A stretch of DNA of 64,000 bases, taken from assembly GCA_028283725.1 (NCBI GenBank), contig JAPWKC010000001.1, positions 248,001 to 312,000 on the forward strand. The letters are read 5' to 3'. The position numbers and the translations under genes were made by a program. Every line of letters starts with the position of its first letter. Position 1 is the first letter of the stretch. The notes under the pieces were generated by a model. It saw only the letters and a list, made by a program, of their open reading frames with translations. It was not told the origin of the DNA and did not search any database. The stretch comes from Neorhizobium sp. (GTDB lineage: Bacteria > Pseudomonadota > Alphaproteobacteria > Rhizobiales > Rhizobiaceae). Of the stretch, positions 1 through 64,000 are shown piece after piece.

Positions 1-1
1 G

Positions 2-247
2 CGCTACAGCCTGCTCGGCGGCGTCGGCATGCGCATGCGGCGGATCAAGGCGGAGGATATCCGCCCCGGTGCGGTCGTCGATGGCGATATGCTGATCGAG
101 GCCAATATGGGCGATGATATCGACAACATGGAAGGCGTCGATGTCATCGCCGGCGCAGACGGCAAGCCGCATCTCATTCTCGTCTCGGATGATAACGGCA
201 ATTTCTTCCAGCGCAGCATCATGCTGGAATTCCGGCTCAATGATTAA
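2..247 (+). CDS. Esterase-like activity of phytase family protein (C-terminal fragment)
   Basis: The gene enters from the left edge, so only its last 81 residues are present. The fragment runs in one open frame from base 2 to a TAA stop. It carries the closing blades of a phytase-like beta-propeller: D-N-M-E-G-V, a short D-G-K turn, then ILVSDDN and a C-terminal FFQRSIMLEFRL strand. That DNMEG...LVSDDN...FQ arrangement is characteristic of the rhizobial secreted 'esterase-like activity of phytase' family. Whether a signal peptide is present cannot be seen. The family assignment is from pattern memory; the enzymatic activity of the family is poorly defined. Confidence 0.75.
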   Translation, partial: RYSLLGGVGMRMRRIKAEDIRPGAVVDGDMLIEANMGDDIDNMEGVDVIAGADGKPHLILVSDDNGNFFQRSIMLEFRLND

Positions 248-327
248 CGCATCCTTTCACTGACGATTGGCATTGACTCCCGGCCTGCGCAGGAATCTTC
301 TCTCACATGGGAGAGATGGAGACGGCG

Positions 328-894
328 GTGGCACGGATTCATGTCATGGGCGCATCAGGCGCCGGAACGACGACGCTCGGAGCAGCGCTGGCCAAGCAGC
401 TTGGCCTTTTTCATCTCGATACCGACGATCTCTACTGGATGGCGACCGATCCTCCCTATACGACGCCGCGGCCGATGGAGGAGCGGCTTGCGCTTTTCCG
501 CTCGCGGGCTCCGGTGAGGCAGGGCTGGGTTCTGTCCGGCTCGGCGCTCAAATGGGGCGCGCCGATCGAGCCGCTCTACGACCTCATCATTTTCCTGAGG
601 ATCGATCCGGCGATGCGCATGGCGCGTATCCGGCGGCGGGAGACGGCGCGCTATGGCGCGCGCATCCTGCCGGGTGGCGATATGGCCGAACGCAGCGAGG
701 CGTTTCTCATCTGGGCGGAGAGCTATGACGCCGCCGGCCCCGACTGCCGGAGCCTTTGCGCCCATCAGGCATGGCTCGCCACGCAGTCCGCGCCGGTCAT
801 CGCGCTTGATTCATCCCGGCCGCTGTCGGCATTGGTCGAGGCCGTCTGTCGCCATCCGGTGCTTGCGAGAGAACTGCAGGCGCAGGATGGCTGA
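328..894 (+). CDS. P-loop nucleotide kinase-like protein with Lys-less Walker A
   Basis: Predicted 188-residue cytoplasmic P-loop protein of the adenylate/shikimate-kinase fold. The Walker A loop, near residues 8-16, reads GASGAGTTT: the usual catalytic lysine of GxxGxGK[ST] is threonine. A HLDTDDLYW motif follows, where small-molecule kinases place a substrate or Mg-binding Asp. Arg-rich segments around residues 100-115 could form a lid. The GTG at 328 is preferred over the ATG at 307 because GGAG lies six bases upstream and the protein then begins directly at the first beta strand (MARIHVMGAS). Related uncharacterised bacterial proteins also carry GSGTTT, so the substitution is probably a family trait and not damage. 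The substrate is unknown. Confidence 0.75.
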   Translation: MARIHVMGASGAGTTTLGAALAKQLGLFHLDTDDLYWMATDPPYTTPRPMEERLALFRSRAPVRQGWVLSGSALKWGAPIEPLYDLIIFLRIDPAMRMARIRRRETARYGARILPGGDMAERSEAFLIWAESYDAAGPDCRSLCAHQAWLATQSAPVIALDSSRPLSALVEAVCRHPVLARELQAQDG

Positions 895-905
895 ACGACG
901 CCTGT

Positions 906-1544
906 TCAGGCCTTGGCCGTGGTCTGCGGCATGGGCTTCAGAATATTCATCAGCGCACCATAGGGCAGGAGGAGCACGACGCCGACGATGATCTTGACGG
1001 CGAGATCGCCGAGGGCCCACGAGATCCATCGCGGTGCATCGGTAGCAAAGACGCCGAGGATCGGCGCCCAGCCGGTGGCGAATTCCTCGTTCGCGCCGAT
1101 GAAGGCGAAGGCCGGCGCAAAGGCGAGCGAAAAGAACAGGACCGTGTCGATGACCGTGCCGAGAAGCGAGGCGGTGAGCGGCGCTTTCCACCAGCTCTTG
1201 CGGCGCAATTCGTTGAACACCGAGATGTCGAGCAGCTGGCCGACAAGATAGGCGGTGCCTGAGGCGATCGCGATGCGCGGGGCCGACAGCCAGAAAGACA
1301 GCGCCACGCCGACGACGAAGCCGACAAGGACCACACGGCGGGCGATGGCCGGGCCAAACTGGCGGTTCGTCAGGTCGGTGACGAGGAAGGCGACCGGATA
1401 GGTGAAGGCGCCCCAGGTCAGGAGATCGCCGAGCGCGATGCCGAAGAGCGAGCCGGAGACCGGGAACTGCACGAGAACGTTCGAGGAGACGACGATCGCC
1501 GCCATGAACAGGGCATAGATAAGGGTGTGACGCAGCGTCAGCAT
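906..1544 (-). CDS. VUT family queuosine precursor transporter
   Basis: A 212-residue integral membrane protein of the VUT/YhhQ (COG1738) family, which imports the queuosine precursors preQ0/preQ1. About six hydrophobic segments are visible. Family features include the VSSNVLVQFP segment after the first helix, PVAFLVTDLTNRQFG, and APRIAIAS...LLDISVFNELRR. The ATG at 1544 is chosen because AGGA lies seven bases upstream and translation then begins at MLTLRHTLIYALF. The 3' end converges on the kinase-like gene at 328-894. A candidate preQ1-I riboswitch covers the Shine-Dalgarno and the start codon (see 1541-1570), which agrees with the transport function. Confidence 0.9.
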   Translation of the reverse strand: MLTLRHTLIYALFMAAIVVSSNVLVQFPVSGSLFGIALGDLLTWGAFTYPVAFLVTDLTNRQFGPAIARRVVLVGFVVGVALSFWLSAPRIAIASGTAYLVGQLLDISVFNELRRKSWWKAPLTASLLGTVIDTVLFFSLAFAPAFAFIGANEEFATGWAPILGVFATDAPRWISWALGDLAVKIIVGVVLLLPYGALMNILKPMPQTTAKA

Positions 1545-1570
1545 TTTTTTATCCTGGGTGATGCCACCAG
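1541..1570 (-). promoter_or_regulatory. Candidate preQ1-I riboswitch overlapping the transporter start
   Basis: Read on the minus strand, 1570 to 1541 can form a compact H-type pseudoknot. P1 pairs CUGG (1570-1567) with CCAG (1557-1554). P2 pairs loop bases GCAU (1564-1561) with AUGC (1544-1541), which contains the start codon. A single C (1560) follows the P2 strand and an A-rich tail (AUAAAAAA) joins P1 to P2. This is the layout of preQ1-I aptamers, including the ligand-reading C. The Shine-Dalgarno AGGA (1555-1552) lies partly in P1, so ligand binding would block initiation. The motif is short and P1 has only four pairs, so this is an inference from structure plus the downstream gene. Confidence 0.5.
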
Positions 1571-1594
1571 TTGAGTTCGATGAAGGCAAGAGAA

Positions 1595-1626
1595 AAGGCC
1601 TGTCCGGTATCAACCGATCAAGCCTT
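1595..1626 (-). terminator. Rho-independent terminator after rpmB
   Basis: On the minus strand an interrupted hairpin pairs AAGG with CCTT (outer stem, 1626-1623 with 1598-1595) and CGGT with ACCG (inner stem, 1616-1613 with 1608-1605). TTTTCTCTT follows. It lies directly downstream of the L28 gene and would separate it from the transporter gene. Confidence 0.6.
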
Positions 1627-1681
1627 ACTCAAACCCGGTGGTGTCTGTCGTTCACGCGACCGAGGTCGCGCTTGAAGACAA

Positions 1682-1978
1682 TCAGGCAGCTGCTACTTCA
1701 GCCGTCTTCTTGGCGATCTGGCGACGCAGCAGGCGGGCGCGCATCGACAGGTCGTTCTCGCTGGCCTTCAGGAGGAAAGCGTCGAGACCGCCGCGATGTT
1801 CAACCGAACGCAGAGCGTGCGCGGAAACGCGCAGACGGAAACGCTGGCCAAGAGCGTCGGAAATCAGAGTGACCTGGCACAGGTTCGGAAGGAACCGGCG
1901 GCGGGTCTTGTTGTTGGCGTGGCTGACGTTATTGCCGGTCATAACGCCCTTGCCGGTCAGTTCGCACACACGAGACAT
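1682..1978 (-). CDS. rpmB: 50S ribosomal protein L28
   Basis: A 98-residue basic protein, a structural component of the large ribosomal subunit. The N-terminus [11 protein letters not shown] followed by [14 protein letters not shown] is the L28 signature. The alphaproteobacterial length (95-100 residues, longer than the 78-residue E. coli protein) is matched. The ATG at 1978 starts the conserved sequence immediately. The gene stands alone, with a terminator-like hairpin downstream and about 250 bases of promoter region between it and the divergent DUF3108 gene. Confidence 0.97.
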
Positions 1979-2238
1979 GGATACACCTTTGTTCTTCTAT
2001 AATCGGATGGTCCTGCGGGGCAAACGCCCGGCGCGCCGATCCAACTGGTCCGGATTGGAAAGTTGCGGTTCTATAGTCAGTGGGGCCCGGCCCGTCAAGC
2101 CAAAACAGCGCATGGCCCCGCAGAGAATCGGTTATCGTCCCGGTGGCGCTGCTATTTTCTTGCCATCATGGCCGTTCTATATGACGCGATGACGAAGACA
2201 TTTCGTCTTCTTCTCCCCTCTGGAGCCCGGTGTCGAGC

Positions 2239-3024
2239 ATGTCCATTCGCGTCCGTTCCGTCTTTGCGGCCCTTGTTCTCGGTTCGTTGTCCTGCGGGCC
2301 TGTTTCGCCCGCAGCCGTTGCCGCCGAGATCCGCCATAGCAGCCAATACGACATCTCGCTCGGCATCCTGCCGATCGCGACTGCCAGTTTCGACAGTTCG
2401 TTCGACGGCAAGGACTACAAGATCACCGGCAGCTTTGCAGCCGCCGGCATCGCAAGGATCCTGACCAAGACCTCTGCGGAAACCACGGTCACTGGTCGGG
2501 TTCTGGCCAACCGCCTGCAGGCGGATCGCTATAATCTCGTCTATCATCAGGGCAAGCGGACGCGTGTCTACGATGTCGAATACCGCAATGGCGACGTGGC
2601 GGAAACGACGATCAAGCCCGAACCGAAGCGCAATGCGGACAACTGGATCCCGGTGTCCGACAAGGATCTGCATTCGGTGCTCGACCCGTTGAGCGGACTG
2701 ATCTTCCCGGCCGATGCAAAAATCTGCCCGAACCGGCTGCCGATCTTCGACGGTGAATCGCGCCTCGATCTGGTGCTGTCGCCGATGGGCACCAAACCGT
2801 TTACGGCGGATGGCTTCAAGGGCGAGGCGATCGTCTGCGAGATCCGCTACCAGCCGAAATCCGGTTACAGGCGCGGCCGCGACGATATCGAGTACCTGAA
2901 GAAGACGCCGATGGAGATCTGGTTTGCCAAGGCGCAATCGGCCAATGTCTACGCGCCCGTCTATGCGCGCATTCCGACCCGGATAGGGCAGCTTTACGTC
3001 ACGGCGGTCAAATACGGCGGTTGA
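2239..3024 (+). CDS. DUF3108 domain-containing exported protein
   Basis: A 261-residue exported protein. Residues 1-30 form a signal peptide with a hydrophobic core (VFAALVLGSLSCG) ending near AVAAE. The mature part contains the beta-rich DUF3108 domain: YDISLGILPIATASFDSSF at the start, VYDVEYRNGDVAETTIKPEP in the middle, a DPLSGL turn, then GFKGEAIVCEIRYQP. Function is unknown; the family is found in the proteobacterial periplasm. GTG at 2230 is an alternative start, since GGAG (2222-2225) is four bases from GTG and thirteen from the ATG; the signal peptide is present either way. It is probably monocistronic, divergent from rpmB. Confidence 0.85.
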   Translation: MSIRVRSVFAALVLGSLSCGPVSPAAVAAEIRHSSQYDISLGILPIATASFDSSFDGKDYKITGSFAAAGIARILTKTSAETTVTGRVLANRLQADRYNLVYHQGKRTRVYDVEYRNGDVAETTIKPEPKRNADNWIPVSDKDLHSVLDPLSGLIFPADAKICPNRLPIFDGESRLDLVLSPMGTKPFTADGFKGEAIVCEIRYQPKSGYRRGRDDIEYLKKTPMEIWFAKAQSANVYAPVYARIPTRIGQLYVTAVKYGG

Positions 3025-3105
3025 GCGACAGCCTTGTTCCTGTCAATGTCCGCCGCCGCCGGGTTCGTATGAGCATGGCGGCGAGGGACAGATGGGGACA
3101 AGATT

Positions 3106-3993
3106 TTGAAACTGCGCGGTACTTTGATCGGTTTTGCGGCGATCCTGATGTGGTCGCTCCTGGCCTTGATGACGGCGGCCTCCGGCACGGTACCGCCGTT
3201 CCAGATGAATGCGATGACCTTTGCGATCGGCAGCCTGCCGGGCCTGCTTCTGTTCGTCGTGAAACCTGAGCGGATCGCGCTTCTGAAACAGCCGCCGAAG
3301 GTGTGGCTGACCGGCGTCGGCGGCCTGTTCGGCTACCACTTCCTCTATTTTACCGCACTCCGCAATGCACCGGCAGTCGAGGCGGGGCTGATCGCCTATC
3401 TGTGGCCGCTCTTGATCGTGGTCGGGTCGGCGCTCCTGCCGGGCGAGCGGCTGCGCTGGTATCACGTCGTCGGCGCGCTTGCAGGGCTCTGCGGTACCAT
3501 TGCCATCGTCTCGCGCAACGGGGTTTCCTTCGATCAGTCCTATGCGCTCGGATATGGCGCAGCGCTGCTGTGCGCCTTCACATGGTCCGCGTATTCACTG
3601 ATCACCCGCCGTTTCGACCGGGTGTCGACGGATGTGGTGACGGGCTTTTGCCTTGCGACCTCGCTTCTGTCGCTTGCCTGCCATCTGGCGCTGGAACAGA
3701 CGGTCTGGCCGGCGAGCGGCAGCGAGTGGCTCGCCGTGGTCGGTCTCGGGCTCCTGCCGGTGGGGGCCGCCTTCTATGCCTGGGATTACGGGGTGAAGAA
3801 CGGCGATATCCAGGTGATCGGTGCGGCAAGCTATGCTGCGCCGCTCCTCTCGACGCTGATCCTGGTTCTCACGGGTTTTGCCGATGCCAACTGGCGCATT
3901 CTGGCCGCCTGCGTGCTGATCACCGGTGGCGCTATTATCGCTGCCAGGGATATGGTCTTTCGCAAGAAGGCGCGGGCAGTGGCGGCGCAGTGA
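3106..3993 (+). CDS. DMT superfamily exporter (EamA family)
   Basis: A 295-residue inner membrane protein with about ten hydrophobic segments in two EamA repeats. The first begins GTLIGFAAILMWSLLALMTA and includes LFGYHFLYFTALRNAPAVEAGLI. The second includes YGAALLCAFTWSAYSLITRRF and VGAAFYAWDYGVKNGDIQVIG. The arrangement resembles the YddG-type aromatic amino acid exporters, but substrate cannot be read from sequence. Translation begins at TTG 3106 with GGGGA about seven bases upstream; no ATG fits the first helix. The stop TGA (3991-3993) overlaps a possible ATG for the next small ORF (TGATG), suggesting coupling. Confidence 0.87.
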   Translation: MKLRGTLIGFAAILMWSLLALMTAASGTVPPFQMNAMTFAIGSLPGLLLFVVKPERIALLKQPPKVWLTGVGGLFGYHFLYFTALRNAPAVEAGLIAYLWPLLIVVGSALLPGERLRWYHVVGALAGLCGTIAIVSRNGVSFDQSYALGYGAALLCAFTWSAYSLITRRFDRVSTDVVTGFCLATSLLSLACHLALEQTVWPASGSEWLAVVGLGLLPVGAAFYAWDYGVKNGDIQVIGAASYAAPLLSTLILVLTGFADANWRILAACVLITGGAIIAARDMVFRKKARAVAAQ

Positions 3994-4025
3994 TGTTGCC
4001 GAAGGCAGCGGGTGGGCGTGGGGGA

Positions 4026-4253
4026 ATGACAGTCGAGGACTGCGAGCAAACCCGCTATGCTGCGAACGCTTCTGATCGGGCATTGGCATCATGTCTGACT
4101 GTCGGCGTGTCTGCACCGATCGCGGCCTCGCTCCATACCTCGGCCAGTGCCCGGATTTCAGCGTTCGTCTTCGTCGGTACCGTCATCTGTTGGCTTTTTG
4201 CCGCGGCAGTATTCCATTTGTCGGGTAAGCGCATGCTGCGGAGGTTGCCATGA
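4026..4253 (+). CDS. Small hypothetical membrane protein (first of a coupled pair)
   Basis: A 75-residue ORF, or 86 residues if translation starts at ATG 3993, which overlaps the stop of the exporter gene. It has a polar N-terminal half, one hydrophobic segment (ISAFVFVGTVICWLFAAAVF) and a short basic tail (SGKRMLRRLP) that predicts an inward C-terminus. GGGGG precedes ATG 4026. Its stop overlaps the next start in an ATGA arrangement, typical of translationally coupled genes. I recognise no family. Overlap on both sides and codon use like its neighbours argue that it is real, but it is short and unverified. Confidence 0.45.
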   Translation: MTVEDCEQTRYAANASDRALASCLTVGVSAPIAASLHTSASARISAFVFVGTVICWLFAAAVFHLSGKRMLRRLP

Positions 4254-4375
4254 CCGGTTTGCAGATTTCCGCATTCTTTGTGCTGCCGCTGTGCGTCGCT
4301 GCGGGCGGCTGGATCTATTCGATTATCGTCGAGCCCGAGTTCAAGCGTGAGAATGAAAAGCGCGGCGGCAAATAA
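4250..4375 (+). CDS. 41-residue single-span membrane protein (second of a coupled pair)
   Basis: This ORF begins at the ATG of an ATGA overlap with the preceding ORF. GGAGG at 4240-4244 sits five bases before the start, one of the strongest ribosome-binding sites in the window. The product is one helix (FFVLPLCVAAGGWIYSIIV) with a charged tail (EPEFKRENEKRGGK). The size and layout resemble small subunits or assembly peptides of membrane complexes. No function can be assigned. The strong ribosome-binding site, coupling and clean helix-plus-charged-tail design support it being translated. Confidence 0.55.
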   Translation: MTGLQISAFFVLPLCVAAGGWIYSIIVEPEFKRENEKRGGK

Positions 4376-4397
4376 CTGACGCGGATCCATGTCCCAT

Positions 4398-4847
4398 TCA
4401 ACCAGGCTCCCAGCCGGGGGCAGCCATCTCGAATTTTGAAAATTCAAAGCCCGGCGCCACGGTGCAACCCACAAGGGTGAATTCGCCGAGGGGCTCGGCG
4501 GATTGCCAGATATCGGCGGGAACGATGCCCTGCGGGCGCTCGCCGGCCAGAATATCGGGTCCGAGGCGGATTTCCTCCACGGACTGTCCGTCCGAGAGCC
4601 GCAGCAGGAGCGCGTCGCCGGCATAGTAGTGCCAGACCTCCACTGCGTCGCGGACCCGGTGCCAGTGGGAGCGCTCGCCCTTTTCCAGCAGGTAGTAGAT
4701 CGCCGTCGAATGGCCCCGCGCGCCGCCGGAACTGTCGCGACCACCCTTGTCCCGAAATGTCTCGACATACCATCCGCCCTCGGGATGCCTCTGCATTCCA
4801 AGGGCTGCGATGATCGCCTGCGCCTGCTTATCGACGGGCGCCGTCAT
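4398..4847 (-). CDS. Cupin domain protein (DUF985)
   Basis: A 149-residue single-domain cupin of the DUF985/YML079w-like group. It begins with a conserved QAIIAALGMQRHPEGGWY segment and contains STAIYYLLEKGERSHWHRV, which supplies the cupin His and Glu positions, then WHYYAGDALLLRL and a closing TLVGCTVAPGFEFSKFEMA strand. DUF985 members are small beta-barrels without a confirmed reaction. The gene starts two bases after the gloB stop, so the two are almost certainly co-transcribed; a role linked to metabolite detoxification is only an inference from that. Confidence 0.85.
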   Translation of the reverse strand: MTAPVDKQAQAIIAALGMQRHPEGGWYVETFRDKGGRDSSGGARGHSTAIYYLLEKGERSHWHRVRDAVEVWHYYAGDALLLRLSDGQSVEEIRLGPDILAGERPQGIVPADIWQSAEPLGEFTLVGCTVAPGFEFSKFEMAAPGWEPG

Positions 4848-4849
4848 GG

Positions 4850-5620
4850 TCAGAAATTGTCCTTGCGCTTGCGGATCTCGGCAAAGACTTCCTCGTTGGT
4901 CTTCGTTTCCATGACGAGGTTGCGGCGGATGGCCGGATCGGCTGCGCGCAGGAAGGGGTTGGTTTCCTTCTCAAGCCCCATCATCGTCGGGATGGTGAAC
5001 TCACCCTTTTCGCGTTTCGCCTCGATTTCGGCGGCGCGGGCCTTGAGGCGTTCGTTATCCGGATCGATGGAGACGGCGAACTTCGCGTTGGAGAGCGTGT
5101 ATTCGTGGCCGAAATAGATGGCCGTCTCGTCCGGCAGGACGGCAAGCTTCTGCAGCGAGTGCCACATGTCGGCAGCCGGGCGTTCAAACAGGCGGCCGCA
5201 GCCGAGCGCAAACAGCGTATCGGCGGCAAACAGGATCTTGTCTTCCGGGAAATGGAAGCAGATGTGACCTGCGGTGTGGCCCGGCGTTTCGAAAACGCGC
5301 ACCGGATGTTGCCCGAACAGGAACTCGTCGCCATCGCCGACGGTCTTGTCGAGGCCGGGAATGGCGACTGCCTCGTTGACCGGGCCGATGATCTCCAGCC
5401 CAAACTTTTCCTTCAACGCCAGATTGGCCTCGACATGGTCGATATGGTGGTGCGTGGTGAAGATATGGGTCAGTTTCCAGCCGCGGCGGGCAGCCGCATC
5501 GAGGATGGGCTGTTCCTCGGGCGCATCGATCGAGGCCGTCAGACCGCTTTCCGGATCATGCACCAGAACGCCGTAATTATCACTCCGGCACGAAAAAACT
5601 TCGATCTCAAGCGGTCTCAT
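4850..5620 (-). CDS. gloB: Hydroxyacylglutathione hydrolase (glyoxalase II)
   Basis: A 256-residue metallo-beta-lactamase-fold enzyme that hydrolyses S-lactoylglutathione to lactate and glutathione, the second step of methylglyoxal detoxification. The metal-binding THHHIDH motif is at residues 56-62. Further ligands lie in [16 protein letters not shown] and YFGHEYT. The C-terminal substrate domain carries the [17 protein letters not shown] segment typical of GloB. ATG 5620 matches the family N-terminus. It leads a two-gene unit with the cupin and is divergent from the methyltransferase gene at 5710. Confidence 0.96.
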
Positions 5621-5709
5621 TCAATAGCCCCTATTGTGCAATATGCGTTTGAGAACAATGTAGAGGCTGACGCCTGCATGTCCAACCACCGTTCAAGAGC
5701 ATTTTCGGT

Positions 5710-6450
5710 TTGTCCGTCGATATTGTCGATCTTCGTGAATTCTATCATTCGCCGCTTGGCCGCGTCGCCGAGCAGTCGATTGCGATGGCTTTGTCGTCGC
5801 TCTGGTCGCGGCTGCCGGAGGAGCGGCTTGTCGGGCTTGGCTATGCGGTGCCCTATCTGGAGCGGTTCCGGGCCGATACGGAGCGCACCTTCGCCTTCAT
5901 GCCGGCAAGCCAGGGCGCTGTGAACTGGCCGCCGGGCGAGCTATCCTCCACGGCTCTGGTGTTCGACGAGGAATTGCCACTGCCGGATTCCTCCGTCGAT
6001 CGGGTGCTGATGGTGCATTCGCTGGAATTTGCCGAGAACCCGCGGGAGACGCTGAAGGAGCTCTGGCGGGTGCTGGCGCCCGGCGGGCGGCTCGTCATCG
6101 TCGTTCCCAACCGGCGCGGTGTGTGGGCGCGTATGGAGCATACGCCCTTCGGTTCGGGCCGGCCCTATTCGCGCGGGCAGCTTACCAATCTCCTGCGCGA
6201 GACGAATTTCACTCCGGCTGCCAGCGCCGAGGCGCTGTTCTTTCCGCCGTCGAAGATCCATTCGATCCTGAAGGTGAGGCATGCCTTCGAGAGCATGGGA
6301 CGGCGGTTCTGGCCGGTGTTTTCAGGCGTGATCGTGCTTGAGGCGCAGAAGCGGCTTTACCAGGGTCTGCCGGTTGCGGCGCGCGCCTCGCGCCGGGTCT
6401 TCGTGCCGGTGCTTGCGCCGCAAGGGGTGCCGACGACACGGGTCCGGTGA
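5710..6450 (+). CDS. Class I SAM-dependent methyltransferase
   Basis: A 246-residue cytoplasmic protein with a type-11 methyltransferase core. The glycine-rich SAM loop is poorly conserved (LVGLGYAVPYLERF). The later motifs are clear: ELPLPDSSVDRVLMVHSLEF, then ETLKELWRVLAPGGRLVIVVPNR. These belong to the alphaproteobacterial methyltransferases commonly encoded opposite gloB; their substrate is unknown. TTG 5710 is the only plausible start in this frame upstream of the conserved DLREFY segment, and its ribosome-binding site is weak. The C-terminal 30 residues are basic and probably disordered. Confidence 0.8.
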   Translation: MSVDIVDLREFYHSPLGRVAEQSIAMALSSLWSRLPEERLVGLGYAVPYLERFRADTERTFAFMPASQGAVNWPPGELSSTALVFDEELPLPDSSVDRVLMVHSLEFAENPRETLKELWRVLAPGGRLVIVVPNRRGVWARMEHTPFGSGRPYSRGQLTNLLRETNFTPAASAEALFFPPSKIHSILKVRHAFESMGRRFWPVFSGVIVLEAQKRLYQGLPVAARASRRVFVPVLAPQGVPTTRVR

Positions 6451-6573
6451 TTTTCGCTCGAAGCGGTCTGCTGATGCGCCTGAAGGGCGCCAAACACTCG
6501 ACAATTCGCCTTTTCGGCTTTAATGCCAACGGATCGCCCGAGAAGGCAGTTTTGATCCGAGAAGGTTGATCCG

Positions 6574-7677
6574 ATGAGCATCGTTACGAGTGAGCCCGTT
6601 CCGCGCAAAGGCATTCTGGATATTGCAGCCTATGTGCCGGGCAAGGAACATGCTCCGGGCGTTGCCAAGGTCTACAAGCTCTCTTCCAACGAAACGCCGC
6701 TCGGCCCCAGCCCCAGCGCCATCGAAGCCTTCAAGCAGGCGGCTGAAAAGCTGGAAATCTATCCGGACGGCCAGGCCGTCGCGCTGCGCGAGGCAATCGC
6801 TACGGCCTATGGCCTGAACGCTGCCAACATCATGTGCGGCAACGGCTCCGACGAGCTGCTCGGGCTTCTCTGCCACGTCTATCTCGGCGCCGGCGACGAG
6901 GCGATCATCACCCAGCACGGCTTCCTCGTCTACAAAATCCAGATCATGGGCGCAGGTGCGACCGCGATCGAGGTCGCCGAGCGCGACTGCACCGTCGACG
7001 TCGATGCCATTCTTGCAGCCGTGACGGACAAGACCAAGCTCGTCTTCATCGCCAATCCCGGCAACCCGACGGGCACCTATGTCCCCGTTGCCGAAATCCG
7101 CCGCCTGCATGCCGGTCTGCCGAAGAACGTCGTGCTTGTTCTCGATGCGGCCTATGCGGAATATGTGCGCAAGAACGATTACGAGGCTGGAATTGAACTC
7201 GTATCGTCCAACAAGAACGTCGTCATGTGCCGCACCTTCTCGAAGGTCTACGGCCTTGCTGCCCTGCGTGTGGGCTGGATGTATGCGCCGGCCGGCATTC
7301 TCGATGCGCTGAACCGCGTACGTGGCCCCTTCAACATGAATTCGGCAGCGATCGCAGCCGGCGCGGCCGCCGTTCGCGATCAGGCTTTTGTCGACAAGGC
7401 AGTCGAATACAATCTTCTTTGGCAGGACAAGCTCGTCCATGCGTTCACCGCGCTCGGCCTTAAGGTCACGCCATCTGTCACCAACTTCCTGCTCGTCCAT
7501 TTCCCGGATGTGGATGGCAAGCGTGCGCCGGAAGCCGACGAGTTCCTGACGAGCCGCGGCTATATTCTGCGCATGGTCAAGGGTTACGGCTTTCCGAATG
7601 CGCTGCGCATGACGATCGGGCCGGAAGAGGCCAACCGCGGCGTCATCGAGGCGCTCGGCGAGTTTATGACACGATAA
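6574..7677 (+). CDS. hisC: Histidinol-phosphate / aromatic aminotransferase
   Basis: A 367-residue fold-type I PLP aminotransferase. It interconverts imidazole-acetol phosphate and histidinol phosphate; homologues of this group also transaminate prephenate or phenylpyruvate. The PLP lysine is K224 in [16 protein letters not shown]. Other landmarks are [13 protein letters not shown] (residues 35-47), NPGNPTGTY (161-169) and LDAAYAEY (190-197). GAGAAGG lies upstream of the ATG. The tyrC-like dehydrogenase follows after 11 bases, so this copy probably serves tyrosine/phenylalanine synthesis, possibly as well as histidine. Confidence 0.93.
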
Positions 7678-7688
7678 GGCCAGGACAT

Positions 7689-8633
7689 ATGAGCGGCAGT
7701 GAAACGAGCGTGCATTTCGACAGGATCACGCTGATCGGTATCGGCCTGATCGGCTCGTCGATCGCCCGCGACGTCCAGCAACTGGGTCTCGCAAACGAGG
7801 TCGTCATTTCCACGCGCAGCGAAGAGACGCTGAAGCGGGCCGAGGAACTCAGCCTCGGCACGCATTACGTTTCGTCTGCCGCGGAAGCCGTCGAAGGTGC
7901 CGATCTCGTCATCGTCTCGGTGCCGGTCGGCGCGTCGGAGGCGGTGGCCCAGCAGATCGCAACGCATCTGAAGCCCGGCGCCATCGTCACCGATGTCGGT
8001 TCCACCAAGGCGTCGGTCATCGCGCAGATGGCGCCTTATATGCCCGACAATGTCCACTTCATCCCCGGCCATCCGCTGGCGGGTACGGAGAAGTCGGGTC
8101 CTGATGCCGGCTTTGCCGGGCTCTTTCGCGATCGCTGGTGCATCTTCACGCCGCTGCCGGATACGGATGCGGACGCCCTCGACAGGCTGAAGTCGTTCTG
8201 GATGGCGCTCGGTTCGCGTGTCGACGACATGGACCCGCAGCATCATGACAAGGTGCTGGCCATCGTTTCGCACCTGCCGCATATCATCGCCTACAATATC
8301 GTCGGCACGGCCGACGATCTCGGCACGGTGACGGAATCGGAAGTCATCAAATACTCGGCGTCCGGTTTCCGCGATTTTACGCGTCTGGCCGCCTCCGATC
8401 CCACCATGTGGCGGGATATCTGCCTGCACAACAAGGATGCGATCCTTGAAATGCTGGCGCGGTTTTCGGAGGATCTCGCCTATCTGCAGCGGGCGATCCG
8501 TTGGGGCGAGGGCGACAAGCTGTTCGATCTCTTCACCCGCACCCGCGCCATCCGCCGCTCGATCGTGCAGGCGGGACAGGATGTCGATGCGCCGGATTTC
8601 GGCCGGCACGCGCTGGATACCAACAAGAAGTAA
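7689..8633 (+). CDS. tyrC: Prephenate/arogenate dehydrogenase
   Basis: A 314-residue NAD(P)-dependent dehydrogenase that oxidatively decarboxylates prephenate or arogenate on the way to tyrosine. The Rossmann loop GIGLIG is at residues 17-22. Substrate-site motifs include TDVGSTKASV, HFIPGHPLAGTEKSGP and MDPQHHDKVLAIVSHLPHI. No chorismate mutase or ACT domain is attached, which matches the TyrC-like subgroup. It follows hisC by 11 bases in what looks like a two-gene operon. Cofactor and substrate preference cannot be settled from sequence. Confidence 0.9.
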   Translation: MSGSETSVHFDRITLIGIGLIGSSIARDVQQLGLANEVVISTRSEETLKRAEELSLGTHYVSSAAEAVEGADLVIVSVPVGASEAVAQQIATHLKPGAIVTDVGSTKASVIAQMAPYMPDNVHFIPGHPLAGTEKSGPDAGFAGLFRDRWCIFTPLPDTDADALDRLKSFWMALGSRVDDMDPQHHDKVLAIVSHLPHIIAYNIVGTADDLGTVTESEVIKYSASGFRDFTRLAASDPTMWRDICLHNKDAILEMLARFSEDLAYLQRAIRWGEGDKLFDLFTRTRAIRRSIVQAGQDVDAPDFGRHALDTNKK

Positions 8634-8647
8634 GCCTATCGGCCCCC

Positions 8648-9649
8648 TCAGATCGGCGGGATTTCGCCGATCTGGATGAAGCCGCCGGCAAAGACCTTGC
8701 CGCGGCGGATGACGACGTCGAGCGACGCGTTCTTGCCGCCGCCGAGTGCGGACAGCATCTTGCCGGCCGTCTTGAGCGTCGATGCCATGCCGGGGAAAGT
8801 CTGGCTCAGGCTGTCCTGCCAGGCGGAAATCTGCTCCACCCGGACCTTCAGCTTGGCCGACAGATAGCCGCGATCGTCGAATTCGAACGGCCCGGAAATG
8901 GTAAAGACCTTGCCGTCGCCGAGATCGGCCTTCAGTTCACGCATGTCGCCCTGCGTGCCGTAGAGCGCCATGCCCTTCGGGTCGCTGCCGTCGATCATGC
9001 CGGCGCGGCCGGCAAGCGAGACGTCCATGCTGGTCGTCGAGCGCGGAAACTGCGGCATGTCCTTCACCGCCGCATCGGTATCCTGCAGCGTCACGGTGGC
9101 ATCCAGATCGGCGCCATTCTGCTTCATGTGGATTTCGGTGCGGCCGACATTGACGTCCATGGCGCTGCCATCGGCCGACGAGATGATATTCGTCTTGCCG
9201 CCGTTGATGACGAGCGATGCCTGCTCGACGCCGCTAAGCTTGGTGATGACCTGCGATTTCAGGCTGTCCCAGGTGCTGGAAACCGTGAGGCCGCGGCTGG
9301 TGCGGATTTCGGAGGGTGAATCCAGTTCCCAGTTGATGGTGCCGGGGCTGACGATCAGGGCCGAAGAACGGAGCGCGCCAAAGGCGCCGGACAGGCCGTT
9401 GCGCTTGTCATCGACGCCGACCTTCGTGCAGTAGAGACCGATGGTGAGCGGGAAGCCGCGATATTCCGCATCGGCGCAATCGGCGGAAATGCCGTCCGCC
9501 TTGTGCCGGCCGAGCAGAGCAAGGGTGTTTTCCTTCAACGTGGAGGCCGCGTAGAACCAGCCCGCCGTATAGAGTGCGACCAGCACGATGACTGTGCCGA
9601 GAAAGATCCAGATGACCTTGCCGGCGCTGCTTCGGCTTGACGCTGCCAT
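8648..9649 (-). CDS. DUF2125 domain-containing exported protein
   Basis: A 333-residue protein with an N-terminal membrane anchor or uncleaved signal (VIWIFLGTVIVLVALYTAGW), followed by a long beta-rich DUF2125 region. Two cysteines (ISADCADAEY and IGLYCTKV) near residues 55-75 could form a disulfide in the periplasm. The family is widespread in Rhizobiales without known function. ATG 9649 is chosen because GGGAGAACATC precedes it and the hydrophobic anchor then starts at residue 11. It converges on tyrC with only 14 bases between the stop codons. Confidence 0.85.
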   Translation of the reverse strand: MAASSRSSAGKVIWIFLGTVIVLVALYTAGWFYAASTLKENTLALLGRHKADGISADCADAEYRGFPLTIGLYCTKVGVDDKRNGLSGAFGALRSSALIVSPGTINWELDSPSEIRTSRGLTVSSTWDSLKSQVITKLSGVEQASLVINGGKTNIISSADGSAMDVNVGRTEIHMKQNGADLDATVTLQDTDAAVKDMPQFPRSTTSMDVSLAGRAGMIDGSDPKGMALYGTQGDMRELKADLGDGKVFTISGPFEFDDRGYLSAKLKVRVEQISAWQDSLSQTFPGMASTLKTAGKMLSALGGGKNASLDVVIRRGKVFAGGFIQIGEIPPI

Positions 9650-9703
9650 GATGTTCTCCCAAAGGTGCAAATCAAATTCATGAACTACCGTTTGGCGTGG
9701 GAT

Positions 9704-10223
9704 ATGGACGAATTTTGGGTCTTTGGCTACGGGTCGCTGATGTGGAACCCGGGCTTTCCATTCGAAGAGAGGCACGCGGCCAAGGTTTTCGGGTACCGTC
9801 GGTCATTGTGTATCTGGTCCACCGTCCATCGTGGAACGCAGGAAAATCCCGGCCTCGTGCTGGGTCTCGACCGCGGCGGTTCCTGCCGCGGTACGGCCTT
9901 TCGGGTTTCGCCGGCGCACTGGCCTGAAGCGCTGGATTACCTGCGGCGGCGCGAACTCGTGACGAATGTCTACAAGGAGCGGATGCTGCCGCTTGGCGCT
10001 TGTCGATGGGCGGCGGGTTGCGGCAGTCGGCTATGTCGTGGACCGGGCGCATGAGCAATATGCAGGCGCACTTTCGGTCGAGGGGGCGGCGCGGATCGTG
10101 CGCCGTTCGACCGGCCAGTCTGGGCCGAACGATGCCTATGTGTTCAACACGCTCGGCCATCTGCAGCAGATGGGGATCCGCGATCTCTGGCTCGAGGCGG
10201 TTGCAGCTCTGGTTGGTGGATAG
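9704..10223 (+). pseudogene. chaC: Gamma-glutamylcyclotransferase (ChaC type), interrupted by a frameshift
   Basis: ChaC enzymes degrade glutathione to 5-oxoproline and Cys-Gly. The first frame encodes WVFGYGSLMWNPGF, the diagnostic ChaC N-terminus, and continues to TNVYKERMLPL. The homologous sequence then moves to the next frame: ALVDGRRVAAVGYVVDRAHEQYAG ... SGPNDAYVFNTLGHL ... GIRDLWL. The break maps to the GG at 9995-9996. Removing one G restores one continuous protein of about 172 residues; as written, the first frame ends at 10054. This may be a true inactivating mutation or an assembly error. ATG 9704 begins the conserved sequence. Neighbours are unrelated. Confidence 0.85.
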
Positions 10224-10229
10224 GCCGGA

Positions 10230-11021
10230 TCAGGCGGCCGGTTTGGCGCGCAGTTCCGCCAGCCGCTTTGCGGCGCTTTCCGGCAGCGGCAGATGCGGAT
10301 TGGCGGCGACGGTCTCGATGAGCAGGTCGTCGCTTGCCTTTTCCAGCGTGTCGACGAGGTGGGTGTAGAATTCCTCCGAACCCATTCCGGGCTGGATGGC
10401 GGGAAGGATCTTGACCTTGAAGTGGCCGGGATATTTGACCAGGCTGCGGCGTCCCCAGAACAGGCCCCAATGGGCGACGACCGGTACGACCGGCACCTTG
10501 ATTTCCTTGTAGATGCGGGCAATGCCGTGGCGGTAGACGGGCTCTGCACCGGGCGGGCGGCGGGTGCCTTCCGGGTAGATGATCAGCTGGCGGCCGTCGG
10601 CCATTTCCTGTCGGGTGCGCTTCATCACCTCGAGCATGACCTTGCCGCGGGCGCCGCGATTGACCGGGATCATCTTCTGCTTGGCAGCATACCAGCCGAA
10701 AAGCGGGATCCACATGAGTTCGCGCTTCAGAATATAGACCGGGTCCTTCTGGTAGGGCAGAAGCGCCACCGTATCCCAGGCCGACTGATGCTTGGGGGCG
10801 AAGATGCAGCCGCCTTCCGGCACGTTTTCCAGGCCCTCGATCTCGAACGTGGCGCCGACGATCTTCGCCATCAGCCAGTTGCAGGACGCCGCCCACGCTT
10901 TGGGAATACGATAGGCGGCCTTGCGCGGCATGAGGAAGTAGATCGGGCTCAAGACGATCATGCGGACGATCGTGTTGGCATAGAAGGCGATGTTGAACAG
11001 GATCGAACGCAAGAGCAGCAT
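10230..11021 (-). CDS. plsC: 1-acyl-sn-glycerol-3-phosphate acyltransferase family protein
   Basis: A 263-residue membrane-associated acyltransferase of the PlsC/LPLAT family, which acylates lysophosphatidic acid in phospholipid synthesis. The catalytic HX4D motif is HQSAWD (residues 78-83). The second signature, YPEGTRR, is at 149-155. Residues 5-30 form an N-terminal membrane segment. It is the last gene of a minus-strand series ftsE-ftsX-ydcF-plsC. Its 3' end lies seven bases from the end of the frameshifted chaC. Acyl acceptor specificity is inferred from family only; rhizobia usually carry several paralogues. Confidence 0.88.
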   Translation of the reverse strand: MLLLRSILFNIAFYANTIVRMIVLSPIYFLMPRKAAYRIPKAWAASCNWLMAKIVGATFEIEGLENVPEGGCIFAPKHQSAWDTVALLPYQKDPVYILKRELMWIPLFGWYAAKQKMIPVNRGARGKVMLEVMKRTRQEMADGRQLIIYPEGTRRPPGAEPVYRHGIARIYKEIKVPVVPVVAHWGLFWGRRSLVKYPGHFKVKILPAIQPGMGSEEFYTHLVDTLEKASDDLLIETVAANPHLPLPESAAKRLAELRAKPAA

Positions 11022-11165
11022 GGAGACTTCCTTCGGGACGCCCTTTGAGGGGACCGGCGTTGCCTACACGAGTTCAGGGCCGGAAAAAAGCACTCCAGAG
11101 CCACGCGCCGGCAATAAAGCGCAGCTGTGGCGCAGGTTCCGGCCCCGTTCAAGGCCTTCAATGTC

Positions 11166-11876
11166 TCAAGGGGTGGCGCGGGTCGACGGGGTCTGGGCGA
11201 CGTCTTCGGTTCGAAGCCCGCTGCCGCGGGTGAAGCCGACGACATCGCGCGCATAGGCGAGCACGACCTTGCCGTATTCGAAGAGCATGATGCGCAGCGT
11301 GTCCGGCTCGGCAAACCATGCGCGGCGGGTGAGATCCGCGTTGACCACCGGATAGGGGATGAACTCGGTCGTCGGATCGGCGCGGCGCAGTTCATGCAGG
11401 CTGCGGATCATGTGGTAGTTGTTGGTGACGACCAGAACCGACTTGTATTGGTGATCGTGTATCCAGCGATTGATCTCGTTGGCATTGCCGATCGTGTCGA
11501 TCGCATCATAGCCAATATCGACGCAGCATTTGAAAAGATCGGCCGAAGCGAAGGTGGTGCGGCGGATCTGGCCGGGCGTCGTCGAGGGGTGGGCGCCCGA
11601 GATCAGCAGCCGTCGGCCGGCGCCATCGCGCAGCAGGCCGAGTGCCTGTTCGATGCGCAGATAGCCGCCGGTCAGGACCACGATCGCATCCGCCTTCACG
11701 CCTTCGGGTGGCTGCATGGAGGTGACGGCATTGGCGAACCACAGAAAACCGCCGACCAGCGTTGCAAGGGCGAGAAACGCCGCCATGAAAAGCCGGCGCG
11801 CGTAGCGGCGGAGCCGGCTCTTGCGCGAGAACCAGCCCAATCCCATCGGGTTCGGCGTTTCGGTATTGTCCATCAT
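11166..11876 (-). CDS. YdcF family protein (DUF218)
   Basis: A 236-residue protein with one N-terminal transmembrane helix (residues 30-50) and a DUF218 domain. Visible motifs are ADAIVVLTGGYLRIEQAL, RRLLISGAHP, NEINRWIHDHQYKSVLVVTNNYHMIRS and YPVVNADL, the usual order in SanA/YdcF/ElyC proteins. These act in envelope biogenesis in other bacteria, but the reaction is not settled. It lies between ftsX and plsC on the same strand, consistent with an envelope role. Confidence 0.88.
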   Translation of the reverse strand: MMDNTETPNPMGLGWFSRKSRLRRYARRLFMAAFLALATLVGGFLWFANAVTSMQPPEGVKADAIVVLTGGYLRIEQALGLLRDGAGRRLLISGAHPSTTPGQIRRTTFASADLFKCCVDIGYDAIDTIGNANEINRWIHDHQYKSVLVVTNNYHMIRSLHELRRADPTTEFIPYPVVNADLTRRAWFAEPDTLRIMLFEYGKVVLAYARDVVGFTRGSGLRTEDVAQTPSTRATP

Positions 11877-11989
11877 TCAGATCGTTCGGCCCGACTCATG
11901 CCCAAATCAGGCCTCGTCCATAATCTTTGATTGCGGCAAGGAATAGTCCGACTATTCATACCGTTCCACCAGCCTCTAAAGATTGCGCG

Positions 11990-13051
11990 TCACGAATTTG
12001 GGAGGCCATCCGAGCGCGCCGGGTCGGAGCGGATGACGTCGATCTCGTCGATCGTTTTCATCACGGTGAAGCGGGCCGTCAGCGTGGTGAGAAGGGCGAT
12101 CACCAGCATGGTGGCGAAAATGCCGAGATAGCCGGTAAGCCCTATGGTGAACGAGCCGAACAGGGCGGTCGCCTGATCGCTCTGCGGCGTTGCCCGCGTG
12201 CTGGATTGCCAGAAGCCGGCGACGGCAAAGAGAATGGCCGCAAGCGCGCCACCAGTGGCAGAGCCCTTGAGGCTGATCAACAGGAAATGCTTCTGGAACT
12301 CGCGGGCGACGAAGGCGCTTTCTGCGCCGACGAAATGCAGGACCTCGACGATGTGGCGATTGCCAGACAGGGCGCCGCGGGTGGCAAAGATCACCGTCAG
12401 AACCATGGCGGTGAAGACGAGGATAAGGATGCCGGTGCCGATCAGCACCGTCGTGTGCGCCATCGAGACAAGACGATCGACCCAAGTCCGGTGGTCGTCG
12501 AGCGATGCCTGCGGCACTTCCGTCTTCAAGAGGTCGCGCATGGCGCCGAAATCGGGCGGATTGCGCTCGTCGATAGTGATGATGACGAGGCGCGGAACGG
12601 GAAGGTCCTTCAGGTCCAGGCCGGAACCGAGCCAGGGCTCGAGCAGACGGGCGGTGGCACTGTCATCCATGATCGTGCCTTCGCGGGTGCCGACGAAGGT
12701 CATGGCCACATCGCGCGCCTTCTTCAGCGCCGCATCCATGTCCAGCCCATCCTCGGGCTTGATCTGGATGGTGATCTCGCGGGAAATCTGGCTCTGCCAG
12801 CTTTCGGCCGTGGCGCGCACCATGGTGACGGCGCCGAGCGTCAGACAGGCGAGAAAGGCCATGATGGCGATGACCACCAGCAGCGCATTGCCCTGAATGT
12901 TGGAGGGCGGCAGGATCGGCGCTGTCGGGCGCACGCGCATCTCGACGCGGCGAGGCTGCTCGCGGCCGGTCTCGCGGTTCTCCCCCCGGCTCTCGGGGGG
13001 GCGGTTTGCGCCTTCGGTCTTGCTGTTCCTGATGCGGCTCATCTCATTCAT
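11990..13051 (-). CDS. ftsX: Cell division ABC transporter permease FtsX
   Basis: A 353-residue inner membrane protein. It partners with FtsE at the divisome to control septal peptidoglycan hydrolysis. The first ~48 residues are polar and Arg/Pro-rich, a cytoplasmic tail. The first helix (LLVVIAIMAFLACLTLGAV) is followed by an extracytoplasmic domain, then three helices, with the FtsX-type segment LHFVGAESAFVAREFQKHFL between helices 2 and 3. The start ATGAATGAG overlaps the ftsE stop by eight bases, a coupled arrangement. Confidence 0.93.
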   Translation of the reverse strand: MNEMSRIRNSKTEGANRPPESRGENRETGREQPRRVEMRVRPTAPILPPSNIQGNALLVVIAIMAFLACLTLGAVTMVRATAESWQSQISREITIQIKPEDGLDMDAALKKARDVAMTFVGTREGTIMDDSATARLLEPWLGSGLDLKDLPVPRLVIITIDERNPPDFGAMRDLLKTEVPQASLDDHRTWVDRLVSMAHTTVLIGTGILILVFTAMVLTVIFATRGALSGNRHIVEVLHFVGAESAFVAREFQKHFLLISLKGSATGGALAAILFAVAGFWQSSTRATPQSDQATALFGSFTIGLTGYLGIFATMLVIALLTTLTARFTVMKTIDEIDVIRSDPARSDGLPNS

Positions 13052-13703
13052 ATATATCGAGCCGCCCTTCGGTCAAAATCATCCGCCGCGCATCGACCTG
13101 ATCCATCAGCGCCAGATCGTGGGTGGCGATGACGACGGCGGTACCGAGACGGTTGAGTTCGAGAAACAGGCTGAGCAGGCGACGCGCCATCGGCGGATCG
13201 ACATTGCCGGTCGGCTCGTCGGCGAGCAGGATCTCCGGGCGGTCCATCAGGGCGCGGGCAATCGCCGCACGCTGTTTCTCACCGCCGGAGAGGACTGCCG
13301 GCAGAACATTGATGCGTTCGCCCAGGCCCACCCATTTCAAAAGCTCGATCACGTCATTGCGATAGGAGCTTTCCTCCTTGCCGCGCACGCGCAGCGGCAG
13401 GGCGACATTCTCGTAGGTCGTCAGGTGATCGAGAAGGCGAAAATCCTGGAAGACGATGCCGACGCGGCGGCGCAGCATCGGCAGTTCGCTGCGCGGGATC
13501 TGCGACAGGTCGCGGCCGAACATGTTGATGATGCCGCGCGTCGGATGCAGCGACAGGAACAGAAGGCGCAGAAGCGTCGTCTTGCCGGCACCCGAAGGGC
13601 CGGTCAGGAACTGAAAGGAGCGTTTGGGAATGTCGAAAGTCACGTCCCGGAGAATTTCCGGGCCCATGCCATAGCGCAGACCGACATTTTCGAAGTGAAT
13701 CAA
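13044..13703 (-). CDS. ftsE: Cell division ATP-binding protein FtsE
   Basis: A 219-residue ABC ATPase that pairs with FtsX. Walker A GPSGAGKT is at residues 35-42, the signature LSGGEKQ at 138-144, Walker B ILLADEP at 158-164, and the switch His in IATHDLAL. The start is TTG 13703, which begins the conserved MIHFENVGLRYG; the open frame extends further upstream without homology. No good Shine-Dalgarno precedes the TTG. A CtrA-like half-site lies in the shared upstream region (13879-13886). Confidence 0.94.
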   Translation of the reverse strand: MIHFENVGLRYGMGPEILRDVTFDIPKRSFQFLTGPSGAGKTTLLRLLFLSLHPTRGIINMFGRDLSQIPRSELPMLRRRVGIVFQDFRLLDHLTTYENVALPLRVRGKEESSYRNDVIELLKWVGLGERINVLPAVLSGGEKQRAAIARALMDRPEILLADEPTGNVDPPMARRLLSLFLELNRLGTAVVIATHDLALMDQVDARRMILTEGRLDIYE

Positions 13704-13878
13704 CGGAGGATCCAGTCCCTGTATTTCGCATGTTGAGGCTTCGCGACGGTGGCGTGCCGGCGTTCGTCCGCCAGTGCACACCATCTCCCGCCATCAGCGC
13801 TATCTCTTAACGACGGACGTAAACGAAAGGTAAAGCGCCAGCCGAAAAGGGCCACTTTCGCAAGCGATTTGCGAAGCA

Positions 13879-13886
13879 TTAACCAT
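13879..13886 (+). promoter_or_regulatory. CtrA-like half-site between ftsE and the divergent gene
   Basis: TTAACCAT is followed by TTTTAA, giving two TTAA cores five bases apart. TTAACCAT is a reported alphaproteobacterial CtrA half-site; the canonical full site is TTAA-N7-TTAA, so the spacing is not ideal. It could serve ftsE or the divergent gene at 13972. The motif is short and AT-rich, so chance occurrence is possible. Confidence 0.3.
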
Positions 13887-13971
13887 TTTAATTTACCTCT
13901 CAGCGGGATTCGTTTCAATGCCCGGCCTTTTCACGATCTGAAAGGTCGGCCCGAAAGGCCAAGAGGGTCCG

Positions 13972-14676
13972 ATGACGGGTTTTCGCAACGAGAACGGCAA
14001 GCCGTTCATGCCGATGGATATCCTGCCGCCCGAGCCGGCGGGCCGCGCGCGGCCTCGTGCTGCCGGCCGTGCCGGCGACGTCATCGATGCACAATTCGTG
14101 GCCGTCAGACATCCCTTGCGCAGTACACGCGAACCCCGTTCCCACAATGACAATCTACGGCCGGGCTTTTCGAAACACGCGCGCCAGCAGGCCAGGCATT
14201 CGGGTGCCGGCGCAGCCGTGCTTGCCCCTGCCGCCAGCCCTGTCGACATTCTGGAACGGTTTCTGCATCGCATACCGGCCGACCTTTTCTCCGCCATCGT
14301 CGCGGCGATCTTCGTGACCGTATTTGCGGCAGCGGGGGGCTTTTCCTTTCTGTTCAACGGCGGTCAACCGGCGCATGCAACCCCGAACCTCGATATCACC
14401 CATGTCAGCATGATCCCGCAGGATGCCAATGGCATGCGGGTTCTGCTGATCAACGGAATCGTCGAAAACCGCAGCGAGCAGAGCCTTGCCATGCCCTCCA
14501 TCCGTGCCGATCTGATGGACGGCGAGCGGGTCGTGGCGAGCACGCTCGTCTCGCCGCCGGCGCATGCTTTGGCTGGCGGGCGCAGCCGCGGCTTTTCCGT
14601 ACGTGTCCCGCATCCCGGTGGAAAACTGCCCGAGCTCAAGCTTTCGCTGGCCGAAAGGGCTGCCCCGACCTCCTGA
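13972..14676 (+). CDS. Single-span membrane protein with DUF3426-like C-terminal domain
   Basis: A 234-residue protein. The N-terminal ~100 residues are polar and rich in Arg, Pro and Ala, probably disordered and cytoplasmic. One helix follows (LFSAIVAAIFVTVFAAAGGFSFLF). The C-terminal ~95 residues form a periplasmic beta-sandwich resembling DUF3426: VLLINGIVENRSEQSLAMP, then IRADLMDGERVVASTLV. In related rhizobial proteins an MJ0042 zinc ribbon often precedes this domain; none is visible here. It lies 36 bases before hpt on the same strand. Confidence 0.7.
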   Translation: MTGFRNENGKPFMPMDILPPEPAGRARPRAAGRAGDVIDAQFVAVRHPLRSTREPRSHNDNLRPGFSKHARQQARHSGAGAAVLAPAASPVDILERFLHRIPADLFSAIVAAIFVTVFAAAGGFSFLFNGGQPAHATPNLDITHVSMIPQDANGMRVLLINGIVENRSEQSLAMPSIRADLMDGERVVASTLVSPPAHALAGGRSRGFSVRVPHPGGKLPELKLSLAERAAPTS

Positions 14677-14712
14677 TTGTGATAGGCGGAGTTAGCAACC
14701 AAGGAGACCTTC

Positions 14713-15255
14713 ATGCCCGTCGTGCGTGGCAAGAACATCGAGCCGCTTTTCACCGCCGAGCAGATTGCTGTGCGCAATCGCGAGATCGCAGCCAAGATCG
14801 CCACCGGCCCGACCAAGGATCTGCTGGTCATCGCCATCCTCAAAGGCTCTTTCATCTTCGCTGCCGACCTGCTGCGCGCGTTGCATGACACGGGTCTTGC
14901 GCCGGAAGTGGAGTTCGTCACGCTGTCCAGCTACGGCACGGGAACCGTGTCGCAGGGCGTGCGGATCGTCAAGGATATCGACAGCGACGTGAAGGACCGC
15001 GACGTTCTTCTGATCGACGATATCCTCGAATCCGGCCGGACGCTGAAATTCGCCAAGGAACTGCTCTATGAGCGCGGTGCCCGGCATGTGTCGCTTGCCG
15101 TCCTTCTCGACAAGAAGGTGAAGCGCAAGGAAGATCTGGAGGCCGATTTCGTCGGTTTCGAATGCCCCGATTATTTCGTCGTCGGCTATGGCATGGATGC
15201 GGCTTATGCGTTTCGCGAGTTGCCGTTTGTCGGTGTTGTCACGGGCGACGCATAA
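14713..15255 (+). CDS. hpt: Hypoxanthine phosphoribosyltransferase
   Basis: A 180-residue purine-salvage enzyme that converts hypoxanthine (and guanine) plus PRPP to IMP/GMP. The PRPP-binding motif VLLIDDILESGRT is at residues 98-110. KGSFIFAADLLR (44-55) and the flexible-loop segment VTLSSYGTGT (69-78) are also present, and EADFVGFECPDYFVVGYGMD near the C-terminus completes the base-binding site. AAGGAGACC lies just upstream of the ATG. A weak AAGGCC/GGCCTT hairpin follows the stop at 15255-15276, without a T run. Confidence 0.95.
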   Translation: MPVVRGKNIEPLFTAEQIAVRNREIAAKIATGPTKDLLVIAILKGSFIFAADLLRALHDTGLAPEVEFVTLSSYGTGTVSQGVRIVKDIDSDVKDRDVLLIDDILESGRTLKFAKELLYERGARHVSLAVLLDKKVKRKEDLEADFVGFECPDYFVVGYGMDAAYAFRELPFVGVVTGDA

Positions 15256-15315
15256 AGGCCTTGTGCGGCAGGCCTTCCGGCAAGATGCGGTGTCGGCCGA
15301 TCGCTAAAATTCGCA

Positions 15316-15342
15316 TTAACCTGGTGGCAGGGCGTTAACCAT
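15316..15342 (+). promoter_or_regulatory. CtrA-like motifs upstream of the CpdR-like gene
   Basis: Two TTAAC elements, TTAACCTG at 15316 and TTAACCAT at 15335, lie in the same orientation about 90-115 bases before the regulator start. The second matches the alphaproteobacterial CtrA half-site exactly. The cores are 15 bases apart, where the classical site has seven. Control by CtrA would suit a CpdR-like cell-cycle regulator, but this rests on motif resemblance only. Confidence 0.35.
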
Positions 15343-15432
15343 GGGAGCCTCTAGAGGCTTCCTGTTTACTCCTCGCAAAGGAAAGTCTGGTGATTTGCTC
15401 CCGTATTGAAACAAGCGGGAGCGATGATCGCT

Positions 15433-15810
15433 ATGGCCAAGATCCTGATCACCGAGGATGAAGACACGCTGCGGATGTTCGTGGCACGCGCCCTTCGGCT
15501 TGATGGCCATGAGACGCACGAGGCCGGCGATGGCGCCGAAGGTCTGGAGAAACTTGCCGAAGGCTCCTACGATCTGCTTCTGTCCGATATCCGCATGCCC
15601 GTGATGGACGGTATCGAGCTCGCGCATCAGGCTGCCAGCCAGTTTCCCGCGATGAAGATCCTGCTGATGACCGGATATGCCGAGCAGCGCGAGCGCGCCG
15701 ACGACCTGTCGAGCAAGATCGTCGATGTGGTGCAGAAGCCTTTTGCCCTGCCGGATATCCGCAAGGCCGTGGCGCTGGCGCTCGCTACCGACACCGCCCG
15801 CGCCGCCTGA
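15433..15810 (+). CDS. Single-domain response regulator, CpdR-like
   Basis: A 125-residue stand-alone receiver domain with no output domain. The phosphoacceptor is D52 in LLLSDIRMPVMDG, the acidic pair is E9/D10-type (ITEDED), the switch Thr is T80 and the conserved Lys is K102 in QKPFALPDI. Proteins of this form in Rhizobiales are called CpdR and control ClpXP-dependent proteolysis in the cell cycle. ATG 15433 is preferred over 15424 or TTG 15406, since GGAG at 15418-15421 is 11 bases away. CtrA-like motifs lie upstream and a terminator downstream. The CpdR label is from resemblance and size. Confidence 0.8.
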   Translation: MAKILITEDEDTLRMFVARALRLDGHETHEAGDGAEGLEKLAEGSYDLLLSDIRMPVMDGIELAHQAASQFPAMKILLMTGYAEQRERADDLSSKIVDVVQKPFALPDIRKAVALALATDTARAA

Positions 15811-15852
15811 TCGGTCCGCGCCGAAGGCTCTCCAGTCGTGACGATGACGATG

Positions 15853-15884
15853 ACGCCGGTATGTTTTGCCGGCGTTTGTTTTTT
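15853..15884 (+). terminator. Rho-independent terminator after the CpdR-like gene
   Basis: ACGCCGG (15853-15859) pairs with CCGGCGT (15869-15875) around a nine-base loop. TTGTTTTTT follows. It lies 43 bases after the stop codon. Confidence 0.85.
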
Positions 15885-15909
15885 GCCGGGTTGCGCAGCT
15901 TGATGCGCT

Positions 15910-15988
15910 ATCCTCGGGCTCGTCCCGAGGATCTGTCCACGCCCTCATTGATCGCGGTCGGATCCTCACCGCAAGGGCGAGGATGACG
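15910..15988 (-). repeat. Dispersed intergenic palindromic repeat, copy 1
   Basis: About 80 bases made of two inverted repeats: one built on TCCTCGGGCTCGTCCCGAGGA and one on GATCCTCACCGC...GGCGAGGATGACG. Its reverse complement matches 24880-24962 in order and spacing (GTCATCCTCGCC ... GTGGACAGATCCTCGGGA ... CCCGAGGAT). Such elements (RIME-like) are scattered in rhizobial intergenic DNA. It lies between the terminator at 15853 and the end of the TIGR02302 gene; nothing else is seen in 15989-16186. Confidence 0.75.
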
Positions 15989-16186
15989 ATGGTGGGCGTT
16001 TGTGGATTGTCTCGACCGCAGAGCTGGCCCCTTGGAGTGCTCAGCCTTCAGGTCATCAGCCCCAAATCTTGAGCCCCAAGCCTTCAGCCGCAAGTCTTGA
16101 GCCCCAAATCCCGGCCGCGTTTGGGATGCGTGCGGCCGGCGTTGACCGAGCGAAACGACGTCGGTGCTCTGAGCCAGGCAGCGCCA

Positions 16187-18994
16187 TCAACGCATTTCCA
16201 GAAGCCGTTCCAGATATTGGCGCTCGGCATCGCCCGACAGCGTGTTGCCGAGCTTTTCGCGGATGGCATCGAGGATTTCGCGGGCACGCTGGACGTCGAT
16301 CTCGTCGGGCACCTTTACCTGATCGCCGAAATCAGGGCCTGACGTGGCACGCGGCCTGCCGAGCGGGTCACGGCCGTTCTGGCCGCCCTGGTTGGCCATG
16401 CTCTCGCCCTGGCCCTGCTGCTGGCCGTCCTGTCCCTGCTGGCCCTGCTGCATGGCCTGCATCATCTGCTGCATCATGTTCTGGGCGCCCTGGCGCAGCG
16501 CGTTGAGCGCCTTGCCCTGGCCATCGACGGCCTGTTCGCCTTCACCCTCGCCAAGCGCACGGCCCGCATTGCCCATCTCGCGCTGGGCCTGACCGAAGCC
16601 ATCACCGGGCTGCATGCCGAGGCCCTTGAGCCCCTTTTGCAATTCGTCGAGCTTCTTGCCGAGGCCTTCCTGCTGGGCGCGCAGGTTCTTCAGTGCCTCA
16701 CGCAGCTGTTCGGCGGTCATCTGATCGGTGTTCTGGTTGCCCTGCTGGCCACCTTGCTGGCCTTGCTGCCCCTGCCGGCCGCGTTGCCCGTTCTGGCCCA
16801 TCTGGCCTTGTTGGCCCTGCTGCCCTTGACCCTGCTGGCCCTGTTGACCTTGCTGCGCCTGGTCCTGTTCGCCTTCGCCAGACTGATCGTCAGGATCGCC
16901 ACGCTGCATGCGGTCGCGCAGGGCCTGATCGAACTTGAAGGTCTGGTCCATCAGGCGCTGCTGTTCCTGCATGATCTCGCCGAGCTTGTCGATCTGCTGG
17001 CGCATCTGGTTGGATTGCTGCTGGCCCTGCTGCTGTTGGCCGCCGCGCTGCGGGCGCCCGGCCTGCAGGTTATTCATCATCCGCTGCATCTCGGAGAGCA
17101 TCTGCTGGGCCGCATCGCGATTGCCGGAGCGGGCCAGGTTTTCGATCTGATCCATCATGTTCTGCAGGTCGCGCTGGCGGATGACATTTTGCGTCTGCAT
17201 GTTGTTGGGTGCCTGCGGCGCGTTCTGCATGCGCTGCGCCAGCTCGTTCATGAACTGCTGCATCGCCTCGCGCAATTCCTTCATCGCCTGGGCGATCTGC
17301 TCGTCGGAGGCGTTGTTCTGAAGCGCCTCGGAGAGGTTGCGCTGGGCATCGCGCAGGCGCTTTTCGGCCTGCGACAGGTCGCCATCCTCGATCCCGAGCG
17401 CGATTTCCCAAAGGTAGGCGGCGGTTTCCTTCATCGCCTCGTCGGTCTTTGCCAGCTTCATACGCTCCTGCGCCGAGCGGATGAGCAGGAAATGGCCGAG
17501 GTCGGGAATGGTCTCGTCCGGGCGGATGGCAAGCGCCTGATTGAGCGCGATGGCGCGGGGCATTTTTCGCGTATCGAGGGCAAAGATCTGCCGCTCTTCC
17601 GCAACGGCTGCGGCAAGCGGATTGCTGAAGCCGCGCGAGGGAAGCACGATTTCCTGCGAGGGGCTGCGGCCCGTCTGGCCGGCACCATCCGTGGCGACCA
17701 GCGTGATGCGGACCCGCTTGCCGGCAAGCGGATGTTCGGTGAGGTTGCGGCTGGCGGCGCCCTTCACCTCGCGGCCATTCTGGCGCGGCAGGTCGAGCTT
17801 GTATTCGGGCAGCGGGTAGAGCGGCTTGGCGTCGGGGTCCTGCGTGCCGACCGGCTCGATCAGCGCATGGGCCTCGCGGATGCCGTAATCATCCTTGCCC
17901 TTGAAGGCGATTTCAAGCGCACCGTTGACCGCCCGTTTCGGCTGGCCGTCAAAAGAGATTTCCGGCGGACGATCGGGAATGACGTCGAAGGCCCAATTCT
18001 GGCCGTTGACCGACAAATTTCCGCTTTCGTCGATCCTGTAGGCGTAATTGCGGGGTGGAACCGTCTGGCTGGCGCCGGTCGCGGCTACAGCCGTCGGCGA
18101 AGCGGCGGCCGGGGCCGTTGCCGCATTCTGTGCCGTCTGCTGCTGTCCGTCCTTATTGGCCGCAGCTTCCGCGGCCTTGCGGGCTTCCTCGGTCATCAGG
18201 GTCACGGGCTTTTCGCCCTGTTTCGGGCTGAAGACCACGGCTTCGCCGCCGGCACCCCCGGTGACGCGCACCGTCAGCGACGAGTTCTGCGGAATGGAAA
18301 GCGCATTGCCGTTTGCCCGGTCGCCTGCCTCGCGGCCGGTGAGGAATATCGGCGCGCGGCCGGTGTACGAAGGCGGCGTCAGCCAGGCGTCGATGCGCAG
18401 ATCGGGATTGCTGCTGGGCGCTGGCGCTGCCGGCGTAAACGCATCGATCGCCGAACCGCCACCATTGGAAAACGAATAGGCGAAGGCAACGGCGAGAAGC
18501 AGGGCAGGTATCGAACGCAGCGCATAACGGTCGTGGCTTGCAATATCCGGGCTCGGCATGCCTGCATCGAGCCCGGCGATACGCTCGGCCATGCGGGCCT
18601 GATGCTCTTTCCACAGCGCCCGCGAGAACGGCGTCTCGAAGGCCGGCTCGTCATCCTGCACGCCGACCGGCTGGTGGGGCAGGTTGTTGCGCTCTTCCAG
18701 AAGGCGGTCTGCATCCGGCACGCTTGGCCAGCGCAGCCTTGCCACCGGTAAAAGGCCGGCAACAAAGGCGATCGCCAGCACGGCCAGGAGCAGCCAGCGC
18801 AGCCAATCGGGCGAAAAGCGGAAAATGCCGAACCATGCCGCGGCAAAGAACAGCGCGACGATACTGACCGGCAGGAGAAGCTTCGGCAGGGCGCGCTCTG
18901 CAAAGAGCACGATCCGGGCCAGCGAGCGCTTCAGCGCAACCCGCCGTGCAAGCACAGGATCAGTCTCGAAGGCACCCTTGCGGTTGAAGCTCAT
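16187..18994 (-). CDS. TIGR02302 family membrane protein with Gln/Gly-rich region
   Basis: A 935-residue protein typical of Rhizobiales. Two adjacent helices near residues 35-85 and another near 165-180 anchor it. A beta-rich extracytoplasmic region follows, with LRIDAWLTPPSYTGRAPIFL. From about residue 530 it becomes helical and Gln-rich (DLSQAEKRLRDAQRNLSEAL), and residues 630-850 hold a low-complexity stretch of GQQGQ-type repeats. The C-terminus is ordered again (VPDEIDVQRAREILDAIREKL). The function is unknown; an envelope role is plausible from the topology. ATG 18994 fits. It lies downstream of lysA on the same strand. Confidence 0.88.
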   Translation of the reverse strand: MSFNRKGAFETDPVLARRVALKRSLARIVLFAERALPKLLLPVSIVALFFAAAWFGIFRFSPDWLRWLLLAVLAIAFVAGLLPVARLRWPSVPDADRLLEERNNLPHQPVGVQDDEPAFETPFSRALWKEHQARMAERIAGLDAGMPSPDIASHDRYALRSIPALLLAVAFAYSFSNGGGSAIDAFTPAAPAPSSNPDLRIDAWLTPPSYTGRAPIFLTGREAGDRANGNALSIPQNSSLTVRVTGGAGGEAVVFSPKQGEKPVTLMTEEARKAAEAAANKDGQQQTAQNAATAPAAASPTAVAATGASQTVPPRNYAYRIDESGNLSVNGQNWAFDVIPDRPPEISFDGQPKRAVNGALEIAFKGKDDYGIREAHALIEPVGTQDPDAKPLYPLPEYKLDLPRQNGREVKGAASRNLTEHPLAGKRVRITLVATDGAGQTGRSPSQEIVLPSRGFSNPLAAAVAEERQIFALDTRKMPRAIALNQALAIRPDETIPDLGHFLLIRSAQERMKLAKTDEAMKETAAYLWEIALGIEDGDLSQAEKRLRDAQRNLSEALQNNASDEQIAQAMKELREAMQQFMNELAQRMQNAPQAPNNMQTQNVIRQRDLQNMMDQIENLARSGNRDAAQQMLSEMQRMMNNLQAGRPQRGGQQQQGQQQSNQMRQQIDKLGEIMQEQQRLMDQTFKFDQALRDRMQRGDPDDQSGEGEQDQAQQGQQGQQGQGQQGQQGQMGQNGQRGRQGQQGQQGGQQGNQNTDQMTAEQLREALKNLRAQQEGLGKKLDELQKGLKGLGMQPGDGFGQAQREMGNAGRALGEGEGEQAVDGQGKALNALRQGAQNMMQQMMQAMQQGQQGQDGQQQGQGESMANQGGQNGRDPLGRPRATSGPDFGDQVKVPDEIDVQRAREILDAIREKLGNTLSGDAERQYLERLLEMR

Positions 18995-19128
18995 CCGGTC
19001 CGTCTCCGATTGTGGCGGCGAAACTCAAGCCTTCAAGATAACGATCTTTGTGGCGAAGACGAGGGGAGGGGGCAGAATGCCCCCGTTATTTCGCCGGATT
19101 TCCCGCAAAAGTGAATGCTTGGTTCGCC

Positions 19129-20397
19129 TCACGCAAGCCATGCGGGAATGGAATCGAGGCCGATGAGTTCGTCATAGGTGCCGCGCGGGCGGATGACGTG
19201 AAACTCGCTGCCGCTCACCAGAACCTCCGGCACGAGCAGGCGGGAATTGTATGTTCCAGCCTGGACCGCGCCATAGGCGCCTGCCGAGGAGACGGCGATC
19301 AGGTCGCCGGGCTTCGGTTCGGCCATCTCGCGGTCGAGCGCCAGATAGTCGCCTGTCTCGCAGACCGGGCCGACCACATCGCCGCGAATGCGCGGCGCGT
19401 CGGCAGTCGGTACAACCACGGGGCGGATGGCGTGATAGGCTTCATAGAGCGTCGGGCGGATCAGATCGTTCATGGCGCCGTCGACGATGACGAAGGTCTT
19501 CTCGCCGGCATCCTTCACATAGATGACTTCGGTCACCAGAATGCCGGCATTGCCGACGATGAGGCGGCCGGGTTCTGTGACGATCTTGCAATTGAGCGAG
19601 CGCAGCTGGCGCTTGACCGTTTCCGCATAGGCGTCCGGCAAGGGTGGCGGCGTGTTGTCTTCCTTGTAGGGGATGCCGAGGCCGCCGCCGATATCGACAT
19701 GGTCGATGCGATGGCCATCGCTGCGCAGCGTATCGACCAGTTCGCGCAGCAGGCGGAAGGCGTGTTCGAACGGTTCCAGCTCGGTGATCTGGCTGCCGAT
19801 ATGCATGTCGATGCCGGTAACGTCGATGCCGGGCAGGGTCGCGGCATGGGCGTAGACGCCGCGGGCGCGCTCATAGGCGATGCCGAACTTGTTTTCCTTC
19901 TTGCCGGTCGAGATCTTGGCATGGGTGCCGGCATCGACATCCGGGTTGATGCGGAAGGAAACATGCGCCTTTTTCCCGGCCTTCACGGCGCGCAGGTTCA
20001 AGACTTCCAGTTCCGGCTCGGATTCGACGTTGAAGCAATAGATGCCGGCTTCGAGCGCCAGATCCATCTCCTGTACCGTCTTGCCGACGCCGGAAAACAT
20101 GATGCGGGACGCCGGGATGCCGGCGGCCAGCGCGCGGCGCAGCTCGCCGCCCGAGACGACGTCGACGCCGGCGCCGAGGCGGCCGAGCGTTTTGAGGACC
20201 GCCTGGTTGGAATTGGCTTTCATGGCGTAGCAGACCATCGCGTCCACATCGGCAAAAGCCGCTGCGAACACCTTATAATGGCGCTCCAGCGTTGCCGTCG
20301 AATAGACGTAGAAGGGCGTGCCGACGGCCTTGGCGATCTCGGGTATCGCGACGTTTTCGGCGTGCAGCACGCCGTCTATGTATTGGAAATGGTTCAC
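19129..20397 (-). CDS. lysA: Diaminopimelate decarboxylase
   Basis: A 422-residue fold-type III PLP enzyme that decarboxylates meso-diaminopimelate to L-lysine. The PLP lysine is K60 in CYAMKANSN. Phosphate and substrate motifs include GAGVDVVSGGELRRAL, HIDHVDIGGGLGIPY, TEPGRLIVGNAG and the active-site Cys in GPVCETGDYLA. The start is GTG 20397. It is preceded by lptM and argH on the same strand; argH-lptM-lysA is the normal order in Rhizobiaceae. Confidence 0.96.
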   Translation of the reverse strand: MNHFQYIDGVLHAENVAIPEIAKAVGTPFYVYSTATLERHYKVFAAAFADVDAMVCYAMKANSNQAVLKTLGRLGAGVDVVSGGELRRALAAGIPASRIMFSGVGKTVQEMDLALEAGIYCFNVESEPELEVLNLRAVKAGKKAHVSFRINPDVDAGTHAKISTGKKENKFGIAYERARGVYAHAATLPGIDVTGIDMHIGSQITELEPFEHAFRLLRELVDTLRSDGHRIDHVDIGGGLGIPYKEDNTPPPLPDAYAETVKRQLRSLNCKIVTEPGRLIVGNAGILVTEVIYVKDAGEKTFVIVDGAMNDLIRPTLYEAYHAIRPVVVPTADAPRIRGDVVGPVCETGDYLALDREMAEPKPGDLIAVSSAGAYGAVQAGTYNSRLLVPEVLVSGSEFHVIRPRGTYDELIGLDSIPAWLA

Positions 20398-20427
20398 GGG
20401 GCTGCTCGAATATTATGGAGGCGGATA

Positions 20428-20631
20428 TTACAGGAGCGAATCGAGGATGAAGGGGCGTTCCGGAACGATTTCCTTCTTCGCCGCGGCCTTGTCGCTCTTG
20501 CGGACATTCTGCTGTTCGACCGGCGTGCTCGGACGGTCGAGGTCGCCCTTGCGGCCGCAGCCGACAACGACGACGCCTGCAAGGCTCAGCGCAAGGGTGA
20601 TGCGGGCGAATTGGACCAGCGACTTCGACAT
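20428..20631 (-). CDS. lptM: LPS translocon maturation lipoprotein LptM
   Basis: A 67-residue lipoprotein. The signal peptide (ARITLALSLAGVVVVGC) ends in a lipobox VVGC, with Cys at residue 25, followed by GRKGDLDRP. The short CGxKGxL(D/Y)xP segment after the lipid Cys defines LptM (formerly YifL), which helps mature the LptD-LptE outer membrane translocon. A Lys-rich linker and a FILDSLL tail follow. It lies between argH and lysA, as in many proteobacteria. Confidence 0.88.
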   Translation of the reverse strand: MSKSLVQFARITLALSLAGVVVVGCGRKGDLDRPSTPVEQQNVRKSDKAAAKKEIVPERPFILDSLL

Positions 20632-20745
20632 TTCATTCCTTCTCCGGCACGGTAACGCCGCCTGTCATAGCGGGTTTGCGCGGCCTTGTGCAGTGTTATT
20701 CGATGCCGTTTTCGTCAGGCATCGGGCGGCACCCACGGCTCACGT

Positions 20746-22149
20746 TCAGTTGCGGGCACGCCAGTAGGCGATCTGCTTCTTGACCTCGGCCGGCGCCGTG
20801 CCGCCGAAGGAGGTACGGCTTGCGACCGACGCATCGACCGTCAGCACGTCGAAGACATTTGCGGTGATCGCCGGGTTGATCGCCTGGAGTTCCTCAAGCG
20901 ACAGTTCAGCCAGTTCGCAGCTTTTCTGTTCGGCAAGCGCCACCGCATGGCCGGTGGCGTGATGGGCGTCGCGGAAGGGGAGGCCCGCTTCCCGCACCAG
21001 CCAGTCGGCGAGATCGGTCGCGGTCGAATAGCCGGAGCCGGCGGCAGCCCGCATGCGGTCCACGCGGATCGTCATGTCGCGCATCATGCCGGTCATCGCG
21101 GCAATCGCGAGTTCAAGGTTTTCGGCGGCGTCGAAGACCTGTTCCTTGTCTTCCTGCATGTCCTTGGAATAGGCGAGCGGCAGGCCCTTCATGATCGTCA
21201 GGAGCGCCACCAGCGAGCCGTTGATGCGGCCGGTCTTGGCGCGCACCAGTTCGGCGGCATCCGGGTTCTTCTTCTGCGGCATGATCGAGGAGCCGGTCGA
21301 AAACGCATCCGAGAGGCGCACGAAGCCAAATTGCGGCGTCGACCAGATGACGATCTCTTCGGCCAGACGCGACAGATGGACGGCGCAGATCGCGGCGACC
21401 GAGAGGAATTCCAGCGCGAAATCGCGGTCCGACACGGTGTCGATGGAGTTGCGGGTCGGTTCGCGGAAGCCGAGCGCCTTTGCCGTCATATGGCGGTCGA
21501 TCGGGAAGCCGGTGCCGGCAAGGGCTGCGGCGCCGATCGGGCTTTCGTCCATGTGGTCGATCGCGTGGCGCACGCGGGCGCGGTCACGGCCAAACATTTC
21601 GACATAGGCCATGCAGTGGTGGCCGAAGGTGACGGGCTGGGCGGTCTGCAGGTGGGTGAAACCGGGCATGACGGTCTCGGCATGTTCTTCGGCGCGGTCG
21701 AGGAAGGCTGCAATCAGACCGGTCAGCATGGCTTCCGTCTTGACGAGTTCTTCCTTGACCCAGAGGCGGAAATCGAGCGCCACCTGATCGTTGCGCGAAC
21801 GGGCGGTATGCAGGCGGCCGGCGGCCGGGCCGATCAGGGTCGCGAGCCGCGCCTCGATGTTCATATGGATGTCTTCGAGCTTTCTCGAAAACTCGAACGT
21901 GCCGGCATCGATCTCTGACAGGATCGTGTTCAGGCCGGTGACGATTTTCTCTTTGTCTTCTGCCGAAATAATGCCCTTCTCGGCGAGCATGGTGGCATGG
22001 GCGATGGAGCCGCGGATGTCCTGGGCGTAGAGCTTCTTGTCGAACCCGATCGAGGCGTTTATCTCCTCCATGATCGCGGCCGGCCCGGAGGCGAAGCGCC
22101 CGCCCCACATCTGGTTGGAGGATTTCGCTTCCTTCGTTCCGTCAGCCAT
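20746..22149 (-). CDS. argH: Argininosuccinate lyase
   Basis: A 467-residue enzyme of the fumarase/aspartase superfamily that cleaves argininosuccinate to arginine and fumarate, the last step of arginine synthesis. The superfamily signature [11 protein letters not shown] is at residues 286-296. [10 protein letters not shown] (114-123), the catalytic-His segment [16 protein letters not shown] (163-178) and MWGGRF near the N-terminus also match. It leads the argH-lptM-lysA series. Only 26 bases separate its start from the divergent tlpA start. Confidence 0.97.
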
Positions 22150-22175
22150 CTTGTGCCCAAGTCCTGGAGTGATTG

Positions 22176-22865
22176 ATGACGTCCAAAAGACCCTTCGGCC
22201 TTCCTTCCGTCAGATTGATCCTGATCGCGGCCGTGGCTGGAGTGCTCGCCGGCGCCGTGGCGGTATACGTGAGGAATGTGGGGTCTGGCAATGGCGAAGC
22301 GGCGGCAGGCGTGAGCGTTGCTGCGGCCACCGCCGGCAGCGACGCCAGGTGCGAAGGGGCGGCGGAAAAGGTCGCCTCCGTTTCAGCCTTCGCCAAGGGG
22401 CAGGTGGCGGCAATGACGAAAGCCTATCCGCCACGGATGATCGATCTTGCCTTCAAGGCCGAGGAGGGCAGGCCGATGACCACGGCCGATCTCGCCGGCA
22501 AGGTCGTGCTCGTCAATCTGTGGGCCACATGGTGCGTTCCCTGCCGCGAGGAAATGCCGGCGCTCAACGCCTTGCAGCGCGAGATGGGCGGTGACGGTTT
22601 CGAAGTTGTGGCGATCAATATCGACACCGGCAGTGACGACAAGCCGAAAGCGTTTTATGCCGACTACAAGATCGACCGGCTCGGATATTACCGCGACAGT
22701 TCCATGGGCGTGTTCAACGCAGTGAAGAAACAGGGGCTTGCCTTCGGTCTTCCGGCAACTCTCGTGCTCGATAAAGAGGGTTGCCTGATCTCGTCGATGA
22801 ACGGCCCGGCGGCCTGGGACAGTCCCGACGCCAAGGCGCTGATCACGGCGGCGATCGGCTCGTGA
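22176..22865 (+). CDS. tlpA: Thiol:disulfide interchange protein TlpA
   Basis: A 229-residue membrane-anchored thioredoxin-like protein. The anchor is near residues 12-32 ([21 protein letters not shown]), with the domain in the periplasm. The redox site is WCVPC at residues 119-123, within [19 protein letters not shown]. The cis-Pro lies in GLPATLVLD. TlpA proteins reduce periplasmic disulfides, notably in cytochrome oxidase copper-site assembly. ATG 22176 is preferred over TTG 22173 because GGAG is six bases upstream. Confidence 0.93.
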
Positions 22866-23024
22866 ACCGGCGTCATTCTGCGGATCGAGACCCTTTCCTG
22901 CGCGTGCCGGTTGAGCCCGTGCGGCATATGGCGCCAGGCGCTGCGACCGGGGGTTTTGAACAGGTTTGCGCAAGCCCCGGCGAAGAGTGTCGCGCGAAAT
23001 TCACTCCCGCCAGAAGCCGATTTC

Positions 23025-24845
23025 ATGAACCAGCCTTCCTCTACGCAGTCCGACGATCAGGCGGCCTTTCTTTCCGCCATCGGCGATGCCAGCGCGCTGA
23101 TGGGCGCCGGGCGTTTTCAGGAGGCGATCGATCTTTTGATGGCGATGCCGGATGCGGTGCGCAGGCATCCCGTCGCCTGCAATACGCTCGCCTTCCTGAT
23201 GCTGCATACCGATCAGGCGAAGGAAGCGGTGACATGGTTCGAGGCGGCGATGTCGGCCAATCCGGGCGATCCGCAGGCGATCAAGGGGTTGGGGCAGGCT
23301 TGCCACGCAAACGGCGAGCTTTCCCGCGCGCTGTCCTGCTACGATATCCTGCTCGCCTCGGTGAAGGCCGACCAGATCGACGTCACCTACAAGCGGTCAC
23401 TGCTGCTCATCGACATGGGCAAGCTCGATGAGGCGCTGGAAAATCTCGACAAGGTGATCGCGCTCGACGCCGCGCATGTGGCTGCCCATTCCAAGCGCAG
23501 CGAGATCCTCCAGACCCGCGGCGACCTGCAGGGCGCGATACTGGCAGCGCATCAAAGCTGCAAGGCCAAGCCCGGCGATGCGTCCGGCTGGATCCGGCTC
23601 GGGACGCTTTTGCAGAAGGGCAACCAGAACGGCCAGGCGATCATCGCCTATGATCGCGGCCTGAAGATCGCGCCCAATGATTTTTCCGGCCTCTACAACA
23701 AGGCGCTGGCGCTGCGCGATCTCGGCAAGCCGAAGGACGCGCTCTACTTCGCCCAGAAGGCGCTGATGGTGGATGGTGAAGACCGCGAGGTGCTCTTGCT
23801 CTGCGGCAGCCTCGAACAGAACCTCGGCAATATCGAGGCGGCCAAGGCCTGTTTCCGCCAGGTGGCGGCCATGGGGGCGGCACGTCACTATCCGGCGGTG
23901 CCGCAGCCGGCGAAATTCCGCGCCATGATGCTGTTTTCTCCGGTCGGCGGCAACACGCCCTACGAGGACCTGATCAAGGACAGCGGCTTCGACAGCGACG
24001 TCTACGTCATCCTTCCGGGCTATCATCACGATCCGGCGGCGCTGGAGGCGAAGGGCGATATCGTCGTCAATCTCGTATCCGAGCCTGACCGGGGCATGGA
24101 CACGATCGATGCCTCCCGCGAGCTGGTGGACCAGCTTTGCCTGCCGGTCATCAACCATCCGACGCTGATTGCCGGCACCAATCGCGAAACGGTCGCCCGG
24201 CTGCTGGCCGACGTGCCTAATGCGGTGATGCCGGTGACGGATCTGGTGACGCCGGTCGATCTGATTGCCGCCATCGACGCCGGTGACGTGCCGGCACTGC
24301 CGGTCATCGTGCGGCAGAGCGGCTTTCACGGCGGCGAGCGGATGGAACTTGTTTCGGACGCCGACGCGCTCGTGGCCTTCGCCAGGGATGCCGGCGAGCA
24401 TGCGCTCTATCTCACGCGCTATGTCGACTACAGCTCGACCGACGGGCATTTCCGCAAATACCGCTTCATCTTCGTCAACGACGAGATCCTGCCCTATCAT
24501 CTGGCGATCGGCGACGTCTGGAAGGTTCACCATGCCTCGACGCGGATGGGGGAACTGGAATGGATGCGCTGCGAGGAGGACGTCTTCCTCAATCATCCGG
24601 AACAGGTGTTCGGCGCACCGCAGATGGCAGCGCTCGACGAGATCCGCCGCAGGGTCGGCCTCGACTATTTCGGCATCGACTGCTCGCTCGACCGCGATGG
24701 CAATGTCGTGATCTTCGAGGTCAATGCAACGATGCTCATCCACCTGCATAACGAAGGGTTCGAATACAAGGACCCGCATGTCTACCGGATCAAGCGTGCC
24801 TTCGAAGCCATGCTGGAAGCGCGGGTGAGGAAAAACGGCGCCTGA
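23025..24845 (+). CDS. TPR repeat protein fused to an ATP-grasp-like domain
   Basis: A 606-residue soluble protein with two parts. Residues ~15-295 form about eight tetratricopeptide repeats, such as GKLDEALENLDKVIALDAAH and GNQNGQAIIAYDRGLKIAPND. Residues ~305-605 look like an ATP-grasp enzyme: a Rossmann-like start (AMMLFSPVGGNTPYEDLI), VINHPTLIAGTNRETVARLL, VIVRQSGFHGGERMELV, YLTRYVDYSSTDGHFRKYRFIFV, then DYFGIDCSLDRDGNVVIFEVNATM with the metal-binding D, E and N. The product is unknown; ATP-grasp enzymes usually ligate carboxylates to amines. ATG 23025 precedes the first ordered helix, with only a weak ribosome-binding site. It follows tlpA on the same strand. Confidence 0.82.
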   Translation: MNQPSSTQSDDQAAFLSAIGDASALMGAGRFQEAIDLLMAMPDAVRRHPVACNTLAFLMLHTDQAKEAVTWFEAAMSANPGDPQAIKGLGQACHANGELSRALSCYDILLASVKADQIDVTYKRSLLLIDMGKLDEALENLDKVIALDAAHVAAHSKRSEILQTRGDLQGAILAAHQSCKAKPGDASGWIRLGTLLQKGNQNGQAIIAYDRGLKIAPNDFSGLYNKALALRDLGKPKDALYFAQKALMVDGEDREVLLLCGSLEQNLGNIEAAKACFRQVAAMGAARHYPAVPQPAKFRAMMLFSPVGGNTPYEDLIKDSGFDSDVYVILPGYHHDPAALEAKGDIVVNLVSEPDRGMDTIDASRELVDQLCLPVINHPTLIAGTNRETVARLLADVPNAVMPVTDLVTPVDLIAAIDAGDVPALPVIVRQSGFHGGERMELVSDADALVAFARDAGEHALYLTRYVDYSSTDGHFRKYRFIFVNDEILPYHLAIGDVWKVHHASTRMGELEWMRCEEDVFLNHPEQVFGAPQMAALDEIRRRVGLDYFGIDCSLDRDGNVVIFEVNATMLIHLHNEGFEYKDPHVYRIKRAFEAMLEARVRKNGA

Positions 24846-24879
24846 GGTTTCGGCTGACGTCTTGCACAAGCCTGAGGCC

Positions 24880-24962
24880 GTCATCCTCGCCTTTGTGGCG
24901 AGGATCTCACCACTGTCAATAATGTTTGTGGACAGATCCTCGGGACCGGCCCGAGGATGACG
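24880..24962 (+). repeat. Dispersed intergenic palindromic repeat, copy 2
   Basis: The same element as at 15910-15988, inverted in orientation. It starts GTCATCCTCGCC...GGCGAGGATCTCACCACTG, continues to GTGGACAGATCCTCGGGACC and ends GGCCCGAGGATGACG. Both ends are palindromic, and the middle (GTCAATAATGTTT) is variable. It occupies the gap between the convergent TPR/ATP-grasp and hbdA genes, and could fold in either transcript. Confidence 0.78.
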
Positions 24963-24996
24963 TCCGCGACGGTGGCGACCTTGGCCGGCTACGCCA

Positions 24997-25878
24997 TCAG
25001 CGTGTCGGAACCGGCACTTCGCCGCGGTAGTCGTAGAAGCCGCGGCCGGATTTGCGGCCGAGCCAGCCAGCTTCGACGTATTTCACCAGAAGCGGGCAGG
25101 GACGGTATTTCGAGTCCGCCAGACCGTCATGCAGGACCTGCATGATCGACAGGCAGGTGTCGAGGCCGATGAAATCGGCAAGCTGAAGCGGCCCCATCGG
25201 GTGGTTGGCGCCAAGTTTCATCGCTGTATCGATGGCTTCCACGGAGCCGACGCCTTCATAGAGCGTGTAGATCGCCTCGTTGATCATCGGCAGAAGGATA
25301 CGGTTGACGATGAAGGCCGGGAAATCTTCCGCCACCGTCGCCGTCTTTTCGAGTGCGGCGACATAGGCCTTGGCGGCTGAAAAGGTTTTTTCCTCGGTGG
25401 CGATGCCGCGCACCAGTTCCACCAGCTTCATCACCGGAACCGGGTTCATGAAGTGGATACCCATGAAGCGCTCCGGACGGTCGGTGGCCGAGGCAAGCCG
25501 GGTGATCGAAAGCGACGAGGTATTGGTGGCAAGAATGGCTTCCGGCTTCAGGACGGGGCAGACCTGCGCATAGATTTTGCGCTTGGTGGATTCGTCCTCG
25601 GTCGCAGCCTCGATCACCAGATCCATGGCGGCGAGGTCGTGGACGTCGGAGGAGCCCGAGATCAGCGCGAGAGCCTTCTTGCGATCGTCATCCGACAGTT
25701 TGCCGTTGCCGACCTGACGGGCCAGATTGCCGTTGATCGTGGCCAGTGCCGCCTCGATGCGATCCTTGGAAAGATCGTACATCTGGACCTGATAGCCTGC
25801 GAGCGCCGAGACATGGGCGATGCCGCAGCCCATCTGGCCCGCACCGATAATGCCGATAGTCTTGATCGCCGTGTCCAT
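24997..25878 (-). CDS. hbdA: 3-hydroxybutyryl-CoA dehydrogenase
   Basis: A 293-residue NAD-dependent enzyme that oxidises (S)-3-hydroxybutyryl-CoA. The Rossmann loop GAGQMG is at residues 12-17. LVIEAATED, LATNTSSLSITRLA and the catalytic-His segment FMGIHFMNPVPVMKLVE follow, and the C-terminal domain holds DFPAFIVNRILLPMINEA and ANHPMGPLQLADFIGLD. ATG 25878 fits the family N-terminus. It follows etfBA on the same strand, which links it to acyl-CoA oxidation. Confidence 0.95.
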   Translation of the reverse strand: MDTAIKTIGIIGAGQMGCGIAHVSALAGYQVQMYDLSKDRIEAALATINGNLARQVGNGKLSDDDRKKALALISGSSDVHDLAAMDLVIEAATEDESTKRKIYAQVCPVLKPEAILATNTSSLSITRLASATDRPERFMGIHFMNPVPVMKLVELVRGIATEEKTFSAAKAYVAALEKTATVAEDFPAFIVNRILLPMINEAIYTLYEGVGSVEAIDTAMKLGANHPMGPLQLADFIGLDTCLSIMQVLHDGLADSKYRPCPLLVKYVEAGWLGRKSGRGFYDYRGEVPVPTR

Positions 25879-26045
25879 GGCCTCGCTCCCCTGATCTTGT
25901 CCGTCGTGTCGCGCTTTGCCGCAGAGCGCGTTCTCATGATTGCCGGTTTTATGAAAATGCCGGCCTGCATGGCTGCAGTCCGGCAAATTTTTATGCTGCT
26001 AATGCTTAATTTTCCAGCTTTTTCGCATCTGCGAAGGCGCCGGGG

Positions 26046-26987
26046 TCAGATCTTCTTTTCAAGTTCCGGTAGAATCTCGAACAGGTCACCGACGAGGCCG
26101 AAGTCGGCCACCTGAAAGATCGGCGCTTCCTCGTCCTTGTTGATGGCGACGATGACCTTCGAATCCTTCATGCCGGCGAGATGCTGGATCGCTCCCGAAA
26201 TGCCGGCCGCGATATAGAGATCCGGTGCCACGACCTTGCCGGTCTGGCCAACCTGCCAGTCGTTCGGGGCATAGCCGGCATCGACGGCAGCGCGCGAGGC
26301 ACCGACGGCAGCGCCGAGCTTGTCTGCCACCGGCAGGATGACTTCCTGGAATTTTTCCGAGGAGCCGAGTGCACGGCCACCCGAGATGATAATCTTTGCA
26401 GAGGTCAGTTCCGGGCGTTCCGACGAGGCGATCGCATCGGAGACGAAGGACGAGACGCCCGGATCGGCTGCCGCCGAAACGGCCTCGACCGCAGCCGAGC
26501 CGCCTTCAGCCGTCGCGGCAAACGAGGCCGTGCGCACGGTGATGACTTTCGTGGCGTCGGTCGCCTGAACGGTCTGGATGGCGTTGCCGGCATAGATCGG
26601 GCGCTTATACGTGTCGGCCGAGACGATTTCGGTGATTTCCGAAACCTGTGCCACGTCGAGCAGCGCTGCAATGCGCGGCATGACGTTCTTGGCCGATGCC
26701 GTGGCCGGCGCGATGATGACGTCATAGGACGGGGCCAGCGAGACGATCAGCGCTGCCAGCGGCTCGGCGAGACGGTTGGCAAGGCTTGCATCCTCGGCAA
26801 GCAGGACCTTGGAAACGCCAGACAGCTTTGCTGCGGCATCAGCGGCGGCCTTGGAACCTGCACCGGCGACGAGGATATGGACATCGCTTCCCGTCCCCTT
26901 GGCGATCTGAGCGGCGGCCGTCAGCGTCTTCGCCGTCTGGTCCGAGAGCGTGGCATTGTCGTGTTCCGCCAGAAGAAGAATGGTCAT
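26046..26987 (-). CDS. etfA: Electron transfer flavoprotein subunit alpha
   Basis: A 313-residue FAD-binding subunit of the ETF heterodimer, which takes electrons from acyl-CoA and other dehydrogenases to ETF-ubiquinone oxidoreductase. The C-terminal FAD signature is visible as [20 protein letters not shown], preceded by [13 protein letters not shown] and [23 protein letters not shown] 26987 has AGGAG about eight bases upstream. It lies 29 bases after etfB and ahead of hbdA. Confidence 0.97.
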
Positions 26988-27016
26988 GTTTGTAACTCCT
27001 TGCTCTTCCGGGCTGT

Positions 27017-27763
27017 TCAAATAATGCCGGCGGTCTTCAGCGCGCCGACCAGTTCATCGACGCTTTTGACTTTGATGCCGGCCTTGCGGCCACCCGGCTC
27101 CTCGGTCTTCAGGACCTTGAGGCGCGGCGAGACGTCGACGCCGAAATCGGCCGGCGTCTTCTTGTCGAGCGGCTTCTTCTTCGCCTTCATGATGTTGGGC
27201 AGCGAAGCATAGCGCGGCTCGTTCAGGCGCAGGTCGGTGGTGACGACGGCCGGAAGCTTGACCTCGATCGTCTGCAATCCGCCATCGACTTCGCGGGTGA
27301 CGGAAGCCTTGTCGCCTGATATTTCGATCTTCGAGGCGAAAGTCGCCTGCGCGGAACCGAGAAGTGCTGCCAGCATCTGGCCGGTCTGGTTCGAATCGTC
27401 ATCGATCGCCTGCTTGCCGACAATGACGAGACCCGGCTGTTCGGCATCGACGACGCCCTTCAGCAGTTTTGCCACGGCGAGCGGCTCGACCGTTTCGTCG
27501 GTCTCGATCAGGATGGCGCGGTCGGCGCCCATGGCGAGCGCGGTGCGCAGGGTTTCTTCGGCCTTGGCCGGACCGATCGAGACGACCACCACTTCCTCTG
27601 CCTGGCCTTTTTCCTTCAGCCGCAGAGCCTCTTCCACCGAGATCTCGTCGAACGGGTTCATCGACATCTTGACGTTGGCGAGCTCGACACCCGAACCATC
27701 CGGCTTCACCCGGATCTTCACGTTGTAATCGACCACGCGCTTGACTGGTACGAGGATCTTCAT
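27017..27763 (-). CDS. etfB: Electron transfer flavoprotein subunit beta
   Basis: A 248-residue AMP-binding partner of EtfA. It begins [19 protein letters not shown] and contains [18 protein letters not shown] and [19 protein letters not shown], the EtfB hallmarks, with the ETF beta signature near [31 protein letters not shown] precedes ATG 27763. The unit is etfB-etfA-hbdA. Upstream, about 180 bases separate it from the adenosyltransferase gene. Confidence 0.97.
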
Positions 27764-27940
27764 CGGGTCCTTCCTTGACTGAAATTCAAGCCGCAAAATG
27801 CGACATCGGCCATGTTTTCATTTGTCAGTTGGCGACATGGATACGCATTTTTTGCACGAATACAACGTGCATTCGCTGTCGCAGGCTTGCGGTTTGCTCA
27901 TAGCGACATGCGTCATTCGCGACTGTCGCATCGCCCCTCC

Positions 27941-28513
27941 TCAGCGGTTCTTGCCGGGAATCCAGAGGATATCCGCCTTTCCCCCATCATTTGCCGCGCG
28001 TGCGGCAACGAAGAGGAAGTCGGACAGGCGATTGACATAGGTGAGGGCTGCGGCGCTCACCACTTCCATCCGCGACAGTTCGACCATCTGCCGCTCGGCG
28101 CGGCGCGAAACGGTGCGGGCAAGGTGAAGGTAGGCCGCGGCCGCAGAGCCACCCGGCAGGACAAAGCTCTTGAGGGGCGAAAGATCGGCGTTGAGCGCGT
28201 CGATCTCGGTTTCCAGCCGTGTCGCCTGCGCTTCGATGATGCGCAGCGGTTCGTATTCCTTCGGCTTGCCATCGTCTGGGGTGGCGAGATCGGCGCCGAG
28301 ATCGAAGAGATCGTTCTGGATGCGGATCAGCATGGCATCGAGTTCGACCAGGTCCTTGGTATGCAGCCGTGCCATGCCGATCGTCGCATTGGTCTCGTCG
28401 ATCGTGCCATAGGCCTCGACACGCAGGTCGAATTTTTCGCGGCGCGGGCCGGACACGAGCGCCGTCGTGCCGTCATCTCCGGTGCGGGTGTAGATCTTGT
28501 TGAGCTTTACCAT
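27941..28513 (-). CDS. PduO-type cob(I)yrinic acid a,c-diamide adenosyltransferase
   Basis: A 190-residue cytoplasmic enzyme that adenosylates cob(I)alamin using ATP to make coenzyme B12. The PduO family N-terminus, IYTRTGDDGTTAL, is the ATP-binding segment. The helical bundle carries RVEAYGTIDETNATIG, FVLPGG, and LHLARTVSRRAERQMVEL with the Arg/Glu catalytic pair. NRLSDFLFVAAR near the C-terminus completes the pattern. It is 40 bases after the twin-TM gene on the same strand and apparently co-transcribed with it. Confidence 0.94.
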   Translation of the reverse strand: MVKLNKIYTRTGDDGTTALVSGPRREKFDLRVEAYGTIDETNATIGMARLHTKDLVELDAMLIRIQNDLFDLGADLATPDDGKPKEYEPLRIIEAQATRLETEIDALNADLSPLKSFVLPGGSAAAAYLHLARTVSRRAERQMVELSRMEVVSAAALTYVNRLSDFLFVAARAANDGGKADILWIPGKNR

Positions 28514-28553
28514 TGTCTGTCGGTCTTTCTGGTCTTGTCGGAATAACAGGCCG

Positions 28554-28757
28554 TCAGCCGGGTCTGCCGCCACCCGTGATCCAGAGCGTCAGCATGATCA
28601 GGATGACGGCGATCGCCTGCAGCATGACGCGCAGCTGCATCAGCTTGTTGGAGGTGCTGGCGTCGCGGCCTTTCATCATGTTGTAGAGGCCGCGGATCAG
28701 GACGAGCACGACGAGGCCCATGACGATCAAGGCGATGACGGCGGTGAAACTCGACAT
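28554..28757 (-). CDS. Twin-transmembrane HIG1-like protein
   Basis: A 67-residue protein with two helices (VIALIVMGLVVLVLIRGLYN and MLQAIAVILIMLTLWI) joined by a basic loop MMKGRDASTSNKLMQLR. The R-G-L-x-N-M and S-N-K-L-M-x-x-R positions match the hypoxia-induced (HIG1) domain of alphaproteobacterial 'twin transmembrane' proteins, related to mitochondrial Rcf1-type factors of cytochrome oxidase. It lies between an SDR and the adenosyltransferase gene. A respiratory role is inferred from family only. Confidence 0.82.
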   Translation of the reverse strand: MSSFTAVIALIVMGLVVLVLIRGLYNMMKGRDASTSNKLMQLRVMLQAIAVILIMLTLWITGGGRPG

Positions 28758-28779
28758 GTCCTGCGGTCCTCCCCGACCG

Positions 28780-29616
28780 TCAATCGATGCGGCGCATCAG
28801 CCGGTAGAAAAGATCCGCCGGCAGAAGCCGTTTTAGAAATGCGCCCTGCTTGGCCGGCTTCGTCACCAGATAATGCGGCTTCGGACGGTTTGCGGTCAAG
28901 GCTTGCACGAGGACCGCGTACACCGCTTGCGGGCCGAGCTTGTGGCGGTTGACCGGGCCGCGGCCATCGAGCCGCTTCAATTGCTTTTCGTATTGCGCCG
29001 CATGGGCCGAGCCGGCGATGTCGATATTCTCGTGAACCTTGGCAAAGCCGGTTGCGGTGAATTTCGACGCGATCGGGCCTGGCTCGATGAGGCTCACATG
29101 AATGCCGCTGCCATCAAGCTCCATGCGCATCGTCACGGTCAGGCCCTCGAGGGCGAATTTCGATGCCGTATAGGCGCCACGATACCGATAGGGCACCAGG
29201 CCCAGGATCGACGAGCAGTTGACGATGCGGCCATGGCCGGCCTTGCGCATCAGCGGAATGACGCGCCGGGTCAGGTCGTGCCAGCCGAAGAAATTGGTCT
29301 CGAACTGCTGACGCAGGACATCGGTCGTCAGATCCTCGACCGCGCCGGGCTGGCCGTAGGCACCGTTATTGAATAGCGCATCGATCCTGCCGCCGGTTTT
29401 GTCGGCGACTGTTTCCACCAGCGCGGCAATGGTGTCGGGCCGGGTGTAATCCATCAGCAGGGTTTCGATGCCGGCGGCCTCGAGTTCTGCCCGGTCCTCC
29501 TCGCGCCGGACGGTGGCAAATACCCGCCAGCCCTCGGATTTCAGCGCGCGGGCGCAATAAGCACCGATGCCTGAGGAACAGCCGGTGACGATGATCGTTC
29601 TTCCTCTATCGGTCAT
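28780..29616 (-). CDS. Short-chain dehydrogenase/reductase
   Basis: A 278-residue classical SDR. The cofactor loop TGCSSGIG is at residues 11-18, NNGAYG at 83-88 is a variant of NNAG, the catalytic Ser is in IVNCSSILG and the YxxxK pair is Y149/K153. ALFNNGAYGQPGA and PGPIASKF resemble the retinol/17-beta-hydroxysteroid-like group. The substrate cannot be inferred. ATG 29616 is preceded by AGGGAAATCC. It is the first gene of the minus-strand run leading to the HIG1-like and adenosyltransferase genes and is divergent from the BrkB-type gene. Confidence 0.88.
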   Translation of the reverse strand: MTDRGRTIIVTGCSSGIGAYCARALKSEGWRVFATVRREEDRAELEAAGIETLLMDYTRPDTIAALVETVADKTGGRIDALFNNGAYGQPGAVEDLTTDVLRQQFETNFFGWHDLTRRVIPLMRKAGHGRIVNCSSILGLVPYRYRGAYTASKFALEGLTVTMRMELDGSGIHVSLIEPGPIASKFTATGFAKVHENIDIAGSAHAAQYEKQLKRLDGRGPVNRHKLGPQAVYAVLVQALTANRPKPHYLVTKPAKQGAFLKRLLPADLFYRLMRRID

Positions 29617-29752
29617 TACGGATTTCCCTCTGCCGCCGAACCTGTAAAACTGGCAGTGTTCCTCCCATATTCGCCGGGAGAGCACAAACTGCCTTGAGAT
29701 CAAAGTTCACCCTCACGTCATCAACCGCCTGGAGATCGGAACGGAGTTGGCA

Positions 29753-30724
29753 TTGCCGGAAGAAAACCGCCCCGTCAGATGGTATAGGCTCGCCTTCAAG
29801 GTCGTGTGGGACGCCTATTGGCATTTCGCAGAGGATGACGGTTGGGCGATGGCCAGCCACGTGGCGCTGTCCGGGCTCTTGGCGCTCTTCCCGTTCCTGA
29901 TCTTCGGCACGGCGCTTGCCGGCTTTCTCGGCGCCGGCGGATTTTCGCAGACGGCGATCCACCTGATGTTCGATACGTGGCCAGCCGATATCGCCCAGCC
30001 GATCGCAACCGAGATCCAGCGGGTGATCGAAATGCCGCGCGGCGGACTTCTGACGATCTCGGTTCTGGCGGCCGCCTATTTCGCCTCGAACGGGGTCGAG
30101 GCGCTGCGTATCTCGCTCAACCGCGCCTATCGCGTCATCGAGCACCGGCCGTGGTATGTCACGCGCCTTGCCAGTCTCGGCTATGTCGTGGTCGCGGTCG
30201 TCATGTTCGCGGCCATCAGCATCGTGCTTCTGGCCGTGCCCGTCGCATCGCGCTTTGCCCAGACGCGCTTTCCCTGGCTGATCAGCGATCTCAATGCTGC
30301 GGCGAACTGGGGCCTGATCGGCACGGCACTGATCCTTCTGATCGGCCTCATGGCGTCGCATAAATGGCTGCCGGCGGGGCGCAGACGGCTGATCGACATC
30401 CTGCCCGGCGTCATCCTGACGATCGCGCTCTGGACGCTGTTCGGTTTCGGCTTCGCCACCTACCTCGCCACGTTCGCCAATTACGCCGCCACCTATGCCG
30501 GTCTGGCGTCGATCATGATCGTGCTCGTCTTCCTCTATATGGTCGGCGTGATCTTCATGCTCGGGGCCGAGTTCAATGCTGCCTTGATGAAGTACCAGAT
30601 CTATTCCGTCTTCAACCGGTTTCGACGTGGCCAGCCGCTTGCCGCAAAAGCCTCAGAGACCGGCGAGCCGGCGAATGTCGACCGGCCAAAGGCCGTTGTC
30701 GCGCAGCGTGGCGAGACCCGTTGA
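29753..30724 (+). CDS. YihY/BrkB family inner membrane protein
   Basis: A 323-residue protein with six hydrophobic segments. The family signatures are WAMASHVALSGLLALFPFLIF in the first span, GGLLTISVLAAAYFASNGVEALRISLNRAYR, PGVILTIALWTLFGFGFATYL and GLASIMIVLVFLYMVGVIFMLGAEFNA. BrkB/YihY proteins are of uncertain function. TTG 29753 is preferred to TTG 29747, since GGAG at 29743-29746 is six bases from it. The last 72 bases overlap the 3' end of the convergent gene for GluQRS. Confidence 0.88.
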   Translation: MPEENRPVRWYRLAFKVVWDAYWHFAEDDGWAMASHVALSGLLALFPFLIFGTALAGFLGAGGFSQTAIHLMFDTWPADIAQPIATEIQRVIEMPRGGLLTISVLAAAYFASNGVEALRISLNRAYRVIEHRPWYVTRLASLGYVVVAVVMFAAISIVLLAVPVASRFAQTRFPWLISDLNAAANWGLIGTALILLIGLMASHKWLPAGRRRLIDILPGVILTIALWTLFGFGFATYLATFANYAATYAGLASIMIVLVFLYMVGVIFMLGAEFNAALMKYQIYSVFNRFRRGQPLAAKASETGEPANVDRPKAVVAQRGETR

Positions 30725-31534
30725 TCCCTCGCTCTTGGACAGTTTCCTGCCATCGGGGCCCAAGACTAGCCGGTGGTGGTGGTAGACAGGCTGCTGCAGG
30801 CCGAGCAATTCCTGCAGCAGGCGATGGACCGAGGTCGCTGCATAGAGATCGAGCCCGCGCACGACATTCGTCACCCCCTGCAAAGCATCGTCGACGGTGA
30901 CGGAGAGGTGATAGCTCGACGGCGCATCGGATCTCGACAGGATGACGTCGCCCCATAGCGCCGGATCGGCTGCGATCTCGCCGCGATCGCCATCGCCCGT
31001 CTCGGTCCAGAAGAGCGGTCCCGAAATTCGCTCCAGCGCTTTCTGCATGTCGAGCCGCAGCGCATGGCGGGTGCCGGTTGCCATCAATTCCTCGCGCTCC
31101 GCAAGGCTTCGATGCCGGTCATCCGGCGGGTAGAGAGGTGAACCATCCGGATCGCGTGGCCATGCCGCGCCATCGGCCTCATGGGCAGCGACCCTTGCCT
31201 TTACCTCGCCGCGGGTCATGAAGGCGGGGTAGATCAGGCCCATGGCATCCAGTTCTGCAAGCGCTGCCGCATAGGCATCGAAATGCTCCGACTGACGGCG
31301 GACCGGCGCTTCCCAGCCGATACCGAGCCATGACAGGTCGCGATAGATCGCCTCTTCGAAATCGGATGTGCAGCGGGAGAGGTCGATATTCTCGATACGC
31401 AGAAAAAGCCGTCCGCCGCTTGCTTTTGCCATGTCGTGGTTCAACAGGGCCGAAAGCGCATGGCCAAGGTGAAGCAGGCCATTCGGGCTTGGCGCAAAGC
31501 GGAAGATCGGGGTATCGGAGGTGAGCGCGGACAT
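30653..31534 (-). CDS. gluQ: Glutamyl-Q tRNA(Asp) synthetase
   Basis: A 293-residue truncated glutamyl-tRNA synthetase paralogue without the anticodon-binding half. It attaches glutamate to queuosine-34 of tRNA(Asp). The class I HIGH-type motif is in RFAPSPNGLLHLGHA near residue 15 and the KMSKS-type motif is KLSKSEG near the C-terminus. LRIENIDLSRC and DDALQGVTNVVRGLDLYAAT match the family. ATG 31534 is chosen; ATG 31549 is possible and neither has a strong ribosome-binding site. Its 3' end overlaps the BrkB-type gene by 72 bases. It links to queuosine metabolism with the transporter at 906-1544. Confidence 0.92.
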   Translation of the reverse strand: MSALTSDTPIFRFAPSPNGLLHLGHALSALLNHDMAKASGGRLFLRIENIDLSRCTSDFEEAIYRDLSWLGIGWEAPVRRQSEHFDAYAAALAELDAMGLIYPAFMTRGEVKARVAAHEADGAAWPRDPDGSPLYPPDDRHRSLAEREELMATGTRHALRLDMQKALERISGPLFWTETGDGDRGEIAADPALWGDVILSRSDAPSSYHLSVTVDDALQGVTNVVRGLDLYAATSVHRLLQELLGLQQPVYHHHRLVLGPDGRKLSKSEGSTGLATLRDNGLWPVDIRRLAGL

Positions 31535-31623
31535 GGTTTCTTCTGCCATGGTTCGCAGACAATGGCCATGCGGCGGCCGCGGGCCATGCGGCGGCCGGGG
31601 GCACATCAGGGAGGCGCCGAGCA

Positions 31624-32286
31624 ATGACGTCCGCAGCAGTTCAAGTCAGGGCCATCCGCGGCATGGCCGATATCGACGAGGGGCTCGCAGCGCTGGCCAT
31701 CGCCGATCCGCGCCTTAGCCGCGTGATCGAGGCGGCGGGGCCGGTTCCGCTGCGGCTTTCCGAACCGGGATTTTCCGGCCTTGCCTCGATCATCGTGTCG
31801 CAGATGGTGTCGCGCGCCAGCGCGGACGCCATCTGGGGGCGGATCACGGCCGCCGGACCGGTGACAGCCGCGACCTATCTGGCGCACGAGCCCGACATTG
31901 TCGCCAGGTTCGGCCTGTCGCGGGCCAAGGCCTCGACGCTTCTGAGCCTCGCGGCGGCCATCGAGGCAGGGCATTTCGATCTCGATGCCATCCCGACGCT
32001 GGAGGCCAAGCAGGCCTTGCAGCTCATGACGGCGCTGCCAGGCATCGGGCCGTGGACGGCAGAAGTCTACCTGATGTTCTGCGGCGGGCATGCGGATCTC
32101 TTTCCGGTCGGCGACGTGGCGCTGCAGGCGGCGGTGGCGCATGCTTTCGGTCTGGCCGAGCGGCCCGCCCCCAGAGCGCTTGCCGAGATGGCGCAGGGCT
32201 GGCAGCCCTGGCGGGCGGTCGCAGCCCGGCTTTTCTGGGCCTATTACGGCGCGTGCATGCGCCGAAACGTGACACCCATCGCGTGA
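31624..32286 (+). CDS. DNA-3-methyladenine glycosylase II family protein
   Basis: A 220-residue HhH-GPD base-excision repair glycosylase of the AlkA group. The helix-hairpin-helix is LMTALPGIGPWTAEVYLMF around residues 136-154, and the catalytic Asp is in LFPVGDVALQ. SEPGFSGLASIIVSQMVSRASADAIW near residue 45 is the usual start of the GPD core. It lacks the N-terminal mixed alpha/beta domain of E. coli AlkA. It lies 89 bases from the divergent gluQ gene. Confidence 0.92.
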   Translation: MTSAAVQVRAIRGMADIDEGLAALAIADPRLSRVIEAAGPVPLRLSEPGFSGLASIIVSQMVSRASADAIWGRITAAGPVTAATYLAHEPDIVARFGLSRAKASTLLSLAAAIEAGHFDLDAIPTLEAKQALQLMTALPGIGPWTAEVYLMFCGGHADLFPVGDVALQAAVAHAFGLAERPAPRALAEMAQGWQPWRAVAARLFWAYYGACMRRNVTPIA

Positions 32287-32386
32287 ATGCGAATCAATAA
32301 CCTGCACGGAATGAATAGGGCTTCACAATCCTGTAACAACGGACCTAATATAGAAGGACAGATGCCGAATCGGGTAGGAGCGTCAC

Positions 32387-32944
32387 TTGACGATTGCAGT
32401 CTCCCCGCAGGCCCTGCCGGCGCTCGTCCTGAACGCTGACTACCGGCCGCTGAGTTATTATCCCTTGTCGTTATGGTCCTGGCAGGACGCGATCAAGGCG
32501 GTTTTCCTTGACCGTGTGAACATCATCGCGGAATACGAACATTCGGTGTGTTCACCCAGCTTCTCCATGAAGCTGCCGAGCGTCGTGAGCCTCAAGACCT
32601 ATGTCCAGCCGACACGAAATCCCGCATTCACACGGTTCAACGTGTTCCTGCGCGACAAGTTCGAGTGCCAGTATTGCGGCGCGGATGACGAACTGACCTT
32701 CGACCACGTCATTCCGCGCGCCCATGGCGGCGAGACGACATGGGAGAACGTGGTTGCCGCCTGCTCGCCCTGCAATCTGCGCAAGGGCAGCAAATTGCCC
32801 AAGCAGGCCGGCATGTTCCCGCATCAGCACCCCTATGCGCCATCGGTGCAGGATCTGCACAACAATGGCCGCCTCTTCCCGCCGAACTATCTGCACGAAA
32901 GCTGGATGGACTATCTCTACTGGGATACCGAGCTGCAGCCTTAA
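32387..32944 (+). CDS. HNH endonuclease family protein
   Basis: A 185-residue protein with an HNH nuclease fold. The zinc site is built from FECQYCG and AACSPCN, and the catalytic core is LTFDHVIPRAHGGETTWENVV. The N-terminal part (LVLNADYRPLSYYPLSLWSW) and C-terminal FPPNYLHESWMDYLYWD are conserved in a stand-alone alphaproteobacterial family with no known DNA target; it is not linked here to any restriction or phage gene. TTG 32387 is the start, with GGAG seven bases upstream. A 22-base perfect inverted repeat follows the stop (32969-32990). Confidence 0.9.
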   Translation: MTIAVSPQALPALVLNADYRPLSYYPLSLWSWQDAIKAVFLDRVNIIAEYEHSVCSPSFSMKLPSVVSLKTYVQPTRNPAFTRFNVFLRDKFECQYCGADDELTFDHVIPRAHGGETTWENVVAACSPCNLRKGSKLPKQAGMFPHQHPYAPSVQDLHNNGRLFPPNYLHESWMDYLYWDTELQP

Positions 32945-32968
32945 GCCCGCGATGCGGATGTTTTCGGT

Positions 32969-32990
32969 TCTGCCGCCGGCAGGCGGCAGA
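32969..32990. terminator. Bidirectional hairpin between convergent HNH and dsbB genes
   Basis: TCTGCCGCC (32969-32977) and GGCGGCAGA (32982-32990) are a perfect nine-base inverted repeat with a four-base loop. No T run follows in either direction. It lies between the two stop codons and could block transcription from both sides or protect 3' ends. Confidence 0.5.
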
Positions 32991-33032
32991 CCTTCAGTCC
33001 GTAACAGGGTTTCGGCCTGGGACTATCGTTTG

Positions 33033-33551
33033 TCAGGCAGCCTTCCTGGCGCCGATGAAGGCGATCGCACCGAGGACGACGCCGGCAACGACGTTCCAGC
33101 CAGCCAGCGAAACGCCGAGAATGCGCAGCGCCGCCTGATCGCATTGGGGGCCATGCACCGCGTTCAGCGTCGACAAGAGGCTGCCGGCATTGGTGGTGGC
33201 GGGGCCTGCCGGGCTGGTGCAGCTCGACGGGCCGGCCCAGAAGCCCCATTCGACGCCGGCGTGATAGGCACCGATGCCGGCACCGATGAGCATCATCACG
33301 CCGATGACGACAAGAAGCGCGCGGGTGATCCACACCGGCAAGCGGTAGACCGAGGCGAGAAGGGCGATGATCCCGAGCGGAATGCCGAAATAATAGGGGT
33401 TTCGCTCAATGAGGCAGAGATGGCAGGGCAGATAGCCGCCGATATGTTCGAAGCAGAGCGCGCCGCCGATGATCAGCGCCATGCCGACCGTGACGATGGC
33501 CGAATAGGTTGCGCCTGCGTTGGAACGGGAAAGAGTTGCCGTGAATGCCAT
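33033..33551 (-). CDS. dsbB: Disulfide bond formation protein B
   Basis: A 172-residue inner membrane protein with four helices. It reoxidises periplasmic DsbA and passes electrons to quinones. The first Cys pair is CHLC (residues 43-46) in the first periplasmic loop and the second is C111/C137. The quinone-contacting Arg after CHLC (CHLCLIER) is conserved. No dsbA gene is adjacent. ATG 33551 is followed by a short basic cytoplasmic tail. Confidence 0.88.
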   Translation of the reverse strand: MAFTATLSRSNAGATYSAIVTVGMALIIGGALCFEHIGGYLPCHLCLIERNPYYFGIPLGIIALLASVYRLPVWITRALLVVIGVMMLIGAGIGAYHAGVEWGFWAGPSSCTSPAGPATTNAGSLLSTLNAVHGPQCDQAALRILGVSLAGWNVVAGVVLGAIAFIGARKAA

Positions 33552-33841
33552 CTGTGTTTCCTTCGTCGTTCCGACGCGATTGCAGGCTTTGTCGCACGCG
33601 GCAGTGTCTTGCGACCAGCCGCGCCCTCGACGCTCTTAAATCAGATGCCGGGAATGTGTAAATCCGTGCCAGCGCCGCAGACTGCTTCCATTGCGGAAAC
33701 TTTCCGTGATTTTGCGCGGTTTTGAAGGCGGTTGAACCGGAAAATGCGATTTTCATATCCGGCTACGCTTGGAACATTCCCTAAACCTTTTAAAGTCATG
33801 ATAGCGTGGCCGGCATGACAGCCGGACCGCCAGGAACCGAC

Positions 33842-35053
33842 ATGATCTCGATTTTCGCCCGCCGCCTTCTGCCCCGTCTCATCGCCAAGGCCTCGATCGC
33901 GCCGTCCGTTGCGGCAGATGTGCCGCTTGCGGCGGGAATAGCCGTGTCAAGCGCGCCGGGTGAACCCGATGAAACGATCCTGGTGGGCGGATCGGAGGGG
34001 GCTGGCGGTGTCACGCCGCTATTATCAGCCTCCCGTGCCATCCAGCCGCTCACGCCGGAACGGATGGTGAGAATCGCCACCGACATGTCCTGTGACGTGC
34101 CGCTTGCTCCGGGCCTTTGCGGAGAGGCTTCCGCCGAGTTCGTATGGCTGCGCAGTCTGTTCGACCGCTCGTTCAGGGCGGCACGGATCGGGGTCTGGGA
34201 ATGCAGTCTACCGGACGAGACGCTGCGCTGGACCGATATGGTCTATGAACTCTTCGATCTGCCGCCGCAGGCATCGATCTCGCGCGAGGGAACGGTGACG
34301 CTCTATACGGAGGAATCCCGCCGGCGGCTGAATGCGCTGCGCGACGAGGCGATCCGCACCGGCGGCGGCTTCACGCTCGATGCGGAGATCATCACGGCCA
34401 AGGGCAATGCCCGCTGGATGCGGATCACCGCGACGGTGGAAATGGCCGATGGCGCGCCGGTTCGCATATTCGGAATGAAGCAGGACATTACGGCTGAAAA
34501 GGCAATGGTCGACCGGATCCGGCACTTGGCGGATTTCGACAGCCTGACCGGGCTTGCCAGCCGTGCGCGTTTCGAAACCGAATTCGATGTGCTTTGCAGC
34601 AGCAATGCGGGGGAGAGGGCAGCGCTCCTGCTCGTCGATCTCGATGGGTTCAAGCAGGTCAACGACCGCCTCGGCCATCCGGCCGGCGATGCCTGCCTGA
34701 AGGTGGCCGCAGAGCGTCTTGTCGCAGCCCTGCCGGAGGCCCTGCTCGTGGCCCGCATCGGCGGCGACGAATTTGCCGTGCTCCACCCCTGCTCGACGCA
34801 GGAAGAGCTGGCCGGCCTTGCCCGCCGGCTTGTTACCGAACTCGGATGGGTCGTGGATGATGCCGGCACTGCGATTGCAATCGGCGCCTCCGTCGGTGCG
34901 GCGCTGACGCGTGCCGCCGCCGTCGGCGGCATGGCAGCAGAGCCCAAAGACGTCTTTTCTGCCGCCGACCGCGTGCTTTACGAGGCAAAGGCGGCCGGCA
35001 AGAACGGTTTCCGCCTCGCGCCGATCATGGATTCGGCCGCACAGGCGGCTTAA
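33842..35053 (+). CDS. PAS-GGDEF diguanylate cyclase
   Basis: A 403-residue cytoplasmic signalling protein predicted to make cyclic di-GMP. Residues 1-85 are low in similarity to anything I know. A PAS fold follows (RAARIGVWECSLPDETLRWTD to RIFGMKQDITAEK). The GGDEF domain starts at HLADFDSLTGLASRARFE, with the catalytic motif RIGGDEFAVLH intact (GGDEF at 307-311). The RxxD inhibitory site is absent: the segment before the motif reads PEALLVA. That predicts no product inhibition at that site. ATG 33842 with AGGAA upstream is preferred to GTG 33806. Confidence 0.9.
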   Translation: MISIFARRLLPRLIAKASIAPSVAADVPLAAGIAVSSAPGEPDETILVGGSEGAGGVTPLLSASRAIQPLTPERMVRIATDMSCDVPLAPGLCGEASAEFVWLRSLFDRSFRAARIGVWECSLPDETLRWTDMVYELFDLPPQASISREGTVTLYTEESRRRLNALRDEAIRTGGGFTLDAEIITAKGNARWMRITATVEMADGAPVRIFGMKQDITAEKAMVDRIRHLADFDSLTGLASRARFETEFDVLCSSNAGERAALLLVDLDGFKQVNDRLGHPAGDACLKVAAERLVAALPEALLVARIGGDEFAVLHPCSTQEELAGLARRLVTELGWVVDDAGTAIAIGASVGAALTRAAAVGGMAAEPKDVFSAADRVLYEAKAAGKNGFRLAPIMDSAAQAA

Positions 35054-35088
35054 CGGCAGGCGGATCAATCGGTTTTCGTGAAAATCGG

Positions 35089-35173
35089 TGGTGCCCCGTG
35101 CCGGAATCGAACCAGCACTCCTCTCGGAACCTGATTTTGAGTCAGGCGCGTCTACCAATTCCGCCAACGGGGC
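35089..35173 (-). tRNA. tRNA-Leu(CAA)
   Basis: Read on the minus strand from 35173, GCCCCGT pairs with ACGGGGC to form the acceptor stem, followed by discriminator A and an encoded CCA (35091-35089). The anticodon arm is CCTGA-CTCAAAA-TCAGG, with anticodon CAA, which reads UUG leucine codons. A long variable arm (TTCCGAGAGGAGT) and the TTCGATTC T-loop confirm a class II tRNA. Length is 85 bases with CCA. It lies between the cyclase and the Gly-rich protein gene. Confidence 0.97.
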
Positions 35174-35400
35174 ACGGATGGTGTGCTTCGCGTCTAACAT
35201 GCTGTGCCAGCCGGGCGCAAGGATGAAGATTGGGGTGGCGTGCGTTTGCGTCATGCGCCATTCCCGTACGGTCTCCATGTAAATTAGATATGCCTTAAGT
35301 AAGGATCCGATGTTGATCCCAGCGGGCTGCAACATTGCACCCGTTGGCGAATTCGTCTGTCGTGTCCGGTGGATCCCGCCGGCCAATACAGGAGGAGAGC

Positions 35401-36129
35401 ATGCTGCAGATCAACGACATTTCGCGCCGGGAACGGGCGAAACGACTTCTCGTATCCGGTGTCGCGTCGCCGGTTGTCCAATCGCTCGTGATGGTGCTGC
35501 CGCTGATGGCATCGCTGGCGCTTGCGCCGGCCGCAATGGCCCAGGGCCTTTCTGTGGGTGGCGAGAACGGCGTCAATGCCGGCGTCAGCACCAATGACGG
35601 GCTCGGCGTCAGTGCATCGGTGGGTGGTGCCAATGGTGTCAATGCGGATGCCAATGTCGGTGGCGGCGGTGGGCTTGCGGGCGCAAACGCGTCGGTCGGC
35701 GGATCGGGAGGGGTCAATGCCAGCGCCGGCGTCGGTTCCGGCAGCGGCGGCAACGGGCTTGGCGCCGGGGTCAGCGCCTCGGTGGGCGGGGCAAACGGCG
35801 TCAATGCCGGGGTCAGCGCCGATACCGGCCGTGGCATCGATGCCGGCGTGACGGCCTCCGTCGGCGGCGCCTCCGGTGCCGGTGCCGGCCTCGGCCTCGG
35901 TCTCGGTGGTGGTGCTGCGGGGGGAGGTGTCGGTGCGGGTGGCGGTGCAGGCACGGGCAATGGTTCGGGTGCGGGCTCGCTATCGCGGGCGCAGATGCAG
36001 AGCCTGAACGCGATGTCGTCCGGCGAACGCCAACGGATGTTGCGGCGCTGTGCCGACGTCACCTCGGGTGGTTACGATGCCGGCCTCGTCAGCCTCTGCA
36101 AGATGCTGCGATTGAGCGCATCGCGCTGA
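35401..36129 (+). CDS. Secreted glycine-rich repeat protein with C-terminal Cys pair
   Basis: A 242-residue exported protein. The signal segment (VMVLPLMASLALAPAAMAQG) ends at an AMA cleavage site near residue 48. The next ~140 residues are imperfect repeats around SVGGANGVNAGVS, made almost only of G, A, V, S and N. The last ~50 residues are ordered and basic: LSRAQMQSLNAMSSGERQRML, then RRCADV ... VSLCKML with two Cys. GGAGGAGAG precedes ATG 35401. Similar proteins occur in other rhizobia without known function; the layout suggests a surface or matrix protein. Confidence 0.75.
   Translation: MLQINDISRRERAKRLLVSGVASPVVQSLVMVLPLMASLALAPAAMAQGLSVGGENGVNAGVSTNDGLGVSASVGGANGVNADANVGGGGGLAGANASVGGSGGVNASAGVGSGSGGNGLGAGVSASVGGANGVNAGVSADTGRGIDAGVTASVGGASGAGAGLGLGLGGGAAGGGVGAGGGAGTGNGSGAGSLSRAQMQSLNAMSSGERQRMLRRCADVTSGGYDAGLVSLCKMLRLSASR
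35548..35920 (+). repeat. Degenerate protein-level Gly-Val-Asn repeats
   Basis: The coding region holds about six imperfect copies of a unit encoding (S)VGGxxGVNAxxS, for example at 35551 (GENGVNAGVS), 35617 (GANGVNADAN) and 35785 (GANGVNAGVS). Codons vary between copies, so the repeat is under protein-level constraint or is old. Confidence 0.65.
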
Positions 36130-36144
36130 GCCGGGCGATACCAG

Positions 36145-36173
36145 TTGCAGCCGGGGCGTTGTTCCGGCTGCAA
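36145..36173. terminator. Stem-loop after the glycine-rich protein gene
   Basis: TTGCAGCCGG (36145-36154) and CCGGCTGCAA (36164-36173) form a perfect ten-base stem with a nine-base loop, 15 bases after the stop. There is no T run, so intrinsic termination is uncertain. Confidence 0.5.
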
Positions 36174-36312
36174 TGGTGGCTTTGTCTGCGATATCGGTGG
36201 CCGCAAGCCGAATGACCGGCCTTTTTTGCACAGGGCCGCAGACACGGACGTTGGGAATGGGCCGCGCAATATCTGCGCGGTGGACATGAGCGTTGGACGG
36301 GCATGGCGGCGG

Positions 36313-36354
36313 ATGGACATGGACATGGAAATGGACATGGGCATGGAAATGGAC
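36313..36354 (+). repeat. Hexanucleotide repeat (ATGGAC-type, seven units)
   Basis: Seven head-to-tail hexamers: ATGGAC, ATGGAC, ATGGAA, ATGGAC, ATGGGC, ATGGAA, ATGGAC. They lie between the Gly-rich gene and the 3' end of the GNAT gene. A frame across them would read Met-Asp/Glu repeats, but it has no convincing start context or homology, so I treat it as non-coding. Confidence 0.7.
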
Positions 36355-36374
36355 AGCGGCGGTGTGGCCTGCCG

Positions 36375-37652
36375 CTATCCGTCGCGCCCGGTGAGCGCCA
36401 TGATCTTTTCGCGCAGCATGCGGGCCATGTTGCGGGTGTTGCGGTAGAGGTGCAGCTGGGTTGCCACCTGGCGCACGTCGCGGTCGACCGTGCGGGTCAG
36501 GCCGATGATCAGCGTGCCCATCTCCTCGCGTTCTTCCCACATCCTGCTCATGATCGGATGGTCCGGCACGGCGCAGCTGTCGGTGCGGATGATGTTGGGA
36601 TCGTCCAGATGCCAGTCGGTCAGCTTCATGATCAGCAGCTTTCCCGGCGAGAGCTGGGCATAGGTCTCATCATAGGCGGTCTTCCAGGTATAGGCCTCGC
36701 CGGCCATCAGGAACACGACGATCGAGGCGATCGCCCGGCCATCGAGATCGATCGTGTGGATACGCACGGCGTCGATTTCGGCCAGATTGGTGATCGCCTC
36801 TCGGGCAAAGGCGGCGCGGTAGCGGTCACTGATCAGCGCCGAGCGCTTGCGGCCCTTCCACCCCTTCGCCTCGAGGGCCAGGAATTCCTCCATCCGCAGG
36901 CGGATCTCTTCCGGCTGGCGGGCGACGGAATAGGTGAGCTCCCCAAATTTCTCCAGCCTTCGCCACTGGCGCCGCATCTCGCGCACATGGTGGGAAGAGA
37001 CTGCATGCTTCAGATAGGCGTCGCCATCCAGCTCGCTTTCCAGCATCGGCCGGCGGATCGGATCGGTGACGGCGACCGGCAGATCACGGCCGATCGCGAC
37101 CGCCCTTGCCAGTTGCGCGAAGCGGCCGTTGAGCTTCACATCGGGCACGACGAGGATATGGGGCAGGCGTGCCTGGCGGGCGCCGAGGCCGTCCAGCAGA
37201 TTGTCGATGGTCTCGGCGGCATCTTCGGCATCGACCAGCGGCGTGCCGAGCGGCCCGAATGGATTGGCCCAGGCGCGGATGATCGGCGCCCCCATCGAGA
37301 AGCCGGGTTTTTCCACCGTGAACGGCATCAGCAGGCGCATGCGCGAGCGGCGTTCGTCCTCGTCTCGGATGAGGGCGAATTTCACCTGCTTGTCCTCGAC
37401 GCGCGGCATGGCAGGCGCCAGAAGCCGGGCGGAGAAGAAGATGTTCGGCTCCATCGCGCGATGGGAGAGGAATTCCAGTTCTTCCTGCAGATCGTAGCCC
37501 AGCGAGGCGGGATAGAGGCAGAGCTCACGGCCGGGGCGGCCGATCTCCAGACGCAGATCCGCATCGGGCCGGTCGGAGCGGATGCTGTCGCTCGGGCGCG
37601 AAGGCGGCGGCGATTCAGGTGGATTGCCGTTGCGGATCGGAGGTTGAGCCAT
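36375..37652 (-). CDS. GNAT/CelD-like acyltransferase
   Basis: A 425-residue protein with a C-terminal BioF2/CelD-type GNAT domain. Visible segments are HHVREMRRQWRRLEKFG, LEAKGWKGRKRSAL, IDLDGRAIASIVVFLMAGEAYTWKTAYDETYAQLSPG and the closing helix TQLHLYRNTRNMARML. The W-K-G and K-x-A-Y-D-E-x-Y-x-x-x-S-P-G pattern defines the group, often encoded in polysaccharide loci. The N-terminal 35 residues are Pro/Ser-rich. ATG 37652 is preferred; the flippase stop lies only seven bases upstream, so the two are co-transcribed. Confidence 0.85.
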   Translation of the reverse strand: MAQPPIRNGNPPESPPPSRPSDSIRSDRPDADLRLEIGRPGRELCLYPASLGYDLQEELEFLSHRAMEPNIFFSARLLAPAMPRVEDKQVKFALIRDEDERRSRMRLLMPFTVEKPGFSMGAPIIRAWANPFGPLGTPLVDAEDAAETIDNLLDGLGARQARLPHILVVPDVKLNGRFAQLARAVAIGRDLPVAVTDPIRRPMLESELDGDAYLKHAVSSHHVREMRRQWRRLEKFGELTYSVARQPEEIRLRMEEFLALEAKGWKGRKRSALISDRYRAAFAREAITNLAEIDAVRIHTIDLDGRAIASIVVFLMAGEAYTWKTAYDETYAQLSPGKLLIMKLTDWHLDDPNIIRTDSCAVPDHPIMSRMWEEREEMGTLIIGLTRTVDRDVRQVATQLHLYRNTRNMARMLREKIMALTGRDG

Positions 37653-37659
37653 GGTGCCT

Positions 37660-39069
37660 TCAAGCCCTGAACGGTATTGTGGCGGTGGGACGGACGAAGG
37701 CGAAGAGCACGATACCGAGCGTGCGACGGATTGCCAGATGCAGAAGAAGCGTCTCGATGATCGTCGCACATGCGGTGGCCGTGGCCGCGCCTGCTATCCC
37801 CATCCGCGGGATGAGAATGACATTAAGCCCGATATTGGCCGCGAGAACAACAGCATAGAGAAGAACGCACAGGTTCTGTCTGCCCGCCATGCTGAGCAGG
37901 ACCTCGCCGGGGCCGATCGTCGCCTTGGTGATGATGCCGGCAAACAGGATCGCCATCAGGACATAGCCCTGTGTGAAGCCGGGACCGAAGAGCGAAAGCA
38001 GGAGTTCGCCTGCACCGAGCGCTGCAAGGCCGACCAGAAGCGAGGGCCAGAAGGTCCAGCGGGCGGCCTGACCGGCAAAGCCTGCCAGCGCTGCCATGTC
38101 GTTTTCGGCGATCAGCTGGGCGAAACGCGGGCCGGCAACCGCCTTGATCGAGAAATAGACGAATTGCACGAGGACGATGGTCTTTGCCGCCGCATAATAG
38201 ACCGCGACCTCGTCGGGCGGCAGGTAGAGGCCGACGAAGATGACGTCGGCATTGGTCAGAATAAAGCCGATGCCGTCGATCAGGAACCAGACGAGCGAGA
38301 AACGGAACCAGCCGCCGATCTCGAAACGGCGTGCGCCGGTGCCGTAATGGCGGGACAGCCGGCGGATGACGCGGAAAAGCTGCGTGAGGGTCGTGACGTA
38401 AGTTGCGGCAAGGGCTGCCTGCATGGCGGTCACGGCCGTGTGTTCGGCGCCGATCAGGATCGCGGCGATCATGAAGAGAAGGATGAGCGTCGGGCGAATG
38501 AGATAGGTCGGGCTCAGCGCCATCACCGTCCAGTTGTTGGACCGGGCGGTACCGTCGAGCACATCGCCGAGCGCGATCATCGGCATGGTGAAGAAGGCGA
38601 TCGAGACGGGGACGAGATAGTAGGGCTCGATGCGATCGCCAAGGACGTGCAGGAAGAGGAAGCCGAGGGCAGCGACCGTCGTGGCGGAGGTCAGTGCCAC
38701 CAGTCGCGAGGTCAGGTTCAGCCCGCGGATTGCAGCCATGTCGCCGGCCGCCTTGTGCTGATGCAGGAAGCGGATCACCGACGTGTGGAAGCCGAGGCAG
38801 GAGAGATTGCCGGCTAGCACGACCAGAACCCAGACGAAGGCGAAGATGCCGTATTGGAACTCGCCCATGACACGGGCCAGCAGGATCTGGGAGACGAAGG
38901 CGATCGCCGCCGAAACGATGCGGATGACGAAGGCGGATGCGGCACGGCGCTGCGCCATCGCGGTCTCGCCGGCACCGGTCGCAACATCCAGCAGCTTTTG
39001 CGACAGCGGCGCAAGCCGGCTGCGCAGGGCAGGCGGCAGAAGTCTTTGCGCTGTTTCGATGGCGACCAT
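37660..39069 (-). CDS. Polysaccharide biosynthesis flippase (Wzx/MOP family)
   Basis: A 469-residue inner membrane protein with about 12-14 hydrophobic segments of the MATE-like oligosaccharide flippase fold. Conserved pieces are SAAIAFVSQILLARVMGEFQYGIFAFVWV at helices 1-2, SLVWFLIDGIGFILTNADVIFVGLYLPPDEVAVYYAAAK in the middle, and AGRQNLCVLLYAVVLAANIGLNVILIPRMGIAGAA late. It would carry a lipid-linked glycan across the membrane. ATG 39069 or GTG 39075 may start it; neither has a strong ribosome-binding site. It is followed at seven bases by the GNAT gene. No glycosyltransferase is nearby. Confidence 0.87.
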   Translation of the reverse strand: MVAIETAQRLLPPALRSRLAPLSQKLLDVATGAGETAMAQRRAASAFVIRIVSAAIAFVSQILLARVMGEFQYGIFAFVWVLVVLAGNLSCLGFHTSVIRFLHQHKAAGDMAAIRGLNLTSRLVALTSATTVAALGFLFLHVLGDRIEPYYLVPVSIAFFTMPMIALGDVLDGTARSNNWTVMALSPTYLIRPTLILLFMIAAILIGAEHTAVTAMQAALAATYVTTLTQLFRVIRRLSRHYGTGARRFEIGGWFRFSLVWFLIDGIGFILTNADVIFVGLYLPPDEVAVYYAAAKTIVLVQFVYFSIKAVAGPRFAQLIAENDMAALAGFAGQAARWTFWPSLLVGLAALGAGELLLSLFGPGFTQGYVLMAILFAGIITKATIGPGEVLLSMAGRQNLCVLLYAVVLAANIGLNVILIPRMGIAGAATATACATIIETLLLHLAIRRTLGIVLFAFVRPTATIPFRA

Positions 39070-39163
39070 GAGAGACACGCAATACTCGCGACTTGCAGCT
39101 GATCCTGTCGCGCAGATTGCCACGGCGCGGTTAAGAAACGGTTGGGTCCCGGCCCCGAACGCG

Positions 39164-39191
39164 AAAACGCCACCCCGAAGGATGGCGTTTC
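39164..39191 (-). terminator. Terminator after secA
   Basis: AAAACGCCA (39164-39172) and TGGCGTTT (39183-39190) form a strong stem around CCCCGAAGGA. On the minus strand TTTTCG follows the stem, in line with secA termination. On the plus strand CGATTTTT follows, so it may also work in that direction. Confidence 0.75.
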
Positions 39192-39222
39192 GATTTTTGA
39201 CCGGGCGATGCCAGAGCCGAAA

Positions 39223-41934
39223 TCAGGCCTGTTCGAAAGCGCCGTGGCAATGCTTGTATTTCTTGCCCGAGCCACAGGGGCAGGCTTCGTTACGGCCGAC
39301 CTTGCCCCAGGTGGACGGGTCTTCCGGGTGGCGATCGGCGGGGGCGGCAATGAAGTTTTCCGCGTCGTCGCCGGAGATCTGGTCGTAGCCGGTCACCGGA
39401 TCGACGTGATGTTCGCCAAAGACCGGCGGCGGTTCGATGGGTTCCGGGTTCTGCACCAGCTCGACGCGCATCAGCTGTGCGGTCACGGCCTCGCGCAGGT
39501 TGGCGAGCAGCGCCTGGAACAGTTCGAAGGCCTCTGCCTTATATTCCTGCAGCGGGTCGCGCTGGGCATAGCCGCGGAAGCCGATGACGGAGCGCAGGTG
39601 GTCGAGGTTGACGATATGCTCGCGCCAGAGGTGGTCGAGCGTCTGCAACAGGACCGAGCGTTCCACATAGGTCATCACTTCGGCGCCGAAGCGCTCCAGG
39701 CGATCGGCCGCAGCCTTGTCGGCCTCGTCGGTGATGCGGGTACGAATATCGTCCTCGGCGATGCCCTCTTCCTTGATCCAGTCCTCGATCGGCAGCTCAA
39801 GGTTCAGCAGACGCTTGACGTCTTCGTCGAGGCCGGCACCGTTCCACTGTTCGGCATAGGCGCGTTCGGGGATGTGCTTGGCGACCATGACCTCGATCAC
39901 CTCGTTGCGCATGTCGTCGACGACGTCGGAGAGATTTTCCGAGTCCATCATCTCGATGCGCTGTTCGAAGATCACCTTGCGCTGGTCGTTGGTGACGTCG
40001 TCATATTTCAGAAGGTTCTTGCGGATGTCGAAGTTGCGCGCCTCGACCTTCTTCTGGGCGCGTTCCAGCGCCTTGTTAATCCACGGATGGACGATCGCCT
40101 CGCCTTCCTTGAGGCCAAGCTTGGTCAGCATGCCATCCATTCGGTCGGAGCCGAAGATGCGCATCAGATCATCCTGGAGCGACAGGTAGAATTTCGACCG
40201 GCCCGGATCGCCCTGACGGCCGGAACGGCCGCGCAGCTGGTTGTCGATACGGCGGCTTTCGTGGCGCTCGGTGGCGATGACATAGAGGCCGCCGGCTTCG
40301 AGCGCCTTGACCTTCAGCTGCTTGACCTCGGCGCGGATCGCCGCTTCCTTGGCATCGCGCTCCGCCTCGTCCTCGATGCCCTCGAGTTCGCGTTCGAGGC
40401 GCATGTCGATATTGCCGCCGAGCTGGATGTCGGTGCCGCGGCCGGCCATGTTGGTGGCGATGGTGACTGCGCCCGGCGCACCGGCCTGGGACACGATATA
40501 GGCTTCCTGCTCGTGGTAGCGGGCGTTCAGCACCTGGAACTTGTCGAAGCCGGACTGGCGCAGCATGGTGGCCAGCAGTTCCGACTTCTCGATCGAGGTC
40601 GTGCCGACGAGAACCGGCTGGCCGCGCTCATGCGCCGCCTTGATCTCGACGATGATCGCCTGGAACTTTTCTTCGAAGGTCCGGTAGACCTCGTCGTCCT
40701 CGTCGATACGCAGGATCGGCAGGTTGGTCGGAACCTCGATCACTTCGAGCTTGTAGATGTTGCCGAATTCTTCGGCTTCCGTCTGTGCCGTACCGGTCAT
40801 GCCGGCCAGCTTGTCGTACATGCGGAAATAGTTCTGGAAGGTGATCGAGGAGAGCGTCTGGTTCTCCGGCTGGATCTGCACCTTTTCCTTGGCTTCCAGC
40901 GCCTGATGCTGGCCTTCCGAGTAGCGGCGGCCCGGCATCATGCGGCCGGTGAATTCGTCGATGATGACGATCTCGTCGTTGCGGACGATATAGTCCTTGT
41001 CGCGGGTGAAGAGCTTATGGGCCTTCAGCGCGTTGTTGATGTGGTGAACGATCGCGACATTCTCGACGTCGTAGAGCGATTCGCCCTTCAGGAGGCCGGC
41101 CTGGCGCAGCAGGTTTTCGAGCTTCTCTGTGCCGTCTTCGGAAAAGTTGGCAGAGCGCTGCTTCTCATCGATCTCATAATCTTCCGGCGAGAGCATCGGA
41201 ATGAAGGCGTCGATCGTGTTGTAGAGATCGGAACGGTCGTCGAGCGGGCCGGAGATGATCAGCGGCGTGCGCGCCTCGTCGACGAGGATCGAATCCACTT
41301 CGTCGACGATGGCGTAGAAATGGCCGCGTTGGGCCATCTGGCCACGGTCGTATTTCATATTGTCGCGCAGATAGTCGAAGCCGAGTTCGTTGTTCGTCGC
41401 GTAGGTGATGTCGCAGGCATAGGCCGTGCGGCGCTCGTCGTCGGACAGGCCGTGCATGATGACACCGGTCGAAAGGCCGAGAAAGCCGTAGAGGCGGCTC
41501 ATGATGCCGGCGTCGCGGCTGGCAAGGTAGTCATTGACGGTGACGACATGGACGCCCTTGCCGGCAAGCGCGTTCAGATAGACTGCCAGCGTGCCGACCA
41601 GCGTCTTGCCTTCACCCGTCTTCATCTCGGCAATCGCGCCGTCATGCAGGATCATGCCGCCGGTCAGCTGAACGTCGAAGTGGCGCATGCCGAGCACCCG
41701 GCGGGAGGCTTCGCGTACGACCGCGAATGCCGGGATCAGCAGATCGTCGAGCGTCTTGCCGTCGGCCAGCATCTGCCGGAACTCGGCGGTCTTGTTGGCC
41801 AGCTGTTCATCGGTCAGGGCCTTGGTCTTCTCCTCGATCGCATTGATGGATGCGATTTTAGGGCCGTAACCACGGACGCGGCGGTCGTTTGCCGAACCGA
41901 AGATTTTGCGGGCGATGCCGCCGAAGCTGACCAT
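39223..41934 (-). CDS. secA: Preprotein translocase ATPase SecA
   Basis: A 903-residue motor ATPase that drives unfolded preproteins through SecYEG. Walker A MKTGEGKT is at residues 104-111. [20 protein letters not shown] holds the DEAD-type motif, and [15 protein letters not shown] is in the second motor domain. The extreme C-terminus is a SEC-C zinc motif, [17 protein letters not shown] 41934 begins the conserved [13 protein letters not shown]; the frame is open further upstream but without homology. It is divergent from the parvulin gene at 42184, itself a Sec substrate by its signal peptide. Confidence 0.98.
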
Positions 41935-42183
41935 ACGAATGGTCCTTTCTGATCTCAGACCCAAGGGATCGCGATGCCCTCGCCAACCGGAAAACACAGC
42001 CGGCAAAAGACCCGCTACGCCCGGAAACTCTTCTGGACGCGAAGTTGCGTGACAGATAAGAGGGGGGTCGAATTATGTCAACGGTGAGGGCCGATACAGA
42101 ATGGCCACAATCCGGTGTTTGTGAAGGATTTCCGCCCGGTGTCAGGTGTTCTGGCGCCGGTATCCAAGTCGAAAGGTAACTCG

Positions 42184-43080
42184 ATGCTTCGCCACAAACT
42201 CTTCGCAACGGCTGCTTTTGCTGTCGCGATCTCCCTGCAGGTTCCAGCCTTCGCGCAGGACGATCCGGTCGTCGCCAAGGTCGGTAAACTGGAGATCCAT
42301 CAGTCCGAGCTCGATATCGCCGTGCAGAATCTCGACCCGCAGTTCGCCCAGCTGCCGGACGACCAGAAGAAGGTCGCCGCGCTTTCCGGCGCCATAGACG
42401 TGAAGCTTCTCGCCAGCGAAGCCCAGGGCGAAAAGCTGCAGGACAGCGACGATTTCAAGAAGCGGATGGCCTATATCCAGGACCGCGAGCTGCATAACGC
42501 CTATTTCCGCAAGCATGTCGTCGACGCGACGACCGATGCCGAAGTCAAAGCCCGCTACGACAAGGAAATCGCCTCGCTGCCGAAGCAGGAAGAAATCCAT
42601 GCCGCGCATATTCTGGTGAAGACCGAGGACGAAGCCAAGGCGATCATCGCCAAGCTCGACAAGGGTGAAGACTTCGCCAAGCTCGCCAAGGAAAACTCGC
42701 AGGACTCGAACAAGGACGACGGCGGCGATCTCGGCTGGTTCGGCCATGGCCGCATGGTTCCGGAATTCGAAACTGCCGCCTTCGCGCTGAAGAAGGGCGA
42801 ATATACAAAGACCCCGGTCAAGACGCAGTTCGGCTTCCACGTCATCAAGCTGGAAGACACCCGCGTTGCTCCGCCGCCGCCGTTCGAGCAGGTTCAGGAT
42901 CAGGTCAAGCAGCTCGTCATGCGCGACAAGTATGTCGCCATCATCGATCAGGCCAAGAAGACGGAAGCCGTCGATATCGTCGATCCGGCTCTCAAGAAGG
43001 GCTATGATGATGTCAGCAAGATGCAGCAGGATGGCGGCGACGCCGCGCCTGCCGCCCCGGCTGAAGCGCCGAAGCCGTAA
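42184..43080 (+). CDS. Periplasmic peptidylprolyl isomerase (parvulin/PrsA-like)
   Basis: A 298-residue exported chaperone-isomerase. The signal peptide ([19 protein letters not shown]) is cleaved near residue 25. The SurA/PrsA-type N-domain precedes a parvulin domain at about residues 135-230: [42 protein letters not shown], then [17 protein letters not shown] Pro/Ala-rich tail ends the protein. AAAGG precedes the ATG. It lies opposite secA, and a GC-rich hairpin follows (43092-43116) before argJ. Confidence 0.92.
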
Positions 43081-43091
43081 TAGTCGTATCG

Positions 43092-43116
43092 GGGCCCGGT
43101 CATGCCGGGCCCTTTC
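43092..43116 (+). terminator. GC-rich hairpin after the parvulin gene
   Basis: GGGCCCGG (43092-43099) pairs with CCGGGCCC (43105-43112) around TCATG, followed by TTTCAT. The T run is short, so partial readthrough into argJ is possible. Confidence 0.7.
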
Positions 43117-43156
43117 ATATCCAGATCACGCATATTCAGATCACGGGTTATCGAAG

Positions 43157-44398
43157 ATGTCTGCCTCCATTTCGCCGCTCGCTCCGAAGTCCTATCCCGC
43201 CATGCCGTCGCTGCGCGGCGTTCGCATGGCGACTGCCGCCGCCGGCATCAAGTACAAGAACCGTACCGACGTGCTGTTGATGGTGTTCGACCGTCCGGCT
43301 GCGGTTGCCGGCGTCTTCACCAAGTCCAAGTGCCCTTCGGCGCCCGTCGATTTCTGCCGCCAGAACCTGCCGCATGGCACGGCGCGCGCCGTCGTCGTCA
43401 ATTCCGGCAATGCCAATGCATTCACCGGCGTGAAGGGCAGGGCCGCAACCGCGCTGACCGCCAAGTCTGCCGCCGAAGCCGTCGGCTGTGACGAGACTCA
43501 GGTCTATCTCGCCTCGACGGGTGTGATCGGCGAACCGCTCGACGCAACGAAATTCGCCGGCGTGCTGGGGGACATGAACACGACCGCGACCGGCGACTTC
43601 TGGCAGGAGGCGGCGAAAGCCATCATGACCACGGATACCTATCCGAAGGTCGCCACCCGCACTACCGAGATCAACGGCGTGACCGTGACGATCAACGGCA
43701 TTGCCAAGGGCGCCGGCATGATTGCGCCCGACATGGCGACGATGCTGTCCTTCGTCGTCACCGATGCCGACATTTCGTCGGCCGCGTTGCAGTCGATGCT
43801 GTCGGCCGGCGTCGAGCCAAGCTTCAACTCGATGACGGTTGATAGCGATACGTCCACATCCGACACGCTGATGCTGTTTGCCACGGGTGCTGCGGCCGAA
43901 GACGGCCAGACGCAGATCACGGATGCAAGCGACCCGGCGCTTTCTTCCTTCCGCGCAGCGCTCGACGCGCTTTTGAAGGATCTCGCCATCCAGGTCGCCC
44001 GCGACGGCGAGGGTGCCACCAAGATGCTCGAAATCACCGTGACCGGCGCCGAGAGCGATGCCGCCGCCAAGACGATCGCGCTGTCGATTGCCAATTCGCC
44101 GCTGGTCAAGACCGCGGCTGCCGGCGAGGATGCCAATTGGGGCCGTATCGTCATGGCTGTCGGCAAGGCCGGCGAGGCTGCCGATCGCGACAGGCTGGCG
44201 ATCTGGTTCGGCGATATTCGCGTGGCCGTCAACGGCGAGCGGGATCCGTCCTACTCGGAAGACGCTGCCACCGCCGTCATGCAGAAGCAGGATATTCCGG
44301 TGAAGGTCGAAATCGGTCTCGGCACCGGCACGGCTACCGTGTGGACCTGCGATCTGACCAAGGAATATGTCGTGATCAACGGCGATTACCGGAGCTGA
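43157..44398 (+). CDS. argJ: Bifunctional glutamate N-acetyltransferase / N-acetylglutamate synthase
   Basis: A 413-residue self-cleaving enzyme that moves acetyl from N-acetylornithine to glutamate in the arginine cycle, and may also use acetyl-CoA. The autocleavage site is [11 protein letters not shown], with nucleophile T195 after A194. [12 protein letters not shown] and [14 protein letters not shown] are oxyanion/substrate regions, and the C-terminus ends in [19 protein letters not shown] precedes ATG 43157; the frame is open for nearly 300 bases upstream, inside the parvulin gene. A GNAT gene follows directly. Confidence 0.97.
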
Positions 44399-44407
44399 TT
44401 GAGACTG

Positions 44408-45181
44408 ATGCAGGCATTTTCACCACGCACCGACCTGCCGCTCGTCAGGCGCCTGGAAGCCGTCGGCTTCCGGGCCTGGCCGGCCGCGTCGACCGCCTAT
44501 GACGGAAGCTGGCAGGTGCGCCTCACCGGCGGGCATCCGTCGAAGCGGCTCAACTGCGTCGTGCCGCTCGATCCGTCCGATCACAGCGATCTCGACCTCA
44601 GGCTCGAAAAGGCCCGCAAGCGTTTCGATTCCTATGGCCGGGCGCTGACGGTGCGCGAGACGCCGCTTGCGGCCCCACAGCTCATCGACCATCTCAGGGC
44701 CTGCAACTGGCAGGTCGTCGAGACGGTCGACGTGATGACTGTCGATCTGACCTCTCTGGCATTGCCGGAAATGCTCGACTACCTGCCGAGCCACGATGTC
44801 GGCCGGTTCGTCGATGCCATCCTTGCCGTCGACAAGGATGTCGGTGCGTCGAAGCCGGCGATTGCCGAGATCCTGAGCTCCATCAAGCCGCCATCGGCCT
44901 TCTTCATCAAGGAAGATCCTTCCGACGGCCCGGTTGCCGTGGCGCTCTGCGTACAGGACAACGATCTCATGGGCCTGATGTCGTTTGCGGTCGCGCCACA
45001 GCGCAAGCGCAATGGGATCGGCACCGAAATCCTCGCCTCGGCCCTGCGCTGGGCCCGTATCAGCGGTGCCCGCTCGGCGTGGCTGCAGGTCGTGTCCGAC
45101 AACGAGCCGGCCATCGGCCTCTACCGCAAGTTCGGCTTCCGCAAGGCCTATGATTACCGTTACTGGCGGCCACAGGGCTGA
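44408..45181 (+). CDS. GNAT family N-acetyltransferase
   Basis: A 257-residue protein. Its C-terminal ~110 residues are a standard GNAT fold: VALCVQDNDLMGLMSFAVAPQRKRNGIGTEIL, with the acetyl-CoA loop RKRNGIG (R/Q-x-x-G-x-G/A type), then SAWLQVVSDNEPAIGLYRKFGFRKAYDYRYW. The N-terminal half is a degenerate GNAT-like or unknown domain. It starts within 10 bases of the argJ stop, at ATG 44408 or TTG 44399 (GGAG is at 44391-44394, inside argJ). argJ-GNAT-mutT is the common rhizobial order. Confidence 0.9.
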   Translation: MQAFSPRTDLPLVRRLEAVGFRAWPAASTAYDGSWQVRLTGGHPSKRLNCVVPLDPSDHSDLDLRLEKARKRFDSYGRALTVRETPLAAPQLIDHLRACNWQVVETVDVMTVDLTSLALPEMLDYLPSHDVGRFVDAILAVDKDVGASKPAIAEILSSIKPPSAFFIKEDPSDGPVAVALCVQDNDLMGLMSFAVAPQRKRNGIGTEILASALRWARISGARSAWLQVVSDNEPAIGLYRKFGFRKAYDYRYWRPQG

Positions 45182-45192
45182 AGGAGTTGACC

Positions 45193-45642
45193 ATGGCTGA
45201 CGCAACACCGGCGCCGCAACAGCCGGCAGGCCGCAAGCTGCTTCTGGTTGCGGCCTGTGCGCTTCTGGATGCGGATGGCCGCATCCTTCTGGCGCAGAGG
45301 CCGGAGGGAAAATCGCTTGCCGGCCTGTGGGAATTTCCCGGCGGCAAGACGGAGCCGGGCGAGACGCCCGAGGAAACCCTGATCCGCGAACTCGACGAGG
45401 AGCTTGGCATCCGCACGAAGGTCGCCTGCCTGTCGCCGCTCACCTTTGCGAGCCATTCCTACGAGACGTTTCATCTGCTGATGCCGCTTTATGTCTGCCG
45501 CCGTTTCGAAGGTATTCCGACGGGCCGCGAGGGGCAGGCGATCAAGTGGGTGAAGCCGCAGAACCTGCGCGATTATCCGATGCCGCCGGCAGACGAGCCG
45601 CTGATCCCGATCCTGCAGGACCTGTTGCTTGCACCCCAATAA
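45193..45642 (+). CDS. mutT: 8-oxo-dGTP diphosphatase (MutT/Nudix)
   Basis: A 149-residue Nudix hydrolase that removes mutagenic 8-oxo-dGTP from the nucleotide pool. The complete Nudix box spans G51 to I73, with E57 and REL(D)EELG placing the metal-binding glutamates. LLAQRPEGKSLAGLWEFPGG just before it is the MutT signature, and the C-terminal AIKWVKPQNLRDYPMPPAD contacts the base. ATG 45193 is preferred over TTG 45187 because GGAG is six bases upstream. It follows the GNAT gene by 11 bases. Confidence 0.95.
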   Translation: MADATPAPQQPAGRKLLLVAACALLDADGRILLAQRPEGKSLAGLWEFPGGKTEPGETPEETLIRELDEELGIRTKVACLSPLTFASHSYETFHLLMPLYVCRRFEGIPTGREGQAIKWVKPQNLRDYPMPPADEPLIPILQDLLLAPQ

Positions 45643-45751
45643 ATTCGCGTAAAATTGCGGTGGAAGAATTCAGATCCTGTTAAGGTTTGATTCAACCGGA
45701 CGTGCCATAGTCTAGCTCTCTTCGAGTGACTGCGTGACGAGGCTATCCCGC

Positions 45752-46090
45752 ATGGACGAGCAATTCTGGAAAACAGTGCGGGAAAAACGCCAGGAAACCT
45801 ACCGTTCCGGCCGGACCGGCGCCCTCAACATCGCGCTGCTGTTCGGGACGGCAGTGATCGCCTTGGCGCTGATCGTGACCCCTATGCTGGCCAGCCATGA
45901 CGACCGCAACAAGATTGCCAGCGTGAAGCAGGACTTCGACATGCTCACAACCGGTTCGATCCAGAAGCAGCCTTCGACGACGACCACGGATGCGGAAGGC
46001 AAGCGCTACACGATCCGCCGCAGCGTGCTGCAGGATACGCCAGGCTCGGTCTGCATCGTGCAGGGCTATAACAGCGGCAGCGAGTGCTGA
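45752..46090 (+). CDS. Hypothetical single-span membrane protein upstream of Flp pilin
   Basis: A 112-residue protein. A charged cytoplasmic start (EQFWKTVREKRQETYRSGR) precedes one helix (LNIALLFGTAVIALALIVTPML). The outer part is polar, with DDRNKIASVKQDFDMLTTGS and a C-terminal pair of Cys (GSVCIVQGYNSGSEC). GTG 45734 is an in-frame alternative start. It lies 73 bases before the Flp pilin gene on the same strand. I do not recognise a named family; a link to the pilin is inferred from position. Confidence 0.7.
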   Translation: MDEQFWKTVREKRQETYRSGRTGALNIALLFGTAVIALALIVTPMLASHDDRNKIASVKQDFDMLTTGSIQKQPSTTTTDAEGKRYTIRRSVLQDTPGSVCIVQGYNSGSEC

Positions 46091-46163
46091 TTGTTAACGC
46101 TTGTGTCCTAGGCTGGAGACGTCGCCGGCACCAGGGGGCGACTGCCGGATAAAGGGACCCGCG

Positions 46164-46337
46164 ATGAACCTCTTGAAGTCATTCCTGCGCGACAAGCGCG
46201 GCGCGACGGTGGTGGAATACGGGCTCCTGGTCTCGATCCTGGCGGTCACGCTTGCTACATCGCTCGGCCATTACTACGACCTCATGAACGGTATATTCGG
46301 CAAGATCGGCAATACGCTCACCACCGCGGTGAACTGA
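46164..46337 (+). CDS. Flp family type IVb pilin
   Basis: A 57-residue prepilin. The leader LLKSFLRDKRG ends at G13, the predicted TadV/CpaA cleavage point. The mature start ATVVEYGLLVSIL has Glu at +5 and the adjacent Tyr typical of Flp pilins, followed by the hydrophobic spine. No tad/cpa assembly genes lie in this window, so it is an orphan pilin that would need a secretion system elsewhere in the genome. GGGACC precedes the ATG. A short gap separates it from the convergent methyltransferase. Confidence 0.9.
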   Translation: MNLLKSFLRDKRGATVVEYGLLVSILAVTLATSLGHYYDLMNGIFGKIGNTLTTAVN

Positions 46338-46353
46338 CCGACTTCTCTGTACC

Positions 46354-47241
46354 CTATTCTTCTTCTTTGTCGCTTGACGCCTGCCGCAGGGCGTCTGCGA
46401 GGCGCATCTTGGCGGAGCCCGGTTTCAGCGGCTTCGGCTGGCTTTGATGCGGCGCCCAGCCTGACGCGTAGACGATCGAAAAAGTCGCCCGGATCCGGCC
46501 GTCGGGATCGGAATAGCGTTCCGCATAAAGTTCGGCCGCGCGCAGGAAGAAGCCTCTCGTCACCGGCTTGCGGCTGCGGCCGGCGAGCGGATTTGTCATG
46601 CCCATGGCTCGCAGGTCGCGCATCAGCGGGAACAGGCTGTCATAGCGCACCGTATAGGTTTCGGCATCGATCACCGGCAGAGCGAAGCCGGCGCGCTGCA
46701 TCAGCCCGCCGATATCGCGCACATCGGCAAACGGGATGACGCGGGGGCTGGCTCCACCCGTCAGCTCCTCCTCGGCCGACAGAAGCACGTCGCGCAGTTC
46801 CTGCAGCGTCCCCGCACCCGGTATCGCCGCCAGCATCAGCCCGTCCGGCGTCAAGGCATGACGGATGCGAAACAGCGCGCCAGGCAGGTCGTTGACGAGA
46901 TGCAGTGCGAGTGGGGAGAGCACGAGATTGGTCGAGCTCTGCGCCATCGGGACATCGCCGAGCGGGGCCAATTCGACTACGCCCTCGCCGGTGGCGAAGG
47001 CCTGGGAGGCCTCGATCCTCCGGAGATTTACGATCTTGCCGGTCGCCAGGGCTTGCGTGGCCGCCGCGCCGGTTGCGCCATGCAGTTCGACGGCTGTTTC
47101 GAAGCGCCGCTCGACGACGGAGAGGCGATCGGCGAGTTCCTGTGCGGCACGTTTCAGGAGAAAGTCGGCGGACGGATCGAGACGCCGCATCGCATTTTCG
47201 CGTCTTCTGCCCGCCAGTTCTTCGTCGAAGATGATATCCAT
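46354..47241 (-). CDS. SAM-dependent methyltransferase (BioC/NDUFAF5-like)
   Basis: A 295-residue class I methyltransferase-like protein. It begins IIFDEELAGRRRENAMRRL, typical of alphaproteobacterial proteins related to mitochondrial NDUFAF5. Later motifs are NLVLSPLALHLVNDLPGALFRIRHALTPDGLMLAAIPG and SPRVIPFADVRDIGGLMQRAGF. The SAM-binding loop is degenerate (AVELHGATGAAA), so activity is uncertain. ATG 47241 has AAGGAACGGG upstream. It is divergent from comF, 56 bases apart. Confidence 0.85.
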   Translation of the reverse strand: MDIIFDEELAGRRRENAMRRLDPSADFLLKRAAQELADRLSVVERRFETAVELHGATGAAATQALATGKIVNLRRIEASQAFATGEGVVELAPLGDVPMAQSSTNLVLSPLALHLVNDLPGALFRIRHALTPDGLMLAAIPGAGTLQELRDVLLSAEEELTGGASPRVIPFADVRDIGGLMQRAGFALPVIDAETYTVRYDSLFPLMRDLRAMGMTNPLAGRSRKPVTRGFFLRAAELYAERYSDPDGRIRATFSIVYASGWAPHQSQPKPLKPGSAKMRLADALRQASSDKEEE

Positions 47242-47297
47242 GCCGTCTGCCCGTTCCTTGTCTCGCAAAGGCGCGTTCCAGGCGCTATTGTCAAGTC

Positions 47298-48104
47298 ATG
47301 CCGCTTCAGCCCGCCTTTCGCAGTGATGGCCTTTTTGCTTCGGCGCGGTCAACCGCCGGGCTGATCCTGCCGCATGCCGCAGCGATTGCGGGGCGTCTGG
47401 CCGATCTCATCTACCCGCCTGTCTGCGCCGGGTGCGGTATCCGCAACGGCAGTCACCGGGCGCTCTGCCCCTCCTGCTGGGCGACGATGCGGTTCGTCGA
47501 GCGGCCCTATTGCGAGGTACTCGGCCTGCCCTTCTCGCATGATCCGGGCCCCGGCTTCCTCTCGGCGCAGGCGATCGCAGATCCTCCCGTCTTCGACAGG
47601 CTGCGTTCCGTCGCGCTCTATGAGGGGGTGGCGCGGCAACTGGTGCAGTCGCTGAAGTATCGCGACCGTACCGAGCTTGCGGCGATGATGGCACTCTGGA
47701 TGGTCCGTGTTGGAGGAGGGCATGTCGCGGCCTGCGACGGCATCCTGCCGGTGCCGCTGCATCCCGCCCGGTTCCTCAAACGCCGGTTCAACCAGTCGGC
47801 GGAACTGTCGCGGCAGATGGCAGAGCTTGCCGGACGCCCGCATTTGCCCGGCGCGCTGGTGCGCCGAAAGCGGACGGCACAACAGGTTGGGCTTTCAGCG
47901 CGGGCCCGGCTGGAGAATGTGCGCGCAGCCTTCAACATTGCCGAGGGCCACGAGGACGAGGTCTTCGGAAAGCGCCTCGTCCTGGTCGATGACGTCTTCA
48001 CCACCGGTGCGACCGTGTCTTCCGCAACCCGCGCCCTGAAGCGCGCCGGGGCCGCAGACGTCACCGTTTTGACCTTTGCAATGGCGGTTTCCACCACTAT
48101 ATGA
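47298..48104 (+). CDS. comF: ComF family protein
   Basis: A 268-residue protein with an N-terminal zinc finger (CAGC at 43-46 and CPSC at 57-60) and a C-terminal phosphoribosyltransferase-like domain. Motifs are LVQSLKYRDRTELA, LPVPLHPARFLKRRFNQSAELSR, AQQVGLSARARLENVRAAF, and the PRPP loop VLVDDVFTTGAT. ComF family members take part in DNA uptake in competent species; in rhizobia the role is unknown. ATG 47298 lies 56 bases from the divergent methyltransferase. grxC follows downstream. Confidence 0.92.
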   Translation: MPLQPAFRSDGLFASARSTAGLILPHAAAIAGRLADLIYPPVCAGCGIRNGSHRALCPSCWATMRFVERPYCEVLGLPFSHDPGPGFLSAQAIADPPVFDRLRSVALYEGVARQLVQSLKYRDRTELAAMMALWMVRVGGGHVAACDGILPVPLHPARFLKRRFNQSAELSRQMAELAGRPHLPGALVRRKRTAQQVGLSARARLENVRAAFNIAEGHEDEVFGKRLVLVDDVFTTGATVSSATRALKRAGAADVTVLTFAMAVSTTI

Positions 48105-48220
48105 CGTTTCATGACAAACGCGCGCGGCGCGTTCCCGTCCCGGTCTTCCAACGAGAACAGTCGCGCCACAGCAGAGCCTGATGCATGCCCGCTTCTGGGC
48201 CTGCGGGGCATGGAACGATC

Positions 48221-48478
48221 ATGGCAGACGTCATCATCTATACGCGCGAATATTGCGGCTACTGCGCCCGTGCCAAGGCGCTTCTGACTTCGAAGGGCGT
48301 GTCCTTCACCGAGCATGACGCGACCTTTTCCAAGGAATTGCGTGCGGAAATGATTGCCAAGTCGAATGGTGGCTCGACCTTTCCGCAGATCTTCATCGAT
48401 GGCCAGCATGTCGGCGGCTGCGATGACCTGCATGCGCTCGACCGTGCCGGCACGCTCGACCCGATGCTGGCTGCCTGA
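48221..48478 (+). CDS. grxC: Glutaredoxin 3
   Basis: An 85-residue dithiol glutaredoxin that uses glutathione to reduce protein disulfides. The active site is CGYC at residues 12-15 in IIYTREYCGYCARAKALL. The cis-Pro segment is STFPQIFIDGQHVGGCDDL, where the GG-C-DD motif holds the glutathione. ATG 48221 starts the domain directly. It is followed 36 bases later by the DUF1178 gene; grxC-DUF1178 is a conserved rhizobial pair. Confidence 0.96.
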   Translation: MADVIIYTREYCGYCARAKALLTSKGVSFTEHDATFSKELRAEMIAKSNGGSTFPQIFIDGQHVGGCDDLHALDRAGTLDPMLAA

Positions 48479-48514
48479 GGCGGTGCCGCCTGTGTTGATG
48501 TCGGGAGCCATCGC

Positions 48515-48943
48515 ATGATCAAATATTCGCTTTCCTGCGATAACGGCCATGCCTTCGAAGGCTGGTTTTCGACCGGCGCCGATTTCGAACGGCAGGTCGA
48601 GACCGGCTTCCTCACCTGTCCGATCTGCAACTCGGCCGCGATCTCAAAATCGCTGATGGCGCCATCCGTATCGACGGCCCGCAAGAAGGAAGCCAAGCAG
48701 CAGATGGCGATGGATATCGCCCGCCGCGAGGCGATGGCGAAGCTGCGCGAGGCCGTCAACCATGTCCGCGCCCATGCCGAGGATGTCGGAGAACGGTTTC
48801 CCGAAGAGGCGCGCAAGATCCACTACGGCGAAGCGGACGCCCGCGGCATCATCGGCGAGGCAAGCCTTTCCGACGTGCGCGAACTGCTTGACGAGGGGAT
48901 CGACATCGCGCCGCTGCCGGACCTGCCCGACGAAGGGCATTGA
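48515..48943 (+). CDS. DUF1178 family protein
   Basis: A 142-residue cytoplasmic protein. A zinc-ribbon-like N-terminus uses C8 (LSCDNGHAFEGWF) and CPIC at 35-38. A charged helical middle (KKEAKQQMAMDIARREAMAKLREAVNHV) follows, and the end has the conserved EARKIHYGEADARGIIGEAS and ELLDEGIDIAPLPDLP. The family is alphaproteobacterial with no known function. It lies after grxC and converges on ubiG, with a 40-base gap. Confidence 0.92.
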   Translation: MIKYSLSCDNGHAFEGWFSTGADFERQVETGFLTCPICNSAAISKSLMAPSVSTARKKEAKQQMAMDIARREAMAKLREAVNHVRAHAEDVGERFPEEARKIHYGEADARGIIGEASLSDVRELLDEGIDIAPLPDLPDEGH

Positions 48944-48983
48944 GGCGGCTCAAGGGTCTGGCATCGATGGCAGGGACTGCAAA

Positions 48984-49730
48984 TCAGGTCGCGCGCACCG
49001 CCAGCATCATGTAGTTGACGTCCATGTCCGACGACAGGTTCCAGCGGTCCTGAAGGACGTTGTAGAAGACGCCGGTGCGGTGGACGATTTCCATGCCCGA
49101 AGCGTTGATCGGCTTTTCCAGTTCTTCCGGGCGTACCAGTTTTTCATACTGGTGGGTGCCGCGCGGCAGCCATCGCAGGACGTTTTCGGCGGCGAAGATC
49201 GCAAGCGCGCCAGCCTTCAGCGTGCGGTTGATCGTGGCGACGAACATCAGGCCGCCGGGCTTGACCATACCGGCGCAGGTATTGACGAAGAAATCCACGT
49301 CGGCAACGTGTTCGACCACTTCCATGTTGAGAACGACGTCGAACATCTCGCCGGCGGCGGCCAGATCCTCGGCGGTCACGGCGCGGTAGTCGACCTGCGT
49401 TCCGGTCTCGGCCGCATGGGTGGAGGCGATGCCGATGTTCTTTTCCGACGGATCGGCGCCGATGACGGTTGCGCCCATGCGGGCGATCGGCTCGGACAGA
49501 AGCCCGCCGCCGCAGCCGATATCGAGAATTCGGATGCCTTCCAGCGGCCGGTGCGCCTTCGGGTCACGGCCGAAATGGGCGCAGATGCGCTCGCGGATAT
49601 AGGCAAGCCGCACCGGGTTGAACTTGTGCAACGGCTTGAACTTGCCCGTCGGGCTCCACCACTCGGCCGCCATTTTCGAGAACCATTCCACCTGGTCCTT
49701 GTCGACAGTCGTTCTTGCGGCCTCGGTCAT
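48984..49730 (-). CDS. ubiG: Ubiquinone biosynthesis O-methyltransferase UbiG
   Basis: A 248-residue SAM-dependent enzyme that performs both O-methylations in ubiquinone synthesis. The SAM loop ILDIGCGGG is near residues 68-76, with [12 protein letters not shown] and [18 protein letters not shown] following. [19 protein letters not shown] is a UbiG-specific segment. The start is ATG 49730, with AAGGG about nine bases upstream; ATG 49739 is possible. The frame stays open to 49946 without homology. Confidence 0.95.
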
Positions 49731-50490
49731 CTTCGTCATCCCTTTGCGTCGTTGCCTGAAGTCGGACGATGAGGCGTTGAAGTCAAGGGGGAAGATTGGC
49801 AAGCCTGGCCGTGCTGCACCGCGGTAAAGTTCCTCGTGGTCGTCCACACAGCGGCTTTCGTGTTCGCAGTCGTTGTGCTTTTCCATTCTGGCTCCCCGGC
49901 GCTTGCCGCAGGCGCAATAGGCCCTTGGCGATCTCGATAATTTCAAGTTTCGGCCGGGACACGTCGGGTGCCTCGTAATTGAATTTTATAGGTGACACGC
50001 GACGTGCCCCGTTCGGCGTGTTTTTCCGCGCAACTGCGATCCCTCGACGATCCGGCCCTGTTCTGGTGTTCCGTTTTTCAGGAACGGCACCGGATCGCGT
50101 ACGACACACGCAGCTCCAGCCCTCTTACAGGCTGAAGGGAGATCATTTTCTGCGCAGCCCCCGGATCGGCGCCTGCATCTTGGCACGTCTCCGGATCACC
50201 GGTCCCGCCTCGCCGGCGATGCTTAACCGGTGTAGCCGATACGGGACGAAGACGATTATGCGCGCGGTTTTCGGGGTGGGGACGATATGGTGCGCAATAG
50301 AGATGAAAAAATATCGGGATGCATGAGGCTCGTCGGCAGTCATCCGTGAACCTCAGCCAAACCCGTCGTTCATGGGTCATTCAGCCGCAAACGGGAACAA
50401 TTGGCAGGTTCCGAACATTGTTCGTCGGGTCAAAGCCCGGCGCATGGACCAAGAATGTCCGGGCAAGCCACGTTCCTCAGGAGGAAACAG
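49731..50490. other. 760-base intergenic region with no supported gene
   Basis: Several overlapping frames are open here on both strands, including an in-frame extension of ubiG, but none combines a start, a ribosome-binding site and recognisable sequence. A small GTTCC/GGAAC hairpin lies near 50070-50087. The divergent promoters of ubiG and the SH3 gene should be here. I see nothing else. Confidence 0.5.
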
Positions 50491-51390
50491 GTGAAAAAAA
50501 TTCTTCTCAGTGCTGCGGCACTTTCGGCCATGGTCGCCCTGCCGTCGATCGCCGATGCCGCCGTGCGGGGGTATGCGACGGCGAATGTCAACATGCGCTC
50601 CGGCCCGAGCACGGCCTATCCCGCCGTCACCGTCATCCCCGTCGGTGCGCCCGTCTCCATCAATGGCTGCATGAGCAGTGTCAACTGGTGCGACGTGTCC
50701 TTCGTGGGTGGCCGCGGCTGGGTGTCGGGCAATTACGTTCAGGCCAGCTACCAGTCGAACCGCGTCTATGTGGCGCCGGACTATTATCGCGGACTCGGCA
50801 TTCCGAGCGTCACCTTCGATGTCGATAACTACTGGGGTCGCTATTATCGCGGCCGGGATTTCTATCGGGATCGTGGCCGCTGGCGGGATTACGACTGGCG
50901 CGCCGACGACCGCTACCAGCCGCCACCACCGCCGCCGCCGCCGCGCTGGCAGGACAATCGTCCGTCTGGACCGCCGCCGGACTGGGATCGCAACGACAAC
51001 CGCCGTCCGCCGCCCGGCTGGAACGGTGACAATCGCCCGCGGCCCGGCTGGGACCGCAATGACGATCGACGCCCGCCGCCGCCGGATCGCGGGCCTGACA
51101 TGCGTCCCGATCGCGGTCCCGATATGCGCCCCGACCGTGGGCCTGACATGCGCCCGGATCGCGGGCCCGATATGCGCCCTGACAGAGGCCCTGATATGCG
51201 CCCGGATCGCGGCCCGGACCGCAATCCCGACCGCGCCCCGGATCGTGGCCCCGATCGTCGTCCGCCGCCTCCGCCGCAGGCCAACCAGCCGGCTCCTCCG
51301 CCGCCACCACAGGCCGAGCAGCCGCCGCGCAACAATTTCAATACCGGGCCAAACGGCGAGTGCGTCGGCCCGAACCGGGCATGCCGTTAA
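50491..51390 (+). CDS. Secreted SH3b domain protein with Pro-rich, Asp-Arg-Gly tandem repeats
   Basis: A 299-residue exported protein. The signal peptide (KKILLSAAALSAMVALPSIADAA) is followed by a bacterial SH3 domain (residues ~25-85): YATANVNMRSGPSTAYP, VIPVGAPVSINGCMS and WCDVSFVGGRGWVSGNYV. A Tyr/Arg/Asp-rich linker leads to a proline-rich region and a tandem octapeptide repeat. The C-terminus has a Cys pair (GECVGPNRACR). The start is GTG 50491 with AGGAGG seven bases upstream. SH3b domains often bind peptidoglycan. A terminator follows. Confidence 0.87.
   Translation: MKKILLSAAALSAMVALPSIADAAVRGYATANVNMRSGPSTAYPAVTVIPVGAPVSINGCMSSVNWCDVSFVGGRGWVSGNYVQASYQSNRVYVAPDYYRGLGIPSVTFDVDNYWGRYYRGRDFYRDRGRWRDYDWRADDRYQPPPPPPPPRWQDNRPSGPPPDWDRNDNRRPPPGWNGDNRPRPGWDRNDDRRPPPPDRGPDMRPDRGPDMRPDRGPDMRPDRGPDMRPDRGPDMRPDRGPDRNPDRAPDRGPDRRPPPPPQANQPAPPPPPQAEQPPRNNFNTGPNGECVGPNRACR
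51085..51252 (+). repeat. 24-base tandem repeat encoding DRGPDMRP
   Basis: Five full copies of a 24-base unit (starting 51085, 51109, 51133, 51157 and 51181) encode DRGPDMRP. Two degenerate units follow: DRGPDRNP at 51205 and DRAPDRGP at 51229. Third-codon positions differ between units (CGC/CGT/AGA, GGG/GGT/GGC), so the array is not a very recent expansion. It sits within the SH3 protein gene. Confidence 0.9.
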
Positions 51391-51409
51391 GCCTGCCTTG
51401 ACTGTTGGC

Positions 51410-51446
51410 GCCCGCCGCTGCCTCATCGCAGCGGCGGGCTTTCCAT
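51410..51446 (+). terminator. Terminator after the SH3 protein gene
   Basis: GCCCGCCGCTG (51410-51420) pairs with CAGCGGCGGGC (51429-51439) around CCTCATCG, an 11-base perfect stem. TTTCCATTT follows. Confidence 0.8.
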
Positions 51447-51625
51447 TTCCGCGATAACGAGGCAGCAGGCGAAAGCGAACCGAAGCGGGCTTTGAGGCCA
51501 TTGCACCCCTATCGCCTTTTCGATATGACACCCCGGCAAAATTCGGGGTCCGTCGCATGGCGGGCATGTCAAATTGACGCTTTCCGGCGAGGTCCGGACA
51601 AGCGAATGGGTGGTATCGGTCTGTT

Positions 51626-52900
51626 ATGGCTCGCATCGTCATGAAATTCGGCGGCACGTCCGTCGCCAATCTCGAACGCATCCACAACGTCGCGCGCCAC
51701 GTCAAACGCGAGGTGGATGCCGGTCACGAAGTGGCAGTCGTCGTCTCGGCCATGTCCGGCAAGACGAACGAGCTGGTTTCCTGGGTGCAGGACACGCCGA
51801 AGGCCAATGGCGCAAGCTCGCCCTTTTATGACGCGCGCGAATACGATGCCGTCGTCGCATCCGGCGAACAGGTGACGTCAGGGCTTCTCGCCATCGCGCT
51901 GCAATCGATGGGTATCAATGCCCGCTCCTGGCAGGGCTGGCAGATCCCGATCCGCACCGACAATGCCCATGGCGCGGCCCGCATTCTGGAAATCGACGGG
52001 TCCGACATCATCAAGCGGATGGGCGAGGGCCAGGTGGCCGTGGTTGCCGGTTTCCAGGGCATCGGCCCTGATAACCGCATCGCCACGCTCGGCCGCGGCG
52101 GTTCGGACACGTCGGCCGTGGCGATTGCCGCTGCCGTGAAGGCCGATCGCTGCGATATTTATACCGACGTCGACGGCGTCTATACGACCGACCCGCGCAT
52201 CGTGCCCAAGGCACGCCGCATGAAGAAGGTGTCGTTCGAGGAAATGCTCGAAATGGCGTCGCTCGGCTCCAAGGTGCTGCAGGTGCGCTCCGTCGAGCTG
52301 GCGATGGTCTTCAAGGTCCGGACCTTCGTGCGCTCCAGTTTCGAGGACCCCGATGCACCGGGCATGGGCGACTTCTTGAACCCGCCCGGTACTTTGATTT
52401 GCGACGAGGAAGAGATCGTGGAACAGGAAGTCGTCACCGGCATCGCCTATGCCAAGGATGAAGCGCAGATTTCGCTGAGGCGCGTCGCCGACCGCCCCGG
52501 CGTCTCGGCCGCCATTTTCGGCCCGCTGGCCGAAGCCCATATCAATGTCGACATGATCGTCCAGAACATTTCCGAGGACGGCTCGAAGACCGACATGACC
52601 TTCACCGTTCCCTCGGGCGACGTCTCCAAGGCGATCAGCGTGCTCGACGACAACAAGGGCACGATCGGCTTTGATGTCGCGCAGAGCGAATCGGGCCTCG
52701 CCAAGGTTTCGGTCATCGGCATCGGCATGCGCAGCCATGCCGGCGTGGCTGCGACGGCTTTCAAGGCACTTGCCGAAAAATCCATCAACATCAAGGCGAT
52801 CACCACGTCGGAAATCAAGATTTCGATCCTGATCGACGGTGCTTATGCCGAACTTGCAGTTCGGACTTTGCATTCCGCCTACGGTCTCGATAAGACTTGA
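51626..52900 (+). CDS. lysC: Aspartate kinase
   Basis: A 424-residue enzyme that phosphorylates aspartate, the first step to lysine, threonine and methionine. The kinase signature KFGGTSVANLERI starts at residue 7. VVVSAMSGKTNEL, GRGGSDTSAVAIAA, DGVYTTDPRIV and EMLEMASLGSKVL are the catalytic segments. The C-terminal ~160 residues carry two ACT domains (for example RPGVSAAIFGPLAEAHINVDMIVQN) for allosteric feedback. ATG 51626 begins the conserved sequence. The ptsP gene follows, and lysA lies 31 kb away. Confidence 0.97.
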   Translation: MARIVMKFGGTSVANLERIHNVARHVKREVDAGHEVAVVVSAMSGKTNELVSWVQDTPKANGASSPFYDAREYDAVVASGEQVTSGLLAIALQSMGINARSWQGWQIPIRTDNAHGAARILEIDGSDIIKRMGEGQVAVVAGFQGIGPDNRIATLGRGGSDTSAVAIAAAVKADRCDIYTDVDGVYTTDPRIVPKARRMKKVSFEEMLEMASLGSKVLQVRSVELAMVFKVRTFVRSSFEDPDAPGMGDFLNPPGTLICDEEEIVEQEVVTGIAYAKDEAQISLRRVADRPGVSAAIFGPLAEAHINVDMIVQNISEDGSKTDMTFTVPSGDVSKAISVLDDNKGTIGFDVAQSESGLAKVSVIGIGMRSHAGVAATAFKALAEKSINIKAITTSEIKISILIDGAYAELAVRTLHSAYGLDKT

Positions 52901-52985
52901 TCGAGCGCCGGTCGGCCGCGTCTTGATCCTTGATGGGCGCGGCATTTTCCGGATGAGGTGAATTCGGTTCGGGAGCTTGATGCCG

Positions 52986-55253
52986 ATGAGAGACCTGTCG
53001 GCTGGTCCGCGCGTTCTATTGAAGCGGTTGCGCGAGTTGATGGCGGAGCCGCTCGAGCCGCAGGATCGCCTTGATCGCATTGTTCGCCAGATTGCCAGCA
53101 ACATGGTGGCGGAGGTCTGCTCCGTCTACGTGTTGCGCTCGGACGGCGTGCTCGAACTCTATGCCACAGAGGGCCTCAACAAGGAGGCCGTCCACCTTTC
53201 GCAACTGAAGATGGGCCAGGGCCTCGTCGGCACGATTGCCGCATCGGCCCAGCCGCTCAATCTGTCGGATGCGCAGACGCATCCCGCCTTCCGCTACCTG
53301 CCGGAAACCGGCGAAGAGATCTATCATTCCTTCCTCGGCGTGCCGATCCTGCGCGTCGGGCGCACGCTCGGCGTTCTCGTCGTGCAGAACCGTGCCAGCC
53401 GCACATACCGGGAGGATGAGCTCGAAGCGCTCGAAACGACGGCGATGATCATCGCCGAGATGATCGCGACCGGCGAACTGAAGAAGATCACCGCGCCCGG
53501 CGTCGAACTGGACCTCACGCGCGCCGTGTCGATCGATGCCAGCGGCTATAACGAAGGCATCGGGCTCGGCCATGTGGTGCTGCACGAGCCGCGCATCGTC
53601 GTGACCAATCTTCTGAACGAGGACAGCGAGACGGAAATCCGTCGTCTCGGCGAAGCGCTCGGTTCGCTGAGGATCTCCATCGACGACATGCTGCAGCGCC
53701 GCGACGTGGCGCAGGAGGGCGAGCATCGCGACGTGCTCGAAACCTATCGCATGTTCGCCCACGACCAGGGCTGGGTGCGGCGCATGGAGGAGGCGATCAA
53801 CAACGGTTTGACCGCCGAAGCCGCCGTCGAGAAAGTCCAGAGCGATACCAAGGCGCGGATGATGCGCCTGACCGATCCTTATCTGCGGGAACGGATGCAT
53901 GATTTCGACGATCTCGCCAACCGGCTGCTGCGCCAGCTGACGGGCTATTCCGGCCGCGCCTTCGACAAGGGATTTCCGCTCGACGCGATCATTCTGGCCC
54001 GCGCCATGGGCGCGGCGGAACTTCTCGACTATCCGCGGGAAAACCTGCGCGGGCTGGTGCTCGAAGACGGTGCGGTGACGAGCCATGTGGTGATCGTCGC
54101 CCGCGCCATGGGCATTCCGGTCGTCGGCCAGGGTGCCGGGATCGTGGCGCTGGCCGAAAACGACGATCCGATCATCATCGATGGCGACGACGGGCAGATC
54201 CATCTGCGGCCCGTCGTCGACATGCAGAAGGCCTATGCGGAAAAGGTGCGGCTCAGAGCCCGGCGCCAGGAACAGTTCCGGGCGCTGCGGGATGTCGAGC
54301 CGGTGACGAAGGACGGCGTGCGGATCGCGCTCAACATGAATGCCGGCCTGATGGTCGACCTGCCGCAGCTGGCGGAATCGGGCGCAGAGGGGATCGGCCT
54401 GTTCCGCACCGAGTTGCAGTTCATGATCGCCTCGACCATGCCGAAGCTCGAGGAGCAGGAGGCGTTCTACCGCAATGTCATCCGCCAGGCGGCGGGGTTG
54501 CCGGTGACGTTCCGCACGCTCGATATCGGCGGCGACAAGGTCGTGTCCTATGTGCGCTCCCAGGAAGAGGAAAACCCGGCGCTCGGCTGGCGGGCGATCC
54601 GCCTGTCGCTCGATCGGCCCGGTCTGATGCGCACACAGCTGCGGGCGCTTTTGCGCGCGTCCGCCGGTGCGGAATTGCGCATGATGCTGCCGATGGTGAC
54701 AGATGTCAGCGAGATCCACGCGGTGCGCGACCTGATGCAGAAGGAAGTGCAGCATCTTTCGAAGTTCGGCCACTCGCTGCCGCGCAAATTGCAGTTCGGC
54801 GCCATGCTGGAAGTGCCGTCCCTGATGTGGCAGCTCGACGAACTGATGGCGGAGGTGGATTTCGTCTCGGTCGGTTCTAACGATCTCTTCCAGTTCTCGA
54901 TGGCGGTGGACCGCGGCAATGCGCGGGTGTCCGACCGGTTCGACATTCTCGGCAAGCCGTTCCTGCGCATCCTGCGCGATATCGCGCGGGCAGGGGAGCG
55001 CAACCGCACGCCGGTGACGCTGTGCGGCGAGATGGCCGGCAAGCCGCTTTCGGCCATGGCGCTGATGGGCGTCGGCTTCCGTTCGGTCTCCATGGCGGCA
55101 ACGTCGATCGGGCCGGTCAAGGCGATGCTGCTCGGGCTCGATGTCGGCCAGCTGTCTGGCGAGCTCCATGCCGCGCTCGACGATACCCGTTCGCAAGAGC
55201 CGGTGCGCAACCTCTTGATGCGGTTTGCAGAGACGAACAACATTCCGGTTTAG
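52986..55253 (+). CDS. ptsP: Phosphoenolpyruvate-protein phosphotransferase PtsP (EI-Ntr)
   Basis: A 755-residue enzyme I of the nitrogen PTS. The N-terminal GAF domain (residues ~25-160) includes LKMGQGLVGTIAASAQPLNL and HSFLGVPILRVGRTLGVLVVQ. The PEP-utilising swivel domain holds catalytic H367 in GAVTSHVVIVARAMGIPVV. The C-terminal TIM barrel has GIGLFRTELQFM, RTLDIGGDKV and SNDLFQFSMAVDR. It phosphorylates NPr, which acts on EIIA-Ntr; neither gene is here. ATG 52986 begins the family's usual MRDLSAGPRVLLKRL; ATG 52980 or TTG 52977 are alternatives. Confidence 0.96.
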   Translation: MRDLSAGPRVLLKRLRELMAEPLEPQDRLDRIVRQIASNMVAEVCSVYVLRSDGVLELYATEGLNKEAVHLSQLKMGQGLVGTIAASAQPLNLSDAQTHPAFRYLPETGEEIYHSFLGVPILRVGRTLGVLVVQNRASRTYREDELEALETTAMIIAEMIATGELKKITAPGVELDLTRAVSIDASGYNEGIGLGHVVLHEPRIVVTNLLNEDSETEIRRLGEALGSLRISIDDMLQRRDVAQEGEHRDVLETYRMFAHDQGWVRRMEEAINNGLTAEAAVEKVQSDTKARMMRLTDPYLRERMHDFDDLANRLLRQLTGYSGRAFDKGFPLDAIILARAMGAAELLDYPRENLRGLVLEDGAVTSHVVIVARAMGIPVVGQGAGIVALAENDDPIIIDGDDGQIHLRPVVDMQKAYAEKVRLRARRQEQFRALRDVEPVTKDGVRIALNMNAGLMVDLPQLAESGAEGIGLFRTELQFMIASTMPKLEEQEAFYRNVIRQAAGLPVTFRTLDIGGDKVVSYVRSQEEENPALGWRAIRLSLDRPGLMRTQLRALLRASAGAELRMMLPMVTDVSEIHAVRDLMQKEVQHLSKFGHSLPRKLQFGAMLEVPSLMWQLDELMAEVDFVSVGSNDLFQFSMAVDRGNARVSDRFDILGKPFLRILRDIARAGERNRTPVTLCGEMAGKPLSAMALMGVGFRSVSMAATSIGPVKAMLLGLDVGQLSGELHAALDDTRSQEPVRNLLMRFAETNNIPV

Positions 55254-55293
55254 CCTTGATCGCCGACCTGCGGTCGAGCTATGTGCTTTGACC

Positions 55294-55320
55294 GTCATCC
55301 TCGGGCCATCTTCGGGCCTG
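55294..55320 (+). repeat. Truncated fragment of the dispersed palindromic repeat
   Basis: GTCATCCTCGGGCCATCTTCGGGCCTG resembles the left end of the elements at 15910 and 24880 but is cut short. It lies in the ptsP-prfA gap. The match is partial and could be a decayed copy. Confidence 0.4.
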
Positions 55321-55358
55321 TTGCGGGGATGGCGTGCGGCTTACTTGGAGTTCTTTAA

Positions 55359-56441
55359 TTGGCGAAGCTTCCTGTCGAAAAGATGCGCGAGCTCGAACGC
55401 CGCTTCAGCGAGATTGAGGCGCGCATGTCGGAGGGGCCCGCGGCCGACGTCTATGTGAAGCTCGCCTCGGAATATTCCGAGCTGCAGCCGGTCGTCGGCA
55501 AGATCCGCGAGTATGAGAAGACGGTTGCCGAAGTCGCCGATCTGCGCGCCATGCTTGCCGACAAGGCGACCGATCGCGAGATGCGGGATCTTGCCGAAAT
55601 GGAGCTGCCCGACGCCGAAGACCGCATCGAGGCGCTCGAAAAGGACATGCAGATCCTGCTTCTCCCGAAGGACGCTGCCGACGAGAAGAGTGCGATCCTG
55701 GAAATCCGCGCCGGTACCGGCGGCAACGAGGCCGCACTTTTCGCCGGCGACCTTTTTCGCATGTACGAGCGTTATGCGAGCGCCCATGGCTGGAAGGTGG
55801 AAGTGCTTTCCGCCAGCGAGGGCGAGGCCGGAGGCTATCGCGAAATCATCGCCACCGTCTCCGGGCGCGGGGTGTTTTCCAAGCTGAAATTCGAGAGCGG
55901 CGTGCACCGGGTGCAGCGCGTGCCCGATACGGAGACGCAGGGGCGTATCCACACGTCGGCTGCAACCGTTGCCGTTCTGCCGGAAGCAGAAGAGATCGAT
56001 ATCGAAATCCGCCCGGACGATATCCGCATCGATACGATGCGTTCGTCGGGCGCCGGCGGCCAGCACGTCAACACGACGGACAGTGCCGTGCGGATCACCC
56101 ATCTTCCGACGGGGCTGATCGTCACCAGTTCGGAAAAATCACAGCATCAGAACCGGGCCAAGGCGATGCAGGTCCTGCGCTCGCGGCTCTATGACATCGA
56201 GCGGCAGAAGGCCGACAGCGAACGCTCCGCCGACCGCAAGAGCCAGGTCGGTTCAGGCGACCGTTCCGAGCGCATCCGCACCTACAATTTCCCGCAGGGG
56301 CGCGTTACCGACCACCGGATCAACCTGACGCTCTACAAGCTCGACCGGATGATCGAGGGCGAGATCGACGAGGTGGTCGATGCGCTGATTGCCGATTACC
56401 AGGCGGGCCAGCTCGCCCAACTCGGCGAGAGCCACGGATGA
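55359..56441 (+). CDS. prfA: Peptide chain release factor 1
   Basis: A 360-residue class I release factor that reads UAA and UAG. The GGQ motif, which acts in peptidyl-tRNA hydrolysis, is at residues 233-235 in [37 protein letters not shown] and [18 protein letters not shown] are conserved regions around it. The start is TTG 55359, giving [15 protein letters not shown], with GGAG eight bases upstream. prmC, which methylates the GGQ glutamine, follows 25 bases later; the two work together. Confidence 0.97.
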
Positions 56442-56466
56442 GGGCGGCAGCGACGAGGACGGGGCG

Positions 56467-57330
56467 ATGACGACGCTTGCGCAAGCGGTTGCCGACGCCC
56501 GCCGGCAGTTCCACGAGGCGGGCCTCGCCGACGCGGCAATCGAGGCGCGCATCCTGATCGGCGGGCTCCTGTCGCTTTCGAACACCGAGGTCTTTACCGG
56601 AGGAGACCGGGTGCTGTCGGCGCACGAGCAGGCATCGGTCGATGGAGCCGTCGCGCGACGGCTGAAGCGCGAACCCGTGCATCGCATATTGGGACGGCGG
56701 GAATTCCACGGCATGGACCTGTCGCTTTCCTATGAGACGCTGGAACCGAGGCCGGATACGGAGGTCCTGGTGGATGCGATGATCCCGCGTCTTGCAGCGC
56801 TTGCCGCAGCCAGGGGCACGGCTCAGGTGCTGGACATGGGAACGGGAACCGGGGCCATTCTTCTGGCTTTACTGTCTGCGGTGAAGAACAGTGCCGGAAC
56901 CGCCAGCGATATTTCCGCCGATGCGCTGCAGACGGCCAAAAAGAACGCCGCGGCGCTTGGATTGGCCGACCGATTTGTTGCAATGCAAAGCCACTGGTTC
57001 GACACAATTTCAGGGCGTTTCGACATAATCGTGTCAAATCCTCCCTATATACGGAGTGAGGTTATCCCCTCACTGGAACCGGAAGTTCGCAACTTCGATC
57101 CGCTGCAAGCTCTTGATGGCGGGCCGGACGGACTTGATGCCTACAGGGCGATCGCGCAAGGCGCGCAGGGCTTTCTGGCACCGGATGGATATGTCGGCGT
57201 CGAGATCGGATACGATCAAAAGGAAGCCGTAACCTCAGTCTTTCAAAATGCCGGTTTCATGCTTGTGCAGTCTGCGCAAGATTACGGTGGAAATGATCGG
57301 GTTCTGGTCTTTACTTTGAATGGTTCCTGA
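56467..57330 (+). CDS. prmC: Peptide chain release factor N5-glutamine methyltransferase
   Basis: A 287-residue SAM-dependent enzyme that methylates the Gln of the GGQ motif in release factors. The catalytic NPPY is at residues 191-194 in DIIVSNPPYIRSEVI. The SAM loop is VLDMGTGTGAILLALL, preceded by EPVHRILGRREFHGMDL and LEPRPDTEVLVDA. The N-terminal helical domain recognises the factor. ATG 56467 with GGGGCG upstream starts it; the frame is open into prfA. Confidence 0.96.
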   Translation: MTTLAQAVADARRQFHEAGLADAAIEARILIGGLLSLSNTEVFTGGDRVLSAHEQASVDGAVARRLKREPVHRILGRREFHGMDLSLSYETLEPRPDTEVLVDAMIPRLAALAAARGTAQVLDMGTGTGAILLALLSAVKNSAGTASDISADALQTAKKNAAALGLADRFVAMQSHWFDTISGRFDIIVSNPPYIRSEVIPSLEPEVRNFDPLQALDGGPDGLDAYRAIAQGAQGFLAPDGYVGVEIGYDQKEAVTSVFQNAGFMLVQSAQDYGGNDRVLVFTLNGS

Positions 57331-57635
57331 TCTTGCATAGCAAAAGAAAAGGCTTGGAATTCCGAAGGAAGCGGGATAGCTTGCAGGCCACGCACAGGGG
57401 CGGCTGGGAATGAACAGCGATTCGTTCGGGTTATGTGTCAACCTCGACCCGGCTCTTTTCGGAGAGCTGCGAAGGTTGAACGAAATCTCTGGTGCGTGAT
57501 TCAGTTAATTTGACTTTCACAAGCGGCAGGGCGCCTTGACCGACCTGTACGCGGCACGCGAAGTCTTGTTCCGGATTGGCCGGACCGACCGCGTGGCCCC
57601 TTATCAGCGAAGACAAGAGAGTTGGTGAACGATAG
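57331..57635. other. 305-base intergenic region, prmC to DUF4167 gene
   Basis: No frame combines a start, a ribosome-binding site and homology. The DNA holds two TTGAC elements (near 57508 and 57536) that may be -35 boxes for the DUF4167 gene, without a clear matching -10. GAGAGTTGGTGAACGATAG lies just before that gene's start. Confidence 0.45.
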
Positions 57636-58655
57636 ATGAGGCCAGGACAGCAGAACAAGCGCGGTCGCGGGCGTGGCAATAACAACGGCGGTAGCAATAA
57701 CAACAACAATAATAATAACAACTTCAACCGCAAGGGCGGTAATCCGCTCAGCCGCACGTATGACAGCTCCGGCCCGGACGTGAAGATTCGCGGTACTGCC
57801 CAGCATATCGCGGAAAAGTATTCGCAGCTCGGCCGTGACGCGCAGAGCTCCGGCGACCGCGTGATTGCCGAAAACTACCTGCAGCATGCTGAACACTACA
57901 ATCGCATCATCGCTGCCGCACAGGCGCAGATGCAGGACCGTTTCCAGCACAGCGAACGCCAGGATTTCCAGGACCGCGACGGCCAGGACGGCGACGACAT
58001 GGACGGCATGGATGGCGACGACCTCGGTTACGCGCCGCAGCCGGTCATCGACGAGCAGCCGCAGCAGCGTCGCGAACAGTCATCCGGCAACCAGTCCAAT
58101 AACGGCAACCAGGCAAATGGCAACCCGTCGAACGGCCAGACCGTCGAGCGTTCGCATGACGGACAGCAGCGCGAAGGTGGCCGCCGCGATCAGCAGCAGC
58201 GCCGCGAGCGCCGCCCTGATCGTGCCGAGCGCCAGCCAAGCGAGCGTCCGCAGGGCGAACGGCAGGACCGTCCGGCTCAGGAAAAGCGTCAGGACCGCAA
58301 GGAAGCGGCTGCTGCCGTCGAGGCCGAAGGCGATGTCGCGGCCGAGGCCGTCGTTGCTGCACCGGCCGCGGTGGTGAAGGCTCCGGTTGCTCCGGCAGCT
58401 GCTGCTACCCCTGTTGCCAAGGCACCCGCTGCCCCGGCCCCGGCCGTCGATGGTTCCGGCCCGCAGCCGGTCATCGAAGGCACGCCGGCCGAAGTGGCCG
58501 TCGAAGAGGAAACCCAGGGCGAGGCCGCACCGCGCCGCCGCCGTACGGCCAGCACCCGTCCGCGCCGCCAGCCGCGCAAGAACGCCGAGGGTGGCGAAGG
58601 CGAAGCGGCCGGTGACGATGGCCAGCCGGCCATGGCAGAGGCAACCTCTGAGTAA
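57636..58655 (+). CDS. DUF4167 domain-containing protein
   Basis: A 339-residue, mostly disordered protein. The N-terminal DUF4167 domain (residues 1-95) has an RNA-binding-like RPGQQNKRGRGR start, a run of nine Asn, and the conserved SRTYDSSGPDVKIRGTAQHI...EKYSQLGRDAQSSGDRVIAENYLQHAEHY. Acidic, Gln/Arg-rich and Pro/Ala-rich segments follow. The C-terminal RRRRTASTRPRRQPRKN is strongly basic. The family is confined to alphaproteobacteria; nucleic acid binding is suggested by composition only. A strong terminator follows. Confidence 0.92.
   Translation: MRPGQQNKRGRGRGNNNGGSNNNNNNNNNFNRKGGNPLSRTYDSSGPDVKIRGTAQHIAEKYSQLGRDAQSSGDRVIAENYLQHAEHYNRIIAAAQAQMQDRFQHSERQDFQDRDGQDGDDMDGMDGDDLGYAPQPVIDEQPQQRREQSSGNQSNNGNQANGNPSNGQTVERSHDGQQREGGRRDQQQRRERRPDRAERQPSERPQGERQDRPAQEKRQDRKEAAAAVEAEGDVAAEAVVAAPAAVVKAPVAPAAAATPVAKAPAAPAPAVDGSGPQPVIEGTPAEVAVEEETQGEAAPRRRRTASTRPRRQPRKNAEGGEGEAAGDDGQPAMAEATSE
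57696..57722 (+). repeat. Poly-Asn codon run (AAT/AAC, nine codons)
   Basis: Nine consecutive AAT or AAC codons within the DUF4167 gene, after a shorter run of three at 57678. The mixed codons lower but do not remove the chance of length change by slippage. Confidence 0.85.
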
Positions 58656-58683
58656 TCCGATACTACCGTTTCAGGTATCATAA

Positions 58684-58711
58684 GGGCCGCTCCTTCGGGG
58701 GCGGCCTTTTC
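58684..58711 (+). terminator. Rho-independent terminator after the DUF4167 gene
   Basis: GGCCGC (58685-58690) pairs with GCGGCC (58701-58706), with a further C/G-rich inner stem and a TTCG-type loop. TTTTCC follows. Confidence 0.9.
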
Positions 58712-58872
58712 CGTTTGTCCTGTGCGTGTCCCAGCCCGACAAGGCCTCGACCATGCAATGGGGGACGGCGGACGGCGTTCGCGTGTCGGTCAGATGCGTG
58801 GTCAGTGCCTCTCATACCTTCCGTGCATCACCACGCGGCCGCGAAGAGGCGCGCCCTTCCTCGCATCGGTTG

Positions 58873-59298
58873 TCAGGTCGACGGCTCGAAGCGCAATATG
58901 CCGGCGACGCGCGCCTTGCCGCCAGTATCGTTGGGGTGGGAGATGCCGTCCATCACCTGCACGCTTTCGAAATCGAAGGGGCTGACACCGGCGATACACG
59001 CGGTGTTGATGCCGAACTGGGTGGGTGTCGAGCGGCGCTGGTGATGGGTGTAGATACCGCAGGTCTTGCAGAAATAGTGTTTCGCTGCCCCAGTGTTGAA
59101 CTGGTAGAGCGTCAGATTGTCTTCGCCAGCGACGAATTCCATGTCGGCGAGGTTGGCGGACACGGCAATCGCACCGCGCATCCGGCAATAGGAACAGGTA
59201 CAGCGGCGGATCGTATTGAACTCGTCGATCAATTTGACCTTCAGACGCACCGTGCCGCAGTGGCAGGCGACGTCATGCTGTTGTCTTTCATCGCTCAT
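58873..59298 (-). CDS. GFA family protein (glutathione-dependent formaldehyde-activating fold)
   Basis: A 141-residue zinc-binding Mss4-like protein. Cys ligands are C12/C14 (CHC), C33/C35/C38 (RCTCSYC) and C77/C80 (CKTC), which bind a structural and a catalytic zinc in this fold. The family is named for Gfa, whose role in formaldehyde-glutathione chemistry is disputed. No formaldehyde dehydrogenase gene is nearby, so function is unassigned. ATG 59298 fits the family. It is likely monocistronic. Confidence 0.9.
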   Translation of the reverse strand: MSDERQQHDVACHCGTVRLKVKLIDEFNTIRRCTCSYCRMRGAIAVSANLADMEFVAGEDNLTLYQFNTGAAKHYFCKTCGIYTHHQRRSTPTQFGINTACIAGVSPFDFESVQVMDGISHPNDTGGKARVAGILRFEPST

Positions 59299-59357
59299 GA
59301 TCGGGCGGGCTCCCTCTTCCCCTTGGTGTGAAGTGCAATGCTACTCTCTCGGCAGCC

Positions 59358-60038
59358 TCAGGCCCAGCGCCTGCAGAAGGCGTCGATATCGTCGGACTGA
59401 AAATCGGCGAGCCGCTCCATAACCGTCTCGAACGGCCAGTTCCACCAGGCGATCGCGGCAAGCTTTTCGGCAATCTCGCGGGAAAAGCGCTCGCGGATGG
59501 GCTTTGCCGGCACACCGCCGACAATCGTGTAGGGGGCGACGTCTTTCGTTACCACCGCGCCGGCTGCAAGAACCGCACCGTCGCCGACGGTCACGCCGGG
59601 CAGGACGATGACGCCATGGCCGATCCAGACGTCGTTGCCGATGATGACGCGATCTGCCTTGCGATCGGCGAAGAAGCCATGGTCGCGCGTGGCACCGGTA
59701 TCGTAATATTCGGGGCAATAGGTGAAGCGGTGCATGGAGGGCCGGCCCATCGGGTGGTTCGGTGCGCCGATCCTCACGTCTGCTGCAATGGCGCAGAATT
59801 TGCCGATCACGGCGTTGCCCGCCATGCAGCGCTGCCCGAGATAGGAATAATCGCCGAGATCGACCGCATGCAGGGACGTCTGTTCAAGGATCTCGCAGCA
59901 CCTGCCGATCGTCGCATCCTTGATGCTGGCCGTTTCGTGGATGATCGTCTTTGCAATCTTCGGGCGGTTCTGCTCTGTCACCGGGCTTATCTCGTCTTTT
60001 GCAATCGGGATTGCGTAGACCGTCAGGGTGAAGGCCAT
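59358..60038 (-). CDS. Left-handed beta-helix acetyltransferase (CatB/phosphonate-type)
   Basis: A 226-residue hexapeptide-repeat protein. Repeats include [80 protein letters not shown], and [22 protein letters not shown]. The NHPM...HFTY pattern resembles acetyltransferases found in phosphonate loci (TIGR03308), though no phn gene is nearby. Such trimers transfer acetyl to a small hydroxyl or amino acceptor. ATG 60038 is the likely start, with about 35 non-repeat residues first. It is divergent from the class II aldolase. Confidence 0.85.
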
Positions 60039-60199
60039 ATGACGGTGGAGCCAGCTTAAACAAAGGCCGGGGCCAGACGTGGATAAGCGCTTGTCTGGCT
60101 TGATCTCTTTGGTATCGTCGGCTTCGCCGGTCGGGCCAGTTTTGCCCCGGAGCCGTGCATGCCGACAGATGCGGACGACATAAAAGGGAACGACGACCG

Positions 60200-60988
60200 A
60201 TGGCACATGAACTGAACCTCGCAAAGGGACCGGCCGTCCTGAGCAACCTGCCGCTCGACACGCCGGAAATCTGGGAGGCCCGCGCCGATCTGGCCGCTAC
60301 GCTTCGCATGGCGGCGCATCACGGGCTGGAAGAGGGGATCTGCAACCATTTTTCGGCCGTCGTGCCCGGTCATCCAGATCTCTTCCTCGTCAACCGGCTC
60401 GGATGGGCGTTCAAGGAGGCGACCGCCTCGTCGCTTCTGATCTGCGATTACGAGGGCAATGTCATCTCTGGCGACGGAGAACCGGAGGCGACGGCGTTCT
60501 TCATCCATGCGCGCCTGCACAAGATGATGCCACGCGTCGGCGCCGCGTTCCACACGCATATGCCCTATGCGACGGCGCTCAGCATGATCGAGGGCCACCC
60601 GTTCATCTATGCCGGCCAGACGTCGCTGAAATTCTACGGCCGCGTTGCCGTCGACGAGGATTATAACGGACTGGCGCTCGACAATACCGAAGGCGACCGT
60701 ATCGCCTCCGTCATCGGCGATGCCGACATTCTGTTCATGCGCAATCACGGCGTGATGGTCTGCGCCCCGAATATCGCGGAAGCCTGGGACGATCTCTACT
60801 ATCTGGAACGCGCCGCCGAAGTGCAGGTGAAGGCGATGTCGACCGGGCGCAAGCTGGTGCCGGTGGCGGAAGATATTGCCATTGCCGCCGCAAAGCAGAT
60901 GCGCGAAGGCGACCCGGACAGCGCGCGCATGCATCTGGAAAGCCTGCGCCGCGTGCTCGACCGCGAGGCGCCCGAGTATAAGGACTGA
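60200..60988 (+). CDS. Class II aldolase/adducin family protein
   Basis: A 262-residue metal-dependent fold related to fuculose-phosphate aldolase and adducin. Key pieces are [20 protein letters not shown], the metal-binding [14 protein letters not shown] (two His), [49 protein letters not shown] with a third His. The conserved acid in the active site cannot be assigned with confidence. Many members of this branch have no known substrate. AAAGGGAACG precedes ATG 60200, which is preferred over an upstream ATG at 60155. Confidence 0.88.
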
Positions 60989-61134
60989 GTGCCGGACCAA
61001 TTTCCACGCGGTTTCCGGAAGACGGACAAGGGCTGGCATATGGGATGCCGGCCCTTCTTTCTTGCGGCCATACTCCTTTCAGGCACGCTTTTCCGAGGTT
61101 CGAAAAGCCGCCGATGTTTTTGATAAAGGCACGT

Positions 61135-61164
61135 CTTTAAACCCCGATAATCCCTCACCATATC
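61135..61164 (+). promoter_or_regulatory. RpoH-like heat-shock promoter of clpB
   Basis: CTTTAAA (61135-61141) and CACCATATC (61156-61164) are 14 bases apart. This is close to the sigma-32 consensus CTTGAAA-N14-CCCCATNT, with one mismatch in the -35 and partial matches in the -10. It lies about 105 bases before the clpB start. ClpB is a standard RpoH target, which supports the reading. Confidence 0.5.
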
Positions 61165-61270
61165 TCTCGACGAAGCCGGTCATGCCGGCCGGGCTCGCCT
61201 TTGAGGGAGCTCAATCTCAATCGTCGGCCCGCGCCTTAATGAAGGGCGGGGCGATCCAGGAGGTAGACAT

Positions 61271-63874
<2,604 letters not shown>

Positions 63875-63886
63875 GACGAAATATCG

Positions 63887-63911
63887 GGCCGCCCTTCGGG
63901 GCGGCCTTTTT
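63887..63911 (+). terminator. Rho-independent terminator after clpB
   Basis: GGCCGCCC (63887-63894) pairs with GGGCGGCC (63899-63906) around a TTCG tetraloop. TTTTT follows. It is 13 bases past the stop codon. Confidence 0.95.
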
Positions 63912-63943
63912 CGTTTGGGCCGTTTTCTGGAGATTTATCGAAG

Positions 63944-64000
63944 ATGAGCGACGCAAGTGGCAGCCGACCGTTCATCCTTCCAGCCAAACCCAAAGGCGGA
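63944..64000 (+). CDS. Start of an unidentified gene (runs off the right edge)
   Basis: An ATG at 63944, with GGAG about ten bases upstream, opens a frame that continues to the window end. Only 19 residues are visible (MSDASGSRPFILPAKPKGG). They are polar and Pro/Gly-rich, with no signal peptide. No family can be named. Confidence 0.45.
   Translation, partial: MSDASGSRPFILPAKPKGG

Follow-up and report, generated by a model that had tools for sequence, protein, structure and literature searches.

A probable preQ1 class I riboswitch that would trap the start codon of the transporter gene yhhQ in Rhizobiaceae

Does the leader of yhhQ in Neorhizobium sp. fold into a ligand-binding RNA that takes up the start codon of the gene itself? 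The question arises near one end of a stretch of 64,000 nucleotides (assembly GCA_028283725.1, contig JAPWKC010000001.1, positions 248,001 to 312,000; hereafter the window), where an initial annotation, made from the letters alone, had proposed a minimal preQ1-I riboswitch ahead of a queuosine-precursor transporter. Very probably, the element is a type III-related preQ1 class I riboswitch acting on the translation of yhhQ; it would be turned off by preQ1 and would trap the start codon. From the sequence, we infer the binding of preQ1, the contacts in its pocket, and the off direction of control. Cited papers are given by PMC number.

The yhhQ leader and its predicted compact pseudoknot

The gene is, as annotated, that of a queuosine-precursor transporter, a protein of 212 amino acids belonging to Vut_1 and TIGR00697. 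The protein scores below the cut-off of NF008406, has no match among solved structures, and groups with Neorhizobium sequences in a protein tree. The features of the locus are the following.

906–1544, minus strand: yhhQ (QPTR), queuosine precursor transporter, 212 aa; Pfam Vut_1 1.3e-23, TIGR00697 101.9 bits (cut-off 50.95)
1541–1570, minus strand: entire conserved element, 30 nt counting the base that follows the AUG; putative aptamer together with its expression platform
1567–1570, minus strand: P1 5' strand CUGG; rare variants UUGG and CCGG in relatives
1565–1566, minus strand: L1 (U, G), with a U that is the same in all 33 distinct sequences and matches E. coli U6 in position (PMC10622847)
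1561–1564, minus strand: P2 5' strand GCAU, which complements the start codon and adds one further pair
1559–1560, minus strand: L2, varying among relatives (CA, AC, CU, UA, AA, CAA, AU)
1558, minus strand: invariant C, candidate preQ1 specificity base, matching the E. coli specificity C in position (PMC10622847)
1554–1557, minus strand: P1 3' strand CCAG, from the sequence and its relatives
1552–1555, minus strand: Shine-Dalgarno AGGA, half in P1 and half in L3
1545–1553, minus strand: L3 linker GAUAAAAAA, whose last A matches the ligand-contacting E. coli A27 in position
1541–1544, minus strand: P2 3' strand AUGC, the start codon plus the first base of codon 2
1586–1632, minus strand: terminator-like hairpin between rpmB and the element, folding z −4.78
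1682–1978, minus strand: rpmB, ribosomal protein L28, the upstream neighbour of yhhQ

Read 5' to 3' on the minus strand (1570–1541), the element has the layout CUGG-UG-GCAU-CA-C-CCAG-GAUAAAAAA-AUGC. An H-type pseudoknot is possible within these 30 nt, and its P2 includes the yhhQ AUG. The parts proposed at the outset are all found: the P1 strands CUGG (1570–1567) and CCAG (1557–1554), the loop GCAU (1564–1561) complementary to the AUGC (1544–1541) that holds the start codon, the Shine-Dalgarno AGGA (1555–1552) overlapping the 3' end of P1, and the A-rich L3 (1553–1545). One detail had to be corrected: the single C described after the loop strand is a run of three bases (C1560, A1559, C1558) before the P1 3' strand, the last of which, C1558, is the candidate ligand-specificity base. 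From P1 to the G of the AUG, the fold would span 29 nt and would thus be shorter than the natural E. coli RNA of 36 nt, which has been called the smallest natural aptamer of its family.

A loosened version of the motif, allowing up to three mismatches, has a single match in the window, where shuffled sequences average 0.04. A descriptor with P2 partly free likewise gives one match in the 4.08-Mb genome of origin, at the element itself, and five matches for the reversed control pattern. Plain hairpin folding of the element is unremarkable (z −0.86), as it is for the E. coli riboswitch (z +0.80). An alternative hairpin, GUG-GCAU-CAC, appeared in folds and was rejected as the conserved structure: among relatives, its CAC changes to AAC, CUC, ACC or AUC, whereas P1 and P2 keep their strands unchanged.

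The terminator-like hairpin is separated from the element by 15 bases (1585–1571). It is not among the reports of a simple terminator scan, and a sigma-70 promoter scan of positions 1450–2250 returned none. The hairpin also bears a weak Rfam likeness to ctRNA_p42d, at 18.8 bits against a cut-off of 50.

Conservation and covariation across the family

The yhhQ protein is present in 281 of the 297 genomes of the GTDB family to which the window belongs. Leaders were selected by protein and never by RNA motif; 110 were taken down a ranked protein listing, with some skipped and one genome (G269) contributing two, and a further 40 were picked from protein matches. Of these 150 leaders, 144 carry the element with hardly any change: 108 of the 110 and 36 of the 40. 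The 36 comprise 34 recognized by the element test together with L438 and L439, whose L2 is three bases long. It also occurs in all 21 Aureimonas genomes, which were found by protein only. Six family leaders are without it (L074, L102, L402, L422, L424, and L423, which holds a decayed copy), as is the leader of genome G091 (L371), read separately. In L423, the decayed element CTGGTTCCATTACCAAGATTAAGAATG stands directly ahead of the yhhQ ATG, in a genome of 1.5 Mb without a QueF match.

Outside the family, the element is absent, by a strict and a looser test, from 60 leaders (260 nt upstream) of other Hyphomicrobiales families. By eye, several yhhQ leaders of these families (L133–L192) seem to start within the 3' end of rpmB, with no element. 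A scan of named genomes gave at least 118 stretches matching the element, and the genera named in the record titles of the 80 matches listed include Rhizobium, Agrobacterium, Sinorhizobium, Neorhizobium, Shinella, Mesorhizobium, Phyllobacterium, Brucella, Bartonella, Hoeflea, and Aureimonas. Two stretches were judged chance matches and excluded from all counts, namely L211 (a Desulfuromonadaceae MAG, with an ORF of 10 aa) and L284 (with a different P1 and linker); L248, at a contig end, was left out of the variant rows.

Over 99 family leaders with distinct 120-mers, the mean information per position amounts to 1.87 bits in the element, 0.20 bits in the 45 nt upstream, and 0.58 bits in the 45 nt of the coding region that follows. 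A mere chance likeness to preQ1-I, conserved through recent common descent, would agree with the failure of a covariance model trained on gamma-proteobacteria to find the window copy (see below). It is contradicted by the difference between 1.87 and 0.20 bits, and by a range of listed genera that spans Rhizobium, Agrobacterium, Sinorhizobium, Mesorhizobium, Brucella, Bartonella, and Aureimonas; we give it almost no credence.

Since the AUG is the start codon, its three P2 pairs cannot vary within the family, and the test of P2 therefore rests on neighbouring pairs. Next to the AUG pairs, in pair 8-31 (window positions 1564 and 1541), G-C and C-G are swapped together with the base after the AUG. 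Across 163 elements, a GG loop goes with C after the AUG in 97 of 97 cases and a GC loop with G in 26 of 26, and a UC loop is followed by A, C or U, never G, in 40 of 40. Over the 33 distinct sequences, the corresponding numbers are 6, 12, and 15. Six double changes at pair 8-31 are seen over these 33 distinct 30-mers, and none of 500 shuffles reached the P2 covariation score of this set; two of the five covariation measures, pairs with change on both sides and further pair types, were not above shuffles. Of all cells in the 33 sequences, 93.9% are paired, against 25–48% in slid versions, a percentage inflated because the rows were chosen with CAU and AUG fixed. The loop type switches at least four times on a tree of 115 proteins; each contrast offers two independent pairs, which agree or are neutral, so few that the independent events fall below what a sign test needs.

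P1 is nearly invariant, and its pairing is therefore barely tested. One compensatory case was observed (CCGG/CCGG in L364), and the other variants are two U-G cases and one mismatch. The check for compensatory changes suggested with the original proposal thus comes out in favour of P2, with one pair covarying inside the family and another once the E. coli type joins the comparison, and yields a single case for P1.

Relation to the E. coli type III riboswitch and other known systems

The structure of the E. coli yhhQ leader, a class I type III riboswitch, has been determined in complex with preQ1 (PDB 8fza); it has the P2 pairs C9-G30, C10-G29, and U11-A28 and base triples made by U7 and C8 (PMC10622847). 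The pocket shared by class I comprises the specificity C, a U in L1, a closing G-C pair, and an A before the P2 3' strand (PMC10622847). The corresponding bases of the element are invariant over all 33 distinct sequences: the C that precedes the P1 3' strand, the U of L1, the G-C pair that closes P1, and the A on the 5' side of the AUG. The two RNAs are further alike in their yhhQ gene, an H-type pseudoknot with one specificity C, an A-rich L3, and a length of about 30 nt. The gene context of class I, upstream of a gene for queuosine-precursor transport, is likewise found.

The UC subgroup has a loop, UUCCAUCAC, that is one base apart from the E. coli loop UUCCCUCAC, with A for C10. Its partner strand has U for G29, so that the E. 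coli Shine-Dalgarno AAGG reads AAUG, the start codon. P2 thus holds the start codon in the element and the Shine-Dalgarno in E. coli. In contrast to E. coli, the element has a P1 of 4 bp and a Shine-Dalgarno that straddles P1 and L3; the GG subtype of the window differs additionally by a fourth P2 pair, by the absence of UU after P1, and by the lack of U7 and C8. When positions 10 and 29 were left free, 66 of 398 genomes of the phylum matched, compared with 16 for the reversed control pattern. Among the 66, 46 are non-alphaproteobacterial and carry C10 (counted from the listing), with G29 in 44 and AAAG in the remaining G877 and G1027. Ten come from the family of the window and carry A10-U29; the other ten, one of which (G700) also has A10-U29, may be chance matches, as the reversed control alone gave 16.

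Published marks of type III include UU after P1 and AAGG in P2 (PMC11625349). As the P2 3' strand, AAUG occurs in all 163 elements instead of AAGG; after the P1 5' strand, the window has UG, and UU is found in 40 of the 163. The type III mark AC before the P1 3' strand is present in the window (CAC) and in 122 of 163 elements, the other 41 having CC or UC. By the published marks, the window copy falls outside type III; it is a class I-like pseudoknot that should, from its sequence, work in the same way as type III. The preQ1-I identity proposed initially is kept in its class I-like features and amended in type, the nearest known one being preQ1-I type III.

Further comparisons place the element among other riboswitches. 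Class I type II riboswitches (T. tengcongensis, B. subtilis) share the AC before the P1 3' strand of the window copy, and that of T. tengcongensis also controls translation by hiding initiation signals; type II differs in its intermediate loop size and its other genes, and no start codon is reported in its P2 in the excerpt of PMC11625349. The SAM-II riboswitch of S. meliloti metA is similarly a pseudoknot beside an alphaproteobacterial ribosome-binding site, but has another ligand and uses the Shine-Dalgarno as expression platform, with AUG1 downstream (PMC9373788).

The Rfam family PreQ1 (RF00522) describes the same class in principle. The scan proposed with this model was run and gave no match over the cut-off in the window or the genome of origin; at gathering and lax thresholds the window holds no preQ1 match, and in the genome a single match, below threshold, lies at another place (15.6 bits, E 2.94). 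We rejected Rfam as a test, since the solved E. coli type III leader also yields nothing, which makes the scan uninformative. A covariance model of our own (R1), built from 18 gamma-proteobacterial type III sequences and strict at P2, has no match in the window and misses the GG subtype. It matched 14 of 20 relatives weakly (8.5–15.7 bits), each at the element, and 13 of these 14 are of the UC type. On four whole genomes, R1 left the element unreported and gave one weak match, elsewhere. For the type III model, the paper cited is McCown 2014.

A literature search on preQ1 in rhizobia and alphaproteobacteria and on start-codon trapping, covering titles, the openings of abstracts, and selected passages, found no description of such an element. 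The word riboswitch is absent from papers on queuosine in Bartonella, on queuosine in S. meliloti, and on queuosine transporters, and a motif-discovery paper leaves preQ1 and yhhQ unmentioned (PMC8632094). One survey of riboswitch regulons describes preQ1 riboswitches as mostly confined to Firmicutes (PMC3766115), and in the table of another survey Brucella abortus has a single plus, tied by the text to glycine (PMC9495176).

Proposed mechanism, ligand, and exchange of initiation signals

In the proposed mechanism, P1 (CUGG/CCAG) and P2 (GCAU/AUGC) would stack around one preQ1, whose Watson-Crick face would be read by C1558 before the P1 3' strand and whose edge would be contacted by the first loop U and the A before the AUG, with the A-rich linker lying in the groove of P1. 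Plentiful preQ1 would stabilize the pseudoknot, placing the AUG in P2 and half of the AGGA in P1; with the AUG hidden, ribosomes could not start and synthesis of the transporter would stop. When preQ1 is scarce, P2 would open and yhhQ would be translated. Repression by the ligand fits yhhQ as an uptake gene for preQ1 or its precursor.

QueF, the enzyme that makes preQ1, scores above 100 bits in all eight of the element-bearing genomes chosen. Among the seven genomes found to lack the element, QueF is clear in one (G093), or in two by the bare cut-off, the second being a partial match in G091 (27.9 bits against 27.3) that resembles weak second matches elsewhere and is perhaps a paralogue. The other five have no match, among them G004, G006, G056, G223, and the genome of L423. 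Fisher's test for one in seven gives 0.0014, a post hoc value with two of the seven genomes from one genus. TGT is present in all 15 genomes.

A conserved RNA of the same fold could instead sense mainly a related ligand, such as preQ0, queuine, or another guanine-like base. Proteins of the yhhQ family can carry preQ0 and queuine (PMC11570991, PMC10622847), and the GG and GC subtypes are without the U7 and C8 bases of E. coli. Against this, the class I pocket bases, namely the C, the L1 U, the closing G-C, and the A before the AUG (PMC10622847), are invariant, and the element-lacking genomes mostly lack QueF, with no match in five of seven and a single weak partial one. We judge a related ligand improbable and favour preQ1.

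In S. meliloti, the addition of preQ1 rescues mutants in queC and queF, and mutants in queC, queF, or tgt show impairment in nodules (PMC3568095), so that the element gives a testable link to symbiosis. The YhhQ protein of B. henselae imports preQ1 and preQ0 in E. coli, and most Bartonella are reported to be without preQ1 synthesis (PMC11570991). Bartonella nevertheless keeps the element (L210, L218, L267), which fits the sensing of imported preQ1, but weakens the link to QueF.

The role of the start codon is reflected in two forms of the element. Wherever a G follows CCAG, and AGG is thus present, the yhhQ frame is that of the AUG in the element (139 of 139). The other 24 elements have no G after CCAG and come from all 21 Aureimonas genomes and three other genera. 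The AUG strand of P2 is kept in all 24, while in 18 of them yhhQ is out of frame with it or lies beyond a stop; the remaining six, in frame, come close to the expectation of one frame in three. By eye, an AUG or GUG lies 8–13 bases after AUGG in these 24, and the AUGGA at the end of P2 may, judging from the sequence, serve as the Shine-Dalgarno of these elements, which lack the upstream one. In Aureimonas, where the reading frame of yhhQ begins further downstream and the usual Shine-Dalgarno has been lost, the P2 AUG is nevertheless retained, which argues that the fold itself holds it.

These observations also bear on an explanation without a ligand-binding pseudoknot, in which the sequence is conserved as the target of a protein or small RNA, or as a very good translation start. 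Near invariance over 30 nt does exceed what most helices need, and hairpin folding is no better than in shuffles. The changes that do occur, however, preserve P2 pairing, with double substitution at two pairs, and L2 is free to vary; the AUG strand, moreover, is kept in the 24 elements with another linker, in 18 of which a different frame or an intervening stop cuts yhhQ off from it. Such a target or start site is, in our estimate, slightly less probable even than the related ligand.

Under the riboswitch reading, the two forms would represent two expression platforms, one trapping the start codon and the other, as in E. coli, the Shine-Dalgarno. As the Aureimonas rows adjoin Aurantimonas rows of the start-codon kind in the protein tree, the form with a downstream start looks derived. 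It is likely, with less assurance than for the riboswitch as such, that the element represents a subtype of preQ1-I whose ligand-stabilized helix has the initiator AUG itself as one strand; the preceding base would contact the ligand, and the metabolite would thus be read directly at the start codon. In the lineage of Aureimonas and three other sampled genera, the same P2 strand would have turned into a Shine-Dalgarno, the start codon having moved downstream and the AUG being left unused. The same aptamer would thereby exchange Shine-Dalgarno and start codon, one compensatory base pair from the E. coli form.

Two further variants were noted in the leaders. The leader L437 (G102) carries a longer-linker variant, CCAGCGACACCAAAAAAAUGG, with a probable start 13 bases downstream. 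Directly before the element, at the place of window positions 1571–1576, CTCC occurs in 51 of 85 GG-type leaders and in none of 14 UC-type leaders, and the window itself has CTCAA; a UCC ahead of the element could pair with the GGA of the Shine-Dalgarno.
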